IMG/VR virus record: IMGVR_UViG_3300010412_000044
Span: 1 to 49,453 of that record
Reading direction: 5' to 3' (one strand)
Source of the DNA: a virus
DNA length: 49,453 bases
The position numbers and the translations under genes were made by a program. The notes under the pieces are model-generated. The model was given only the letters and a program-made list of their open reading frames with translations. It was not told the origin of the DNA and did not search any database. Shown one piece after another: positions 1-49,453 of the stretch (its first letter is position 1; every line of letters begins with the position of its first letter).

Positions 1-1
1 T

Positions 2-1045
2 GGTAACACTTATACCATCACCGCAGGCGGAGCAGGACGCGCATTCGACCAGCATTTCAATATAGGTGACCTGATCACGCTAACTGGCACCTCATTGAAT
101 GATGGATGGTACAGGGTGCAGGACACTCCAAATTCGACCACCTTGGTTTTGAAGCCGTGGGCTAACCTCGCGACCGAAAATTTGACAGGGACCCCCGTTA
201 CGGTAACCGCCGGTCTTAGAGTACTCCAGAATGAGGACGCTTTCGCCAATGAGCCTCTTGCAGTGGACTTCGAATCGTTTTTCGATATTGCCAATTTGTC
301 CAACAGACAGCAATACATGTCGAATACCATTTCAGCCTCTACAGCTACACAGACGTTCACTGAGAATTCGACAACCCTTCCGTATGACTTCACCGATTTC
401 TTCCAGATTGGTGACACCATCTATGTAAGCGCAGGAAGGTTCAACAATGGGTATCACACTGTTGTAAACGTGACCGCCACTACACTGGTGGTCGATGGAA
501 CAATCACCAAGACCCATGGTGTCCTTTATAGCTACAATCAGCTATTCGAATTGTATCCATACTTGGATAATAATTGGTCTGGCGTGCAATTGTCAGTCCA
601 AGAATATGATCTGGAATACATAAATAATTACGGGTTTGGACGTACATGGGCATGGCAGGAACTGAACCGTGAAGCAAACGGCGTTCTTATCTCTGAGTGG
701 GAATCCCTTATCATTGGCGACTTTGATGCCAATGCTACTTCACGCTTTGGATTCATTGACTCCAGTGAAATCACCATCGGTGTTGACTATGGTGGCATTT
801 CATTCAACAATGCAAACCCAGATACGATTACGAAGGCGGGTGGATGGTCATTCGTTGATAGCACTGCTGTAGGTGCGCCTTGGATTCAGGCTGGGGATTA
901 CATTACTATCTCTGGCTCAACGCTCAACGATGGAAGATACCTTGTGGCGAATGTCACTGCAAACAGTATCACGTTGGATGCAGGAGAAACACTCACTGCC
1001 GACACGGGCGAAACATGCACAATCACTAGTGAAAGACTGGTATAA
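2..1045 (+). CDS. Baseplate protein at the gp7 position, C-terminal part (5' truncated)
   Basis: The frame is open from the first bases of the window, so only the C-terminal ~347 residues are present; the TTG at 95 is not a convincing start. The protein carries three copies of a beta-rich module with the pattern 'GD-I-ITGS--NDG-Y-V--VT---I-L', at about 2-225, 333-520 and 818-1040. Between copies two and three is a tyrosine/tryptophan-rich stretch (about 535-770) ending in an IGDFD motif followed by a Phe-Gly-Phe. The position immediately before gp8 is that of T4 gp7, a baseplate wedge subunit. That assignment rests on gene order and I did not recognise a gp7 signature directly. A late promoter overlaps the stop codon. 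Confidence 0.6.
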   Translation, partial: GNTYTITAGGAGRAFDQHFNIGDLITLTGTSLNDGWYRVQDTPNSTTLVLKPWANLATENLTGTPVTVTAGLRVLQNEDAFANEPLAVDFESFFDIANLSNRQQYMSNTISASTATQTFTENSTTLPYDFTDFFQIGDTIYVSAGRFNNGYHTVVNVTATTLVVDGTITKTHGVLYSYNQLFELYPYLDNNWSGVQLSVQEYDLEYINNYGFGRTWAWQELNREANGVLISEWESLIIGDFDANATSRFGFIDSSEITIGVDYGGISFNNANPDTITKAGGWSFVDSTAVGAPWIQAGDYITISGSTLNDGRYLVANVTANSITLDAGETLTADTGETCTITSERLV

Positions 1046-1048
1046 ATA
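1041..1048 (+). promoter_or_regulatory. T4-type late promoter (exact TATAAATA) before gp8
   Basis: The exact octamer TATAAATA overlaps the stop codon of the upstream gene and lies 24 bases before the ATG at 1072. T4 late promoters have this single -10 element and are read by RNA polymerase with the phage sigma factor gp55. Transcription would begin a few bases downstream, giving a short leader that contains the AGGA Shine-Dalgarno at 1061-1064. Confidence 0.75.
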
Positions 1049-1071
1049 GGATTAACAAATAGGAACTGAAC

Positions 1072-1129
1072 ATGCCTAAAATTCTCACAACGGCCGCATG
1101 ACGCAGGTGGTACAGATCGTATCTACATG
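1072..1129 (+). other. Probable 5' end of the gp8 gene in the other frame (+1 shift at GCA-TGA-C)
   Basis: An ATG at 1072, eight bases after AGGA, opens nine codons (MPKILTTAA) and stops at TGA 1099-1101. Shifting +1 just before that stop joins it to the frame of the gp8 body through HDAGGTDRIY. The joined peptide aligns with the start of the gp8 fold: RIYMGLG corresponds to TIFITFG in T4 gp8. The body frame has no ATG, GTG or TTG between its upstream stop at 1067 and the ATG at 1127, and that ATG has no Shine-Dalgarno. A programmed shift or a one-base sequence error would both fit. The TGA-C context is the same as in the RF2 frameshift site. Confidence 0.55.
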
Positions 1130-2059
1130 GGTCTGGGTAATGCAGGTGGTGAATGGACAACTCCAAGTGTACCAGATACCCCGCTAGACTGTTATCAGGA
1201 CGCGCAAAACTTCTGGCAGAATATTATTGGTGCTGGACAGATTTCAGCCGCCAACGATACGGACTTACTTGTGCCACGTAAAACGTGGACCTCAGGTAAC
1301 TCATACGTTGTCCCTGATGAAACCAATGAAGTCGGTTCGGGTACGTTGGATAACGCCAATGGGCGCAACTTCTACGTGTGCAACACCGAGGCGTCACCAA
1401 AGGTGTACAAACTGCTGACTGCGGGTGGCGGAACGTCAACAGAAGAACCCACCCATACGACTCCCGAAGGGGCGACCCCTGCTCCAGCGACCGAGTCTGA
1501 CGGCTATCAGTGGGCGTATTTGTATACGATTGGTGTTGGCGGTGACGTACCCAATTCAATGTTGACACAATCTTGGATGCCCGTGCCTTCTAGTGCCGCG
1601 GCATACACAAACGGTGACGCAACAGTAACGCAGGGTGTTCTTCGACAGGGTGATGACTCCGATGGTACATATGGTCAGTATCCCGCATCGAAGATTTTCC
1701 AATGTTTGACGGCGGGTGCTACTACCTCGGGTGCTTCGCTGGCAGAAGACTCGGCAAATACGTGGGTTGAGTGGCAAGCGGATCATACGTTGGGTGCATA
1801 CTATGTTGGATGTACGTTGGCGTTCCCCGATTCGGCGGGTACGGGAGGCATCATTGCAAACGTTGAGTATCGTCAGGTTGCAATTTTGCGAAATCCAAAA
1901 AATTCGTCGGGGGACAGATTGACGGCACAATGGGTTGGATCAGCGTGGGAATCATACCTGACGTTGACCAGAGATGTTGTGATGACAATCGACAATCGTA
2001 CCACAGTAACCCGTACCGCTGGACAAACAGAGACAGTAAGAACAATTCTGGAATTCTAA
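1127..2059 (+). CDS. gp8: Baseplate wedge subunit gp8-like
   Basis: This is a structural component of the baseplate wedge, which in T4 bridges gp6, gp7 and gp10. I recognise gp8 by the order of its landmarks: IYMGLGN near the start, LLVPRKTWTSG (T4 has VIPRRDWG), the 'GYQWAYLYTI' segment (T4 GYVWEYLFEI), 'RQVAILRNP' (T4 RQISIITNP), and the C-terminal 'QTETVRTILEF' (T4 QTEEINILFTF). At 310 residues plus about 18 in the shifted leader it matches T4 gp8 (334). The start used here is the first ATG in the long frame; the real start is more likely 1072 with a +1 frameshift. It ends three bases before the next gene. Confidence 0.85.
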   Translation: MGLGNAGGEWTTPSVPDTPLDCYQDAQNFWQNIIGAGQISAANDTDLLVPRKTWTSGNSYVVPDETNEVGSGTLDNANGRNFYVCNTEASPKVYKLLTAGGGTSTEEPTHTTPEGATPAPATESDGYQWAYLYTIGVGGDVPNSMLTQSWMPVPSSAAAYTNGDATVTQGVLRQGDDSDGTYGQYPASKIFQCLTAGATTSGASLAEDSANTWVEWQADHTLGAYYVGCTLAFPDSAGTGGIIANVEYRQVAILRNPKNSSGDRLTAQWVGSAWESYLTLTRDVVMTIDNRTTVTRTAGQTETVRTILEF

Positions 2060-2062
2060 TTC

Positions 2063-5000
2063 ATGGCTGATTACACAACCAAAGATTTCAACGTTACCCC
2101 ATACAGGGACGACTTTGTTTTCTATCGCAACTTTCTACGCATTCTATTCAAGCCAGCCGCGGCTGTACAGGCACGCGAACTGACACAGTTGCAGACCGCC
2201 GCTCAGTGGCAGATGCAACAGTTGGCGAATCACATCTTCAAAGATGGTTCGCCCGTTTCTGGTGCCGAAATCAAGGTCACCAAAAACGCGCCATACATTG
2301 AAGTAGAATTGCAGGATATCACACAGGTCGGTACTTCGACGCAGATCAGCGGCAATGCTGCTGAACTGGTTGGACAGTACATTCAGGGCTGGGATGGTAG
2401 CGCAGGCGGCACAGCTTCGAACCCATCTGGCCCGCTGGCTAAAGTTATTGCGGTTGATAACATCGGTGGCTCACCAGCAAAGGTACGCTTGCAGTTGGAT
2501 TACGTAGGTGGTCAATTCACTACGAATAATGCACTGATCAGCGGTCACTTCATGACGGTGAATTACAACGACAACGATGCCACCGATTTCCCTACAAAGT
2601 ATCAGACCTCTTACCTTGCTGCAACTGACAACATTTCTGGCATTGGTACAGGTATGCGCGCCAACGTTTCGGAAGGTGTTGTGTGGATCAACGGGTTCTT
2701 CTGTGCTGTGCTACCTCAGGTGGCATTCATTACGAAGACGGGCACCACGGGTACGTTTGTTGTTGGTTATGAATATCGTGAAGTAACGCTTACGGCCAAC
2801 GACACAACAGAACTTGACCCAGTGACGGCTGTTATTCTCGGTAACGAAATCAAGGATAACGCAACAGGTTCAAACAATGACGCGCCGGGTGCTGATCGTT
2901 ACATGGTAGAGGTTATGTTGACCTCTTACACAGATGGCACTCAGCCTAGCGAATTCCACCAAGTAATGAAGATCACCAATGGTGAGGTTGAGCAGAAACT
3001 TGAGAAGCCTGCCTACTCGGACATTCTTGATCTTTTGGCAAAGCGCACTTATGATGAATCTGGCAACTACACTGTTGAACCATTTTCACTGACTTCTGCC
3101 TACCAGTCAGGATCGAACTTCAATTACATGCTGGGTGCCGGGCGCGCCTATGCGTTTGGCTTTGAGCGTGAAAATCTGCTGCCATTGCCTATCTCAGCAT
3201 CGAAGCCGCGCACAACAAGAGATTACGCACCTGCGGCAATTTCTGCACTGTTTGGAACATACGTGCGTGAACGTGTGACTCCGGGAGTGGCGGTATTCGC
3301 CCCTGCTGATGTTAATGACACACCAAACACGATCACTATTCCGGGTCATAACTTTGAGAATGGTGACAAAGTTACCTACAGCAATGAAGGTAACACTTCG
3401 ATTACAGGTCCAACTTCTGGTAACGATTATTACATTATCAAGATCGATGACAATACATTGGCATTGGCGACAACGGCTGCAAACGCAACAGCTAAAACCA
3501 AGTTGACAATTGCTACTGGTTCAGGTACGGGCGATGGTCACTCATTGACCCCTGTTGGTGTTGAAACTCTAGGTGCATTCGACCCGACACTACCAACAAC
3601 TGTTTATCTCATGTCTGGTTTCTACGGAGTGGGTGAGCAAGTTGGTACGGTTAGGGTATTCATGCTTGACGATGACAACGGCCGCGTTCGCCTGTATCTC
3701 GCAGATAACAGGGAACTTGTTACCGACCTGCAAAGCACACGCTCAATCTGTGCTGTTGGTACAGGCTCGCCTAGTGCAACGGACGCATACGTAAACATTG
3801 AAGCGTTTACACCAAACAACATGACAGGCTACAATCAGCCAATCATTCAGTTGCAGCCTCATGTCAAGGAGTTGACCAATCTTGATTATGATCTGATTGT
3901 CAAGATTCCAAATATCAGCACTGTTGGTGCATTCACATTGACTGTTCCAGAAGCAGGTGATACTTTCTTCAATGATGAATATGCATCAATGATATTCGCC
4001 GTTAATACATCGACGGGTGTTGTTGCTGATTCACTGACATGTCTTGGAACAAACCCAACTGGTGGTGCAACTGGAACAATCACGGCTGACACTGATCATG
4101 GGTTGACTGGTAATCATGACTTTTACATGCATGTCAATCGCCCATCTTCAACCCCAAGGTCGAAGACGCTACAGCTTTCATCTGCATTTGACAGAACTGT
4201 AGGTGGCTCAAACACAACCGAAATCATTTTCAATAACGTTGCTGGTGACTGGACGGCAGGCGCTGGTCCGTATTGGGATGTTATTGCTATTGAGTCTGTC
4301 ATTGAAGACCCGAATGGTGCACCTGTTGATATTACAGACCAATGTACGCTAAATGTCAACCAGAAAGATTTCTACTACGGGTACTCTTCTATTACAGGCC
4401 CGTTTGATGCCAACACGGAATATCGTTTCCAGATTCATTACTTCTCTTGGGGCGCAACGGGTGATTACTTCACCATGAATTCATATGCACTCGGCTCTTC
4501 TACGCTTTATGGCGATCTTGAAGAGTTGAAGGCGAACATGCCAAGCTACACAAATGAAGCTGGCACCAAGAAGTGGAACCTGCGTGACGTTATCGATTTC
4601 CGCAAGTCAGAAAATGAACTGACCACTACGGCAAGAGAACTGGTTGTTCCTTACAGCACATTGAATGCAACCTACAGTCACTATCTGCCTAGGCGCGATA
4701 AGGTCTGGGTTGATAGGGATGGACGTTTTGGTGTGTCTGAGGGTATCGCAGAAGAAAATCCAAAGAGCCCACCAGATAAAGCGGGCACCATGACACTGTT
4801 CACTTCGCTACTTCTACCATACCTGTACGATCCTGATCCAGAAACCGTTTACGGTGCTGATCAGGTTGCTATTCAGCGTGTGGAGAATAAGAACTACACG
4901 ATGTTGGACATTCGCCACCTTGATCACCGCATTGCAAATCTGGAAGAGTACTCTTCTGAACTACAGCTTGAAATGGAAGCTTATTCAGATACGGTTGTTG

Positions 5001-8000
5001 ACTCTGCTGGAATGACTCGCGGCAAGAATGGTATCTTCGTTGACAACTTCAAGAATCACACCAAGGGTAACGTGTTCGAACCAACCTACCGTTGCTCTAT
5101 GGATAACATCGAAGGTGCGCTACACTGCCCGTATGAAATGAATCATATTGATTTCGAATACGATACGGATTCGGCTGTAGCAAGTTCACAACAGAACACC
5201 TCCGAAAAATTGGCACCTTGGGATCATGTCATTACACTTGGTGTTCTGTCAACCCCAACATGGGTTTCACAGCCTTATGCAACTGAGTGGATGAACATCA
5301 ACCCATTTGCAGTTACGACATGGGCTGGTGAAATTCTGATGAACCCGGCTTCTGACACTTGGGTTGAAACCCAGTACGCTCCGGCGGCTCAGGTTCACGA
5401 CCCAGAAGAAGCGGCTCGTATTCTTGCATTGTATCTACGCACGGATGCGGGCATCCCGAATTGGGGTGCATGGCAAACCCAGATCATTGGCGTTGACGTT
5501 ACAACATCAACCCGTAACGGAACATGGAGATCGGGTGGTAGAAGTGGGGCTGCCGTGGTGCGCGACACCACGACAACAACCACCGAGCGTTCAACCAGAA
5601 CTGGTACGATTGTTGTGCAAAGTGGAACAGATATCGTTACTCAGGATATGGGTGAGCGTGTCATTGACGTTTCTAGCATTCCTTGGATGCGCCCAATTGA
5701 TATCGAATTCGAAGCATTCGGATTGCGCCCATCTGTGGCTGTCGTGCCTTACTTTGCTGACACTGACGTTTCGGCCTATGTAACATGGGATGGTGCAAAC
5801 CCCGGAGGTGTTGCTAAGACCAACGGCTATGTTCGTGGTATTCTGAGCATCCCGGCTAAGACTTTCCGTACCGGTAAAAACGTATTGACGCTGAAAGATG
5901 CACCAAGCCAGCCAACAAGCATTGCGTCTACCGAGTTCAATGCACAAGGTACATTGTACACTCGCCAGCAACAGATTCTTTCTGTTGAGGTGCCTGTTTA
6001 CACCACAAGGGCTATTTCGGAGAATCGTGACCGCACAACATCTTCAACTGAAACTACGTTTGTGCGCTGGCGCGACCCGATTGCCCAGACTATTCTGGTT
6101 GAAGATGAAGGCGGTATCTTCTTGTCTGGTATCGATGTATACTTCTACAGTAAGGATCGTTACCTGCCAGTATCACTATACATTGTTGAGACTATCGCGG
6201 GCGTACCGGGACAGAAGATCGTACCTTACTCAATGGTTACGGTCGAAGCTGACGATGTTGTTGCAACGAAATGGAATAATTCACTGAAACAGGTTGAGTA
6301 TAGCGGGCATCATTACAATACAGAAGGTACGGTGCTTGCACACTCCGATGGCGACCCAGTTTCTGGTTCACCAACTGACTTCGTACCGACCTCATTTAAT
6401 TTTAGTGACCCAATCTATCTGAAAGAAGGCGTTGAATATGCATTCGTGTTGTTGTCAAATAGCAACAATTACAACGCATACATTTCTCGCATGGGTAACT
6501 TCAACATCATTCCAGAAGTGGGTGAAGATATCGGCGTTGGTGTTGACAAACAGCCGCACCTTGGCTCGCTGTTGAAGTCACAGAACACAAGCACATGGAC
6601 CCCTGATCAGTATGCGGATATCAAGTTTGACATTCGCCGTTGCGAGTTCGATACGGGTGCTTCGGCTCTGTACATGAGAACAAAGGGCCAGTGGGATTAC
6701 TTTGATTCGACTGCAACATACGTGTCTGGTGATGAGATTATCTTTGATCACGGTACTGATGGTCTATCTGTTTACCAGTGTATTTCTAGCACAAGTGCTG
6801 GAGAAAGCCCACAGACAACCCCTGCAAAATGGGTACGCATTGACGATGGTTTCTTCCTTGCAACCTCTTTGAACATTGCAAGCGATGAATTGATTATCAA
6901 TGGTACGTCTATTGCAAGGCAGTACTTGTTTGACCCGGATGTAACTTGGATCGATTACACCAACAAGGAAACAATTGATCTTGAGACTCAGGAAACAATC
7001 GAACTGTACACTGACGAATTGACACAGAACCCACGCGCAGGTAATAATGCATACCATGTCAACCTGAAAGTTCAGATGGCATCAACTGATTCCAAGTTGT
7101 CGCCTGTTATTAACAAGAATCGCACATTCGCGGCTGTTATTAACAATCTTGTACGCACTCCAGATGCCGATGCACCAGCCGGTGCTACAAAGGACTCAGG
7201 TGAGTACATTTCTGAAACAACCCAGTTGAAAGAAAACGCTTCATCATTGAAGGTGTTGATTGATGCGGCTCTACCAGATACAAACGCCATGGTTGTTCCG
7301 AAGTATCGCATTTTGAAAGAAGATGTGCGTTACGTCAATTGCGACCCGGCGCTTACTGTTGGAGTTCAGAATGAACCTAGCCTACATACTGCATTGAAAG
7401 ACCAGTGGTGCTATGTTTACCACTTTGACATGAATCTGGGTACGGGCGGCTCTACCCCTGCGGCATGGGAGCCACAGGATACGGTAATTGTCGATGGTGT
7501 TGATGTAGATAATGAAAGGGTTTATTTGTCAGGCGTATCAGACCCGAATAACTTTGTTGCGAAATCTGGATTGGGTTACACTAACCCATGGATCATGATC
7601 ACCAATGAACCAGACATTCTGACAAGCGAAATCAAGGTCTACGATGTTACTGATACCACAACAGGTGTTGCCGATGGTAACTACGTCTTCAACCCAACAG
7701 ACTACAACCTGTATCAGAATGTGTCTGGTGCCACGACATTCTCTGAGCCATCCGCAACAGGAACGGCTTGGAGACTAGTACCTGCACTTCTTGTTGACGG
7801 TGCAATTGCATTTGACACCGATGTTGAATGGCGTGAAATGGAACAGGTTGGAACTGTCAACCCATCGGTTGACACAACCCAGTTTGTTGAGTATGAATTT
7901 GAGCCGAAGATTAGCATATCTGAGGAATTTGATAACTTTGCAGTCAAGGTCGAAATGTACTCTGGTGATGCTGTCAATGTCCCAGTATGCAAACGACTAA

Positions 8001-8020
8001 GAGTAATAGCGGTGGATTAA
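2063..8020 (+). CDS. Giant DUF4815 baseplate/virion protein at the gp10 position
   Basis: This 1985-residue virion protein begins with the DUF4815 signature: 'AVQARELTQLQ' at residues 34-44 followed by 'ANHIFKDGS'. Other landmarks typical of the large T4-superfamily proteins of this type follow in order. They include a GHNFENGD...YYII beta-module near residue 430, 'HRIANLEEYSSELQLE' near 955, a 'PWMRPIDIEFEAFGLRPS' segment near 1206, 'FRTGKNVLTL' near 1268, and 'DPIAQTILVEDEGGIFLSGIDV' split around 1337-1360. Gene order (directly after gp8) puts it where T4 has gp9 and gp10, and no separate gp9 is present. It probably forms the baseplate periphery that carries the fibres; the exact role is inference. 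No clear Shine-Dalgarno beyond weak purines precedes it, so it is likely translated by coupling to gp8. Confidence 0.8.
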   Translation: MADYTTKDFNVTPYRDDFVFYRNFLRILFKPAAAVQARELTQLQTAAQWQMQQLANHIFKDGSPVSGAEIKVTKNAPYIEVELQDITQVGTSTQISGNAAELVGQYIQGWDGSAGGTASNPSGPLAKVIAVDNIGGSPAKVRLQLDYVGGQFTTNNALISGHFMTVNYNDNDATDFPTKYQTSYLAATDNISGIGTGMRANVSEGVVWINGFFCAVLPQVAFITKTGTTGTFVVGYEYREVTLTANDTTELDPVTAVILGNEIKDNATGSNNDAPGADRYMVEVMLTSYTDGTQPSEFHQVMKITNGEVEQKLEKPAYSDILDLLAKRTYDESGNYTVEPFSLTSAYQSGSNFNYMLGAGRAYAFGFERENLLPLPISASKPRTTRDYAPAAISALFGTYVRERVTPGVAVFAPADVNDTPNTITIPGHNFENGDKVTYSNEGNTSITGPTSGNDYYIIKIDDNTLALATTAANATAKTKLTIATGSGTGDGHSLTPVGVETLGAFDPTLPTTVYLMSGFYGVGEQVGTVRVFMLDDDNGRVRLYLADNRELVTDLQSTRSICAVGTGSPSATDAYVNIEAFTPNNMTGYNQPIIQLQPHVKELTNLDYDLIVKIPNISTVGAFTLTVPEAGDTFFNDEYASMIFAVNTSTGVVADSLTCLGTNPTGGATGTITADTDHGLTGNHDFYMHVNRPSSTPRSKTLQLSSAFDRTVGGSNTTEIIFNNVAGDWTAGAGPYWDVIAIESVIEDPNGAPVDITDQCTLNVNQKDFYYGYSSITGPFDANTEYRFQIHYFSWGATGDYFTMNSYALGSSTLYGDLEELKANMPSYTNEAGTKKWNLRDVIDFRKSENELTTTARELVVPYSTLNATYSHYLPRRDKVWVDRDGRFGVSEGIAEENPKSPPDKAGTMTLFTSLLLPYLYDPDPETVYGADQVAIQRVENKNYTMLDIRHLDHRIANLEEYSSELQLEMEAYSDTVVDSAGMTRGKNGIFVDNFKNHTKGNVFEPTYRCSMDNIEGALHCPYEMNHIDFEYDTDSAVASSQQNTSEKLAPWDHVITLGVLSTPTWVSQPYATEWMNINPFAVTTWAGEILMNPASDTWVETQYAPAAQVHDPEEAARILALYLRTDAGIPNWGAWQTQIIGVDVTTSTRNGTWRSGGRSGAAVVRDTTTTTTERSTRTGTIVVQSGTDIVTQDMGERVIDVSSIPWMRPIDIEFEAFGLRPSVAVVPYFADTDVSAYVTWDGANPGGVAKTNGYVRGILSIPAKTFRTGKNVLTLKDAPSQPTSIASTEFNAQGTLYTRQQQILSVEVPVYTTRAISENRDRTTSSTETTFVRWRDPIAQTILVEDEGGIFLSGIDVYFYSKDRYLPVSLYIVETIAGVPGQKIVPYSMVTVEADDVVATKWNNSLKQVEYSGHHYNTEGTVLAHSDGDPVSGSPTDFVPTSFNFSDPIYLKEGVEYAFVLLSNSNNYNAYISRMGNFNIIPEVGEDIGVGVDKQPHLGSLLKSQNTSTWTPDQYADIKFDIRRCEFDTGASALYMRTKGQWDYFDSTATYVSGDEIIFDHGTDGLSVYQCISSTSAGESPQTTPAKWVRIDDGFFLATSLNIASDELIINGTSIARQYLFDPDVTWIDYTNKETIDLETQETIELYTDELTQNPRAGNNAYHVNLKVQMASTDSKLSPVINKNRTFAAVINNLVRTPDADAPAGATKDSGEYISETTQLKENASSLKVLIDAALPDTNAMVVPKYRILKEDVRYVNCDPALTVGVQNEPSLHTALKDQWCYVYHFDMNLGTGGSTPAAWEPQDTVIVDGVDVDNERVYLSGVSDPNNFVAKSGLGYTNPWIMITNEPDILTSEIKVYDVTDTTTGVADGNYVFNPTDYNLYQNVSGATTFSEPSATGTAWRLVPALLVDGAIAFDTDVEWREMEQVGTVNPSVDTTQFVEYEFEPKISISEEFDNFAVKVEMYSGDAVNVPVCKRLRVIAVD

Positions 8021-8021
8021 G

Positions 8022-8171
8022 ATGCCAAAACCAACACCACGTAGAGAAAGAATTCGTTCACAAGGTAAGAATTATCGCCAAGAAATTCAGGCGAGTAAAA
8101 TTCGCAAGATGGCGCGCGACCTAAATAAAATGGAGAAGCGTCTGAAAGACCTTGAGGACAAAGCGAAATAA
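8022..8171 (+). CDS. Small basic coiled-coil protein (49 aa)
   Basis: This short open frame starts two bases after the stop of the giant gene and ends 16 bases before the next start, so it fills the gap exactly. The product is rich in Arg and Lys (MPKPTPRRERIRSQGKNYRQ at the N-terminus) with a heptad-like C-terminal helix (MARDLNKMEKRLKDLEDKAK). I do not recognise the family. Position suggests a small virion or fibre-associated protein. It is likely translated by coupling, because no good Shine-Dalgarno lies in the overlapping end of the giant gene. Confidence 0.7.
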   Translation: MPKPTPRRERIRSQGKNYRQEIQASKIRKMARDLNKMEKRLKDLEDKAK

Positions 8172-8187
8172 TAAAGAGGAATAACGA

Positions 8188-9423
8188 ATGGCCAAGCCAT
8201 CAACAGTAGCTTCAAGCGATACATTTGCAACATGGCGTGCCGCATTCAATACGCTTCTAGGTCAAGCACCAGAAGTTGTTGAATCGCCGTCTAGCAACCC
8301 ACCTTCTAATAGTACGGGTTACGAAGACGGTACATTGTGGATTCGTCAAGACACTAACATTGCGTGGATTCTCGTTCACACGGATGCGGCTGCTGCTGTC
8401 TGGACTCAGCTAGGTGCAACACCGGGTGCTTTGAAAGATGATGGTACTGTACCATTGGCTGCAAACTGGGATGCGGGTTCATATTACATTCAAGCATTGC
8501 GTTTCATTTCTGATGTAACAACAGGCACGGCACCACTTACTGTATCTTCGACAACCCTATGTTCGAACCTTAATGCTGATTTGCTTGACGGTCTTCAAGC
8601 AACCGATCTGAATTCTATTCTCTGGACACAAGACACAGCCGATTCCGATCAATCCGTTGCTGCTGGTGACAAGAAGATTGTAAGTGGTCTGACAACAGCA
8701 AGGTCGAGGAATCTACCAGCTACATTCGCAACAACAGATAGAGATATTGTCATTATCAATAGTTCAGGTTTTGGTATCAACGTTGTTCCGAATACAGGTG
8801 ATAACATTGTATCTAATGGTATCGATCTTGGTGCAAGTAACTCTATGGGCCTATCGCCCGGTACTGCTGTTCGCCTGATTCCTTCTGTAGCAAACGCGAC
8901 TTGGGTTGCTATTACTTCTGGTAACCCATATTACATTCCACATACTAGCATTGAACAGTTTACAGCCTATACGTTATTCATGAATAACACGGCTGGTACT
9001 GCTGGACCAACTGATACTAAGATTTCTTCGTTGACGGAAGAAGCAACCCCGGCGTCTGGCGACTGGTTGCTAGGTGAAGAATCTGGTGGTGCGCTTCGTA
9101 AGTTCAATGTGGCTAACATTGCACCTCAGGCTGACTCTATCAGCAACACACAGTTGGCCAATATGGCGGCGTACACGATCAAGCTACGCAACGCAGGTAC
9201 AACGGGTGATCCGGGTGACGTTAAGATTTCCGCACTAACTACAGAAGCCGCGCCTACTGCGGGTGACTACCTACTAATGGAAGAATCAGGCGGCGCATTG
9301 CGTAAGGTTGATTTTGGTTGGTTCGGTAGCATTGCAACAAAAGATTACTGGGCCGGAACGCAGGCCGCATATGACGGAATTGGTACGCCTGACGCAAATA
9401 CGATTTACTTCATCACTGGATAA
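8188..9423 (+). CDS. Tail fibre / hinge-type adhesin
   Basis: This is a 411-residue protein with a strong GAGG Shine-Dalgarno ten bases before the ATG. The N-terminal 110 residues contain the 'GTLWIRQDTN-AWIL' type of beta-hairpin seen at the base of phage fibres. The motif LNADLLDGL near residue 128 is a hallmark of many tail-fibre proteins. Two paralogous segments follow, each with 'KISxLTxEAxPxxGDxLLxEESGGALRK' spacing (about residues 278-312 and 347-380), so the C-terminal half is an internal duplication. It ends 'GTPDANTIYFITG', another common phage fibre ending. Role: a receptor-binding or connector fibre attached to the baseplate; the receptor is unknown. Confidence 0.7.
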   Translation: MAKPSTVASSDTFATWRAAFNTLLGQAPEVVESPSSNPPSNSTGYEDGTLWIRQDTNIAWILVHTDAAAAVWTQLGATPGALKDDGTVPLAANWDAGSYYIQALRFISDVTTGTAPLTVSSTTLCSNLNADLLDGLQATDLNSILWTQDTADSDQSVAAGDKKIVSGLTTARSRNLPATFATTDRDIVIINSSGFGINVVPNTGDNIVSNGIDLGASNSMGLSPGTAVRLIPSVANATWVAITSGNPYYIPHTSIEQFTAYTLFMNNTAGTAGPTDTKISSLTEEATPASGDWLLGEESGGALRKFNVANIAPQADSISNTQLANMAAYTIKLRNAGTTGDPGDVKISALTTEAAPTAGDYLLMEESGGALRKVDFGWFGSIATKDYWAGTQAAYDGIGTPDANTIYFITG

Positions 9424-9439
9424 TTGATGGTCTTATATT

Positions 9440-10216
9440 ATGCCTATTAGAATTGGCTCTACACTTGTAAATGATCTATACATTGGCTCAACTAGAGTCA
9501 ACCGTGTGTATGCTGGGTCATCCCTAGCATATCAACGTGACGAAATTACGGTTTTCGCAACCACAAGATCAACCAGCACAACGACTACAAGAGCAACATC
9601 TAGAAGTACAACGAGGTCAACAAGTACGACCACTATCAGGTCTACAAGCACCACAACCTCGCGTTGGACCAGCCATATTACGTCAACGAATACAACTGAA
9701 TCCAGATCAACATCTAGATCAACCTCTGGTTCTACTACCACGACATGGAATACTACTTCCATTACAACCAGAGAAACGAGCAGAACCACTACATGGCAGA
9801 CAACGACAACATATGATACGTCAGGTACTACCACGTATACAACAACATGGCAGACTGATACTTTTGATGCCGAACTTGGTACGATGTTCTGGTACAACAC
9901 CAATAGAGATACGAGCAGATCAACAAGCGGGTCAACGTCAAGATCGACCAATACAAGCCGAAGCACTACATTTTGGACCGCTTGGGATACGACAAGGTCA
10001 ACTTCTCGTTCAACTTCTACTTCTGTCACGACAACATATGTTACATCGTGGCAAACGTCAACTGACTGGACGACAAGCTACTGGTCGTATTTTAGCACCA
10101 CGTGGAATACGAATGTCACCACGACATGGAACACTACATATACCACAAACTACAATACCGCATTTACAACGACTTGGAATACAACCTACGATACTTCTAG
10201 AACCACTGTTTGGTAA
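9440..10216 (+). CDS. Ser/Thr-rich tetrapeptide-repeat virion protein
   Basis: The 258-residue product opens with three short repeats of the type IGSTxVNxxYxGS (residues 4-33), an anchoring motif seen at the N-terminus of phage tail and fibre proteins. Almost everything after residue 38 is Thr and Ser, interrupted every four or so residues by Arg in the first half (RSTS, RATS) and by Trp, Tyr or Phe in the second (WNTT, YTTN, FTTT). One short non-repeat island (DAELGTMFWYN) sits near residue 145. There are several Asn-x-Thr sites. The repeat could form a beta-rich stalk and is an obvious candidate for O-glycosylation, given the next-but-one gene. No known family was recognised beyond the N-terminal motif. 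Confidence 0.7.
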   Translation: MPIRIGSTLVNDLYIGSTRVNRVYAGSSLAYQRDEITVFATTRSTSTTTTRATSRSTTRSTSTTTIRSTSTTTSRWTSHITSTNTTESRSTSRSTSGSTTTTWNTTSITTRETSRTTTWQTTTTYDTSGTTTYTTTWQTDTFDAELGTMFWYNTNRDTSRSTSGSTSRSTNTSRSTTFWTAWDTTRSTSRSTSTSVTTTYVTSWQTSTDWTTSYWSYFSTTWNTNVTTTWNTTYTTNYNTAFTTTWNTTYDTSRTTVW

Positions 10217-10228
10217 GAGGATTACATT

Positions 10229-10441
10229 ATGAGTGATATTGAAAAACGAGTTGAGAAACTTGAAACCCTGTATGAGCAGACGGACAAGAATATTGAAGAT
10301 TTGGCCCGTCTTATCGATAACCACCAATTGAGAGTAAAGACTGAGATTACAAATCTTACCAGTCACTTGGTTAGTGCATTCGAACCTCAGATTCGCAAAA
10401 TTGTACGTGATGAGTGGGAGAAATTGAATGGGGGTCTTTAA
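10229..10441 (+). CDS. Small coiled-coil protein (70 aa)
   Basis: This short protein is predicted by eye to be almost entirely helical, with heptad spacing of Leu, Ile and Val from residue 4 to 55 (EKRVEKLETLYEQ, IEDLARLIDNHQLRV). A GAGG Shine-Dalgarno lies upstream (taagaggattacatt). Its end overlaps the next gene by 14 bases. The family is not recognised. Its place between the Ser/Thr-rich protein and the transferase-like gene suggests a chaperone or a trimerisation partner, but this is a guess from context. Confidence 0.65.
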   Translation: MSDIEKRVEKLETLYEQTDKNIEDLARLIDNHQLRVKTEITNLTSHLVSAFEPQIRKIVRDEWEKLNGGL

Positions 10442-11306
10442 TTTCGGTGATAAACATATCGATAGCAAAAGGCTCATTAAAGACAAATCATATCATCTAG
10501 TAAGAGAAGAGAATCTAAAAATCTCAGAGAAGACTGGTATGGTTTTTGTCGCCGCTTGTAAAGAGCGCGGTATCAAGATTCAGTATGATATCAGCTACGG
10601 TGGTCATCCACATGAACTTAGATATACTGAATTCTTCGGTAACGTAGGTGGTATCTATTCCACCCCATGTTGCGGTCGGTTCTTTCGTTTCATGTTGAGT
10701 AAGAGTTACGATACATCGAAAAACAAAGATTATTCCGATTACATTCACGGGCGTTTGGATAAATACATATTGCACCATTATGATATTCCAGAAATGGAAT
10801 GTTCAGCTTTATTACCCGGCTCAAATCTTTTGAGAAAAACAGTTGATAAACGCCGACTGAATGCATGTGCCGATCTCGGTGGGAAGATTAAACCCCACCC
10901 ATTGACAAATGAAGCTGATCTTGAACGCCTGAGGCGTGAATATAAAGATCAGATCATACCAGAAATGTATTCTGGTTTCAATGTCATGATGAAATCGAAA
11001 TTCATCTTTGGCACGGGTGCAAGCGAACTTAGCCTATATGCTATGTTGCTAAATAAATTTGTAATCGACATGTCTAATAAAACCCCCGGTGGTGGGTATT
11101 ATGACTTGTTTGCTCAATCAGTGGATTATACTGATAACCAAAAAGCACGATTGAATTGGATTTTGAACCATCCGGGAATTGGTGTGTTCATGCCAGATGA
11201 TTACGAAACAACGATCCCGGCGTTTCTTGATTGGTATCAGGCAGCACTTGAGGAATATCGTACAATTGTCGCGGCCGACTCAAACCTGCGACCGAAGAAA
11301 TCATAA
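10428..11306 (+). CDS. Possible GT-B-type glycosyltransferase
   Basis: The C-terminal half has a layout seen in GT-B sugar or glycerophosphate transferases of polysaccharide synthesis: a 'KIKPHP' motif near residue 155 followed by acidic and basic helices. About 45 residues later comes FIFGTGASELSLYAMLLNK, resembling the nucleotide-sugar binding 'G-SS-----A---GKP' region. The N-terminal half has a Cys pair (TPCCGRFF, residues 84-91) and no recognised motif. Length is 292 residues. The start is the ATG at 10428, preceded by GGGAGA inside the upstream gene. It lies just after the Ser/Thr-rich virion gene, so one possible job is glycosylating that protein. The assignment is from pattern only and could be wrong; a non-enzymatic homologue is possible. 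Confidence 0.45.
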   Translation: MGVFNFGDKHIDSKRLIKDKSYHLVREENLKISEKTGMVFVAACKERGIKIQYDISYGGHPHELRYTEFFGNVGGIYSTPCCGRFFRFMLSKSYDTSKNKDYSDYIHGRLDKYILHHYDIPEMECSALLPGSNLLRKTVDKRRLNACADLGGKIKPHPLTNEADLERLRREYKDQIIPEMYSGFNVMMKSKFIFGTGASELSLYAMLLNKFVIDMSNKTPGGGYYDLFAQSVDYTDNQKARLNWILNHPGIGVFMPDDYETTIPAFLDWYQAALEEYRTIVAADSNLRPKKS

Positions 11307-11309
11307 ATA
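11302..11309 (+). promoter_or_regulatory. Late-promoter-like site (CATAAATA)
   Basis: CATAAATA differs from the T4 late consensus only in its first base and overlaps the stop codon of the upstream gene. It lies 26 bases before the ATG at 11336, much like the sites before gp8, gp18 and gp22. Confidence 0.55.
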
Positions 11310-11335
11310 ACTAAATATAGACAGGAACAAATATC

Positions 11336-11596
11336 ATGGCAAAAGATAAAGGCAAGCAATTTGGGACAAAGGGTGAACTTCTTTCCGTTTTGGCCCAGCT
11401 ACAGTCTGAAAGTGAAGGTAAGGGTCGTGCTGAGTTCGCTCAGGGTATTGCCGCCTTGATTCAAGATTTGAATGACGGCAAACGTGATCATACCGAAGTT
11501 TCCATTAAGGGTCGCATTAGACTCAAAAAGTTCAATGGTCCTAGACTGCCTGAGTCTGTGCCAGTTGAAGTTCAAGAATTTATTACAGATGTATAA
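11336..11596 (+). CDS. Conserved-looking small protein of unknown function (86 aa)
   Basis: A GACAGGAAC Shine-Dalgarno region precedes the ATG. The product is a mixed alpha/beta protein with a Gly- and Lys-rich start (MAKDKGKQFGTKGELL), a helical middle and a C-terminal half with basic beta-like residues (VSIKGRIRLKKFNGPRLP). No family is recognised. It heads a two-gene unit with the downstream virion protein, between a late promoter and a terminator, so it is probably made late. Confidence 0.65.
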   Translation: MAKDKGKQFGTKGELLSVLAQLQSESEGKGRAEFAQGIAALIQDLNDGKRDHTEVSIKGRIRLKKFNGPRLPESVPVEVQEFITDV

Positions 11597-11609
11597 CGGA
11601 GAATAACAA

Positions 11610-12005
11610 ATGGCTCTTGTAAACACAGGTCGTAACTACATGGCGAATGCATTGATCGCCAACCCTACTACGCTTTTCGATGTGACGAATGCAACCATCG
11701 GTGTCGGTGATTCTGCAACGGCTTATGCTGCAACGCAGACAGACCTTGTCGCCGGTGTGAATAAAGCCTATTCGGTTGTTGATAGCGCACCTACCATTGC
11801 TACTAACGTTCTTACGTTTGTTGCTACGTTCGGTACTTCCGAAGCTAACTTTGCTTGGAACGAATGGGGTGTATTCAACTCTGCTGGTGTTGCACCGACA
11901 GGTGGTGATATCATGCTTAACCGTAAGGTTGAGTCGCTTGGTACCAAAACCTCTGCTCAGAGTTGGGAAATCACGGCTACGCTTACTGTCGCAATCGGCA
12001 CGTAA
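11610..12005 (+). CDS. Virion structural protein, 'NEWGVFN' family
   Basis: This 131-residue protein has an ACGGAG Shine-Dalgarno just upstream. The segment 'FAWNEWGVFNSA' followed by 'GGDIMLNRKVESLGTK' and a C-terminal beta strand ('WEITATLTVAIGT') recurs in small tail-associated proteins of many tailed phages; I recall it from that context. The precise function is unknown. A strong terminator follows 29 bases after the stop. Confidence 0.6.
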   Translation: MALVNTGRNYMANALIANPTTLFDVTNATIGVGDSATAYAATQTDLVAGVNKAYSVVDSAPTIATNVLTFVATFGTSEANFAWNEWGVFNSAGVAPTGGDIMLNRKVESLGTKTSAQSWEITATLTVAIGT

Positions 12006-12033
12006 TACTAGCACAACTCTAATCTTCGTGGAA

Positions 12034-12067
12034 GGCAGGCTGGGTATATCCCGGCCTGCCTTTTTTT
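12034..12067 (+). terminator. Rho-independent terminator
   Basis: An 11-bp stem (GGCAGGCTGGG paired with CCCGGCCTGCC, one T-G wobble) with a TATAT loop is followed at once by seven T. It closes the 11336-12005 unit. Confidence 0.9.
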
Positions 12068-12070
12068 GTG

Positions 12071-12078
12071 TCTAAATA
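12071..12078 (+). promoter_or_regulatory. Late-promoter-like site (TCTAAATA)
   Basis: TCTAAATA lies four bases past the terminator and 26 bases before the ATG at 12104. It differs from TATAAATA at the second base. The same variant recurs at 32833. Spacing to the start codon equals that of the other late-promoter sites here. Confidence 0.45.
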
Positions 12079-12103
12079 CTGTAAAGTCTTTTAGGATCAA
12101 ATT

Positions 12104-14074
12104 ATGTCTCTTTCGCAAGGCAAATACCCAACCGCAAACTCTGTTGTTAATACGGGAGATGCAGCTTGGACTGGGTTGACAAATCTTTATGCAAATGATA
12201 ACAACTATGCTTCCGTTACTCTGAATTCAGGTCAAACCTCTGATACAATCCGCGTATCTGGTTTTGGCTTTGATGCCATGGCCGACACCGACGAAATTGT
12301 TAGCATTTATGTCTACATTTATTGCTATACCTCTGTTGGTACTGCAATAACGCTATACGAAGAAATCTATGGACCAACCTCTGGTGGGTCATCAACAGGA
12401 AACAATGACCCCGTAACACAAACAACCGAAGCAACGGAATACGCAGGTAGTTCCGCTGGTGATACGTTCGGTCTTGCTCTTACTGCCGCGGAAGTAAAAA
12501 ACTCAGCCTTCGGTGTTGATTTATATGTGACAAATGGATCAGGCGGCGTTACTGAAACATTCTATATTGATACCGTCTATGTGACTGCCTATTATGGTAA
12601 GTCCCCTGCAATCAAAAACATTCAAACAACAACCCCAAGTGCGGGTACTTCACACGTAATGGCAATGCCTAGCGGCGCATCCGCCCCTGCACGAAATGAA
12701 TGTCTTGTGTTGCTTGTAGCAGCCAATCTTGCCTCTGACACAACAAATGAGTTAATAAGCATTTCCTCTGGAGGGGCTGGCTGGCTTAAAATGTTTGAAC
12801 ATGGCTCAGCCAGCACTGGATGTAGGATAGCTGGATTCATAAAAAACCAATACAACGATTTAGGTGAAGGTGACGTTACGATTTCCACAAGTGCATCATG
12901 CACCACTATTGGACATTACATGACCGTAACCGATGTTTGTTCTTATTTCTTTCTGGATGGGGTATGCAACCCAGTGAAGAAAAATGTCGGTTCTGAAACT
13001 AACATTGTTGTTAATGGGAAGAGTTTCAACTCCAGCAATGACTTCAAAACAACTATTGCATTTGCAGCCTTTGAAGGAAATACAAGCGGATGCTCAACAT
13101 CGGGCACTGGCTATACAGAAAAGGTTGATACTCAAGTCACTGGTCTAAGCACAGTAATAGCCGAACGATCATTGTTCGACAATACGACAGTAATCCCAGA
13201 TGTTACGTTTACACCTACAACGAATTATGATGGCATTGGTATCTCAATAACGCTTGTCGGAAATTATAACCATACCAACAACACTTTCATTGACTCATAT
13301 CCAGATTGGAGAGACGGTTTTCAATCAAGATCAAAGATTACGATCAGTCAGGATATGGTTTCTGGCACTGCGAACTTGACAAATTTCCCAGTTATGCTAC
13401 AGGGTGAAAACTTTCCCGTTAACACTTTCAACACAAGCGATGTTTTTGACACTTATGATGCCAGCGGTGACGATATTATTTTCACTTCTGATCCAGAAGG
13501 GAACGAAATCATCCCTCATTGTTTTTTGGAGGTAACAAAAAACAGTGAACCAACAGCACCGATAATTGGGTGTTTTGTGAGAGTACCGACATTGTATCAC
13601 AACCAAGATACTGTCATCTATGTTTGGTATGATTCCGCATCGGTGATAATTGGAAACAGCTTAGGTGAAATTAATAGCACCATTCTCCCATCACAGTGTA
13701 GATTGACTTGGTATGATTATGAATTTGTGTTCAACTATTATAGCTATGATCAAGGCATGAGATACTATTCTGGAGCAATTACAGGATCACTAACAACAAA
13801 CCAAACCGATCCTTGGGGTCTTTCTAAAGCTACCTATTTTGCAGGTACCGATGATTATATCAGAGTTGACCCAACGGGTTCTGGTATCGATTTTGGTGAT
13901 GGTGATTGGTTCTTGCAATGTTGGGCAAACCCAGATGCATCCCCGGCTTCTGAAATGATGATTTGCGTACAGAACCCAAGCACAGCCGAAGGTGATATCC
14001 ATAACGCAGGAGACATTGGCGGTTTCGCTTTGATGATTTCAAGCGATGGAAAATATGGTGTCCAAAGGACCTGA
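12104..14074 (+). CDS. Large adhesin, N-terminal part (DUF2341 + first half of a LamG domain)
   Basis: The order of domains is: a beta-rich N-terminal domain ending 'IDTVYVTAYYG' (residues ~1-165), a second domain (~170-395), a DUF2341 domain (~400-530; 'LTNFPVMLQGENF', 'DIIFTSDPEGNEI'), and the start of a LamG/concanavalin-like fold (~560-650; 'ATYFAGTDDYIRV', 'WFLQCWANP'). It then stops at TGA 14072-14074 in the middle of that fold. The rest of the fold lies in the +1 frame (next entry), so the two frames probably encode one ~830-residue protein. DUF2341/LamG proteins bind glycans in many systems, so a host-surface adhesin is likely. Confidence 0.75.
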   Translation: MSLSQGKYPTANSVVNTGDAAWTGLTNLYANDNNYASVTLNSGQTSDTIRVSGFGFDAMADTDEIVSIYVYIYCYTSVGTAITLYEEIYGPTSGGSSTGNNDPVTQTTEATEYAGSSAGDTFGLALTAAEVKNSAFGVDLYVTNGSGGVTETFYIDTVYVTAYYGKSPAIKNIQTTTPSAGTSHVMAMPSGASAPARNECLVLLVAANLASDTTNELISISSGGAGWLKMFEHGSASTGCRIAGFIKNQYNDLGEGDVTISTSASCTTIGHYMTVTDVCSYFFLDGVCNPVKKNVGSETNIVVNGKSFNSSNDFKTTIAFAAFEGNTSGCSTSGTGYTEKVDTQVTGLSTVIAERSLFDNTTVIPDVTFTPTTNYDGIGISITLVGNYNHTNNTFIDSYPDWRDGFQSRSKITISQDMVSGTANLTNFPVMLQGENFPVNTFNTSDVFDTYDASGDDIIFTSDPEGNEIIPHCFLEVTKNSEPTAPIIGCFVRVPTLYHNQDTVIYVWYDSASVIIGNSLGEINSTILPSQCRLTWYDYEFVFNYYSYDQGMRYYSGAITGSLTTNQTDPWGLSKATYFAGTDDYIRVDPTGSGIDFGDGDWFLQCWANPDASPASEMMICVQNPSTAEGDIHNAGDIGGFALMISSDGKYGVQRT

Positions 14075-14606
14075 TGTTAACCCAACAGCCGAAGTTTTTG
14101 AATGTGTGGTTGGTAAGTTTTCAAATGGTGCCGCCAATGCTGTTTATGTCAACGGTACAAAATATCAAAATGCACATACACAAACATGGTTTGTATCGAC
14201 TCAGAATGATGCATTTACATTAGGTGCAAACTCTTATGTATCAGGTCCTGCATTTGACTATGCTGGTGATCTTATTATGTGCCGACTTCGTAAAGGTGGG
14301 ATGACAGATGATTGGATTGCAACCGAATATGCCAATCAATCAGACCCATCTTATATTACAGGCGGGCCACATGCATCCTCGGCCATATTTGAACAAGAAG
14401 GTTTCAGATTCAGAAACGACGATGGCACGGAAGCAACAGCAACGTGGATTGACGCTCAGGATACAAATATTTCAAGAAGCAAAAACGTCAACACAAGGCT
14501 AAGGACTATTGTCACTTGGGAAATTGGATTTGGCGTAGGCAATAGACTAAGATTAGAATATCGCAAAGTTGGTGATCCCGACACAGAATGGAGACCTATT
14601 GAGTAA
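14046..14606 (+). CDS. Adhesin continuation: second half of LamG domain and C-terminal 'DDGSEST' domain
   Basis: This frame continues the LamG-like fold cut short upstream: 'FECVVGKFSNGAANAVYVNGTKY', given here only as a landmark around residues 19-41, then 'DYAGDLIMCRLRKG'. It ends with a ~65-residue domain (from 'GFRFRNDDGTEATATW' to 'LEYRKVGDPDTEW') that also closes the next two fibre proteins. The ATG at 14046 has no Shine-Dalgarno and lies inside the upstream frame, so independent translation is doubtful. A +1 shift near 14063-14066 (CAA-AGG) would fuse the two. Its stop overlaps the next start (TAATG). Confidence 0.6.
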   Translation: MENMVSKGPDVNPTAEVFECVVGKFSNGAANAVYVNGTKYQNAHTQTWFVSTQNDAFTLGANSYVSGPAFDYAGDLIMCRLRKGGMTDDWIATEYANQSDPSYITGGPHASSAIFEQEGFRFRNDDGTEATATWIDAQDTNISRSKNVNTRLRTIVTWEIGFGVGNRLRLEYRKVGDPDTEWRPIE

Positions 14607-17600
14607 TGGCCGTTAATGCCAACTGGCAAAGATACTGTACCCTGACAGTAGCGAATGGTAAAGTTTCAGGTTCAGTGAACCTGACAAACTTCCCTGCCCT
14701 ATTGACTGAAAATGACCTACCTTCTGAAATTCTGAACAGTAGCGATTCAAATAGACCAAAATCAGACGGTGGTGATATTCGTTTCACTTCCGATGCGGCT
14801 GGTACTACAGAACTTGCATTTGAAATTGTTTCATTTACACAAAGTTCCCCTTCTGGTACATGTGAAATCTGGGTAAAAATTCCTACACTGCAATATAATG
14901 TAGACACTACGATTTACATGTGGTGGAAGAATGCTTCTGCCAATGCATATGCAACAACCGACACATATGGACGCAACGCCGTATGGTCAGATTATGAGTT
15001 TGTTTCTCATGATGGTGGTGTAACAGATTCTACGGGAAATTACACACCAACCGTTTCTGGTGCACCGGCGGCATCAACTAACCACCTTGGACATTCAAAC
15101 CTAGCAAGATACTTCGATACAACAACCGAACATTATGAATTTGCATTATCAAGTGCCTTTGATTTAGGAACAACCGACTGCACCATTACATTCTGGGCGA
15201 ATAAAGATAATGTTGCTTCATTGAATGGTCGTGCTATTCAAATAAACACGTTGTCTCCTGCTGAATCTATTCAGATGATTGCAAACTCCAGTGAAGGTGC
15301 AAACTGGGTTGCATTTGCTGGCTCAACGGCTACAAGTGGTGCATATCAAACAGCCTCTAACTCAGCATGGCATTATGTTCGCGGTGAATTCAGCGGAGGT
15401 GCTACACCATCACATGATGGCGTGCGTGTTGATGGTGGTACGCTTGGAACTACCGGAACAGCATCAACATGGGGTCTTGGTACGGCCGCCGATGAAGTTT
15501 GGATTGGTGCTAGAAATGATGCAAACTCGGCTGCTGAATATGAAGGTTACTTGTCAGAAATTCGCATTGAATTTGCGACAACACCTAGCGCCGATGAATA
15601 TATCACAGAATACAATAACCAACTTGATGATGGTACATTCTGGACGGATGGAACACCTCAAAACAATGTCACTCAAAAAGCCGTAAGTGATTCGATCACT
15701 CTTGCAATCACGGAATCTTCTAGTGTTCCGCAAATGTGGATCACAAGCATTGATACGAATCCTTTTGATGACAAAGAAACAGGTATCATTATTTCTGGTG
15801 CGGGGTTTGGTGCTTCTCAGGGTACAGGTAAAGTTGAACTTGTAAACAATGCCGTATATGCAAGCGGAACAAAAACAGCACAGACCGTTACGGCGTGGAG
15901 TGACACTTCTATTACAATCACAGGTGTTCTTCCTGCTGCCGGTCCCGGAACATATTGGCTGTTTGTAACAACGAATGCTTCGGCTGAGCAAGATTCACTT
16001 TACCCTGTTGTCATTCGCAGAGAACTTGCATTCAGCCTTGCCGATAGTCCAAATGTTGCGAACCAATTAAGCATAACAACAAGTAGATTGACACCACCGG
16101 CAGGTTCACCATCTTGGAAGTCTGGATATTTCTTCGATACGGCGCCAAACTTTTCAACATACATTACAATGGGGTATTCTGTTCCAGCGGGAAGCTATAC
16201 GGAATATGAATGGTGCTTTAAGGCTCTAAATGCTTCGATAGAAGATGCTCAGTATGAGTTCAGGGTTGTCGATAATTCATATGATGAACAAACTGCAAGT
16301 GCCGAATTAACAACATACACTGTAATTCCAAAGCTAACGGTTCTTGGTGTTATTCAGAAAGCTGGAACGGATACGCTATCTCCATACATTTCTTCTGAAA
16401 CAACGGCTCACTTTTTGAGTTCGAATCGATCAGATACGGTCTCTCTTGTTCTATCGGATGTGTCAAGTTTCCCAACCATTCAGTTTACACGATCTGATAG
16501 TTTGCTTACAAGAATTGATGAAGCGTACACCCTGTTGGTGTCTCTGGCGCGCACGGATGATATCAAGCCTAGATTGGATGAAGCATTTGCAATTCTTGTT
16601 TCTTTGGCTCGTTCTGATACGCTGGCACCGAGAATCGATGATGTTGGTTCACTGTTCAAGTTCGTTCAGATCGTCGCCAGTGACTTCATTCGACCGCGCA
16701 TTACTGAAAGCGCGGCTCAAATTCTGGATATCCTTCACATTGCATTGTGGGATTTCTTGCAGTGGGATTTCGTTGATGTTGATTACACATACGCGCAAGT
16801 GGAGAGTCTAAGAGAAGATAATAACGTAAATGCATTGTTCAGATACCCAGATCAGATTGATCGTTATGGTGTTGTGATTGGTGACTTTGATACATTTGCG
16901 GCAAACTCATTTGGTTTTGCAACGACATATGCAACCGCCGCGGACGCCCTTGTTCAGGTGTTCGGAACAGACACGCTTTCACCCCAAGTTATTGAAGGTG
17001 CTGTTGATATGGTCAACATGTTTATTCGTGCTGACAGTATCAATCCGAAAATCACAGAATCGATCATTAACCAATTGAGGTCTTCAAGGGTTGATAGTCT
17101 GACGCTGGCTGTTGCAGAGTTTACTTACAACCTGTTGCGTATGTCTCGTTCAGATGATATTCTTCTGGCCATTTCTGAAACATGGGCAATTATTCTTAGC
17201 CTGTCTGCACAGGATGACCTGAAAGTTCTGGTTGATGAACTGAGTGTTATCACCGCCGCGTTTGGTGTAAACGACACGCTATATACTCTATTGAACGATA
17301 CATTGGATATCGTTTCATTCCTGTCAAGGTCTGACACGCTTCTTCCAAGAGTTGATGATGCGTTAAATATTCTGTCATCATTGGCTCGTTCTGACTTGTT
17401 GAATATCACCATTAATGATATTTCCGACCTGCTGGCCAGATTTGCCGTTTCTGATGATCTGCTACCGTATCTGACAGAACTAGCAGAAATTCTATGGTTG
17501 ACACTTGAAGGTTTCCGTTGGCGTGCCGATGATGGTTCGGAATCTACTGCAACTTGGCTGAAAGCACAAGACACCGATCTTGACAGGCAAAAGAACCTGA

Positions 17601-17713
17601 TCACTCGTTTGCGAATTCTATTGGACACGAATAGCGATGCACCAGCCCTACAGCTTAAATTGCAATACAAGCCTGTCGGCGACCCAGATTGGGAGTGGAG
17701 GGATGTTGAGTAA
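14606..17713 (+). CDS. Giant modular tail-fibre adhesin A
   Basis: This 1035-residue protein reads, in order, as follows. First a DUF2341 domain (~8-130), then a LamG-like domain (~135-330; 'ARYFDTTTEHYEF', 'TDCTITFWAN'). Next an IPT/TIG-like Ig domain (~377-470; 'DPFDDKETGIIISGAGFG'-type motif) and a companion domain (~472-576). Then come 20-residue repeats of the 'SDTLxPRIDE' type, interrupted by a Trp/Asp-rich insert (~711-777), more repeats to ~965, and the C-terminal 'DDGSEST' domain (~968-1035). It overlaps both neighbours by one base (TAATG), so translation is coupled. Role: a long, probably trimeric fibre or tip protein binding host glycans; the binding target is unknown. Confidence 0.75.
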   Translation: MAVNANWQRYCTLTVANGKVSGSVNLTNFPALLTENDLPSEILNSSDSNRPKSDGGDIRFTSDAAGTTELAFEIVSFTQSSPSGTCEIWVKIPTLQYNVDTTIYMWWKNASANAYATTDTYGRNAVWSDYEFVSHDGGVTDSTGNYTPTVSGAPAASTNHLGHSNLARYFDTTTEHYEFALSSAFDLGTTDCTITFWANKDNVASLNGRAIQINTLSPAESIQMIANSSEGANWVAFAGSTATSGAYQTASNSAWHYVRGEFSGGATPSHDGVRVDGGTLGTTGTASTWGLGTAADEVWIGARNDANSAAEYEGYLSEIRIEFATTPSADEYITEYNNQLDDGTFWTDGTPQNNVTQKAVSDSITLAITESSSVPQMWITSIDTNPFDDKETGIIISGAGFGASQGTGKVELVNNAVYASGTKTAQTVTAWSDTSITITGVLPAAGPGTYWLFVTTNASAEQDSLYPVVIRRELAFSLADSPNVANQLSITTSRLTPPAGSPSWKSGYFFDTAPNFSTYITMGYSVPAGSYTEYEWCFKALNASIEDAQYEFRVVDNSYDEQTASAELTTYTVIPKLTVLGVIQKAGTDTLSPYISSETTAHFLSSNRSDTVSLVLSDVSSFPTIQFTRSDSLLTRIDEAYTLLVSLARTDDIKPRLDEAFAILVSLARSDTLAPRIDDVGSLFKFVQIVASDFIRPRITESAAQILDILHIALWDFLQWDFVDVDYTYAQVESLREDNNVNALFRYPDQIDRYGVVIGDFDTFAANSFGFATTYATAADALVQVFGTDTLSPQVIEGAVDMVNMFIRADSINPKITESIINQLRSSRVDSLTLAVAEFTYNLLRMSRSDDILLAISETWAIILSLSAQDDLKVLVDELSVITAAFGVNDTLYTLLNDTLDIVSFLSRSDTLLPRVDDALNILSSLARSDLLNITINDISDLLARFAVSDDLLPYLTELAEILWLTLEGFRWRADDGSESTATWLKAQDTDLDRQKNLITRLRILLDTNSDAPALQLKLQYKPVGDPDWEWRDVE

Positions 17714-19986
17714 TGGCAACTGAATCTCTATACTGGGCATCTGGACAAACATTCACGCTTACCAATGGTACGGGCGCGGGAACGGACATTGATGATGATC
17801 CAGATAGCCCAGATGCCAACTGGGTTACTGGTTCAAGCAACGCAATTGATCTTCTTGTTGGCTTTACAACACCTAGCGGACCGCCAACAACAGGTTCGAA
17901 TGCTCAACAGTTTCGTGCTTGGATTCGACAAGCATCAAACGGCCCCAACCCAGACTGGGCAATGGACGTTTATGAGAACGGCACGTTAAGACAATCGGCG
18001 ATTGCCACAGGCACAATCTCAAACGGTACTGGTGGTGAATTAGTAACGGGAAATTGGACCTATTCTGGCTTCTCAAACTCAGACGGTTCTGGTGTAGAAA
18101 TCAAGATTCGCCAAACGGCTGGGTCAAGAGATATTGATGTTGGTGCGGTTGAGTGGGTGGCTGATTACGTTATTACGAAATCAGGAACAGACACGCTTGC
18201 GCCTAGCATTACTGAAACTTCAAGTCTTGCGATCACTGTATTTAAATCGGCGGCCGATTCGATTAACCCAAGAGTTGACGACCCATCTCCGATCAATTTC
18301 TTAACCTCATCTAGGGCCGATGATATCAGGCCGAGAATTGATGATGTTGTTTCCCTGTTCAAACAGATTGGGTTGCAAGATAGCATTCTGCCTAGACTTG
18401 ACGATCCAACACCGGGTAACGTTCTGGCTTTGAGCCGAGCGGAAGATATCCGAGTTCGCATTGATGATGTTTCCGATCTATTGGCGCTGTTTGCAGTTTC
18501 GGATACATTGCGACCAGCAATCTCCGACTCGCTGATTTTCACGCTTTCTATTCTGAGTGTTACTCCAGACCCGTTTGATGATCAAATGACAGGAGTGACT
18601 ATTGCCGGTTCTGGTTTCGGAACTTCTCAAGGTACAGGAAAGGTCGAAGTAAGCGATAGCGCACTTTATGGACAAGGCACTGTTGTTGAGCAAACAGTTA
18701 CATCATGGGGTAATGCCGAGATTCAATTTACAGGCGTTATTGGGGCTTTGAACCCAAGCCCTACGTTGTATCTATGGGTTACAAGGGATGATACTGTATA
18801 TGAAAGTATTGTCGTTGGTATGCATAGAGCCCAAGCTTTTGCACTTGCAGACTCTACAAACATTGTAGCAAGTGGTGAAAATACAACGGCACAACTTGAC
18901 CCGCCATCTGGAAAGTCAACAGGTGACTTTGGCGGTGGTCGTATTCAGGATGATGAGAATCCCGGTGATGCGGTAGACGTTGGTCGAAATCAGTACCGCG
19001 AAGATGAATGGGCTTTGATTGCGCTTGACGGTGCAACTCTCGGCCAGCAATATCAATTCAGGGTTGTTGTAACTGGTGTTGCTTCAACGACCCCGCTGAC
19101 AGAAGTATTTCTACCAGCATGGACGGTGCAATCACCAGCTATACCAAAATCGGCATCCGATACGCTTTATGTGAAGATTGATGATCTTGTAGCGGCTATT
19201 GCTTCGGCTTCGACCAGAACAGACAACTTGACGCTATCGATTACAGAAGCGGTTGCGCTATTCTCTGCATTGTCACGAAGCGAAAATCTGTTGATTAGAA
19301 TCGATGAAGCATATCAGATTCTTTCAAGCTTGTCAAGGGCAGATACACTGTCCGTGCGTTTGGACTATGCAGTTGCTTTGTTTGTCACTCTTGCAAGGGC
19401 TGACACACTTAGCCCGCAATTGATAGATGACCTGAACACGATTCTGGCATTTTCATCCAGATCAGATACGCTATACCCGAGAATTGATGATGCCTCAAAT
19501 ATTGTTGAGGTGTTTTCGAAACTGGCATTGTCTGATACACTGTTGCCGAGAATCGATGACATTATGGGCATCCTGTCTAGACTGGATGTTTCAGATAATG
19601 TGCTTCCGATGATCGATGATACGGCAAGCATAATAGCGGTTTTGATCAAGTTTGCTTTGAGTGACGATTTGAAACCGACATTGAATGAAGCCATTGCTAT
19701 CGCTTCGGCGTTTATCCGAAGCGATACACTGAGCGTAACTATAGATGACATATTTGACATTCTATCATTCATCGTTGGTCGTTATCGTTGGCGTTCGGAT
19801 GATGGAAGCGAATCAACCGCAACATGGCTTGATTCAGAAAACACCGATGTAACGAGAGAAATTAACATTAACACCAGACTAAGAATACAAGTAGACACCG
19901 ATGGTGACACTGGTGTAACCCAATTTGTGCTTCAATATCGCAAAGTGGGTGACCCCGATTGGGAATGGCGAGATGTGGTAATCTAA
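17713..19986 (+). CDS. Giant modular tail-fibre adhesin B
   Basis: A 757-residue paralogue of its neighbours. It has an N-terminal 'ESLYWASGQTFTLTNGTG' domain (~1-154) nearly identical to the start of the next gene. Then come a few 20-residue repeats, an IPT/TIG-like domain (~280-372), the companion domain with 'GRIQDDENPGD' (~373-480), a second repeat block (~480-686) and the 'DDGSEST' C-terminal domain (~688-757). It starts on the TAATG overlap with the previous gene. The shared blocks in different combinations point to recent duplication and exchange among the three genes. Confidence 0.75.
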   Translation: MATESLYWASGQTFTLTNGTGAGTDIDDDPDSPDANWVTGSSNAIDLLVGFTTPSGPPTTGSNAQQFRAWIRQASNGPNPDWAMDVYENGTLRQSAIATGTISNGTGGELVTGNWTYSGFSNSDGSGVEIKIRQTAGSRDIDVGAVEWVADYVITKSGTDTLAPSITETSSLAITVFKSAADSINPRVDDPSPINFLTSSRADDIRPRIDDVVSLFKQIGLQDSILPRLDDPTPGNVLALSRAEDIRVRIDDVSDLLALFAVSDTLRPAISDSLIFTLSILSVTPDPFDDQMTGVTIAGSGFGTSQGTGKVEVSDSALYGQGTVVEQTVTSWGNAEIQFTGVIGALNPSPTLYLWVTRDDTVYESIVVGMHRAQAFALADSTNIVASGENTTAQLDPPSGKSTGDFGGGRIQDDENPGDAVDVGRNQYREDEWALIALDGATLGQQYQFRVVVTGVASTTPLTEVFLPAWTVQSPAIPKSASDTLYVKIDDLVAAIASASTRTDNLTLSITEAVALFSALSRSENLLIRIDEAYQILSSLSRADTLSVRLDYAVALFVTLARADTLSPQLIDDLNTILAFSSRSDTLYPRIDDASNIVEVFSKLALSDTLLPRIDDIMGILSRLDVSDNVLPMIDDTASIIAVLIKFALSDDLKPTLNEAIAIASAFIRSDTLSVTIDDIFDILSFIVGRYRWRSDDGSESTATWLDSENTDVTREININTRLRIQVDTDGDTGVTQFVLQYRKVGDPDWEWRDVVI

Positions 19987-19987
19987 A

Positions 19988-22900
19988 ATGGCAATTGAAT
20001 CTCTATATTGGGCATCTGGTCAGACATTCACCCTAACAAATGGAACGGGTGCCGGTACTGATATTGATGATGATCCAGACAGCCCAGATGCCGCTCAAGT
20101 TGACGGCTCTGGTAATGCTCTTGATTTGCTGGTAGGTTTCACTTCACCTAGCGGCAACCCTGTTACTGGAACTAACGCACAGCAATTTCGTGTGTGGCTC
20201 GGTAAGAATGGAGGCGGCCAATCAGCCGACTGGGCAATTGATGTTTATGAGAATGGTACGCTAAGATCATCTGCAATCGCCACAGGCAACACATCAACAA
20301 CAACTGGTGAGTTGGTAACTGCTAATTGGACTTATTCTGGGTTCACAAATGCAGACGGCTCGGGCGTCGAAATCAAGATACGTCAAGTTGGTGGCAGCCG
20401 CGATCTATTTGTTGGTGCTGTTGAATGGGTTGCCGATTCGAATATTGTAAAGTCGGTTAGCGATGCAATTACACTTGCACTTACTGAATCATCGTCTACA
20501 AATAAGCTGACCATCATTTCTGTTTCTGATACTCTTAGCCCGAAAGCTGACCCGGAGTTATCTTCATTCCCAACCATTCAGTTTACGCGCCCGGATGATT
20601 TGAGGCCTAAGATTGACCCTGAGACTTCATCATTTCCGACCATTCAGTTTACCAGAACAGAAGATATCAAACCACGTATTGATGATATTTCAACCGTTGT
20701 TAATGTCTTCACAAAATATGCAGTAGCCGATGATCTGAAACCAAAGGTTGATGAGATTGCAACAATTTTAACAACCTTGGCAAGAAGCGATACGCTGGCA
20801 CCTCGCATTGATGAAGTGTTTGCTGTACTTGCCTCGTTGGCAAGAACCGATCAGCTTGCAATTGCATTGTCTGATCAGTCATCTTTTGCACTGTCACAGT
20901 TTACCGTTAGTGATTTTATTCGCCCGAGAATTGATGAAGCCGTTAATGCGGTTGTAAAGATTCTAACCTCAGATGATATCAAGCCAACTATTCAGGATGT
21001 TCGAAATCTCGTTGCTTTGATTAGTGTGCTTGATACTTTGACTGTTACGGTAACAGATGCAAGTTTAATGGGCCCATCTATTACTACCGTGACGCCAGAC
21101 CCATTTGATGATAAGCAAACTGGTGTAACCGTAGCTGGTTCTGGGTTTGGCGATGTTCAGGGAACGGGTAAGGTTGAAGTCAGTGACAATGCAGCCTATG
21201 GTGCTGGTACGCTTGTACAACAAACCATAACATCTTGGTCTAACGTTTCAATTCAATTCACCGGTGTTCTGGGTGCATTGACTCCAAGTGATACATTGTA
21301 TTTGTTTGTGACAGATGATAACGGCCAAAGAGCAAGCAAGCAGGTCGGTATGCACCGCGCACATGCTATTAGACTATCAGACTCTCCAAACATTCTTGCT
21401 GGTGGTGAGTTCACAACCCCACAATTGACACCACCTGCTGGAAAAACAACTGCTGATTATGGAACTGGTCGTATTCAGGATGATGAGAATCCCGGTAACT
21501 CTCAAAACTTGGGCTACAGAGAGTACCGAGAAGATGAATGGTGCATTAAGCTAACCAGTGATTCTGAACCTCTGGCTGACTATGAATTTAGAATTCGCTT
21601 TACTGGTCCGGGAGCGGTAAATGCTGCCACATTTGTAAATGTAACCCCTATTCTTACTTCGGCCTTGTCGATTATCTACAAGGCTGTATCTGATTCACTG
21701 ACATTCAATCTAATCGATGCAACTGACCTATTGGTAAGCTTGTCGCGCACCGATAACCTATCGCCGTTGATCACAGACAATCTATCGGCGCTTGTTCAGG
21801 TGTTCCGTCAGGATACACTGTCACCAAGAATTGATGATGTATTCTCATTGGTTTCTTATCTGAATCGCTCGGACACTCTGGCACCGCGCATTGATGACGT
21901 TCTGACTATTATGTCGTATCTGTCTCGCGCCGATACGCTGGCACCGCGCATTGATGATGTATTCTACGGCTTAGGTACGGCAAGCGTATCCGATACACTG
22001 CTGCCACGCATTGATGAAATCGTTCAGATTTTGGTGTCATTGACTCGCTCAGATACCTTGTCTCCGCGCTTGGATTCTACCATTGCCATTCTCGTTTCAT
22101 TGGCTCGCACTGATACATTGTCGCCTAGAATTGATGATGTTCTGACCATCTTGACTTACTTGACCCGTTCGGATGATCTGCTGCCAGTTGTTGATGATCA
22201 AAGCACAAACAAGCTGTACAGCAACAGGGCTGATGTAATTCTGCCTAGGGTTGATGATGTATTTTATGGTTCAGGCACGGCGGGTGTAAGCGATACATTG
22301 ACGCCGCGCATTGATGACCTTCTTGATATTGTCACTGTCATTAGCCGTTCTGATACATTGTCACCGAGAATCGATGATGCCCTGACAATTCTTACCACGC
22401 TTACGCGCACGGATACATTGTCTCCAAGAATTGACGAAACGGTCTCAAACTTTTCACAGATTTTGAGGTCGGATACACTTGCACCTCGTATTGATGAGGT
22501 GTTCAATATCCTTGTCTCATTGTCAAGGGTTGACACGGCGCTTATCGCAGTTGATGGCATCGTGTCTATCGTGACCGTGCTTGCTAGGGTCGATGACCTG
22601 CTGCCTAAAATCGATGACACCCTAGCAAGTTACGGCACGGCAACTGTAACAGACACCTTATTACCATATATTCTTGAAACTCTTTCAAGCTACTCTGCAT
22701 TCACTCGATCAGATAATTTGGCCATAAATTTGGTCGATGATATACTGACACTATTTGCAACACTGTCAAGGTCTGATGATCTGCGACCAAGAATAGACGA
22801 TGCGCTGAATATTCTGGCAACACTGTCTCGCTCGGATACACTGGCACCTTTGGTGAATGATACCCTTGGTATTCTAGCGCACTTGGCGAGAAGCGATACG

Positions 22901-24796
22901 CTGGCTCCTAGAATTGACGAAGTATTCCAGATTTACACTACTTTGTTGCGTTCGGATGATTTGCTACCGAAGATCGATGAGACAAATAGCATCTTGGTAT
23001 CTCTGTCTCGTACTGATGATCTTTTGCCTCTGTTGTCTGAAACGCTTGACATTCTTACAAGACTGAGCCGTACTGATGATCTGAAACCATACGTCATTGA
23101 CGTACTGGATGTGCTTGTGCGTGTGGCGCGCACGGATGATCTGTTGCCTGCAATTCAAGACGCAATTGATGTAATGAGCCATCTGGCTCTTTATGACGAC
23201 CTGCTGCCGCGCATTGATGAAATTGCACAGGTCTATGCAACGGTTAACATTTCAGATGATATCAAGATTCGCCTTGATTCTCTGTTCGTCATCTTTCGAG
23301 CCTTTGCTTTAAGCGATGACCTGCGTCCTAGAATCGATGACGTTTCAAACATTGTAACATCTATCTTCCAAGTTGCAGGATCGGACACGCTTGCGCTTGT
23401 CATGACCGAACAGGTGATCAATTACTTCGTGACCCTGATTCGCAACGATTCACTGGCGATTGTACTTGATGATGTAATGACCATTGCTGGTACAATGACA
23501 GCCAGTGATACTCTGTATCCTAAACTTGATGGTGCGCTTTCTATTCTGGTATCGGTGTCTGGCTCGGATGATCTTCGTCCGCGCATTGATGAAGTATCAC
23601 AGATTCTTACGGCGTTCACAACCAACGATGACCTGTTACCAAGAATCGATGATGCGCTGGCTATCATGTCATACCTGTCAAGGTCCGATACACTGGCACC
23701 GAGAATCGATGATGCATTCTCATTGATGGGCTACCTGTCAAGGTCCGATACGTTGACTCCGAGAGTGGATGATACGCTGAATATTTTGGCTCACTTGTCA
23801 AGGTCTGATACACTGGCACCTAGAATCATTGATGTGCTGGATATCTTTGCAAGCTTGAGCCGAAGCGATGTGCTGTTGCCAAGACTTGATGATATTGTTG
23901 CCGCGGCTGTTGCAATTGCAGGCAATGACACTCTGGCTCCGAGACTTGATGAGGCAATCAACACATTTGCAATGTTGAGCAGGTCTGATTTGCTTGCACC
24001 AAGAATCGATTACGCAACGACGATTCTGACCACTCTTCTGACAACTGATGATATCAAGGTTCGTCTTGATTCCGTGGCGCTTATTGCCGTAGTATTTGCA
24101 ACTGCGGATGCTTTGAATGTCACAATCACCGAAGCTGTACAGATTGCATACAGTGTTCTATTTGACATGGCGATTACACATGCTCATGTACTTGATGTGA
24201 CCGACACAAGTACATTGCTGTCTTATGTAATTGCAAATGTGGTTGAAGATGGGGCGTTGCTGCCATACTATGTTGCAGATGTGGTGCAGGATCAGACAGT
24301 CTACACGGCTCATGTTTTGGATGTAATTGCTGATCTTGAAGCGGCAATCCCGACGATTCTTGATGTTTCAACTGTCAATGGCATGACGGTCTACACCGAC
24401 CTGAATATGTCAATTGACAAGATCATCCCTATTGCACAATTGCTTGACGTTACAAAAGATTCGACAATAACGGACCAATACGATCTAGATTATGCAGTAG
24501 ATAAATTCATAAATATAGCCAGCACCTTGAATCTGGCCATCGATCAGACTTTGGTCTTTGATATTGGCGGTCAGGTACTATTCGTCACCCCTGATAAAGA
24601 AGGTCTATGGGTCTTCAATAAAGAGCGCGGTGATTGGATATTCCTGAATTCAAGGGATGCATGGGTATTCGGTCGTAAGAGCAACGATTTCTGGAAACAG
24701 AAGAAATTACGTAGTTTGTGGGCACAGAAAAAGCTTCCAAAGCCTGACTGGATTAACCCCACAGACGAAGAAGATACTTGGACATTTGAGGATTAA
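19988..24796 (+). CDS. Giant modular tail-fibre adhesin C with long 20-residue repeat array
   Basis: At 1602 residues this is the largest of the set. The N-terminal domain (~1-152) matches adhesin B. About ten degenerate repeats follow, then an IPT/TIG-like domain (~365-460), the 'GRIQDDENPGN' companion domain (~461-560), and about 41 tandem 20-residue units (~567-1392). After these come a different repeat built on 'HVLDV/TILDV' strands (~1394-1520) and a Trp-rich basic C-terminus with Trp every 8-11 residues ('LWVFNKERGDWIFLNSRDAW'). It lacks the 'DDGSEST' domain of its paralogues. The repeat array should form a long rigid shaft; the C-terminus may attach it or bind the receptor. Which end faces the virion cannot be told from sequence alone. 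Confidence 0.75.
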   Translation: MAIESLYWASGQTFTLTNGTGAGTDIDDDPDSPDAAQVDGSGNALDLLVGFTSPSGNPVTGTNAQQFRVWLGKNGGGQSADWAIDVYENGTLRSSAIATGNTSTTTGELVTANWTYSGFTNADGSGVEIKIRQVGGSRDLFVGAVEWVADSNIVKSVSDAITLALTESSSTNKLTIISVSDTLSPKADPELSSFPTIQFTRPDDLRPKIDPETSSFPTIQFTRTEDIKPRIDDISTVVNVFTKYAVADDLKPKVDEIATILTTLARSDTLAPRIDEVFAVLASLARTDQLAIALSDQSSFALSQFTVSDFIRPRIDEAVNAVVKILTSDDIKPTIQDVRNLVALISVLDTLTVTVTDASLMGPSITTVTPDPFDDKQTGVTVAGSGFGDVQGTGKVEVSDNAAYGAGTLVQQTITSWSNVSIQFTGVLGALTPSDTLYLFVTDDNGQRASKQVGMHRAHAIRLSDSPNILAGGEFTTPQLTPPAGKTTADYGTGRIQDDENPGNSQNLGYREYREDEWCIKLTSDSEPLADYEFRIRFTGPGAVNAATFVNVTPILTSALSIIYKAVSDSLTFNLIDATDLLVSLSRTDNLSPLITDNLSALVQVFRQDTLSPRIDDVFSLVSYLNRSDTLAPRIDDVLTIMSYLSRADTLAPRIDDVFYGLGTASVSDTLLPRIDEIVQILVSLTRSDTLSPRLDSTIAILVSLARTDTLSPRIDDVLTILTYLTRSDDLLPVVDDQSTNKLYSNRADVILPRVDDVFYGSGTAGVSDTLTPRIDDLLDIVTVISRSDTLSPRIDDALTILTTLTRTDTLSPRIDETVSNFSQILRSDTLAPRIDEVFNILVSLSRVDTALIAVDGIVSIVTVLARVDDLLPKIDDTLASYGTATVTDTLLPYILETLSSYSAFTRSDNLAINLVDDILTLFATLSRSDDLRPRIDDALNILATLSRSDTLAPLVNDTLGILAHLARSDTLAPRIDEVFQIYTTLLRSDDLLPKIDETNSILVSLSRTDDLLPLLSETLDILTRLSRTDDLKPYVIDVLDVLVRVARTDDLLPAIQDAIDVMSHLALYDDLLPRIDEIAQVYATVNISDDIKIRLDSLFVIFRAFALSDDLRPRIDDVSNIVTSIFQVAGSDTLALVMTEQVINYFVTLIRNDSLAIVLDDVMTIAGTMTASDTLYPKLDGALSILVSVSGSDDLRPRIDEVSQILTAFTTNDDLLPRIDDALAIMSYLSRSDTLAPRIDDAFSLMGYLSRSDTLTPRVDDTLNILAHLSRSDTLAPRIIDVLDIFASLSRSDVLLPRLDDIVAAAVAIAGNDTLAPRLDEAINTFAMLSRSDLLAPRIDYATTILTTLLTTDDIKVRLDSVALIAVVFATADALNVTITEAVQIAYSVLFDMAITHAHVLDVTDTSTLLSYVIANVVEDGALLPYYVADVVQDQTVYTAHVLDVIADLEAAIPTILDVSTVNGMTVYTDLNMSIDKIIPIAQLLDVTKDSTITDQYDLDYAVDKFINIASTLNLAIDQTLVFDIGGQVLFVTPDKEGLWVFNKERGDWIFLNSRDAWVFGRKSNDFWKQKKLRSLWAQKKLPKPDWINPTDEEDTWTFED
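21689..24163 (+). repeat. Tandem 60-bp coding repeats (about 41 units)
   Basis: Each unit encodes about 20 residues with consensus [ST]-D-[TD]-L-x-P-[RK]-[IL]-D-[DE]-x-x-x-I-L-x-x-L-[ST]-R. Some neighbouring units are close at DNA level, for example those near 23677, 23737 and 23797, which share most of 'CTGTCAAGGTCCGATACACT'. Others share only the protein pattern, so the array seems to grow by local duplication. Smaller blocks of the same unit lie at about 16390-16730, 16965-17500, 18185-18545, 19160-19770 and 20455-21060. Confidence 0.85.
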
Positions 24797-24798
24797 AC

Positions 24799-25557
24799 AT
24801 GCCAGTTACAGCAAGCGATATTGTAATCTATGGCTCTCAGGTGATGCCCGAAGACGATACCACGACACAGATTGGTGGTGCTATCGATTTGACCACCCTG
24901 ATTGTCTTTACCGACATTGATTCACCGGGACTGATTGAAGTTCGATCAAGCGACGATGGCGACAACACACAGCAATTGACTGTTACGGGTCGCTCTACTG
25001 GTGGTTCTATCATTTCAGAAAGTGTAATCCTTAATGGTATCACAACAGTACCATTAAGTAACACCTATGAGCGTTTGATGAAGTTCGAACTTAACGGAAC
25101 GACTCTTGGCACTGTCACTGTTCGCAAAGCGGGCAATGCAGGCAACCTTGCAATCTTCCCGGCTGGAATAACAACGATTCGTCAGCCGTTCTTTCTTGCC
25201 TCTGCCGATGTTTCTGGTGGGTCTCCAAGAGAGTTTCATGAGAAGATTTTTATTCGCAACGATCATGCAACGCTTGACCTGACACAGGCGCAGATTCTTG
25301 AACAGGCTGACCCCGGAGCAAATATTACATTTGCGCTTGAGTCTAGCCTTGATGGTTCAGATGACAACGGCGTTGGAAATACAAGGCTCGTTGCTCCGGG
25401 TGGTTACACCTTCGATTCAAATGCAAAGAACGTGGCAAACTCTCAGAACCATACCGCGCAATCCGCGCAGGGAGTGTGGTTGAAGTTGACTCTTCCAGCA
25501 GGCGCAACCCCGGCAAAGAATACATACACAATTAGAGAAACAGGAAAGACAATCTAA
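24799..25557 (+). CDS. Conserved phage virion protein (252 aa)
   Basis: This protein is beta-rich throughout and starts two bases after the preceding stop with little Shine-Dalgarno of its own (TTTGAGGATTAAAC gives GAGG). The segment 'PFFLASADVSGGSPREFHEKIFIRND' spans about residues 131-156. With 'AKNVANSQNHTAQSAQGVWLKLTLPAG' near the C-terminus, it resembles structural proteins I associate with many siphovirus and myovirus fibre regions. The exact function is unknown. It begins a run of four tightly packed small genes. Confidence 0.6.
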   Translation: MPVTASDIVIYGSQVMPEDDTTTQIGGAIDLTTLIVFTDIDSPGLIEVRSSDDGDNTQQLTVTGRSTGGSIISESVILNGITTVPLSNTYERLMKFELNGTTLGTVTVRKAGNAGNLAIFPAGITTIRQPFFLASADVSGGSPREFHEKIFIRNDHATLDLTQAQILEQADPGANITFALESSLDGSDDNGVGNTRLVAPGGYTFDSNAKNVANSQNHTAQSAQGVWLKLTLPAGATPAKNTYTIRETGKTI

Positions 25558-25895
25558 TGGCTCTTTCAAAAATTACAATCACGAAACAACCGGGAGAGAC
25601 TAGGCTTGTTTCAATGGACTTTTCTAACAAGATGCAAACGGGTGAGACAATCGTTTCGGTTGACAATATCGCCCAGCAAATCTATGTTGAGAATGGCCCT
25701 GATCTACCAACGACTGACCTGACGTTTTCTGGTCAGGCGTTTAGTGGTCAAGTAGCCCAGTGTCTTGTATCTGGAGGTCAAATCCCAACCCGCGATGATA
25801 TTCCAGAATGTGACTATAAAGTGACGTTCACAGTAACGACAAGCAATGGCCAGATTCTAGAAAACGACGGCATTCTTAAAGTAAAGGAAGACTAA
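25557..25895 (+). CDS. Small Ig-like virion protein (112 aa)
   Basis: The ATG overlaps the preceding stop (TAATG). 'KQPGETRLVSMDFSNKMQTGETI' (residues ~10-32), a 'GQVAQCLVSGG' strand and 'YKVTFTVTTSNGQILENDGILKVKED' at the end match the pattern of small all-beta phage proteins found next to fibre genes. Probably an adaptor or decoration protein; this role is inferred from size, fold pattern and neighbours. Confidence 0.6.
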   Translation: MALSKITITKQPGETRLVSMDFSNKMQTGETIVSVDNIAQQIYVENGPDLPTTDLTFSGQAFSGQVAQCLVSGGQIPTRDDIPECDYKVTFTVTTSNGQILENDGILKVKED

Positions 25896-25896
25896 T

Positions 25897-26259
25897 ATGG
25901 CAACATATATTGACGATATTCGACAAGGCGACACAAGAGTCTTCCAGATTGACTACGGTAAGGGTGTTGATATTACGGGCTGGAAATTCTACTTCATTTT
26001 GCGAGTAAACTTTGATGATTCAAGTAACTACCTGCAAGTAATGACTACGGCTGGTGATCACGCAGATGATGATGTTCTGAATGGTCTGGCTCATTTGACA
26101 TTGCCATCAACAATCACTGCTGGTATTGAACCCGGAAAGTATTATTATGCGATTAAGGTTGACAAGGGTGGTACGCCATCTGTTATCAAGACGCTTGTGC
26201 CACCGATTTCTGAACCGAAAGATCGTGTTGAAGTAATTGATGGCATGGAAATTGAGTAA
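25897..26259 (+). CDS. Small Ig-like/BppU-type virion protein (120 aa)
   Basis: 'IRQGDTRVFQIDYGKGVDITGWKFYFILR' at residues 8-36 follows the pattern of the N-terminal domain of upper-baseplate and fibre proteins, in which a 'GDT--F-I----G-DITGW--YF' core is common. Its stop overlaps the next start (TAATG). It probably works with the preceding small beta protein; no direct evidence for a partner. Confidence 0.55.
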   Translation: MATYIDDIRQGDTRVFQIDYGKGVDITGWKFYFILRVNFDDSSNYLQVMTTAGDHADDDVLNGLAHLTLPSTITAGIEPGKYYYAIKVDKGGTPSVIKTLVPPISEPKDRVEVIDGMEIE

Positions 26260-26732
26260 TGGTTGATGCAATTGTTGTACAGGAAAACAGGGAGACAATC
26301 TCTGTAAGAGACCAAGACGGCAACCTGCCAGTAACGATCAGTAGTGAAACGATTAGCGTAGGTGAAGAGTCTAAGCCTCTTTCTGTCATCACGAAAGCGG
26401 GTGACAAGATCACCGTTGAAGATTCTGACGGCGGCTTGACAATCGAAGAATATAAAGAAGTCATTCAACCACAGTTTCGTGAAGTCATTCAGATTATCAA
26501 ACAAGTACCAGCGGAAGAAGAAATGAACTATAGTGAACAAATTGACTTTGTTGGTGATACGCTTATCTATCGTGGGTGGGCAAATCCCGGCACTGCAACC
26601 TCAGCACCATCATGGAGAATTCGTCGCACAACATTTGTTGGAGCAGATGAGGATGTGGTGCATGAATGGGCAGATGGCAATGCCAATTTTGACAATATCT
26701 GGGATAACAGGGCAAGCTATTCATATAGCTAA
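26259..26732 (+). CDS. Conserved phage protein ending 'EWADGNANFDNIWDNRASYSYS'-type
   Basis: A 157-residue protein in two parts. The first ~90 residues are a run of beta strands with repeated 'ETISV-D-DG' and 'ITVEDSDGGLTI' themes. The second part (~95-157) contains 'DTLIYRGWANPGTATSAPSWRIRR' and a C-terminal 'HEWADGNANFDNIWDNRAS' block that I recall as a widely conserved phage C-terminal domain of unknown function, often close to tail fibre genes. It starts on a TAATG overlap. A weak hairpin lies over its stop codon. Confidence 0.6.
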   Translation: MVDAIVVQENRETISVRDQDGNLPVTISSETISVGEESKPLSVITKAGDKITVEDSDGGLTIEEYKEVIQPQFREVIQIIKQVPAEEEMNYSEQIDFVGDTLIYRGWANPGTATSAPSWRIRRTTFVGADEDVVHEWADGNANFDNIWDNRASYSYS

Positions 26733-26740
26733 CCGTTTTT
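26715..26740 (+). terminator. Possible weak terminator
   Basis: A 6-bp stem (AGCTAT/ATAGCT) with a TCAT loop ends at 26730, then five bases intervene before six T (26736-26741). The separation between stem and T-run makes it weaker than the two clear terminators in the window. It is directly followed by a late-promoter-like site. Confidence 0.35.
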
Positions 26741-26741
26741 T

Positions 26742-26749
26742 CATAAATA
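26742..26749 (+). promoter_or_regulatory. Late-promoter-like site (CATAAATA)
   Basis: CATAAATA sits 39 bases before the ATG at 26788, in the only sizeable gap of this stretch. A CGGAGAA Shine-Dalgarno follows it. It is likely to drive the 643-residue virion gene. Confidence 0.6.
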
Positions 26750-26787
26750 ACAATAACGAATTCTTATAAAATCGGAGAACAAAAACA

Positions 26788-28719
26788 ATGGCTATTGCTG
26801 ACGATTTCACAGTATCACTAGCAGGTGACATTCGTCACTCAGCTAACAACAACCACTACAGGGTGCTTGAATTGCACCGCTGGTTGCAAGATTTGGCTGA
26901 CGACCCGCAAGCATCTGGTAATGATCTTATCGACATTACATCTACCACGCCTTCTAGTCGTTCAACGGACAACATTATCGACCTCCTAGCAGGATATAAT
27001 ATCGATGATACGGCTGCTGAATACTTCTATGATGGTTCTATCACACAATCTGGCGGTGATACAGTTTACTCAGGACTACGAGTTCTTGGTGCTGTTAACA
27101 ACCTCAACACCCAGTTGATGGTAATTCAGGACAACGATTTGTACCAGTTTACCACAACACCTGCTTCTCCATTCTGGGGTGATCAGTCAACAGGCGGTTA
27201 CAATGGTGACTCAGCCGCAGGTATTTTGATGCGCTGCCTGATCAAGTCCCGTGTAAACGGTGCTGATATTGACGGACAGCGAATTCGTGTGCAAGCCCGC
27301 CATTGGGGTGACACATATGACTTCTTCAACGTGCAACTTGGCGTGGGCGAGTCCGTTGCTGCTATCGGTACCACTCCGGATGCTCAGAACGATACGCTTC
27401 AAGCTACTGTTACCGCATACACGCACGTAACGAATACCGAAGGGTATCAGACAATCGACCTGAATAACTCTAACGGTCCGAAGCCTTACTACAGCAAGTG
27501 GACTTATGGTGCTAACACCTCTGGCGACAAGCTGAAAGGCATGTGGGAGTTCATCAAAGACTTGACTGGTAACGGAACCGCTAAGACTCTATACGGCATG
27601 AACGGTGAATTCTTCCTAGGTATCACTCACTCATATGCATACGACAACGGCTCGGCGTTCACTGAGAACGAAACTGTTGTTTGGGGTACCGATATTACCT
27701 ACGATACGCTTGCAGGCGGCACATTCTCTGCTGGTGATTATGTCACCATCGGTAACAACGGTGCTGCTGGTCGTGTCATGTACGACAATGGTTCAACCAA
27801 CATGATTGTTGCGCTTGAAGATACCTCGATCACGCTACTTGATGGTGACACGATCACGGTTGCTGATGGTGTCGGTGCTGTTACTGCTGATATCAACGTA
27901 ACGATTCTGAATAATGACCGCTCGGGTGGTTCTGGTCGCCTATTGGCTGCAAATGGTACAACAACAGGCGATCACTACATTCAGATATTGACTGGTTCTG
28001 CACCTGTTGACAATCTACCAATTCGCGGCTTAACTTCTTCGGCTACTGCTGATGTTGCTGGCTCAGTAACGCAAAGAACCGTTCCTAAGATTTTCCTAGG
28101 CTCGTACACAGGTTCGTTGATTGGTGCTTACGGTGTTGGTGTGCTTTCAACTGACTTGACGGCTTCTGACACCTTGCAGGCTCTTGACCTGTCTAGCCAG
28201 ACTCCGCCTAACAATGTTACCTTCTCTGTTGAAGGTCTTGTATCTGGTGAAGACTACGTACTTGTTGGTCCGAAAGCGGCTGGTAACGATTTCGCATACG
28301 ACCAGTTGACACTTAATACAACGCTTTCTGGTGTTGCTGAAACTGTGGTTGTTGTTACTTCTGCTATTCCTTCTGACACCCCTGCAACTGGTACGATTCG
28401 TATTCAGCTTGACAGTGGTATCTACAGGGTATGCGCTTATGAAAGCTGGACGGGTTCTACCTTCACGCTTGATACAGGTCAGGCACCGTGGAACTTCTCA
28501 GGTGACAACGCAACGGCACCTAGAAATGTCATGATCAGCTACATTGATACGCTTGCTGGCGCTGACACTGAAACGTTTACGGGCGTTTACTTGTCACCTC
28601 GAAGCTTGTGGATTCGTGTTCGTGACGGTGGTTCAACCCCGATTAAGACCTTCGAATCTCCGGGTACTCTGGGTTCGGCAGGCGGTTCAGCGGTTGCATC
28701 ACGAATCACTGACGAATAA
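26788..28719 (+). CDS. Large virion protein, 'LELHRWLQDLADD' family
   Basis: This 643-residue protein begins 'MAIADDFTVSLAGDIRH' followed by 'VLELHRWLQDLADD' (residues 25-38) and 'DNIIDLLAGYNIDDTAAEYFYDGSI', a start that I associate with conserved marine and environmental phage structural proteins. A 'KSRVNGADIDGQRIRVQARHWGDTYDFF' block lies around 153-180. A later beta region (~310-360) has the 'AGDYVTIGNNGAAGRV' module, and the C-terminal 200 residues are beta-rich. It has its own promoter-like site and good Shine-Dalgarno, suggesting high expression. Probably an abundant fibre or baseplate decoration; function unknown. Confidence 0.65.
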   Translation: MAIADDFTVSLAGDIRHSANNNHYRVLELHRWLQDLADDPQASGNDLIDITSTTPSSRSTDNIIDLLAGYNIDDTAAEYFYDGSITQSGGDTVYSGLRVLGAVNNLNTQLMVIQDNDLYQFTTTPASPFWGDQSTGGYNGDSAAGILMRCLIKSRVNGADIDGQRIRVQARHWGDTYDFFNVQLGVGESVAAIGTTPDAQNDTLQATVTAYTHVTNTEGYQTIDLNNSNGPKPYYSKWTYGANTSGDKLKGMWEFIKDLTGNGTAKTLYGMNGEFFLGITHSYAYDNGSAFTENETVVWGTDITYDTLAGGTFSAGDYVTIGNNGAAGRVMYDNGSTNMIVALEDTSITLLDGDTITVADGVGAVTADINVTILNNDRSGGSGRLLAANGTTTGDHYIQILTGSAPVDNLPIRGLTSSATADVAGSVTQRTVPKIFLGSYTGSLIGAYGVGVLSTDLTASDTLQALDLSSQTPPNNVTFSVEGLVSGEDYVLVGPKAAGNDFAYDQLTLNTTLSGVAETVVVVTSAIPSDTPATGTIRIQLDSGIYRVCAYESWTGSTFTLDTGQAPWNFSGDNATAPRNVMISYIDTLAGADTETFTGVYLSPRSLWIRVRDGGSTPIKTFESPGTLGSAGGSAVASRITDE

Positions 28720-28736
28720 TCCAGCTATTCTTTTGT

Positions 28737-28744
28737 CATAAATA
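28737..28744 (+). promoter_or_regulatory. Late-promoter-like site overlapping a terminator (CATAAATA)
   Basis: CATAAATA ends one base before the terminator stem. With T4-like spacing, the new transcript would begin inside the first arm of that stem, so it would lack the intact hairpin. The next gene starts at 28797. Confidence 0.55.
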
Positions 28745-28745
28745 T

Positions 28746-28785
28746 ATGCAGCCAGTACCGCTTGGTATTGGCTGCATTTTTATTT
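28746..28785 (+). terminator. Rho-independent terminator
   Basis: A 14-bp stem (ATGCAGCCAGTACC paired with GGTATTGGCTGCAT, one G-T wobble) with a four-base loop (GCTT) is followed by TTTTATTT. It closes the 26788-28719 gene. Confidence 0.9.
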
Positions 28786-28796
28786 GGAACTAACAC

Positions 28797-30599
28797 ATGG
28801 CGACACCAACAATTGTATTGCTTAATGCGGGAGGTCTGACAGACGGTGTTCTGACGGATGCCGATACCAATACAGGCTGGACTGACCTAACGACTGCTGA
28901 TACCGATATTAAGGTTGAAGGTACGGCTTCTATGTCTGGTATCTTTCGTACTGATGGTGAGCAGGGTTATTATGATTCAGGCACCGCGCCAGTAACGGCT
29001 GCTGGTAAAATTCTAAGAGGTTGGATCAACACAAACAACCTACCTTACATGAACTTAGAAGCAACCGACCCATATAAGCTACTTGCATTCGATGGAACGA
29101 CAACCGAACTAAAAGCACTCTTTGGTTCCGACACATACCCCGGAGGTTGGTTTTACTTCTGGCAGGGCATGGATGACTTCACAACACTAACCCTTGCCAA
29201 CGTAAGACGATGGGGTTTTGAATCTGGTCACGCAACAAACGGTAAAAACGTTGTCAATACGTGGGCTGATGTAATGCGCTACATGGATGGGTACTATCTG
29301 ACGGGTGGTACTTCGGGCGACAAGATTACATTTTTGACAACAGCCGCTTCGGATAAAACCTCGGCTTACGGTATCGTGCAAAACAGCTTTGGTGTTTACT
29401 TCTGCACAGGTACGATTCAAATAGGCAACGGCGCGACAACCACTTGGTTCGAAAGCGATGGTGACGTTGTTGTGTTTCTTGACACCCCCGGTGGTCTATC
29501 TATACCCGCTGGCCTGTATGAAATTAACGCACAGGGTTCTGGCTGCAACTGTGTCATCATCAATAGCGTTTTGAGAGCAAATGGCACGGGCACAACAACC
29601 CGATTTGTTCTGGACTTCTCTGATACAAACGTTACGTTGAATTTCAGCGGCAATCTAGTGAATAGGGCAAGTACGGTCACCTTTGCTTCTGGTCAAACTG
29701 CTCAAAATAACACGTTTGATGACTGCGGGCAGATCACACACGCAGGCGCGGACATGGACGGCTGCATTGTAAAGAACTATGAAGGTACTGCCGGTACCGC
29801 CGCATTGATTTACAATGTTGCTGCTGACCCAGATGGTGAAATGGATAATATGTCATTCATCAAAGGCACCGCGGCGACCCATGCGATTGAGTTTGGAACA
29901 AGTACACCTTCATCGATTACGCTAAGAGGTATCGACTTTTCTGGCTACAATGCAACAACAGGTCAGAACGATTCAGCCCTTTATATTTCAGATAGCAATA
30001 CAGGCAACAGCTACACGATCAACTTGATTGGATGTTCAGGTAACATTAGCTATCGCACGGCGGGTGCTTCTGTAACACTTGTACAAGACCCCGTAACAGT
30101 ATTGGTGAATACGATCAATGCAAACACGGGTGCTGATATTCAAAGTGCTAGGGTGTTACTAGAGGTTGCTTCTGGTGCAGGTGGTTGGCCATATCTTGCT
30201 TCTGTTTCGGTTTCTGTGACAGCAACAACAGCAACAGTAACCCATACGGCTCATGGGTTATCATCGAATGATAAGGTTCGAATCAGAGGATTGAACCAAG
30301 CTGGGTACAATGGTGTAAAAACAATCACCGTAACCGGTGCGAATACTTATACATACACCGTTGTCAACGACGGTGCTGCAACGGGATCACCAACATCAAC
30401 ATTTGTTGTGCTTGAAGGTACAACTGATGTAAACGGTGAGATTTCTGCAAGCTACACGTTTGCAGCCGCTACCCCTGTTGTGGGTAAAGCCAGATTGAAT
30501 TCTGGAGCTGGACCCTATTACATCACTGCTAATATTTCAGCTACGGTCAGCAATACGGCTGGTCTAAGCTATGTTGCATCTATGGTTCCAGATAGTTAA
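28797..30599 (+). CDS. Large beta-rich virion protein (600 aa)
   Basis: The N-terminal 190 residues look globular, with 'NTGWTDLTTADTDIKVEGTASM' spanning ~26-47 and 'GWFYFWQGMDDF'. The middle (~195-430) is a series of short strands with Asn, Gly and Thr turns that could form a beta-helix. Near residue 484 there is a 'HTAHGLSSNDKVRIRG' and 'GVKTITVTGANTYTYTV' module of the kind found in many phage tail proteins (compare the similar module in the DUF4815 protein). The C-terminus (~530-600) is another Ig-like unit ('GTTDVNGEISASYTF'). I do not recognise a named family; a fibre or spike accessory is likely from context. Confidence 0.6.
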   Translation: MATPTIVLLNAGGLTDGVLTDADTNTGWTDLTTADTDIKVEGTASMSGIFRTDGEQGYYDSGTAPVTAAGKILRGWINTNNLPYMNLEATDPYKLLAFDGTTTELKALFGSDTYPGGWFYFWQGMDDFTTLTLANVRRWGFESGHATNGKNVVNTWADVMRYMDGYYLTGGTSGDKITFLTTAASDKTSAYGIVQNSFGVYFCTGTIQIGNGATTTWFESDGDVVVFLDTPGGLSIPAGLYEINAQGSGCNCVIINSVLRANGTGTTTRFVLDFSDTNVTLNFSGNLVNRASTVTFASGQTAQNNTFDDCGQITHAGADMDGCIVKNYEGTAGTAALIYNVAADPDGEMDNMSFIKGTAATHAIEFGTSTPSSITLRGIDFSGYNATTGQNDSALYISDSNTGNSYTINLIGCSGNISYRTAGASVTLVQDPVTVLVNTINANTGADIQSARVLLEVASGAGGWPYLASVSVSVTATTATVTHTAHGLSSNDKVRIRGLNQAGYNGVKTITVTGANTYTYTVVNDGAATGSPTSTFVVLEGTTDVNGEISASYTFAAATPVVGKARLNSGAGPYYITANISATVSNTAGLSYVASMVPDS

Positions 30600-30623
30600 T
30601 GAACAGTATATAATGGAGAGATC

Positions 30624-30929
30624 ATGGAATTAAGCGAAGAGAAAAAAGAACTACTTGAGGGTGAAATCCCAACGGCGAAAAGCAAGTTGGAATACAACTA
30701 TAAGGTTCTTAGAGAATTACATAAACTGCAAATTGCCGCTACCGAAAGACTTGAACGAAAGGTTGAAGAGTATCTTGGAAAGGTACAATTGCTTGAATCA
30801 CTGCTGGCTCAAACCGAACAGGCGCTGGCTATCAAGAACCGAGTGATGGAGCAGATGGTGGTTGAGTTTGCAGAAGAGCGTAATAGGTTTACGCAAGAGA
30901 TTCAAAGCCTAAAACGAAAAAGAAGGTAA
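30624..30929 (+). CDS. Coiled-coil protein (101 aa)
   Basis: Nearly the whole protein is helical with heptad spacing (for example 'LRELHKLQIAATERLERKVEEYL' at ~29-51 and 'LLESLLAQTEQALAIKN' at ~54-71), ending in a basic tail 'QSLKRKRR'. A GGAGAG Shine-Dalgarno lies just upstream. No family is recognised. Small coiled-coil proteins between fibre genes are often chaperones or trimerisation factors, which would fit but is not shown. Confidence 0.6.
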   Translation: MELSEEKKELLEGEIPTAKSKLEYNYKVLRELHKLQIAATERLERKVEEYLGKVQLLESLLAQTEQALAIKNRVMEQMVVEFAEERNRFTQEIQSLKRKRR

Positions 30930-30935
30930 AGACCA

Positions 30936-31640
30936 ATGGCAGTTATTTCAAGAGGAGAAAAGGGAAGCGAATTGACCTATGCTGAAATGGACGCGAACAT
31001 CGAAGAGTTGCGTGATATTCCAGATGGCAAGGTTTTCCCTAAAACACAAAACAAGGGCATTCGTATCGATACTGCGAACCCAGACTACGGTTGGCACGAT
31101 CTTCCTGCTGTAAGTTTCATTGACCCAGCTTCGCTTAACCAACCAAGCTATGCAGCGTATATTGGCGGTCTTTCGGAGTTACAATTTGCCGAAACTGATG
31201 AAATGCTTTGCCGCTTTCATATCCCGCATGATTACGCCATCGGTACGGATATTTTTATTCATGTGCATTGGTCGCACAATTCAACCCTTGTTACGGGAGG
31301 CAGTGTAACGTTTGGTTGGGAGGCGACATACACAAAAGGGCATGACCAAGGCGCATTCCCAGCTACCAAGATTGTTTCGGTGGCTCAGAATGCAAGCTTG
31401 GTACAGTATCAACACATGATTGCCGAAACAGCGTTGAGTGTTACTGGCGGCTCGGTGAGTCAGTTGGATACTGCTGATATTGAAGTTGATGGATTGATTC
31501 TTTCACGTTTTTATGTTGACTCAAATGATATAACCGTTTCAGGTGGAGCTGTTCCTAACCCGTTCATTCACTTTATTGATCTTCACTATCAAAGTACGGG
31601 TATTCCGACGAAGCAAAAGGCACCTAACTTCTGGGCATAA
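30936..31640 (+). CDS. Conserved fibre-associated protein with HVHWSHN motif
   Basis: This 234-residue protein starts with a helical 'RGEKGSELTYAEMDANIEEL' segment typical of the attachment end of phage fibre proteins. A conserved-looking beta-sandwich follows, with 'CRFHIPHDYAIGTDIFIHVHWSHN' between residues 92 and 115, 'YTKGHDQGAFPATK' and a C-terminal 'FIHFIDLHYQSTGIPTKQKAPNFWA'. I recall the same core in environmental phage proteins of unknown function. The histidine cluster (H95, H98, H109, H111, H114) might bind a metal. Function: probably a receptor-binding or tip protein. Confidence 0.6.
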   Translation: MAVISRGEKGSELTYAEMDANIEELRDIPDGKVFPKTQNKGIRIDTANPDYGWHDLPAVSFIDPASLNQPSYAAYIGGLSELQFAETDEMLCRFHIPHDYAIGTDIFIHVHWSHNSTLVTGGSVTFGWEATYTKGHDQGAFPATKIVSVAQNASLVQYQHMIAETALSVTGGSVSQLDTADIEVDGLILSRFYVDSNDITVSGGAVPNPFIHFIDLHYQSTGIPTKQKAPNFWA

Positions 31641-31643
31641 ACT

Positions 31644-32825
31644 ATGGCTTATGTTGCAACAGGATATTTTCAAGAAGGCTATGTTGCCGAGGGAATTTAC
31701 ATCGATTGGGAGGCGAGAATCATTCACGTCCCAAAAGATTACATGCTCTTGACGCAAACAAACCCTACTGAAATCCGCGAACTTGACCTTGATACATTCA
31801 GGCGTGATCTGAAAGCACTTGAGGATGACCCGGATGGAATGACATTTCCAGATACGCACAGACATAACACCATCGTTTTGCTCGGTGGTGTTACGTATGC
31901 GCGTACCATTGAAATTATCAACGGGTACACTGTAACATTCGAAGATGGTCAATATGCTGTAAACCTTGTTGGTGCAAACTCAAATGTCGGTGACGTTGTT
32001 AACGTTAACCAAGTATCTGTTCGATCTGCAAACTCAGCCGGGTTGACATACTCAAAAGAAGTTGAGGACCAGTCTTTCTTGGATGGTCGTGTTTGGATTG
32101 ATATTGTACGTGGGTCATCTGGAACTCAGTTCCCAAAAGGAACACCAAGCTACCCGGTTAACACATATGAAGATGCTGAATCGATTGTTGCACAGAGAAA
32201 TCTACCACATCGATTTCATCTAAAGGGTGTGTTGAATTTATTATCAAATGCCAACCTAACCGATGATAATTGGCTTGGCGCAGACCCAGTTACTTCTAAA
32301 ATGGTGTTCGATGGCACACAGACATGTGGAGCAACAACATTTCGAAAATTGCATTTGATTGGTGCGATAAATGGTACGTTTACAATGCAGGATGGCATTC
32401 TGCAAAACATGTCCAACTTTCAATCTGATGCTACAAATACTGGCTTTATTGGTACACTAACTCTCCCACCAAGCGGGTCGTTAAACCCGTTTTACTCATT
32501 CATTCAATGCTTCTCTCTTGTTCCCGGTACTGGGACACCTGTTATAGACTGCAACAATCACCCAAATCTGATGATGCAATTCAGAGAGTATACGGGTGGC
32601 TTAGAGATTAGAAACTACACGGACGCAAACAATGAAATGAGTATTGATCTTTTGTCTGGTCATGTTACTATCGATTCTAGTTGCACGGCTGGAACGATTG
32701 TTGTCAGGGGTGCTGGTTATATTACCGATAATTCCAACGGCGCGGTAAATATAGTAAATCTTGGTTTAGTCACAACAAGATCAGACAAATTGTTGTCAAA
32801 GAAAGACTTCATTGCCTTGAAGTAA
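31644..32825 (+). CDS. Conserved virion protein, 'DTHRHNT' family (393 aa)
   Basis: The first half has the strongly conserved-looking order 'IDWEARIIHVPKDYMLL', 'ELDLDTFRRDLKALEDDPDGM', 'FPDTHRHNTIVLLGGVTYAR', 'IEIINGYTVTFEDGQYAVNL', which I recognise from many tailed-phage virion proteins near fibre genes. The second half (~170-393) is beta-rich and may form a small solenoid. It starts three bases after the preceding gene. Exact function unknown. Confidence 0.65.
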   Translation: MAYVATGYFQEGYVAEGIYIDWEARIIHVPKDYMLLTQTNPTEIRELDLDTFRRDLKALEDDPDGMTFPDTHRHNTIVLLGGVTYARTIEIINGYTVTFEDGQYAVNLVGANSNVGDVVNVNQVSVRSANSAGLTYSKEVEDQSFLDGRVWIDIVRGSSGTQFPKGTPSYPVNTYEDAESIVAQRNLPHRFHLKGVLNLLSNANLTDDNWLGADPVTSKMVFDGTQTCGATTFRKLHLIGAINGTFTMQDGILQNMSNFQSDATNTGFIGTLTLPPSGSLNPFYSFIQCFSLVPGTGTPVIDCNNHPNLMMQFREYTGGLEIRNYTDANNEMSIDLLSGHVTIDSSCTAGTIVVRGAGYITDNSNGAVNIVNLGLVTTRSDKLLSKKDFIALK

Positions 32826-32832
32826 TCGATTT

Positions 32833-32840
32833 TCTAAATA
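32833..32840 (+). promoter_or_regulatory. Late-promoter-like site (TCTAAATA)
   Basis: This is the same TCTAAATA variant as at 12071. It lies just after the end of the fibre block and 98 bases before the first lysis-cassette start. Confidence 0.35.
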
Positions 32841-32894
32841 GTTATAAGTCGGTATGCCATGTGTTGTCTTTCTATTTTAACTTAGACGATATTG

Positions 32895-32924
32895 GCTAAA
32901 AGATAAATAACTTTGTCTTTTAGC
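32895..32924 (+). promoter_or_regulatory. Hairpin enclosing a late-promoter-like octamer (GATAAATA at 32902-32909)
   Basis: A perfect 9-bp stem (GCTAAAAGA/TCTTTTAGC) encloses a 12-base loop. The octamer GATAAATA straddles the first arm and loop, and the lysis-cassette ATG follows at 32938 after an AGGA Shine-Dalgarno. It could be a late promoter, an RNA hairpin in a longer transcript, or both. There is no T-run, so it is not an intrinsic terminator of the usual kind. Confidence 0.45.
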
Positions 32925-32937
32925 ATAGGAAACACAA

Positions 32938-33309
32938 ATGGCAGATAACGATAATGTAAAAAGCGGGAACGGGTCTGAACAGCGCCTAGGCTCTGTTATG
33001 ATCTGGGTTCGATTGCTGCTACCCCTTTGTATCGCCGCGCTTGGTTGGTATATCGGGCAGACTGTAGGTAATCTAAGTTCTCGTCTTGACAATATTGAAA
33101 AATTTGATGCTCAATTACGAGAAGAGTTTGTTCAACACAAGTCCCAGTCGGAATCATTTATGGCTGAACTTGAGCGCAGGCTTACCCGCGATGAGTTGAC
33201 GATTGATGATCTTGTCAGGATGAGTCGATTTTTATCTACAAATGATGCACAGGATAAAAGAATCGAAAGGCTTGAAGATCGTTTGGACCAACACCAAAAA
33301 GAAAAATAA
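32938..33309 (+). CDS. Membrane protein with one TM segment and coiled coil
   Basis: A 123-residue protein. Residues ~21-45 ('MIWVRLLLPLCIAALGWYIGQTV') form a single membrane segment after a short polar N-terminus, and residues ~48-120 are a charged helix with heptads. The family is not recognised. As first gene of a group that ends with spanins, it may assist lysis or act at the inner membrane; a pinholin-like or antiholin role is possible but unproven. Confidence 0.6.
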   Translation: MADNDNVKSGNGSEQRLGSVMIWVRLLLPLCIAALGWYIGQTVGNLSSRLDNIEKFDAQLREEFVQHKSQSESFMAELERRLTRDELTIDDLVRMSRFLSTNDAQDKRIERLEDRLDQHQKEK

Positions 33310-33327
33310 TAAAGGACACAGTTCGAT

Positions 33328-33789
33328 ATGTTTATGACTGGCTTTGCACACAACCATACATTAGATAAAGTTTGGCGCTTTATCAATTTAATTGTTGGAA
33401 ACAGTAAAAGGATTAATTGTAAAGTGGCAAAGTATCGAACTAGAGTAACGCTGGCTATCATGACAGTCTACATTATGATGTTTGTCACCGGGTTGATTGT
33501 TGGTGATTTAATCGCCACAAAGGTGATAGAATTTGAAAAAATTTTTGGTGTAATCTCAACAGGTGCAGTGTATTCAATGGGGTTCTCTGTTCTGTATGCT
33601 AGATTCTATGAGGCAAAACATCATTTGGATTTCGCATCCTTGATTTCAGCAATTTTAATATTGACACAGACAGCATTCGTTTTCAATCTTTTCCCGATTG
33701 AAATTAAACATATCTTTTACTACTTTGCTAGCCTAACTACAATGCTGTTCGTTTGGTCTTTCGCTAATATGAATAAGCAAAAAGGCTAA
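33328..33789 (+). CDS. Four-TM membrane protein of unknown function
   Basis: A 153-residue protein with hydrophobic segments at about residues 43-63, 73-90, 102-120 and 127-146, and basic loops between them. An AAAGGA Shine-Dalgarno lies 11 bases upstream. I do not recognise a family. In a lysis-cassette context it could be a holin, but its four segments and short loops also fit other small membrane proteins. Confidence 0.55.
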   Translation: MFMTGFAHNHTLDKVWRFINLIVGNSKRINCKVAKYRTRVTLAIMTVYIMMFVTGLIVGDLIATKVIEFEKIFGVISTGAVYSMGFSVLYARFYEAKHHLDFASLISAILILTQTAFVFNLFPIEIKHIFYYFASLTTMLFVWSFANMNKQKG

Positions 33790-33808
33790 ACGATGAATAG
33801 GCTACTAA

Positions 33809-34213
33809 ATGTGGACCAGAGAAGACTTACTAAACTTCGCAGAATTAATTGATGCATTCAGGGTTGTTCCTAGAACAATCTTGATCGTCTATGCGTATTT
33901 TGTTTGGTATGTTGTCAACTGGTATCTCCCAATCGGAAACCCAACAACGGGGCAAACAGCCCTAGTCACGACCATTGCTGGTTCTATACCAGTAGTCATC
34001 GGTCTATATCAGAATTCAGGAAGACGTTGGGGTCCCAATGGAAATAAATCATGGGGTATGGGGCGTGATGTTCCGGGATATGCCCCTACAATCGTTTTAC
34101 CCCCAGTTAACCCAAACATAAATATAGGAAGCGCCGGGCAAGAACCGCCGCCTGCTGGTGGCCCATCGGGGCGATCAGCGGGCCCCTATGATGATAGGGA
34201 CTTCACGGAATAA
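33809..34213 (+). CDS. Putative holin (two-TM, Pro/Gly-rich tail)
   Basis: The pattern 'FAELIDAFRVVPRTILIVYAYFVWYVV' (residues ~10-36), then 'TTGQTALVTTIAGSIPVVIGLYQNSGRRWG', is one I associate with small two-TM proteins found beside lysis genes in many phages and often called holins. The C-terminal 55 residues are Pro/Gly-rich and probably cytoplasmic. It lies upstream of the spanin pair. The holin call is by family pattern and neighbours only. Confidence 0.55.
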   Translation: MWTREDLLNFAELIDAFRVVPRTILIVYAYFVWYVVNWYLPIGNPTTGQTALVTTIAGSIPVVIGLYQNSGRRWGPNGNKSWGMGRDVPGYAPTIVLPPVNPNINIGSAGQEPPPAGGPSGRSAGPYDDRDFTE

Positions 34214-34226
34214 GAGGAAGAGAAAG

Positions 34227-34610
34227 ATGCCAATTTTTCTGATGACATTGTTAAGAAGCGTACACTTCTACATATATGTGGCACTGTTGAGCGTCATTGG
34301 TACACTGTACTTCATGAACGGCCGACATGTACATACGATTGAAAAGCAGGCAGAGGAAATCGTTCAAAAAGAGAATGCACGCCGTAAGCTTGAAAATGCG
34401 CTTACCAATCAAAATGAGCGTGTGCGAGTTCTGATGGATGAAAAGAAGGCGCTTGAAGCAAGAGTTGAAAATGGCATTCTGATCATTGAAACATTAGATG
34501 AAGAGGGTAATAAAGTTCTGATGGAGCTTGATGAGCAAGCAATCCCTAAAGAACATAGAGGTGCCCTGATGTGGTTGATTCAGAAATCAATGGAGGAATT
34601 GAGACAATGA
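34227..34610 (+). CDS. i-spanin (Rz-like inner-membrane spanin)
   Basis: One N-terminal membrane segment (residues ~12-30, 'VHFYIYVALLSVIGTLYF') is followed by a long charged periplasmic helix with heptads (~34-85) and a short globular end. The 127-residue size fits Rz-type inner-membrane spanins. I chose the ATG at 34227 because GAGGAAG lies seven bases upstream; an in-frame ATG at 34158 lies inside the previous gene and has no such site. Its stop overlaps the o-spanin start (ATGA). In Gram-negative hosts the pair fuses inner and outer membranes at the end of lysis. Confidence 0.75.
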   Translation: MPIFLMTLLRSVHFYIYVALLSVIGTLYFMNGRHVHTIEKQAEEIVQKENARRKLENALTNQNERVRVLMDEKKALEARVENGILIIETLDEEGNKVLMELDEQAIPKEHRGALMWLIQKSMEELRQ

Positions 34611-34903
34611 GAGTAGTCATTTTAGGGATCATTCTGGCATTGTTGTCTGGTTGCGCTACAATGGACGGACCTAAAGAAGTGCTGATTCCCGTCAACGCCC
34701 CGATTCAAGAGCCTCCTGTGATCGAACAGCCATTTTTGCCTATTTGGTTACTCACGGATGAAGACGATGAGAATCCGGATAAGGTAGTGCGCTACTATGC
34801 GAAATCGTTGTATCTGCAACGCCTACATTCACAGAAATTGCAATGTGCGCTTGATGCTTACAGGATTGAAACAGAAAGACAATGCCCGATTGAGGAAAAA
34901 TAA
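34607..34903 (+). CDS. o-spanin (Rz1-like outer-membrane lipoprotein)
   Basis: The product begins with a short lipoprotein signal, MRVVILGIILALLSGC, with lipobox LLSGC and the lipid-bearing Cys at residue 16. A Pro-rich stretch (VNAPIQEPPVIEQPFLP) typical of Rz1-type spanins follows, then a helical C-terminus. Length is 98 residues. The ATG overlaps the i-spanin stop, with GGAGGA upstream; longer in-frame starts would bury the signal. A lipoprotein spanin implies a Gram-negative host. Confidence 0.8.
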   Translation: MRVVILGIILALLSGCATMDGPKEVLIPVNAPIQEPPVIEQPFLPIWLLTDEDDENPDKVVRYYAKSLYLQRLHSQKLQCALDAYRIETERQCPIEEK

Positions 34904-36102
34904 TGTTAGATTCATACACAAAATTCAAAGAATACTGTCTGAGGGCTTTGGGGCAGGATGAAGACAAGATCATCAAAGTTGAAGTAACAGAAGCACAGCT
35001 TAAAGATCGAATCGAAGACGCCTTGAAGAAGTGGCAGGATTTCCACTTCGAAGGGTCAACGATGGTCAGCCTGATGAAGCACATTCGCGCCAGCGATTTG
35101 CGTAAAGGCTATCTTGAAGTACCGGAATTGAATTCGATCATTGAAATATTGTCACCCAATGATTCAAATAAGTCAAATGCAGAAGTCATGGATGACCTTG
35201 AATATCGCATCAATTTGGAATACGCAGATAACACATTCTTCGGAGGTGGCGGTAGCAAAGATAGAAATATGATGCTTACAGATTACTACATTACAATGGA
35301 GTATCTTGCATCAATGCGCTACCTGTTCACAGCCGACAAGCTGTTTACATTCAATGCAACATCCAACAGGTTGATCCTCACTGGCAAGTACCCATATGCA
35401 ATGGGTGGCAATCTTGTCGAAGAATTCCGCAACGGAAACTGGGACGCAGGAACAGGCACAACGATTAATGCCGACACTGCTGAACGCCCAGATGGCACGC
35501 TCAAAGCAACAAGACTGACAAACACCGATGCGGGTGCAAACCCAATCAACGCCTCATTCACTTATGAGACTGGCTATTATCCTCGCGGTTTGCGTACATT
35601 TAGCGTCAAGCTGAAATCAGGAACGTACACCGGGCGTGTGCGTATGCGCGTATACGACCGCGCGGGGAACACGATTGGTGACAAGACTGTAACACCAAAG
35701 AACTACTGGCAGACATTCGAAGTTGAAGCCTATTACAAAGACGGCCATATCAACGATTACAAGTTTGAACTTGAGTCGGTCGATGCTGTGAATGATGAGT
35801 ATTTTGAAGCTGATTCCCCTGTTGGGTACAGAAACAACTTCGTGCTACTTATTGGTTATCAGAAAACCGATCCAACAGATGTTGCTATCATCTGGGATTC
35901 TGGCTGGTTGAAAGAGTACGCAATTGCCCTGATCAAGAGACAGTGGGCGCAGAATTTGAAGAAGTATGACGGTATTCAAATGGCAGGTGGTGTGACACTT
36001 AACGCACAGGTAATGTATGACGAAGCAACCGCAGATATTGAAAGGCTAAATGAAGACCTTGAAACTAAGTGGTCGCTCCCACCAGCAATCATGATAGGGT
36101 AA
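34903..36102 (+). CDS. gp13: Neck protein gp13-like with inserted carbohydrate-binding-like domain
   Basis: gp13 joins the portal end of the head to the tail. N-terminal landmarks: 'FKEYCLRALG', then 'VEVTEAQLKDRIEDALKKWQDFHFEG' (residues ~27-52). C-terminal landmarks: 'FVLLIGYQKTDP', 'WLKEYAIALIKRQWAQNLKKYDGIQM', '-GGVTLNAQVMYDEA'. Between them, residues ~165-310 form an extra beta-rich domain ('FRNGNWDAGTGTTINADTAERPDGTLKATRLT', in two pieces) that looks like the CBM4/9-like modules of phage virion proteins. T4 gp13 is 309 residues against 399 here, which fits an insertion. The start ATG overlaps the o-spanin stop. Confidence 0.85.
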   Translation: MLDSYTKFKEYCLRALGQDEDKIIKVEVTEAQLKDRIEDALKKWQDFHFEGSTMVSLMKHIRASDLRKGYLEVPELNSIIEILSPNDSNKSNAEVMDDLEYRINLEYADNTFFGGGGSKDRNMMLTDYYITMEYLASMRYLFTADKLFTFNATSNRLILTGKYPYAMGGNLVEEFRNGNWDAGTGTTINADTAERPDGTLKATRLTNTDAGANPINASFTYETGYYPRGLRTFSVKLKSGTYTGRVRMRVYDRAGNTIGDKTVTPKNYWQTFEVEAYYKDGHINDYKFELESVDAVNDEYFEADSPVGYRNNFVLLIGYQKTDPTDVAIIWDSGWLKEYAIALIKRQWAQNLKKYDGIQMAGGVTLNAQVMYDEATADIERLNEDLETKWSLPPAIMIG

Positions 36103-36106
36103 AATA

Positions 36107-36325
36107 ATGGCTTGGGTAAACATTTTAGACAGTAATTCAAACCCCATCGGCTGGCAGTACGATGATGCTGCACCCGGCGGGACCGCAGGAATAAGAACAA
36201 ACTGGAGAGGTCAACAAATCTACATCAAATGCCGCCGCACGGGCGAGGGTGAAGTAGATAGAGGTGAGATTAACAAAACCTACTGGGATAGTCACAACAA
36301 GGATACAGTACAAGCATGGCCGTAA
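36107..36325 (+). CDS. Small protein between gp13 and gp14 (72 aa)
   Basis: The pattern 'MAWVNILDSNSNPIGWQYDD' at the start and 'GEINKTYWDSHN' near the end suggests a small conserved phage protein I have seen next to neck genes, without a known role. Its end overlaps the gp14 start by ten bases. It lies on a plausible operon with gp13 and gp14. Confidence 0.6.
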   Translation: MAWVNILDSNSNPIGWQYDDAAPGGTAGIRTNWRGQQIYIKCRRTGEGEVDRGEINKTYWDSHNKDTVQAWP

Positions 36326-36942
36326 AAGAACTATTTTCGTCATTTCATAATTCCTTTGAACAGGATTTGGTTGACGGTTTACACGCTGAGTCGATACAGG
36401 TTCACGGTATCAACGTTTATTACATTCCCAGAACATTGGTGAATGAAGATTACTTGTTCGGTGAAGACCCGCTTTCATCTTTTGATGATGGGTTCGAAAT
36501 CGAAATGTATCTTGAGACATTTGAACAATATGACGGAGATGGTGACTTGCTATCAAAGTTCGGTCTGCACATCAAAGACCAAGCAACCCTGTCGGTCAAC
36601 GCCACAAGATTCATGCAAGAAACTGAAATGGACAAGCCACTTGAAGGTGACTTGATCTATATGCCATTGTCTAAGGTGCTCCTAGAAATCCGATTTGTCG
36701 AAGATGAGGAGCAATTCTACGCACTGGGCAGAAACTATCAATTCAAGTGCCAATGTCAACTGTTTGAATACAGCCGAGAGGATTTCAATACTGGGCTTGA
36801 AGATGTGGATATCATCACCGACAATCTTGATGATAGCACAGGCGGCACTGGTACAGACATGTACGGTGATGCGGATGCACTGGAAACAGAGGGTGATGCT
36901 GCAATTGACGCCAATGAACAATTTCTATTTGGAGACACCTAA
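36316..36942 (+). CDS. gp14: Neck protein gp14-like
   Basis: Landmarks include 'EQDLVDGLHAESIQVHGINVYYIPRTLVNED' (residues ~15-45), 'FGEDPLSSFDDGFEIEMYLE', 'LSKFGLHIKD', 'EGDLIYMPLSKVLLEIRFVE' and 'QLFEYSREDFNTG'. All match the T4 gp14 neck protein layout. Length 208 against 256 in T4; the C-terminal part is a short acidic linker. It works with gp13 to close the filled head and dock the tail. Its stop overlaps the next start. Confidence 0.85.
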   Translation: MAVKELFSSFHNSFEQDLVDGLHAESIQVHGINVYYIPRTLVNEDYLFGEDPLSSFDDGFEIEMYLETFEQYDGDGDLLSKFGLHIKDQATLSVNATRFMQETEMDKPLEGDLIYMPLSKVLLEIRFVEDEEQFYALGRNYQFKCQCQLFEYSREDFNTGLEDVDIITDNLDDSTGGTGTDMYGDADALETEGDAAIDANEQFLFGDT

Positions 36943-37304
36943 TGAGAAAATTTGAACAATATCTTGACGAAAATACCCAATCGGTTGGACAGGGTGTTGA
37001 GCAGTTGCTAAAAATTGCACACCAGAAACTTCAATCTGACCCTAGAATGAAAGAATTCTACAAGAATAACAAGTATGGGTTCGTTGCAAAGAAGTTGAAC
37101 AAATACACTGCAATCTATAACACAAGGGATGGCAATGTTGAATCGATCCATGCATTTGTCGATAATGAAACTGGCGATCTATTGAAGGCTGCTGGTTTCA
37201 AAAAGCCCGCAAAGGGCCCACGTGGCAATGTCACAGATAAAGCATTCATGAAAGAACTTGAAAAGAGATTCGACCAGTACGGTGGATATCTGTACAAGAG
37301 GTAA
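36942..37304 (+). CDS. Conserved phage protein (120 aa)
   Basis: The central pattern 'YGFVAKKLNKYTAIYNTRDGNVESIHAFVDNETGDLLKAAGFKKPAKGPRGNV' is present in pieces (residues ~45-100) and recurs in several T4-like phages in my memory, without assigned function. It begins on an overlap (TAATG) with gp14 and ends three bases before gp15. Cytoplasmic; no membrane segment. Confidence 0.6.
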   Translation: MRKFEQYLDENTQSVGQGVEQLLKIAHQKLQSDPRMKEFYKNNKYGFVAKKLNKYTAIYNTRDGNVESIHAFVDNETGDLLKAAGFKKPAKGPRGNVTDKAFMKELEKRFDQYGGYLYKR

Positions 37305-37307
37305 GAC

Positions 37308-38099
37308 ATGTTTGGTCATAAATTTTACTGGGCGTCTTTACGCAAAATCAATGCCGTCTTCGGTAACCTGTTTAACGACATTTGGATTCAGAGACAGGAC
37401 GAGGATGGTAATGTCGTAAAGACATTCAAAGTGCCAATTGAACAAGCCCAGAAAGAGGGTTATCTTGTTCGCTTGCGTGAAGAAGAGAAGAAAGAAGATT
37501 CACCGGGTATCGGTATCACTCTTCCGCGCATGTCGTATGAGTTCACGGGTATGCAATACAATACGGCCGACAAGCAATACACCTCAGGGTATATTCGCCA
37601 GCCGAAGCCTGATCAAACAAGCACCGGGTACAAAATGTATAATCCAGTCCCGTACATTGTGGGTATTGACCTGTCTCTATATGCAAAGAACATCGATGAT
37701 GCCTTGCAAATTCTAGAACAGATTCTACCATTCTTCGGGCCGCAGATTGGATTGACAATCAACGAGATTCCAGAACTTGGATTGAAGAATGACATTTCAA
37801 TCCGACTTGATGGCTTCAACACGAATGTTGACTATGAGGGCAATATTGGTGATGGCCGTTTCATTATCTGGACGTTAAACTTCTCAGTATACACCAGAAT
37901 CTTCCATCCTGTCAAGGATGCTAAGGTCATCAAAGAGGTTATTGAGAACATTCATGGCGCTCATTCTGAGTTCGAAAAAGCACCGGGAGAAGCGTTTACA
38001 GACATGATCATTACCCAGACTGTGAACCCGATTACAGCCGACAAGAATGACGTATACACCATTGATTATGTGAAACAGGAGTTTGATTGGGGTGGATAA
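37308..38099 (+). CDS. gp15: Proximal tail sheath stabilizer gp15-like
   Basis: The start 'MFGHKFYWASLRKINAVFGNLFNDIWIQRQDEDG' follows T4 gp15 (MFGYFYNSSFRRYATLMGDLFSNIQIKRQ) in pattern. It continues with 'FKVPIEQAQKEGYLVRL', 'LPRMSYEF', 'NPVPYIVGIDLSLYAKN-DDALQILEQILPFF' and 'WTLNFSVYTRIFHPV'. gp15 caps the tail and connects it to the neck. Length 263 compares with 272 in T4. The stop overlaps the next start. Confidence 0.9.
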   Translation: MFGHKFYWASLRKINAVFGNLFNDIWIQRQDEDGNVVKTFKVPIEQAQKEGYLVRLREEEKKEDSPGIGITLPRMSYEFTGMQYNTADKQYTSGYIRQPKPDQTSTGYKMYNPVPYIVGIDLSLYAKNIDDALQILEQILPFFGPQIGLTINEIPELGLKNDISIRLDGFNTNVDYEGNIGDGRFIIWTLNFSVYTRIFHPVKDAKVIKEVIENIHGAHSEFEKAPGEAFTDMIITQTVNPITADKNDVYTIDYVKQEFDWGG

Positions 38100-38326
38100 T
38101 GTTCAAGCGAAAGAGTAAAAACATGCAAATGGAATTACCTTTTAAAAAGACAGAAAGCGACAAACTATTGAAGCTTGAGGAAATCAAGAGTCAAGGTATC
38201 GGCACCAGAGTTCGTAGGGCTAAAGTCCCCGGCGGCTGGCTTGTTGCAATCGAAAACATGAGTGGTCTTGGTATGACATTTTACCCGGACCCAGATCACC
38301 AGTGGGATGGGAAATCAGTAAAATGA
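38099..38326 (+). CDS. Small basic protein (75 aa)
   Basis: The ATG at 38099 overlaps the gp15 stop (TAATG) and has GGGGTGG upstream; a TTG at 38087 is in frame but inside gp15. The C-terminal pattern 'RRAKVPGGWLVAIEN' followed by 'GLGMTFYPDPDHQWDG' looks like a small phage family of unknown function I have met near terminase genes. It overlaps the next gene by four bases (ATGA). Confidence 0.6.
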   Translation: MFKRKSKNMQMELPFKKTESDKLLKLEEIKSQGIGTRVRRAKVPGGWLVAIENMSGLGMTFYPDPDHQWDGKSVK

Positions 38327-38592
38327 AAAAGATGACACAACGAAAAATCAACGAGTATAACCCAGCCGAAGATGGCGCTAGGGCCGCAAGGCAAGATGAT
38401 CTTGCCCGCAGGGATAAAAATCGACCCTACAGCTATTACGCAAGCCAGTTTTACGATCTTGAAGAGATTCGCCAACAGTTGATCGATCTTGGCTTCAAGT
38501 ACAGGTCAAAAGAAGAAGGCGGTCAATTTTTCAAGAAAGCTGCCATCTTGGTAGAAAAAGCGCAAAACGAGATGCTAAAAGCTGGGAGATAA
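38323..38592 (+). CDS. Small charged helical protein (89 aa)
   Basis: The ATG at 38323 overlaps the previous stop. The product is charged and mostly helical ('DDLARRDKNRPYSYYASQFYDLEEIRQQLIDLGF', in two parts, ~26-60). I do not recognise a family. It belongs to the run of short coupled genes between gp15 and the terminase. Confidence 0.6.
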   Translation: MKKMTQRKINEYNPAEDGARAARQDDLARRDKNRPYSYYASQFYDLEEIRQQLIDLGFKYRSKEEGGQFFKKAAILVEKAQNEMLKAGR

Positions 38593-38593
38593 C

Positions 38594-39238
38594 ATGCGCC
38601 CGTTTACTGACTACGTGCAAGACCGAAAGGTCAACGCACTTTATTATGGTGCGTTAAAATACGCCAAAGAATCACATTTCATGAGTTTCACAAGGGCAAC
38701 TTGGAAACCCATGAACAGCAATGCATCACCAAATGGGGTGGTTGTATACCCGATTTTGGAAACCCTTGAATTCTGGGAGGATACGCCTAATGGCAAGCAC
38801 TTTCTGAAATTCAATGGTCCACAAGAAAAACTGTATATTCTCAAGACAAATCAAGACTATACAGAATATAATGAATCTCAGTTAAGAAGAGACTTGAAAA
38901 CCCTTGAAACTATATACAATTATAAGCCCAATGAAAAGCTGATTCGCACTCTGATTCGCCAAGGAGCACATGAGGCAGCCGCAAGAGAAAGAAACAAGTT
39001 TCAAACTCTGATCGAATCCGCTACAAAATACAGCATGAATGAAAGCGAAATACTCTGGGATGTGACACGTTGGATGGCAACAAACGGACGCAATCCAAAT
39101 GAACATTTTCCAGATAATGCGGCTCAAAGATGGACCAACATTCTACGCAAGTTGGGTATCACTGCTATTTCTGGTAAAGATACTGCCATCTTTTTTGACA
39201 TTAACGAATTCGAGGTTATTGATGAAATCCATAATTGA
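38594..39238 (+). CDS. Conserved-looking protein of unknown function (214 aa)
   Basis: The GGGAG Shine-Dalgarno lies within the previous stop region. The protein is mixed alpha/beta and ends with 'TDIFFDINEFEVIDEIHN'-type residues ('TAIFFDINEFEVIDEIHN'). An internal helical region (~95-170) includes 'RQGAHEAAARERNKFQTL'. No enzyme motif is evident. The end overlaps the gp16 start by 17 bases. Confidence 0.6.
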   Translation: MRPFTDYVQDRKVNALYYGALKYAKESHFMSFTRATWKPMNSNASPNGVVVYPILETLEFWEDTPNGKHFLKFNGPQEKLYILKTNQDYTEYNESQLRRDLKTLETIYNYKPNEKLIRTLIRQGAHEAAARERNKFQTLIESATKYSMNESEILWDVTRWMATNGRNPNEHFPDNAAQRWTNILRKLGITAISGKDTAIFFDINEFEVIDEIHN

Positions 39239-39752
39239 TGAGGCTCTTGAAACTGGGCATAACCGCTTCGACCGAGGTGGCCCAGACAGGCGCAGAAAAG
39301 ATGAACACGATGAAGATGGCGACAACAAGAATGTTCGCAATCTTCCCCTTGTGCCATCCAAAGCACCCGTTGAGAAACAAGAGGGTGTTTCGGAGATTGA
39401 CACAAAACAAGATATCAAAGACGATTACACAAATGCCCGTGCAATCAGTTACAGCTTAATTGAGCAACAGCAACAGTTGATTAAAGGCATGATTGAATTT
39501 TTGAATGCCTGCCCATCCCCTAGAGCATATGAAGTGGTCAATCAGATGATGAAGACCGCCACCGATATGACAGAAAGACTTTTGGGTGTGCAGAATCAAT
39601 TGAAAGAGGCTCAAGAAGAAAGTAGAAGAGCGTCAGGTGAGGGTAAAGGTGGAGACACTTTCATCTTTCAAGGAGGACCGACCGCTATTCTCAAGCAACT
39701 AAAGAAGGCCGAAGAAGCCGAGAAAAGAATAATTGACGTAACACCAGAATGA
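39222..39752 (+). CDS. gp16: Small terminase subunit gp16-like
   Basis: The start ATG at 39222 has a GAGG six bases upstream inside the previous gene; longer in-frame starts lie far inside that gene. The 176-residue product has a disordered charged N-terminus (~15-70), then helices with 'SYSLIEQQQQLIKGMIEFLNACPSPRAYEVV' (~75-105) and 'MTERLLGVQNQLKEAQEE', a pattern of the T4 gp16 family, and a C-terminal 'GDTFIFQGGPTAILKQLKKAEE' tail. gp16 recognises DNA and regulates the packaging motor. It overlaps gp17 by four bases (ATGA). Confidence 0.85.
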   Translation: MKSIIDEALETGHNRFDRGGPDRRRKDEHDEDGDNKNVRNLPLVPSKAPVEKQEGVSEIDTKQDIKDDYTNARAISYSLIEQQQQLIKGMIEFLNACPSPRAYEVVNQMMKTATDMTERLLGVQNQLKEAQEESRRASGEGKGGDTFIFQGGPTAILKQLKKAEEAEKRIIDVTPE

Positions 39753-41365
39753 GTGGATTTCACAAAAACGACCAAGTTATTGGTATAGGCTATCTGGGTA
39801 AAGATACGCTGCCAGCCGTGGGCGCGGAACGCGAATACACGGTTAAACAGCTACTTGAAATTCAGAAATGCGCCAATGACATTGAATACTTCGCGGAGAA
39901 GTACTTCACCATCGTAACGATGGACGATGGTCGTATGCTTATTCCGTTGTATCAATATCAACGTGACCTGCTACACAAGTTTGAAGATAATCGATTCAAT
40001 ATCGTGACACAGGCCCGTCAGTCTGGTAAAACAACAACGGCGACAATCTACATTCTGCATTACATTCTATTCAATGATGACAAGCGTGTTGCTATTCTTG
40101 CCAACAAAGGTAAGACGGCACGAATGGTGCTTGGCCGTATCAAGCTGGCATATGAACTGCTGCCAAACTTCTTGAAGGCTGGTGTTACAAAATGGAACGA
40201 AGGTACCATTGAACTTGAAAATGGTACGAGAGTTGATGCATCTGCTACATCTGCTGACTCTATCTCTGGTGATTCTGTAAGCCTTCTGTACATCGACGAG
40301 GTTGCCAAGATTGAAAACTGGGATGACTTCTATTCATCAACCTACCCAACCATTGCTTCTGGTCAAACAACGAAAGTTATCATGGTTTCTACCGCAAAGG
40401 GTATGAATCACTACTACCAGCTTTGGAACAAGGCGATCAAAGGCAAGTCAGAATTCGTTCCGTCGGAAGTCAAGTGGAGCGAAGTACCGGGACGCGACGA
40501 AGAGTGGCGTAAACAAACCGTGGCTAACACCTCGGAAGAACAATTCATGCAAGAGCATGAAAACGTGTTCATGGGTTCATCTGACACGCTAATCAAGATG
40601 AGCACCTTGCGCGAACTGGTATCAGAAGACCCAGTATATCATAAAGATCATGTCAAGATTTTCGAAATGCCCGAGCCGGGTAGAAACTATGCAATGACGG
40701 TTGACACTGGTCATGGTAAAGGGTTGAACTACTCTGCATTCTCAGTATTTGATATCACAGAGTACCCGTTCAAGCAAGTGGCAGTATTCAGACAGGATGA
40801 TATCAGCCCGTTCATGTACCCTAATATCATTTTGAAGATTGCCATGCAATACAACCGAGCATGGGTGGTGATCGAAAACAACGACATGGGTTCTGTTGTC
40901 GCGTCAATCTTCAACTATGACTTCGAATACGACAATCTTGTCAATCCAAAGGATGTTGTCGGGGATAACTATAAGGCAGGAAAGAAATATGAAGTTGGTA
41001 CGCGCACGACCGCACGTACCAAAGCAATTGGTTGTTCAACACTGAAAGACCTTATTGAAAGCAGGAAGCTAATTCTACAGGATGAGCAAACGATTGTCGA
41101 ATTGATGACCTTTATTGCAAAAGGTAAATCATATGAAGCTGACCAAGGATGTTACGATGACATGGTTATGACACTTGTAATGTTTGCATGGTTCAGTACG
41201 CTAGAAATGTTTGAAGAAATCTTCCGCGGAGGAAGAGCAGTATCGAAAGAACTATATGAGCGCCGAATTCAAGAAGCACTTGAAGACCTGCCGCCCCCTA
41301 TCTTCATGGATGATGGTTTGCCAGCTCCTAGATATACGCTTGATCCGGGCGAGGAACTTTGGTAA
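39749..41365 (+). CDS. gp17: Terminase large subunit gp17 (ATPase-nuclease motor)
   Basis: Walker A is ARQSGKTT (residues 89-96). Walker B with the catalytic Glu is SLLYIDE (178-184, E184), and the coupling motif is VSTAKG (213-218). In the nuclease half the candidate metal ligands are D319 (AMTVDTGHG), E376 (VVIENNDMG) and D470/D471 (CYDDMVM). The 57-residue spacing from D319 to E376 equals that between D401 and E458 of T4 gp17. Length is 538 against 610 in T4, with a shorter N-terminus. All key residues are present, so it should be active. It packages DNA into the prohead through gp20. Confidence 0.95.
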   Translation: MSGFHKNDQVIGIGYLGKDTLPAVGAEREYTVKQLLEIQKCANDIEYFAEKYFTIVTMDDGRMLIPLYQYQRDLLHKFEDNRFNIVTQARQSGKTTTATIYILHYILFNDDKRVAILANKGKTARMVLGRIKLAYELLPNFLKAGVTKWNEGTIELENGTRVDASATSADSISGDSVSLLYIDEVAKIENWDDFYSSTYPTIASGQTTKVIMVSTAKGMNHYYQLWNKAIKGKSEFVPSEVKWSEVPGRDEEWRKQTVANTSEEQFMQEHENVFMGSSDTLIKMSTLRELVSEDPVYHKDHVKIFEMPEPGRNYAMTVDTGHGKGLNYSAFSVFDITEYPFKQVAVFRQDDISPFMYPNIILKIAMQYNRAWVVIENNDMGSVVASIFNYDFEYDNLVNPKDVVGDNYKAGKKYEVGTRTTARTKAIGCSTLKDLIESRKLILQDEQTIVELMTFIAKGKSYEADQGCYDDMVMTLVMFAWFSTLEMFEEIFRGGRAVSKELYERRIQEALEDLPPPIFMDDGLPAPRYTLDPGEELW

Positions 41366-41379
41366 CAAAACACGTATTT

Positions 41380-41387
41380 TATAAATA
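41380..41387 (+). promoter_or_regulatory. T4-type late promoter (exact TATAAATA) before the sheath gene
   Basis: The exact octamer lies 55 bases before the sheath ATG in the 77-base gap after gp17. A leader of about 50 bases would carry the very strong AGGAGAT Shine-Dalgarno at 41429-41435. A separate promoter fits the high copy number of sheath. Confidence 0.8.
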
Positions 41388-41442
41388 TAATCATAGTTCA
41401 AGTAACTAACGAAAAAAGAATAAACTTAGGAGATAATTCAAA

Positions 41443-43428
41443 ATGGGATTCTCACTATCACCAACCGTTACAGTTAGAGAATTTGATAAAACCCTTACTG
41501 TTCCCGGTCTTGCTACTTCTATCGCGGCTGCTGTTGGACATTTCCAATGGGGTCCTGTGAACCAGATTGAATTGGTTGATTCTGAACAGACACTTATTGA
41601 CAAGTTCGGTGAGCCTGATGATGATCACTACGGGGATTGGTTCCCATCTGCAAACTTCCTTGCGTACTCTAACAACCTGCAACAGGTTCGTGTGTGCAAG
41701 AATGCGACCGCAGATTACACCGGTGCTTCTGGTGATCTGACCTTTGCTGCTGTTGGTAAGACGATTACCACGGCTGGCGGTGCAGACTTCACAAACGTTT
41801 TCAGTGTTGGTGATACGTTCACAATTACTGGTTCAACAAGCAACGATGGCATGTACACTGTCGCCGCTGTTACTGCGACTGTAATCACAGTCAATGAAAC
41901 GCTGGTTGATGAAGGTACGGCTGACGCCGAAGCTTTCTTCACTGTCGGTGCCTTCAATGCTGTTGGTCAGACGATTGCCATCCCTAACGATGGTACGGAA
42001 ATCACAGAAGACACCATTACAAGTGCGCCTATTTTCATTGCTAACCGCGATGATCTGGACGACAATGCTTCTCATGTAGCACTTGCTCCATTCTACGCAC
42101 GTTGCCCGGGTGCTTACGGTAACAAGATTACCGTTTCTGCATTCAACGGCGCACGTAATCAAGAAGCAGGCCAGACGCCATCGACTCAGAACTGGGATGC
42201 ATGGGCATATAAGAACTTCTTTGACTACGCACCCACCGGCGACGAAATCTGGGTTGTTGTTGAAATCGACGGAGACGTTGTTGAACGTTTCTACGGTTCG
42301 CAGAATGCAAACAGTGTTTCGCCTCTTGGTGGCACCGATTACTACGTTGAGTTGATCAACCGTACATCGAAGTACATCTTCGCTGTTCCTCCGGGCACAG
42401 GTCACGGTATCTCTCACCAATATCTGTCTGCTACTTCTACAGCCCCATACACGGGTACGCTGTTGACTGGCTACACTGGCATTGTTCCAGTTGACTACAC
42501 ACAGCAACTTGCTGGTGGTGTAAATTCGGCTCCCCGCGATGCTGACTACATGACTGGTTGGGACAACTTCAACGATCCTGAAACCTCTGACGCTAACTTC
42601 CTGCTACAGGGTGGTGCTGGCACAACTGTCGGTAAGTACATCCTTGAGAATATCGCAGAAGTTCGCCTTGACTGTGTTGCGGTACTGTCGCCTAACGAGG
42701 CTGATGTTGTTGGTCTGCCAGATCCAGTTTCGGCCATTGTTGCTCTTCGTGACACCAACGCTGATTTCGTAACGTCTTCAAGCTACGGTGTTATCGATGG
42801 AAACTACAAGAAGCAATACGACAAGTACAACGATGTGTACCGTTGGGTACCATTCAACGGTGACGTTGCTGGCCTGATGGCTCGTACTGACGACCTGCGC
42901 GACCCATGGTGGTCACCTGCTGGTCTGAACCGTGGTCAGATTAAGAACGTTTACAAGATTGCTTTCAATCCTTCAAAGGCTCAGCGTGACGAATTGTACC
43001 GCAAGGGTATCAACCCAATCGCACAGTTCCGCGGTGAGGGTACGGTGCTTTACGGTGACAAGACTGCTCAGACGAAGCCGAGCGCATTTGATCGCATCAA
43101 TGTTCGCCGTCTGTTCATCACGATTGAAAAGGCGATTGCTACGGCTGCTCGTTACCAGTTGTTCGAATTCAACGACGAAGTTACCCGCAACAACTTCTTG
43201 AACCTTGTTGAGCCATACCTGCGTAATGTGCAGGGTCGCCGTGGTATTCAGGAGTTCCGTGTGGTGTGCGATGAAACCAATAACACGCCATTCGTCATTG
43301 ATAGCAACCAGTTTGTTGGTGACATTTACGTGAAGCCGAATCGTTCAATCAACGAAATCCAGCTTAACTTCATTGCTGTTGCAACTGGCGTTAAGTTCGA
43401 AGAAGTGATCTTGAACCCGGTAGAATAA
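41443..43428 (+). CDS. gp18: Tail sheath protein gp18-like with inserted beta-module
   Basis: This is the contractile sheath subunit. The N-terminus 'FSLSPTVTVREFDKTLTVPGLATSIAAAVGHFQWGPV' (residues 2-38) is typical of T4-like sheaths. The C-terminal domain contains 'FNPSKAQRDELYRKGINPIAQFRGEGTVLYGDKTAQ' (~506-541) and 'FDRINVRRLFITIEKAIATAARYQLFEFND', the conserved handshake domain. Residues ~96-170 hold an extra 'GDTFTITGSTSNDGMYTVAAVTATVITV' module, the same type as in the partial gene at the window start. Length 661 against 659 in T4, so the insert takes the place of other variable domains. The AGGAGAT ribosome site is very strong. Confidence 0.95.
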   Translation: MGFSLSPTVTVREFDKTLTVPGLATSIAAAVGHFQWGPVNQIELVDSEQTLIDKFGEPDDDHYGDWFPSANFLAYSNNLQQVRVCKNATADYTGASGDLTFAAVGKTITTAGGADFTNVFSVGDTFTITGSTSNDGMYTVAAVTATVITVNETLVDEGTADAEAFFTVGAFNAVGQTIAIPNDGTEITEDTITSAPIFIANRDDLDDNASHVALAPFYARCPGAYGNKITVSAFNGARNQEAGQTPSTQNWDAWAYKNFFDYAPTGDEIWVVVEIDGDVVERFYGSQNANSVSPLGGTDYYVELINRTSKYIFAVPPGTGHGISHQYLSATSTAPYTGTLLTGYTGIVPVDYTQQLAGGVNSAPRDADYMTGWDNFNDPETSDANFLLQGGAGTTVGKYILENIAEVRLDCVAVLSPNEADVVGLPDPVSAIVALRDTNADFVTSSSYGVIDGNYKKQYDKYNDVYRWVPFNGDVAGLMARTDDLRDPWWSPAGLNRGQIKNVYKIAFNPSKAQRDELYRKGINPIAQFRGEGTVLYGDKTAQTKPSAFDRINVRRLFITIEKAIATAARYQLFEFNDEVTRNNFLNLVEPYLRNVQGRRGIQEFRVVCDETNNTPFVIDSNQFVGDIYVKPNRSINEIQLNFIAVATGVKFEEVILNPVE

Positions 43429-43458
43429 GGTAATGATCAAATAACGGAGAAATAAAGA

Positions 43459-43947
43459 ATGTCTATTAACAACTTTAAAGCCAGAGTACAAGACGTTGCA
43501 AGAGCGAATCGTTTTGAGATCAATGGAAACATCCTCGGAAACGATATTGCATTCTTGGCGAAAGGTGCATCATTACCCGGCGCTACACTAGGTGTCATGG
43601 AAGTCCCATATCAAGGACGCATGATCAAGCTTGCTGGTGATCGTACTTACGATGACTGGGATATCACTGTTTATCAAGCTAATGACGGTGACATTCGCAA
43701 GCGTATCGATGCATGGCAGGAGAAGGCTCTTACTCACGAATCGAACATCGGCGCACTGGCACACGCCCAGTACAAAGAAGACTTGATTGTGAAACAGCTT
43801 GATCGTGCAGGTGGAACCATCATCCAGTTTAAGCTGATCGGGTGTGTACCGACTGTAATTGGTCCGCTAGAGTTGGCGTGGGATACTAATGATACCCCTG
43901 CTGAGTTTACATTGACTCTAGCATATGACTATTACGAAATGTCTTAA
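43459..43947 (+). CDS. gp19: Tail tube protein gp19-like
   Basis: The pattern 'MSINNFKARVQDVARANRFEI' at the start, 'FLAKGASLPGATLGVMEVPYQGRMIKLAGDRTYDDWDITVY' (residues ~33-72) and a C-terminal 'EFTLTLAYDYYEMS' all match the T4 gp19 tube subunit (163 residues in T4, 162 here). It stacks into the inner tube through which DNA passes. A CGGAG Shine-Dalgarno lies 11 bases upstream. It is probably transcribed with the sheath gene. Confidence 0.95.
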   Translation: MSINNFKARVQDVARANRFEINGNILGNDIAFLAKGASLPGATLGVMEVPYQGRMIKLAGDRTYDDWDITVYQANDGDIRKRIDAWQEKALTHESNIGALAHAQYKEDLIVKQLDRAGGTIIQFKLIGCVPTVIGPLELAWDTNDTPAEFTLTLAYDYYEMS

Positions 43948-43956
43948 AACAATTGT

Positions 43957-43993
43957 GGAGTGGGGCGGCATTTAGTCGCCCCATACATATACT
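43957..43993 (+). promoter_or_regulatory. Split ribosome binding site with hairpin before the portal gene
   Basis: GGAG at 43957-43960 is 33 bases from the portal ATG, too far for normal use. A 7-bp hairpin (TGGGGCG/CGCCCCA, 43961-43983) begins right after it. If the hairpin folds, ten bases remain between GGAG and the ATG. T4 gene 25 is known to use such an arrangement. No other Shine-Dalgarno is visible before 43994. The hairpin has no T-run, so it does not look like a terminator. Confidence 0.55.
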
Positions 43994-45658
43994 ATGCAGA
44001 TTTTAGGATTCGAAATCAAACGAAGTGCCAAGGCCGAAAATGAGACTAAAACTTTAGAGCGTGTATCTCAGCCTCAGCCCGATGGTTCTTTGGACATTCA
44101 AGTACTGGAAGGTATTTCAGGAACGAATAGTTATTACTTCGATTTTGATTTCAATGTAAGGGAAGACAAAGAACAAATTCAGCTATACCGTCAGATTTCT
44201 CGTTTGGCGGATGTTGATGACGCCATTGATGAAGTAGTCAATGAGTGTATCGTGGTTGAAGACCAAGAAAACATCGTGGATATCATGTTGGATAACACGA
44301 AGTTCAGCCCGAAAATCAAAAAGAAGATAGCTGATGAATTTGAATACTTGCTTGGTCTCCTGAACTTCCATGACAATGGAGATCAGATTTTCCGTCAGTG
44401 GTATATTGACGGAAGACATTACTATCACAAGGTAGTTGATAGTGCCAATCAAAAAGAAGGCATCAAAGAACTGAACTGGCTTGATCCAGTCAAGACCAAG
44501 AAAGTTAGGGAAATTGAGAAGAAGAAAAAGAAAGTCGGTGGCAAGACGATAGAAACCGTCAACGTCAAAGATGAGTACTTTTTGTATGACCCAGCGATTA
44601 CCACTTACGGCGATGCCTCTCAAGCCGCTTTTTCAGTATCGCAGGAACAAAACGTACTGAAACTTTCTCTTGATTCTGTTGCTTATACAACGTCAGGTCT
44701 GATGGACCTTGACAAGGGTAAAGTGCTGTCATATTTGCATAAAGCAATTAAGCCAGCAAACCAGTTGTCACTACTTGAAGACTCAATGGTAGTGTATCGA
44801 CTAACCCGAGCACCAGAACGTCGAATCTTCTACATCGATATTGGTAACCTTGGTAGCAGCCGCGCGGAGCAGTATGTTACCAACATTATGCAGAAATACA
44901 AGAACCGTCTTGTTTATGATGTAGACACTGGTTCTGTTGATGCAACTAAAGTCCACATGTCTATGATGGAAGACATTTGGCTACCGCGAAAAGAAGGCGG
45001 TCGAGGCACGGAAGTAAGTACACTTCCAGCGGGTGCGAACCTTGGTGACATTGATGACGTATTGTACTTCAAGCGCCGTCTAGTCAAGGCGATGAAAATC
45101 CCCGTATCGCGCATGGACGCAGAGGGCGCACTGTTTAGTATCGGTGTGTCAGGTGAAGTTACAAGGGATGAATTGAAGTTCACCAAGTATGTTGACAAGG
45201 TACGCAGAAGGTTCAATACATTCTTCTACGACCTGCTAAGAACCCAGTTGCTATTGAAGAAAGTGGTAACTGAGGAAGAGTGGAAAGAGAATAAGCCCAA
45301 AATCGGATTTATCTACAACCGCGATTCATATATTGCCGAATTGCAGAAGTCCGAAATGTGGAGACAGAGGTTTGAGTTGTTGCAATCTGCTGTTGACTTC
45401 ACTGGTGAGAATAATTATCTGAGCCAGCGTTGGAACAGAGACAACATCCTGCGACTATCAGAAGATGATGTTCGCCAGATTGAAAAAGATTGGAAGGGTG
45501 AGCCCGAGCCAGAAGACATTGTAACACATGCTCTGATTGGTCAGGAGCCGGGTATGGAAGAAGTTCCCGGACAGCCACCAGAACGACCAAAACCACCTGC
45601 GGAGAAAAATCCCGTAGAGAAGAAACCTGAGGAGCCTAAGAAAGATGAACAAGGATGA
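43994..45658 (+). CDS. gp20: Portal protein gp20-like
   Basis: gp20 forms the dodecameric portal of the head. Landmarks follow T4: 'VDDAIDEVVNECIVVEDQENIV' (residues ~74-95), 'NTKFSPKIKKKIADEFEYLLGLLNF', 'FRQWYIDGRHYYHKVVD', 'GIKELNWLDPVK', 'YLHKAIKPANQLSLLEDSMVVYRLTRAPERRIFYIDIGNLG' (in pieces, ~252-292), 'NMSMTEDYWL'-equivalent 'HMSMMEDIWLPRKEGG', and 'ITRDELKF'-equivalent 'VTRDELKFTKYV'. The C-terminus is a Pro/Glu/Lys-rich tail. Length 554 against 524 in T4. Translation may depend on the hairpin site upstream. Confidence 0.95.
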   Translation: MQILGFEIKRSAKAENETKTLERVSQPQPDGSLDIQVLEGISGTNSYYFDFDFNVREDKEQIQLYRQISRLADVDDAIDEVVNECIVVEDQENIVDIMLDNTKFSPKIKKKIADEFEYLLGLLNFHDNGDQIFRQWYIDGRHYYHKVVDSANQKEGIKELNWLDPVKTKKVREIEKKKKKVGGKTIETVNVKDEYFLYDPAITTYGDASQAAFSVSQEQNVLKLSLDSVAYTTSGLMDLDKGKVLSYLHKAIKPANQLSLLEDSMVVYRLTRAPERRIFYIDIGNLGSSRAEQYVTNIMQKYKNRLVYDVDTGSVDATKVHMSMMEDIWLPRKEGGRGTEVSTLPAGANLGDIDDVLYFKRRLVKAMKIPVSRMDAEGALFSIGVSGEVTRDELKFTKYVDKVRRRFNTFFYDLLRTQLLLKKVVTEEEWKENKPKIGFIYNRDSYIAELQKSEMWRQRFELLQSAVDFTGENNYLSQRWNRDNILRLSEDDVRQIEKDWKGEPEPEDIVTHALIGQEPGMEEVPGQPPERPKPPAEKNPVEKKPEEPKKDEQG

Positions 45659-45779
45659 ACTTAAAAAATACGCTCAGGAAAAGCTAAGTAAGAAGGCTCA
45701 AAAACAAGTTTCGGAATTGAAATCAGAGTTTAAATTTCAAACAAAAGGTGACAATGATGATCAACAAACAAGAAATTAA
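45645..45779 (+). CDS. Small protein at the gp67 position (44 aa)
   Basis: The ATG at 45645 follows GAGGAG at 45629-45634 and the frame overlaps both neighbours. The product is a Lys-rich helix with an acidic C-terminus (MNKDELKKYAQEKLSKKAQK, then KGDNDDQQTRN). T4 has the prohead core protein gp67 (80 residues) here, between gp20 and gp68. I assign it by position; the sequence is too short for more. Confidence 0.6.
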   Translation: MNKDELKKYAQEKLSKKAQKQVSELKSEFKFQTKGDNDDQQTRN

Positions 45780-46056
45780 AGACCTTTTGAGCCAGAAAGC
45801 TTATAAGGCGGTTCTTGATGTAAAGGAAGCTATGCTTGTCAAGCGCATTAAGGGCGGTAAGCTTAAAAAGACAAAAAGGTCAACAAATGTTGCTCAGGCG
45901 AACCGAATGACGGGTACAACCCCACAGCAACGCAGAAAGGCCGACCGCAAGCGCCAAAAGACGAATCGCAAGACGCAAATCATGAACAAGAGCGTCACCA
46001 AGAAGAAACGCCAGCGTTCAATGAAGAAAGGCGAGCGTCAAGGGTTGCACAAGTAA
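45754..46056 (+). CDS. Basic prohead-core-type protein at the gp68 position
   Basis: The likely start is the ATG at 45754 with AAGGTG upstream, giving 100 residues; a GTG at 45748 is in frame. The protein is very basic, with a helical N-terminus ('EIKDLLSQKAYKAVLDVKEAML') and a Lys/Arg/Gln/Thr tail ('QQRRKADRKRQKTNRKTQ'). T4 gp68, a basic prohead core protein of 141 residues, lies at the same place just before the gp21 protease. Position supports the role. Confidence 0.6.
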   Translation: MMINKQEIKDLLSQKAYKAVLDVKEAMLVKRIKGGKLKKTKRSTNVAQANRMTGTTPQQRRKADRKRQKTNRKTQIMNKSVTKKKRQRSMKKGERQGLHK

Positions 46057-46066
46057 GGTGAAACAT

Positions 46067-46726
46067 ATGAAGCTAATTACAGAATACCTAGACAATACGA
46101 CCGAGTTCACGGTTGAAGAAGCGGCCAATGGTCAGAAGAAACTTTACATTGAAGGTATCTTCATGCAATCCGCGAAAAAGAACCGAAATGGTCGTATCTA
46201 CCCCACCCCTGTACTTGAGGCTGCTGTCAACAAGTACATTGAAGAAGAGGTGGTAACAAATGGTGCTATCGGTGAACTGAATCACCCGAAGAGCCCCATC
46301 CCCGACCCCAACAATGCGTCCCACCGTATTGTTGAGTTGCGTAAAGAAGGCAACGACTGGTACGGTAAAGCACTTGTTTTGAACACTCCGCAGGGCCAAA
46401 AAGTCCGAGGATTGATCGAAGGTGAAGTCCGTCTTGGAGTTTCTTCTCGCGGTCTGGGTACAGTTAAAGAAGTCAATGGCGTCAACGAAGTTCAGAATGA
46501 CTATCAGTTGAAGACCGTTGATATCGTACACAACCCTTCTGCCCCTGATGCGTTTGTGAATGGCATCATGGAAGGAGTCGAATGGGCCGCTAATGGTGCC
46601 ATCATCGATGAAGAAGAAGTTGAAAGGGTCCGAAATGCTATTAAGAGTGCCAAAGCTAAAGACTTGCCTGCATTAAAGGTCAAGCTATTCAAAGAAGCAA
46701 TGGAACGTATTACTAAGGGCGTTTAA
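46067..46726 (+). CDS. gp21: Prohead protease gp21-like
   Basis: This is a serine protease of the herpesvirus/T4 prohead type that cleaves scaffold and capsid proteins during maturation. The candidate triad is H73 (GELNHP), S126/S127 (GVSSRGLG) and D152 (TVDIVHNP), all in the expected context. I start at ATG 46067 because AAGGTGA lies eight bases upstream; a GTG at 46058 would add three residues and overlap that site. Length is 219 against 212 in T4. It is followed by an AT-rich gap with the promoter of the scaffold gene. Confidence 0.9.
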   Translation: MKLITEYLDNTTEFTVEEAANGQKKLYIEGIFMQSAKKNRNGRIYPTPVLEAAVNKYIEEEVVTNGAIGELNHPKSPIPDPNNASHRIVELRKEGNDWYGKALVLNTPQGQKVRGLIEGEVRLGVSSRGLGTVKEVNGVNEVQNDYQLKTVDIVHNPSAPDAFVNGIMEGVEWAANGAIIDEEEVERVRNAIKSAKAKDLPALKVKLFKEAMERITKGV

Positions 46727-46764
46727 GGGCGAAAAAAAATTCACGATTAACAAAAACGTAATTT

Positions 46765-46772
46765 TATAAATA
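46765..46772 (+). promoter_or_regulatory. T4-type late promoter (exact TATAAATA) before gp22
   Basis: The exact octamer lies 28 bases before the gp22 ATG with ACGGAG as Shine-Dalgarno. A separate late promoter fits the need for large amounts of scaffold and capsid protein. Confidence 0.8.
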
Positions 46773-46799
46773 TTATCTAGAACAACGGAGAAATTAACA

Positions 46800-48065
46800 A
46801 TGCTTATTTTCAAATGCCCAGAATGTGAAGATTCATTGATGGGATTCAATGAAGCGGAAGATATGTGGGTCTGCTCTGAAAAAGACTGCCAACATGAACT
46901 TTCCGCCGACGAGGCCGATGCCCTGTTTGAGGCAGGAGAAATTGTAGCGGCTGTGGATGAATCCGAAGACGGCGAAGATGACTCAGAGGACGATGAGGAC
47001 GATGAGGACATGGAAGAAGCCGAGGATGAAGAGGATGATGAAGAGGACGACGAAGAGGATGACGATGAAGAATGCGATGAGTCATTCAATGGTTATTCGA
47101 ATCGTGACACTTGGACTGTCAACCTGATCGTTCAAAACGAATACAAAGTCCACAAGGGTGCTATTGCTACCATCGAAGAAGAAAATGCCGAAGAAGCATT
47201 GCAGAAATTCGTTGAGAAGAAGGTAGCCAAAGAAGACGCTTACAAGGACATTCTTGAGTCGGTTGATATTTCGAAAGTCAACTGGTCTGAGATTGTTAGC
47301 GACCTGAAAGAAAAGGCAGAAGAGTTCAAGGCCGTTCGCAAGGACCTTGAAGAAGCACTAGGCGGTGATGCTCTGACTGAGGAAGAGCGTTCACAGATCG
47401 CACTTGTGTTTGAGTCTGCCCTGACGATCAAGTACAACGAATTGAAGGGTAACCTAGAAGAGAAGTTCGCAACTGATCTTGAAGAAGCAAAGTCTGAGAA
47501 TTACAAGACGCTTGTTTCTGAAATGAGTGGTTACCTTGACGAAGCCATCCAAGAGTGGATGGAAGAGAACAAGATTGCCATTCAGCACGGCATTCAGCTA
47601 GAAATGAACCAGAAGTTCATGGAAGGAATGCGTGATCTGTTTGACAATTTCTACATTGACGTTCCAGAAGAGCGTTATGACGTTCTAGAGGACCTGTCTG
47701 ATAAACTTGAGGCGATGGACGAAGAGTTGTCCGCTGCCAAGGCCCGTGAAGCCGCGCTCCAAGAAAAGCTGAATGAAGCTTCGAAAGAAACCATCATTCG
47801 TAAGCTGTCAGAGGAGCTAACCGATACTCAAGTTGAAAAGCTTGAGGAACTTGCTGGTTCGATTGATTATGAAAGTGAAGAGCAGTTTGAGTCTGCACTA
47901 ACGACTCTGAAAGAATCTTTCTTGAAGACTCCGAAGAATCGTAAGGATGGTGACACAATCACCACTCCCGAGAAGGACTTGAATGAAGATGATAATGATG
48001 ATAAAAAAGTGGATTACAACAATCCTATTTCCCTTGCGGTTCGCGGTTTGAATCGCAAAAGCTAA
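46800..48065 (+). CDS. gp22: Prohead scaffold gp22-like with N-terminal zinc-ribbon, acidic tract and extra domain
   Basis: The C-terminal ~240 residues are a T4 gp22-type scaffold: 'ERSQIALVFESALTIKYNEL', long charged helices, 'LDEAIQEWMEENKIAIQHGIQLEMNQKFMEGMRDLFDNFYIDVPEERYDVLEDL' (in pieces, ~243-300) and a coiled coil. The N-terminus is unusual. Cys pairs C6-x2-C9 and C25-x4-C30 suggest a zinc ribbon. Residues 53-94 are almost all Asp/Glu, and 97-125 ('NGYSNRDTW', 'VNLIVQNEY') resemble a small phage domain of unknown function (DUF7249-like). T4 gp22 is 269 residues against 421 here. The last part should be processed by gp21. Confidence 0.85.
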   Translation: MLIFKCPECEDSLMGFNEAEDMWVCSEKDCQHELSADEADALFEAGEIVAAVDESEDGEDDSEDDEDDEDMEEAEDEEDDEEDDEEDDDEECDESFNGYSNRDTWTVNLIVQNEYKVHKGAIATIEEENAEEALQKFVEKKVAKEDAYKDILESVDISKVNWSEIVSDLKEKAEEFKAVRKDLEEALGGDALTEEERSQIALVFESALTIKYNELKGNLEEKFATDLEEAKSENYKTLVSEMSGYLDEAIQEWMEENKIAIQHGIQLEMNQKFMEGMRDLFDNFYIDVPEERYDVLEDLSDKLEAMDEELSAAKAREAALQEKLNEASKETIIRKLSEELTDTQVEKLEELAGSIDYESEEQFESALTTLKESFLKTPKNRKDGDTITTPEKDLNEDDNDDKKVDYNNPISLAVRGLNRKS

Positions 48066-48086
48066 TAACAACTAAAGGATACTATC

Positions 48087-49453
48087 ATGAGTGATAAATC
48101 AAAAATGGAAATGCTTCAAGAGCAGTGGAAGCCTGTTATCGAAGCAGAGGGTGTAGAGCCCATCACAAATAGTACCATTAGGAACAACGTTATCCGCCTT
48201 TTGGACAATCAGGTTAACATCGGTTCGCGCCTGCATGAGTGGGGCCCGATTAACGAAGACCCGGTTGGTCCGGGTACTACGGATGGCGCTGGTACTGCTG
48301 GTGCAAGCACAAACACGGCCTCTGTGCGTAATTGGGACCCGATCCTGATTCAGCTTGTTCGCCGTACGCAGCCTTCGCTTATTGCTAACCGCCTGATGGG
48401 CGTTCAGCCAATGAGCGGCCCGACTGGCTTGATCTTCTCTATGAAGGCTCACGCCGTTGATGCGGCTGGCAACGCATTCGGTTCAGGTGCTTCGCAGACT
48501 GACCTGTATGCACCGGGTACTGTTCCTAACCCTGAACTGGGTGGTGGTACAAAAGCTAATCCTAATCAGGATAGCATGACTACGGCTGAAATGGAAGCAC
48601 TTGGTGTTGCCGATGCCGTTAACACTTCTGACGCTGGCGCGGCTGTTGACCCTGTATTTCAGGTTAGCCCGTGGGCAGAAGTTAGCTTCACCATCGACCA
48701 GATGAGCGTTACCGCAAAGGGTAAGGCTCTGAAAGCCCGCTACACTGTTGAACTGGCACACGACCTGCGTCAGATTCACGGTCTGGATGCCGACACTGAG
48801 TTGTCAAACATCCTGAGCGGCGAACTGGTTGCCGAGCAGAACCGTGAAGTTGTGAACACCCTGTTCTCGCAGGCTATTCCGACTCTTAACACCACTTCTT
48901 ACAGCCACGCTTCGGCTGGCGGCTTTGACTTCTTCGACTACACAGGTCGTATTGCGGTTGAAGGCACGTATGACTTGGCTGTTGACTCTGACGGTCGTTG
49001 GGAAGGTGAACACTTCCGTAACCTAGTTGGTATGATCAACCGTGTTGCACACGAAGTTGCGCTTGGTACCCGCCGTGGTCTGGGCAACGTGATCATCACC
49101 GACCCGATCACCGCTTCGGCGATTGACTCTGCGGCTCGTACCACGGGTCCTGCTGACAATCCGGGTGGTCTGGAATTCGGTCACGATAACATCGGTGTTA
49201 CCTACGCAGGTCGCCTGCTAGGCCGCTACGATGTGTTCGTTGACCCGTACATGGTCACTCAGCAGGTGCTGGTGGGCTTCAAGGGTGCTAACGTCTATGA
49301 CGCTGGCTACTTCTACTGCCCGTATGTTCCTCTGACCGTGATGCGTACGGTTGGTGAGGAAGACTTCCAGCCACGTATCGGCTTCAAGACCCGCTACGGT
49401 ATGGTTCACAACCCGTTTGTGAGCGGTGCCGCTGGTGAGAACTGGTACTACAG
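48087..49453 (+). CDS. gp23: Major capsid protein gp23-like (3' truncated by the window end)
   Basis: The ATG at 48087 has an AAGGAT Shine-Dalgarno and the frame stays open to the window end (455 codons). Landmarks of T4-like capsid proteins: 'WDPILIQLVRRTQPSLIANRLMGVQPMSGPTGLIFSMKA' (in pieces, ~84-121), 'TIDQMSVTAKGKALKARYTVELAHDLRQIHGLDADTELSNILSGEL' (~203-248), 'NREVV', 'FRNLVGMINRVAHEVALGTRRGLGNVII' and 'YCPYVPLTVMRTVGEEDFQPRIGFKTRYGMVHNPF'. T4 gp23 is 521 residues, so most of it is here. It forms the hexamers of the head after cleavage by gp21. Confidence 0.97.
   Translation, partial: MSDKSKMEMLQEQWKPVIEAEGVEPITNSTIRNNVIRLLDNQVNIGSRLHEWGPINEDPVGPGTTDGAGTAGASTNTASVRNWDPILIQLVRRTQPSLIANRLMGVQPMSGPTGLIFSMKAHAVDAAGNAFGSGASQTDLYAPGTVPNPELGGGTKANPNQDSMTTAEMEALGVADAVNTSDAGAAVDPVFQVSPWAEVSFTIDQMSVTAKGKALKARYTVELAHDLRQIHGLDADTELSNILSGELVAEQNREVVNTLFSQAIPTLNTTSYSHASAGGFDFFDYTGRIAVEGTYDLAVDSDGRWEGEHFRNLVGMINRVAHEVALGTRRGLGNVIITDPITASAIDSAARTTGPADNPGGLEFGHDNIGVTYAGRLLGRYDVFVDPYMVTQQVLVGFKGANVYDAGYFYCPYVPLTVMRTVGEEDFQPRIGFKTRYGMVHNPFVSGAAGENWYY

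Follow-up and report, generated by a model that had tools for sequence, protein, structure and literature searches.

A probable tail protein of Ser/Thr repeats encoded beside a predicted GT-B glycosyltransferase: a probable virion-glycosylation cassette of tailed phages

Virion glycosylation by phage-encoded glycosyltransferases is known from mycobacteriophages. In Gram-positive bacteria, serine-rich-repeat adhesins have dedicated glycosyltransferases (GtfA/GtfB, adding O-GlcNAc) and an accessory Sec export system. The enzymes closest to the one considered here are the retaining CMP-Kdo transferases KpsC, WbbB, and KrkA, which have a modified GT-B fold and between them cover all three families with solved structures. 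A (K/R)xHP motif binds CMP in sialyltransferases as well as in the retaining Kdo transferases, and in KrkA a Ser and a Glu contact the phosphate/ribose (PMC12887879). The nucleophilic Asp of retaining beta-Kdo transferases is supplied by a QXXXD motif, and Lys133/Tyr134 of KpsC contact the Kdo sugar (PMC10148158). Capsid glycosylation has also been suggested in a genome note (PMC11256854).

The locus described here pairs a Ser/Thr tetrapeptide-repeat (STR) protein with a glycosyltransferase-like enzyme, and resembles each of these systems in part. As in mycobacteriophages, a phage-encoded glycosyltransferase is inferred to modify a virion protein; however, the proteins modified in mycobacteriophages, from the capsid or the tail, have nothing unusual in their composition, whereas the STR protein would be a dedicated acceptor encoded next door, and the enzyme belongs to a different family. 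A Ser/Thr low-complexity stalk with a dedicated transferase gene alongside is the arrangement of the serine-rich-repeat adhesins too, but here the combination is of a CMP-type GT-B candidate and a phage virion. The composition of mucin-type (PTS) domains, rich in Pro, Thr, and Ser, is not matched, as the STR protein is Thr/Ser-rich with a single Pro in 258 aa and has an aromatic/Arg spacer. KpsC (GT107), WbbB (GT99), and KrkA (GT140) are the best, though remote, structural matches of the enzyme model in the PDB; the enzyme has a K-x-H-P motif and a Lys-Tyr pair in the linker region as they do, and its profile finds KpsC. It differs in lacking QXXXD, in being shorter (about 290 aa), in being encoded by a phage beside a Ser/Thr-repeat protein, and in its putative acceptor, which would be a protein where theirs are glycans or lipids. 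Bacterial sialyl- and polysialyltransferases (GT38, GT52, GT80) have the HP motif in common with it, but they are not among its best structure matches, and acceptor and context are unlike. We found no description of the pair in the open literature, and even in KVP40 and other well-studied phages its genes carry no annotation. Our preferred reading, to which we give a probability of roughly 0.7, is that of a two-gene (often three-gene) virion-glycosylation cassette in which a GT-B enzyme of the CMP-keto-sugar-acid class glycosylates the STR protein as a tail appendage.

The window, meaning the whole stretch analyzed, is a virus record of 49,453 bases from a tailed phage, T4-like by its portal, head closure, scaffold, and baseplate wedge genes. 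The STR gene, a 70-aa gene, and the enzyme gene form one operon, all on the + strand (Table 1), and the latter two overlap by 14 nt. The first-pass annotation of this DNA had set the enzyme two genes on from the repeat gene; the gene between the two is that of the probable coiled coil (10229-10441). Small genes hold the middle position elsewhere as well (72 aa in KVP40, 70 aa in 6E35.1a, 84 aa in the jumbo phage L006, 52-54 aa in the L012/L014 group, and also in F86), and in Stenotrophomonas phage DLP_6 a small coiled-coil gene likewise precedes the enzyme gene. The tail-fibre-like gene is directly upstream of the STR gene, and a tail fibre directly precedes the repeat gene in Lullwater and BL198 too. 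Further upstream, a DUF4815 protein of 1985 aa (2063-8020) is Thr/Arg-rich in short stretches (RDTTTTTTERSTRTG, NRDRTTSSTETTFVR), which look like the STR and fall below the repeat threshold. An antisense ORF of 165 aa (9532-10029, -), mostly Val, Leu, Asp, and Glu, is a by-product of the codon make-up of the repeat.

Table 1. Features of the STR-enzyme locus (positions are those of the window)
Feature	Position	Strand	Basis or remark
Tail-fibre-like protein, 411 aa	8188..9423	+	C-terminal phage tail tip domain, Pfam Phage_tail_C PF24243, E 2.6e-13
N-terminal anchor of STR protein	9440..9541	+	Three IGSTxV..Y units, read directly
Ser/Thr tetrapeptide-repeat (STR) region, unit [WYFR]-x-T-[ST]	9542..10216	+	Period-4 autocorrelation, protein-level repeat, same unit in relatives; proposed glycan acceptor and tail-tip stalk/adhesin
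Probable coiled-coil protein, 70 aa (small middle gene)	10229..10441	+	Weak matches, to coiled-coil families only
Glycosyltransferase-like protein, 292 aa, phrog_26179	10428..11306	+	PHROG profile, AlphaFold2 models, Foldseek, hmmsearch of PDB
Lys112-Tyr113	10761..10766	+	Invariant, 39/39; order in chain matches KpsC Lys133/Tyr134
K-P-H-P-L-T, (K/R)xHP CMP-binding motif	10890..10907	+	K, H, and second P invariant
Ser199-Glu200	11022..11027	+	S/T 39/39, E 38/39; putative counterparts of the KrkA Ser and Glu that bind phosphate/ribose

The STR ORF (9440-10216, +) encodes 258 aa, of which 53% are Ser or Thr (Thr 37%), 12% are Tyr, Trp, or Phe, and 8% are Arg. When spacings were compared with those in 300 shuffles of the protein's own residues, Thr-Thr pairs were enriched at lags 4, 8, and 12 (z = 4.8, 4.6, and 2.4), as were pairs of Tyr/Trp/Phe/Arg (z = 5.6, 5.3, and 3.0), and z was near zero or negative at the remaining lags from 1 to 11. 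A Ser/Thr-rich product with a spacer about every four residues, as had been proposed on first reading, is therefore what the period test recovers, and no other ORF in the window passes it. The unit, [Trp/Tyr/Phe/Arg]-x-Thr-[Ser/Thr], is also found in relatives. Contrary to what had been suggested, Arg extends beyond the first half of the protein, given that RSTSGSTSRSTN occurs in the second half too. The codons are mixed (for Thr, 33 ACA, 20 ACT, 22 ACG, and 20 ACC, and Ser is mixed as well), and no DNA-level array was found in the gene, in which Tandem Repeats Finder reported only a single 2.3-copy 12-mer. On these grounds we reject an origin by DNA slippage and conclude that the pattern is maintained by selection on the protein.

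The repeated N terminus of the STR protein is likely an anchor. Three IGSTxV...Y copies had been claimed for it; the anchor is indeed present, reading IGSTLVNDLY, IGSTRVNRVY, and AGSSLAY, and the last of these is degenerate. Anchors differ by lineage (e.g., GAISL..YYRGG in KVP40 and a triple NDNGTLRQ repeat in L012), and in some cases the repeat is fused to a structural protein. In L153/L179 its fusion partner is a baseplate wedge subunit (phrog_17744, E 1e-136 or better), and in L006 the partner is a virion structural protein (E 1.5e-79). At several loci (L193:3020-6655, L127, L194, and L120) two different STR genes stand in tandem ahead of one enzyme gene. By sequence comparison with solved structures, none resembles the STR, and Pfam, NCBIfam, and PHROGs hold no named function for either the STR protein or the 292-aa enzyme.

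The enzyme matches phrog_26179, a family of unknown function (E 5.1e-25, residues 26-268), and so do 39 of its 39 relatives. The latter were gathered by alignment-based scans of viral contigs together with a scan for the DNA repeat pattern; the window enzyme used as a single-protein query of viral contigs retrieved no relatives, and scans of genome contigs found none. Direct phage relatives include Cr30, Lullwater, BL198, and other Caulobacter phages, as well as DLP_6. The family comprises 40 clusters at 85% identity, with a median pairwise identity of 24%. In spite of this range, Asp54, Thr67, Lys112, Tyr113, Gly131, Lys155, His157, Pro158, and Gly252 are invariant in 39/39 aligned sequences (Glu200 in 38/39), so that K-x-H-P is complete throughout. 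Both KPHP (residues 155-158) and FGTGASELSLYAMLLNK, from which a GT-B transferase had been guessed, are present as written in the 292-aa ORF (10428-11306).

A first AlphaFold2 model, built from 15 sequences (pLDDT 83), gave mixed GT-B matches. For a deeper model (39 sequences, pLDDT 87, pTM 0.85), the top seven Foldseek matches in the PDB are all WbbB, KpsC, or KrkA, with probabilities of 0.84-1.00, E values of 1.7e-3 to 8.7e-3, and TM scores of about 0.34-0.41; as E exceeds 1e-3 and TM is 0.3-0.4, the assignment to the CMP-Kdo class is a remote one. The GT-B guess holds up in structure search and may be narrowed to a CMP-keto-sugar-acid-dependent GT-B enzyme. In BFVD, the enzyme matches a viral "Capsule polysaccharide biosynthesis protein" (E 8.2e-4). 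Independently of structure, an hmmsearch of PDB sequences with the enzyme profile returned KpsC as its four best matches (E 0.007-0.019). Among Pfam families, Capsule_synth (PF05159) is matched at E <= 1 by five of the 39 members (best 7.9e-4), below its cut-off, and neither the window protein nor the window record has a match to it; A-2_8-polyST (polysialyltransferase) is matched weakly by three of 39 (best E 0.025). A weak BFVD match of the model (E 0.035) is A0A6J5PJY0, a 545-aa phage protein named acylneuraminate cytidylyltransferase, which may combine a CMP-sugar synthase with a related transferase in one chain.

The QXXXD motif is absent from the enzyme family, in which the matching strand-loop reads PG(S/H)N (Gly131 in 39/39, Asn133 in 37/39). 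Because this nucleophile is missing, we do not assign the enzyme to GT99, GT107, or GT140; it is probably a distant relative of the CMP-Kdo/CMP-sialate transferases and is predicted to work as they do.

Failure to find the two genes together in other phages had been named beforehand as a refuting outcome, as had the lack of a transferase fold in structure search; neither came about. We approached co-occurrence from both sides. In the enzyme-first direction, 25 divergent clusters, chosen by the enzyme alone and with sufficient upstream DNA, were considered, and ORFs of at least 150 aa from the same loci served as controls. An STR ORF ends within 1.6 kb upstream of the enzyme in 23 of the 25, and none of 180 other ORFs passes (Fisher p about 2e-28, a value that overstates independence since the loci are related). 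The misses are Cr30, in which the upstream ORF is Tyr/Thr-rich, 116 aa long, below the repeat threshold, and looks like a degenerate STR, and DLP_6, which has the enzyme and small coiled coil and lacks the STR gene. In DLP_6, a long unannotated ORF with Ig-like repeats (at least 1351 aa; L005:15870-18490 and L002:230-1660) lies at the record ends, before the coiled coil and enzyme; it seemingly spans the terminal repeats of the record, suggesting that the record break is artificial.

For the repeat-first direction, a tblastn search of phages with the STR protein found nothing, which we attribute to masking of the repeat by low-complexity filtering, so loci were chosen by the DNA pattern T-T-[YF]-x-T-T-[YF]-x-T-T alone. 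Twenty-two of these loci contain an STR ORF followed by 1 kb or more of sequence, and in 18 of them the enzyme lies no more than 205 bp downstream. One of the others, L094, we rejected as an STR gene (it is an L-T-T-rich low-complexity frame that exceeds the threshold), and it is nevertheless counted as a miss; L153, L179, and L186 are true STR genes with no enzyme in the locus DNA examined, and the first two of these are the baseplate wedge fusions noted above. Carriers range over T4-like phages (Cr30, KVP40), T7-like phages (Lullwater, BL198), prophage-type loci (L007-L009), and the 250-kb L006. The STR and enzyme are thus a widespread cassette. The isolated carriers, which are few, all come from Gram-negative hosts.

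At matched sites in related phages, the STR and enzyme are either both present or both absent. Within Schizotequatrovirus and relatives, KVP40 (KVP40.0254-.0256), 6E35.1a, and F86 have anchor plus STR, coiled coil, and enzyme at one site. The corresponding site in ValKK3, VH7D, and nt-1 codes for a GxISLxD-type anchor that leads into a globular end (with FG-GAP repeats in nt-1), and the enzyme is missing; in K566 both the anchored protein and the enzyme are missing. K566 and K567 are without the cassette that close relatives carry (compare K566, L213, with 6E35.1a, L209); an island in the cassette region is reported to have been replaced in these phages, and the receptor to have changed from OmpK to LamB (PMC12028318). 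The tail fibre of the Percyvirus BL198 is 408 aa long and is followed by the STR and then the enzyme; the first 290 residues of this fibre are 59% identical to the fibre of Percy. Percy and KSC have long fibres (1013 and 1054 aa, respectively), no STR, and no enzyme. This comparison indicates that the cassette substitutes for the distal tail fibre.

Other sugar genes follow the enzyme at some loci: GT8, GT2, and GT8 genes in L006, GT4 and GT25 genes in L120, and an NDP-sugar epimerase/dehydratase gene in L050, for which a glycan pathway is the simplest reading. The GT25-type transferase of L120 (L120:1-1245, -) is fused to an OGFOD2-like dioxygenase domain. In many marine loci (L024:4442-4789, L050, L064, L065, L069, L070, L075, and L078), a small Cys-rich protein with CxxC...CGCFMPAKxR (DUF6171 in L024) adjoins the enzyme.

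With an STR tail protein and a sugar-attaching enzyme encoded side by side, the virions probably carry a mucin-like tail appendage coated in sugar. Under the proposed mechanism, the N-terminal module would fix the STR protein to the tail or baseplate, with the Ser/Thr repeat projecting outward, and the phrog_26179 protein would act as a GT-B glycosyltransferase of the CMP-keto-sugar-acid class. The donor, drawn from the Gram-negative host, may be CMP-Kdo or a CMP-activated nonulosonic acid (e.g., pseudaminic acid). Almost all Gram-negative hosts with LPS produce CMP-Kdo, and either donor fits the host range of the isolated carriers. The sugar would be joined to repeat hydroxyls (O-glycosylation) in the cytoplasm during assembly, and in some phages further glycosyltransferases may lengthen the glycan. 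The product would be a stiff, charged, mucin-like appendage for adsorption, serving as a distal tail-fibre substitute or as a stalk, and it may also shield the particle. The repeat, its pairing with the enzyme gene, the joint presence or absence of the two, the resemblance in fold, the CMP-type motif, and repeat domains fused to known virion proteins are observed; we infer the action of the enzyme on the STR, the donor sugar, the virion location in the window phage, and the role of the glycan. The first-pass reading of a mucin-like stalk or adhesin, putatively decorated by an adjacent transferase, is supported by the structure search and the co-occurrence; the predicted modification is better put as "glycosylated by its neighbour" than as "self-glycosylating". 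A more specific version, which we hold only tentatively and consider rather doubtful, is that of a dedicated protein O-Kdo (or O-nonulosonate) transferase that diverts host CMP-Kdo to the Ser/Thr residues of the STR, in a reaction without the QXXXD nucleophile, giving a bottlebrush-like tail tip of LPS sugar.

The closest structural relatives of the enzyme act on capsule and LPS, and it might therefore modify the host surface, blocking superinfection or altering receptors, with the STR protein as its partner in adsorption and not its substrate. The cassette-free K566 and K567 would fit, as their receptor is LamB and not OmpK, and they acquired another glycosyltransferase along with PagP in that region (PMC12028318). 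However, the enzyme trails STR genes inside tail-gene clusters across phage types, and its partner is specifically the Ser/Thr repeat: where a protein at that locus keeps the anchor and lacks the repeat, no enzyme accompanies it. We consider a host-surface role improbable, and think slightly less still of the idea that the STR is a bare structural fibre (beta-structured or extended, with aromatic stacking) and that the enzyme has some other role in virion assembly, transferring no sugar to the STR. A regular fibre could well be built on an aromatic residue or Arg at each fourth position, and both the dissimilarity of the STR sequence to any solved structure and the missing QXXXD motif are in keeping with it, yet it leaves unexplained why a CMP-sugar-type GT-B fold should be tied to the repeat, and why GT8, GT2, GT4, and GT25 genes accompany the pair at some loci.

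It could also be argued that the two genes are merely neighbours in a conserved tail module, inherited together with no functional tie, and flanking genes are indeed common to many marine loci. This we regard as very unlikely, because the flanks differ among T4-like, T7-like, prophage, and jumbo carriers and yet the pair persists, the enzymes have diverged to the median identity given above, and STR and enzyme are jointly absent at two separate sites.

KVP40 was sequenced in 2003. Reading the pair as a virion-glycosylation cassette names a likely function for widespread, unannotated genes of model phages (KVP40 and the Caulobacter phages), and predicts glycoprotein stalks on the tails of carriers, built from a CMP-type sugar donor. 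If this is true, host sugar metabolism has a part in phage adsorption, receptor use and shielding may be governed by glycans on the tail, and the family provides compact enzymes that glycosylate a simple repeat. Should the O-Kdo or O-nonulosonate version be true, it would be a novel form of protein glycosylation and, for phages generally, another option in place of the distal tail fibre. The exchange, within one genus, of a long fibre for a short fibre plus repeat and enzyme points to a new route of tail-tip evolution.
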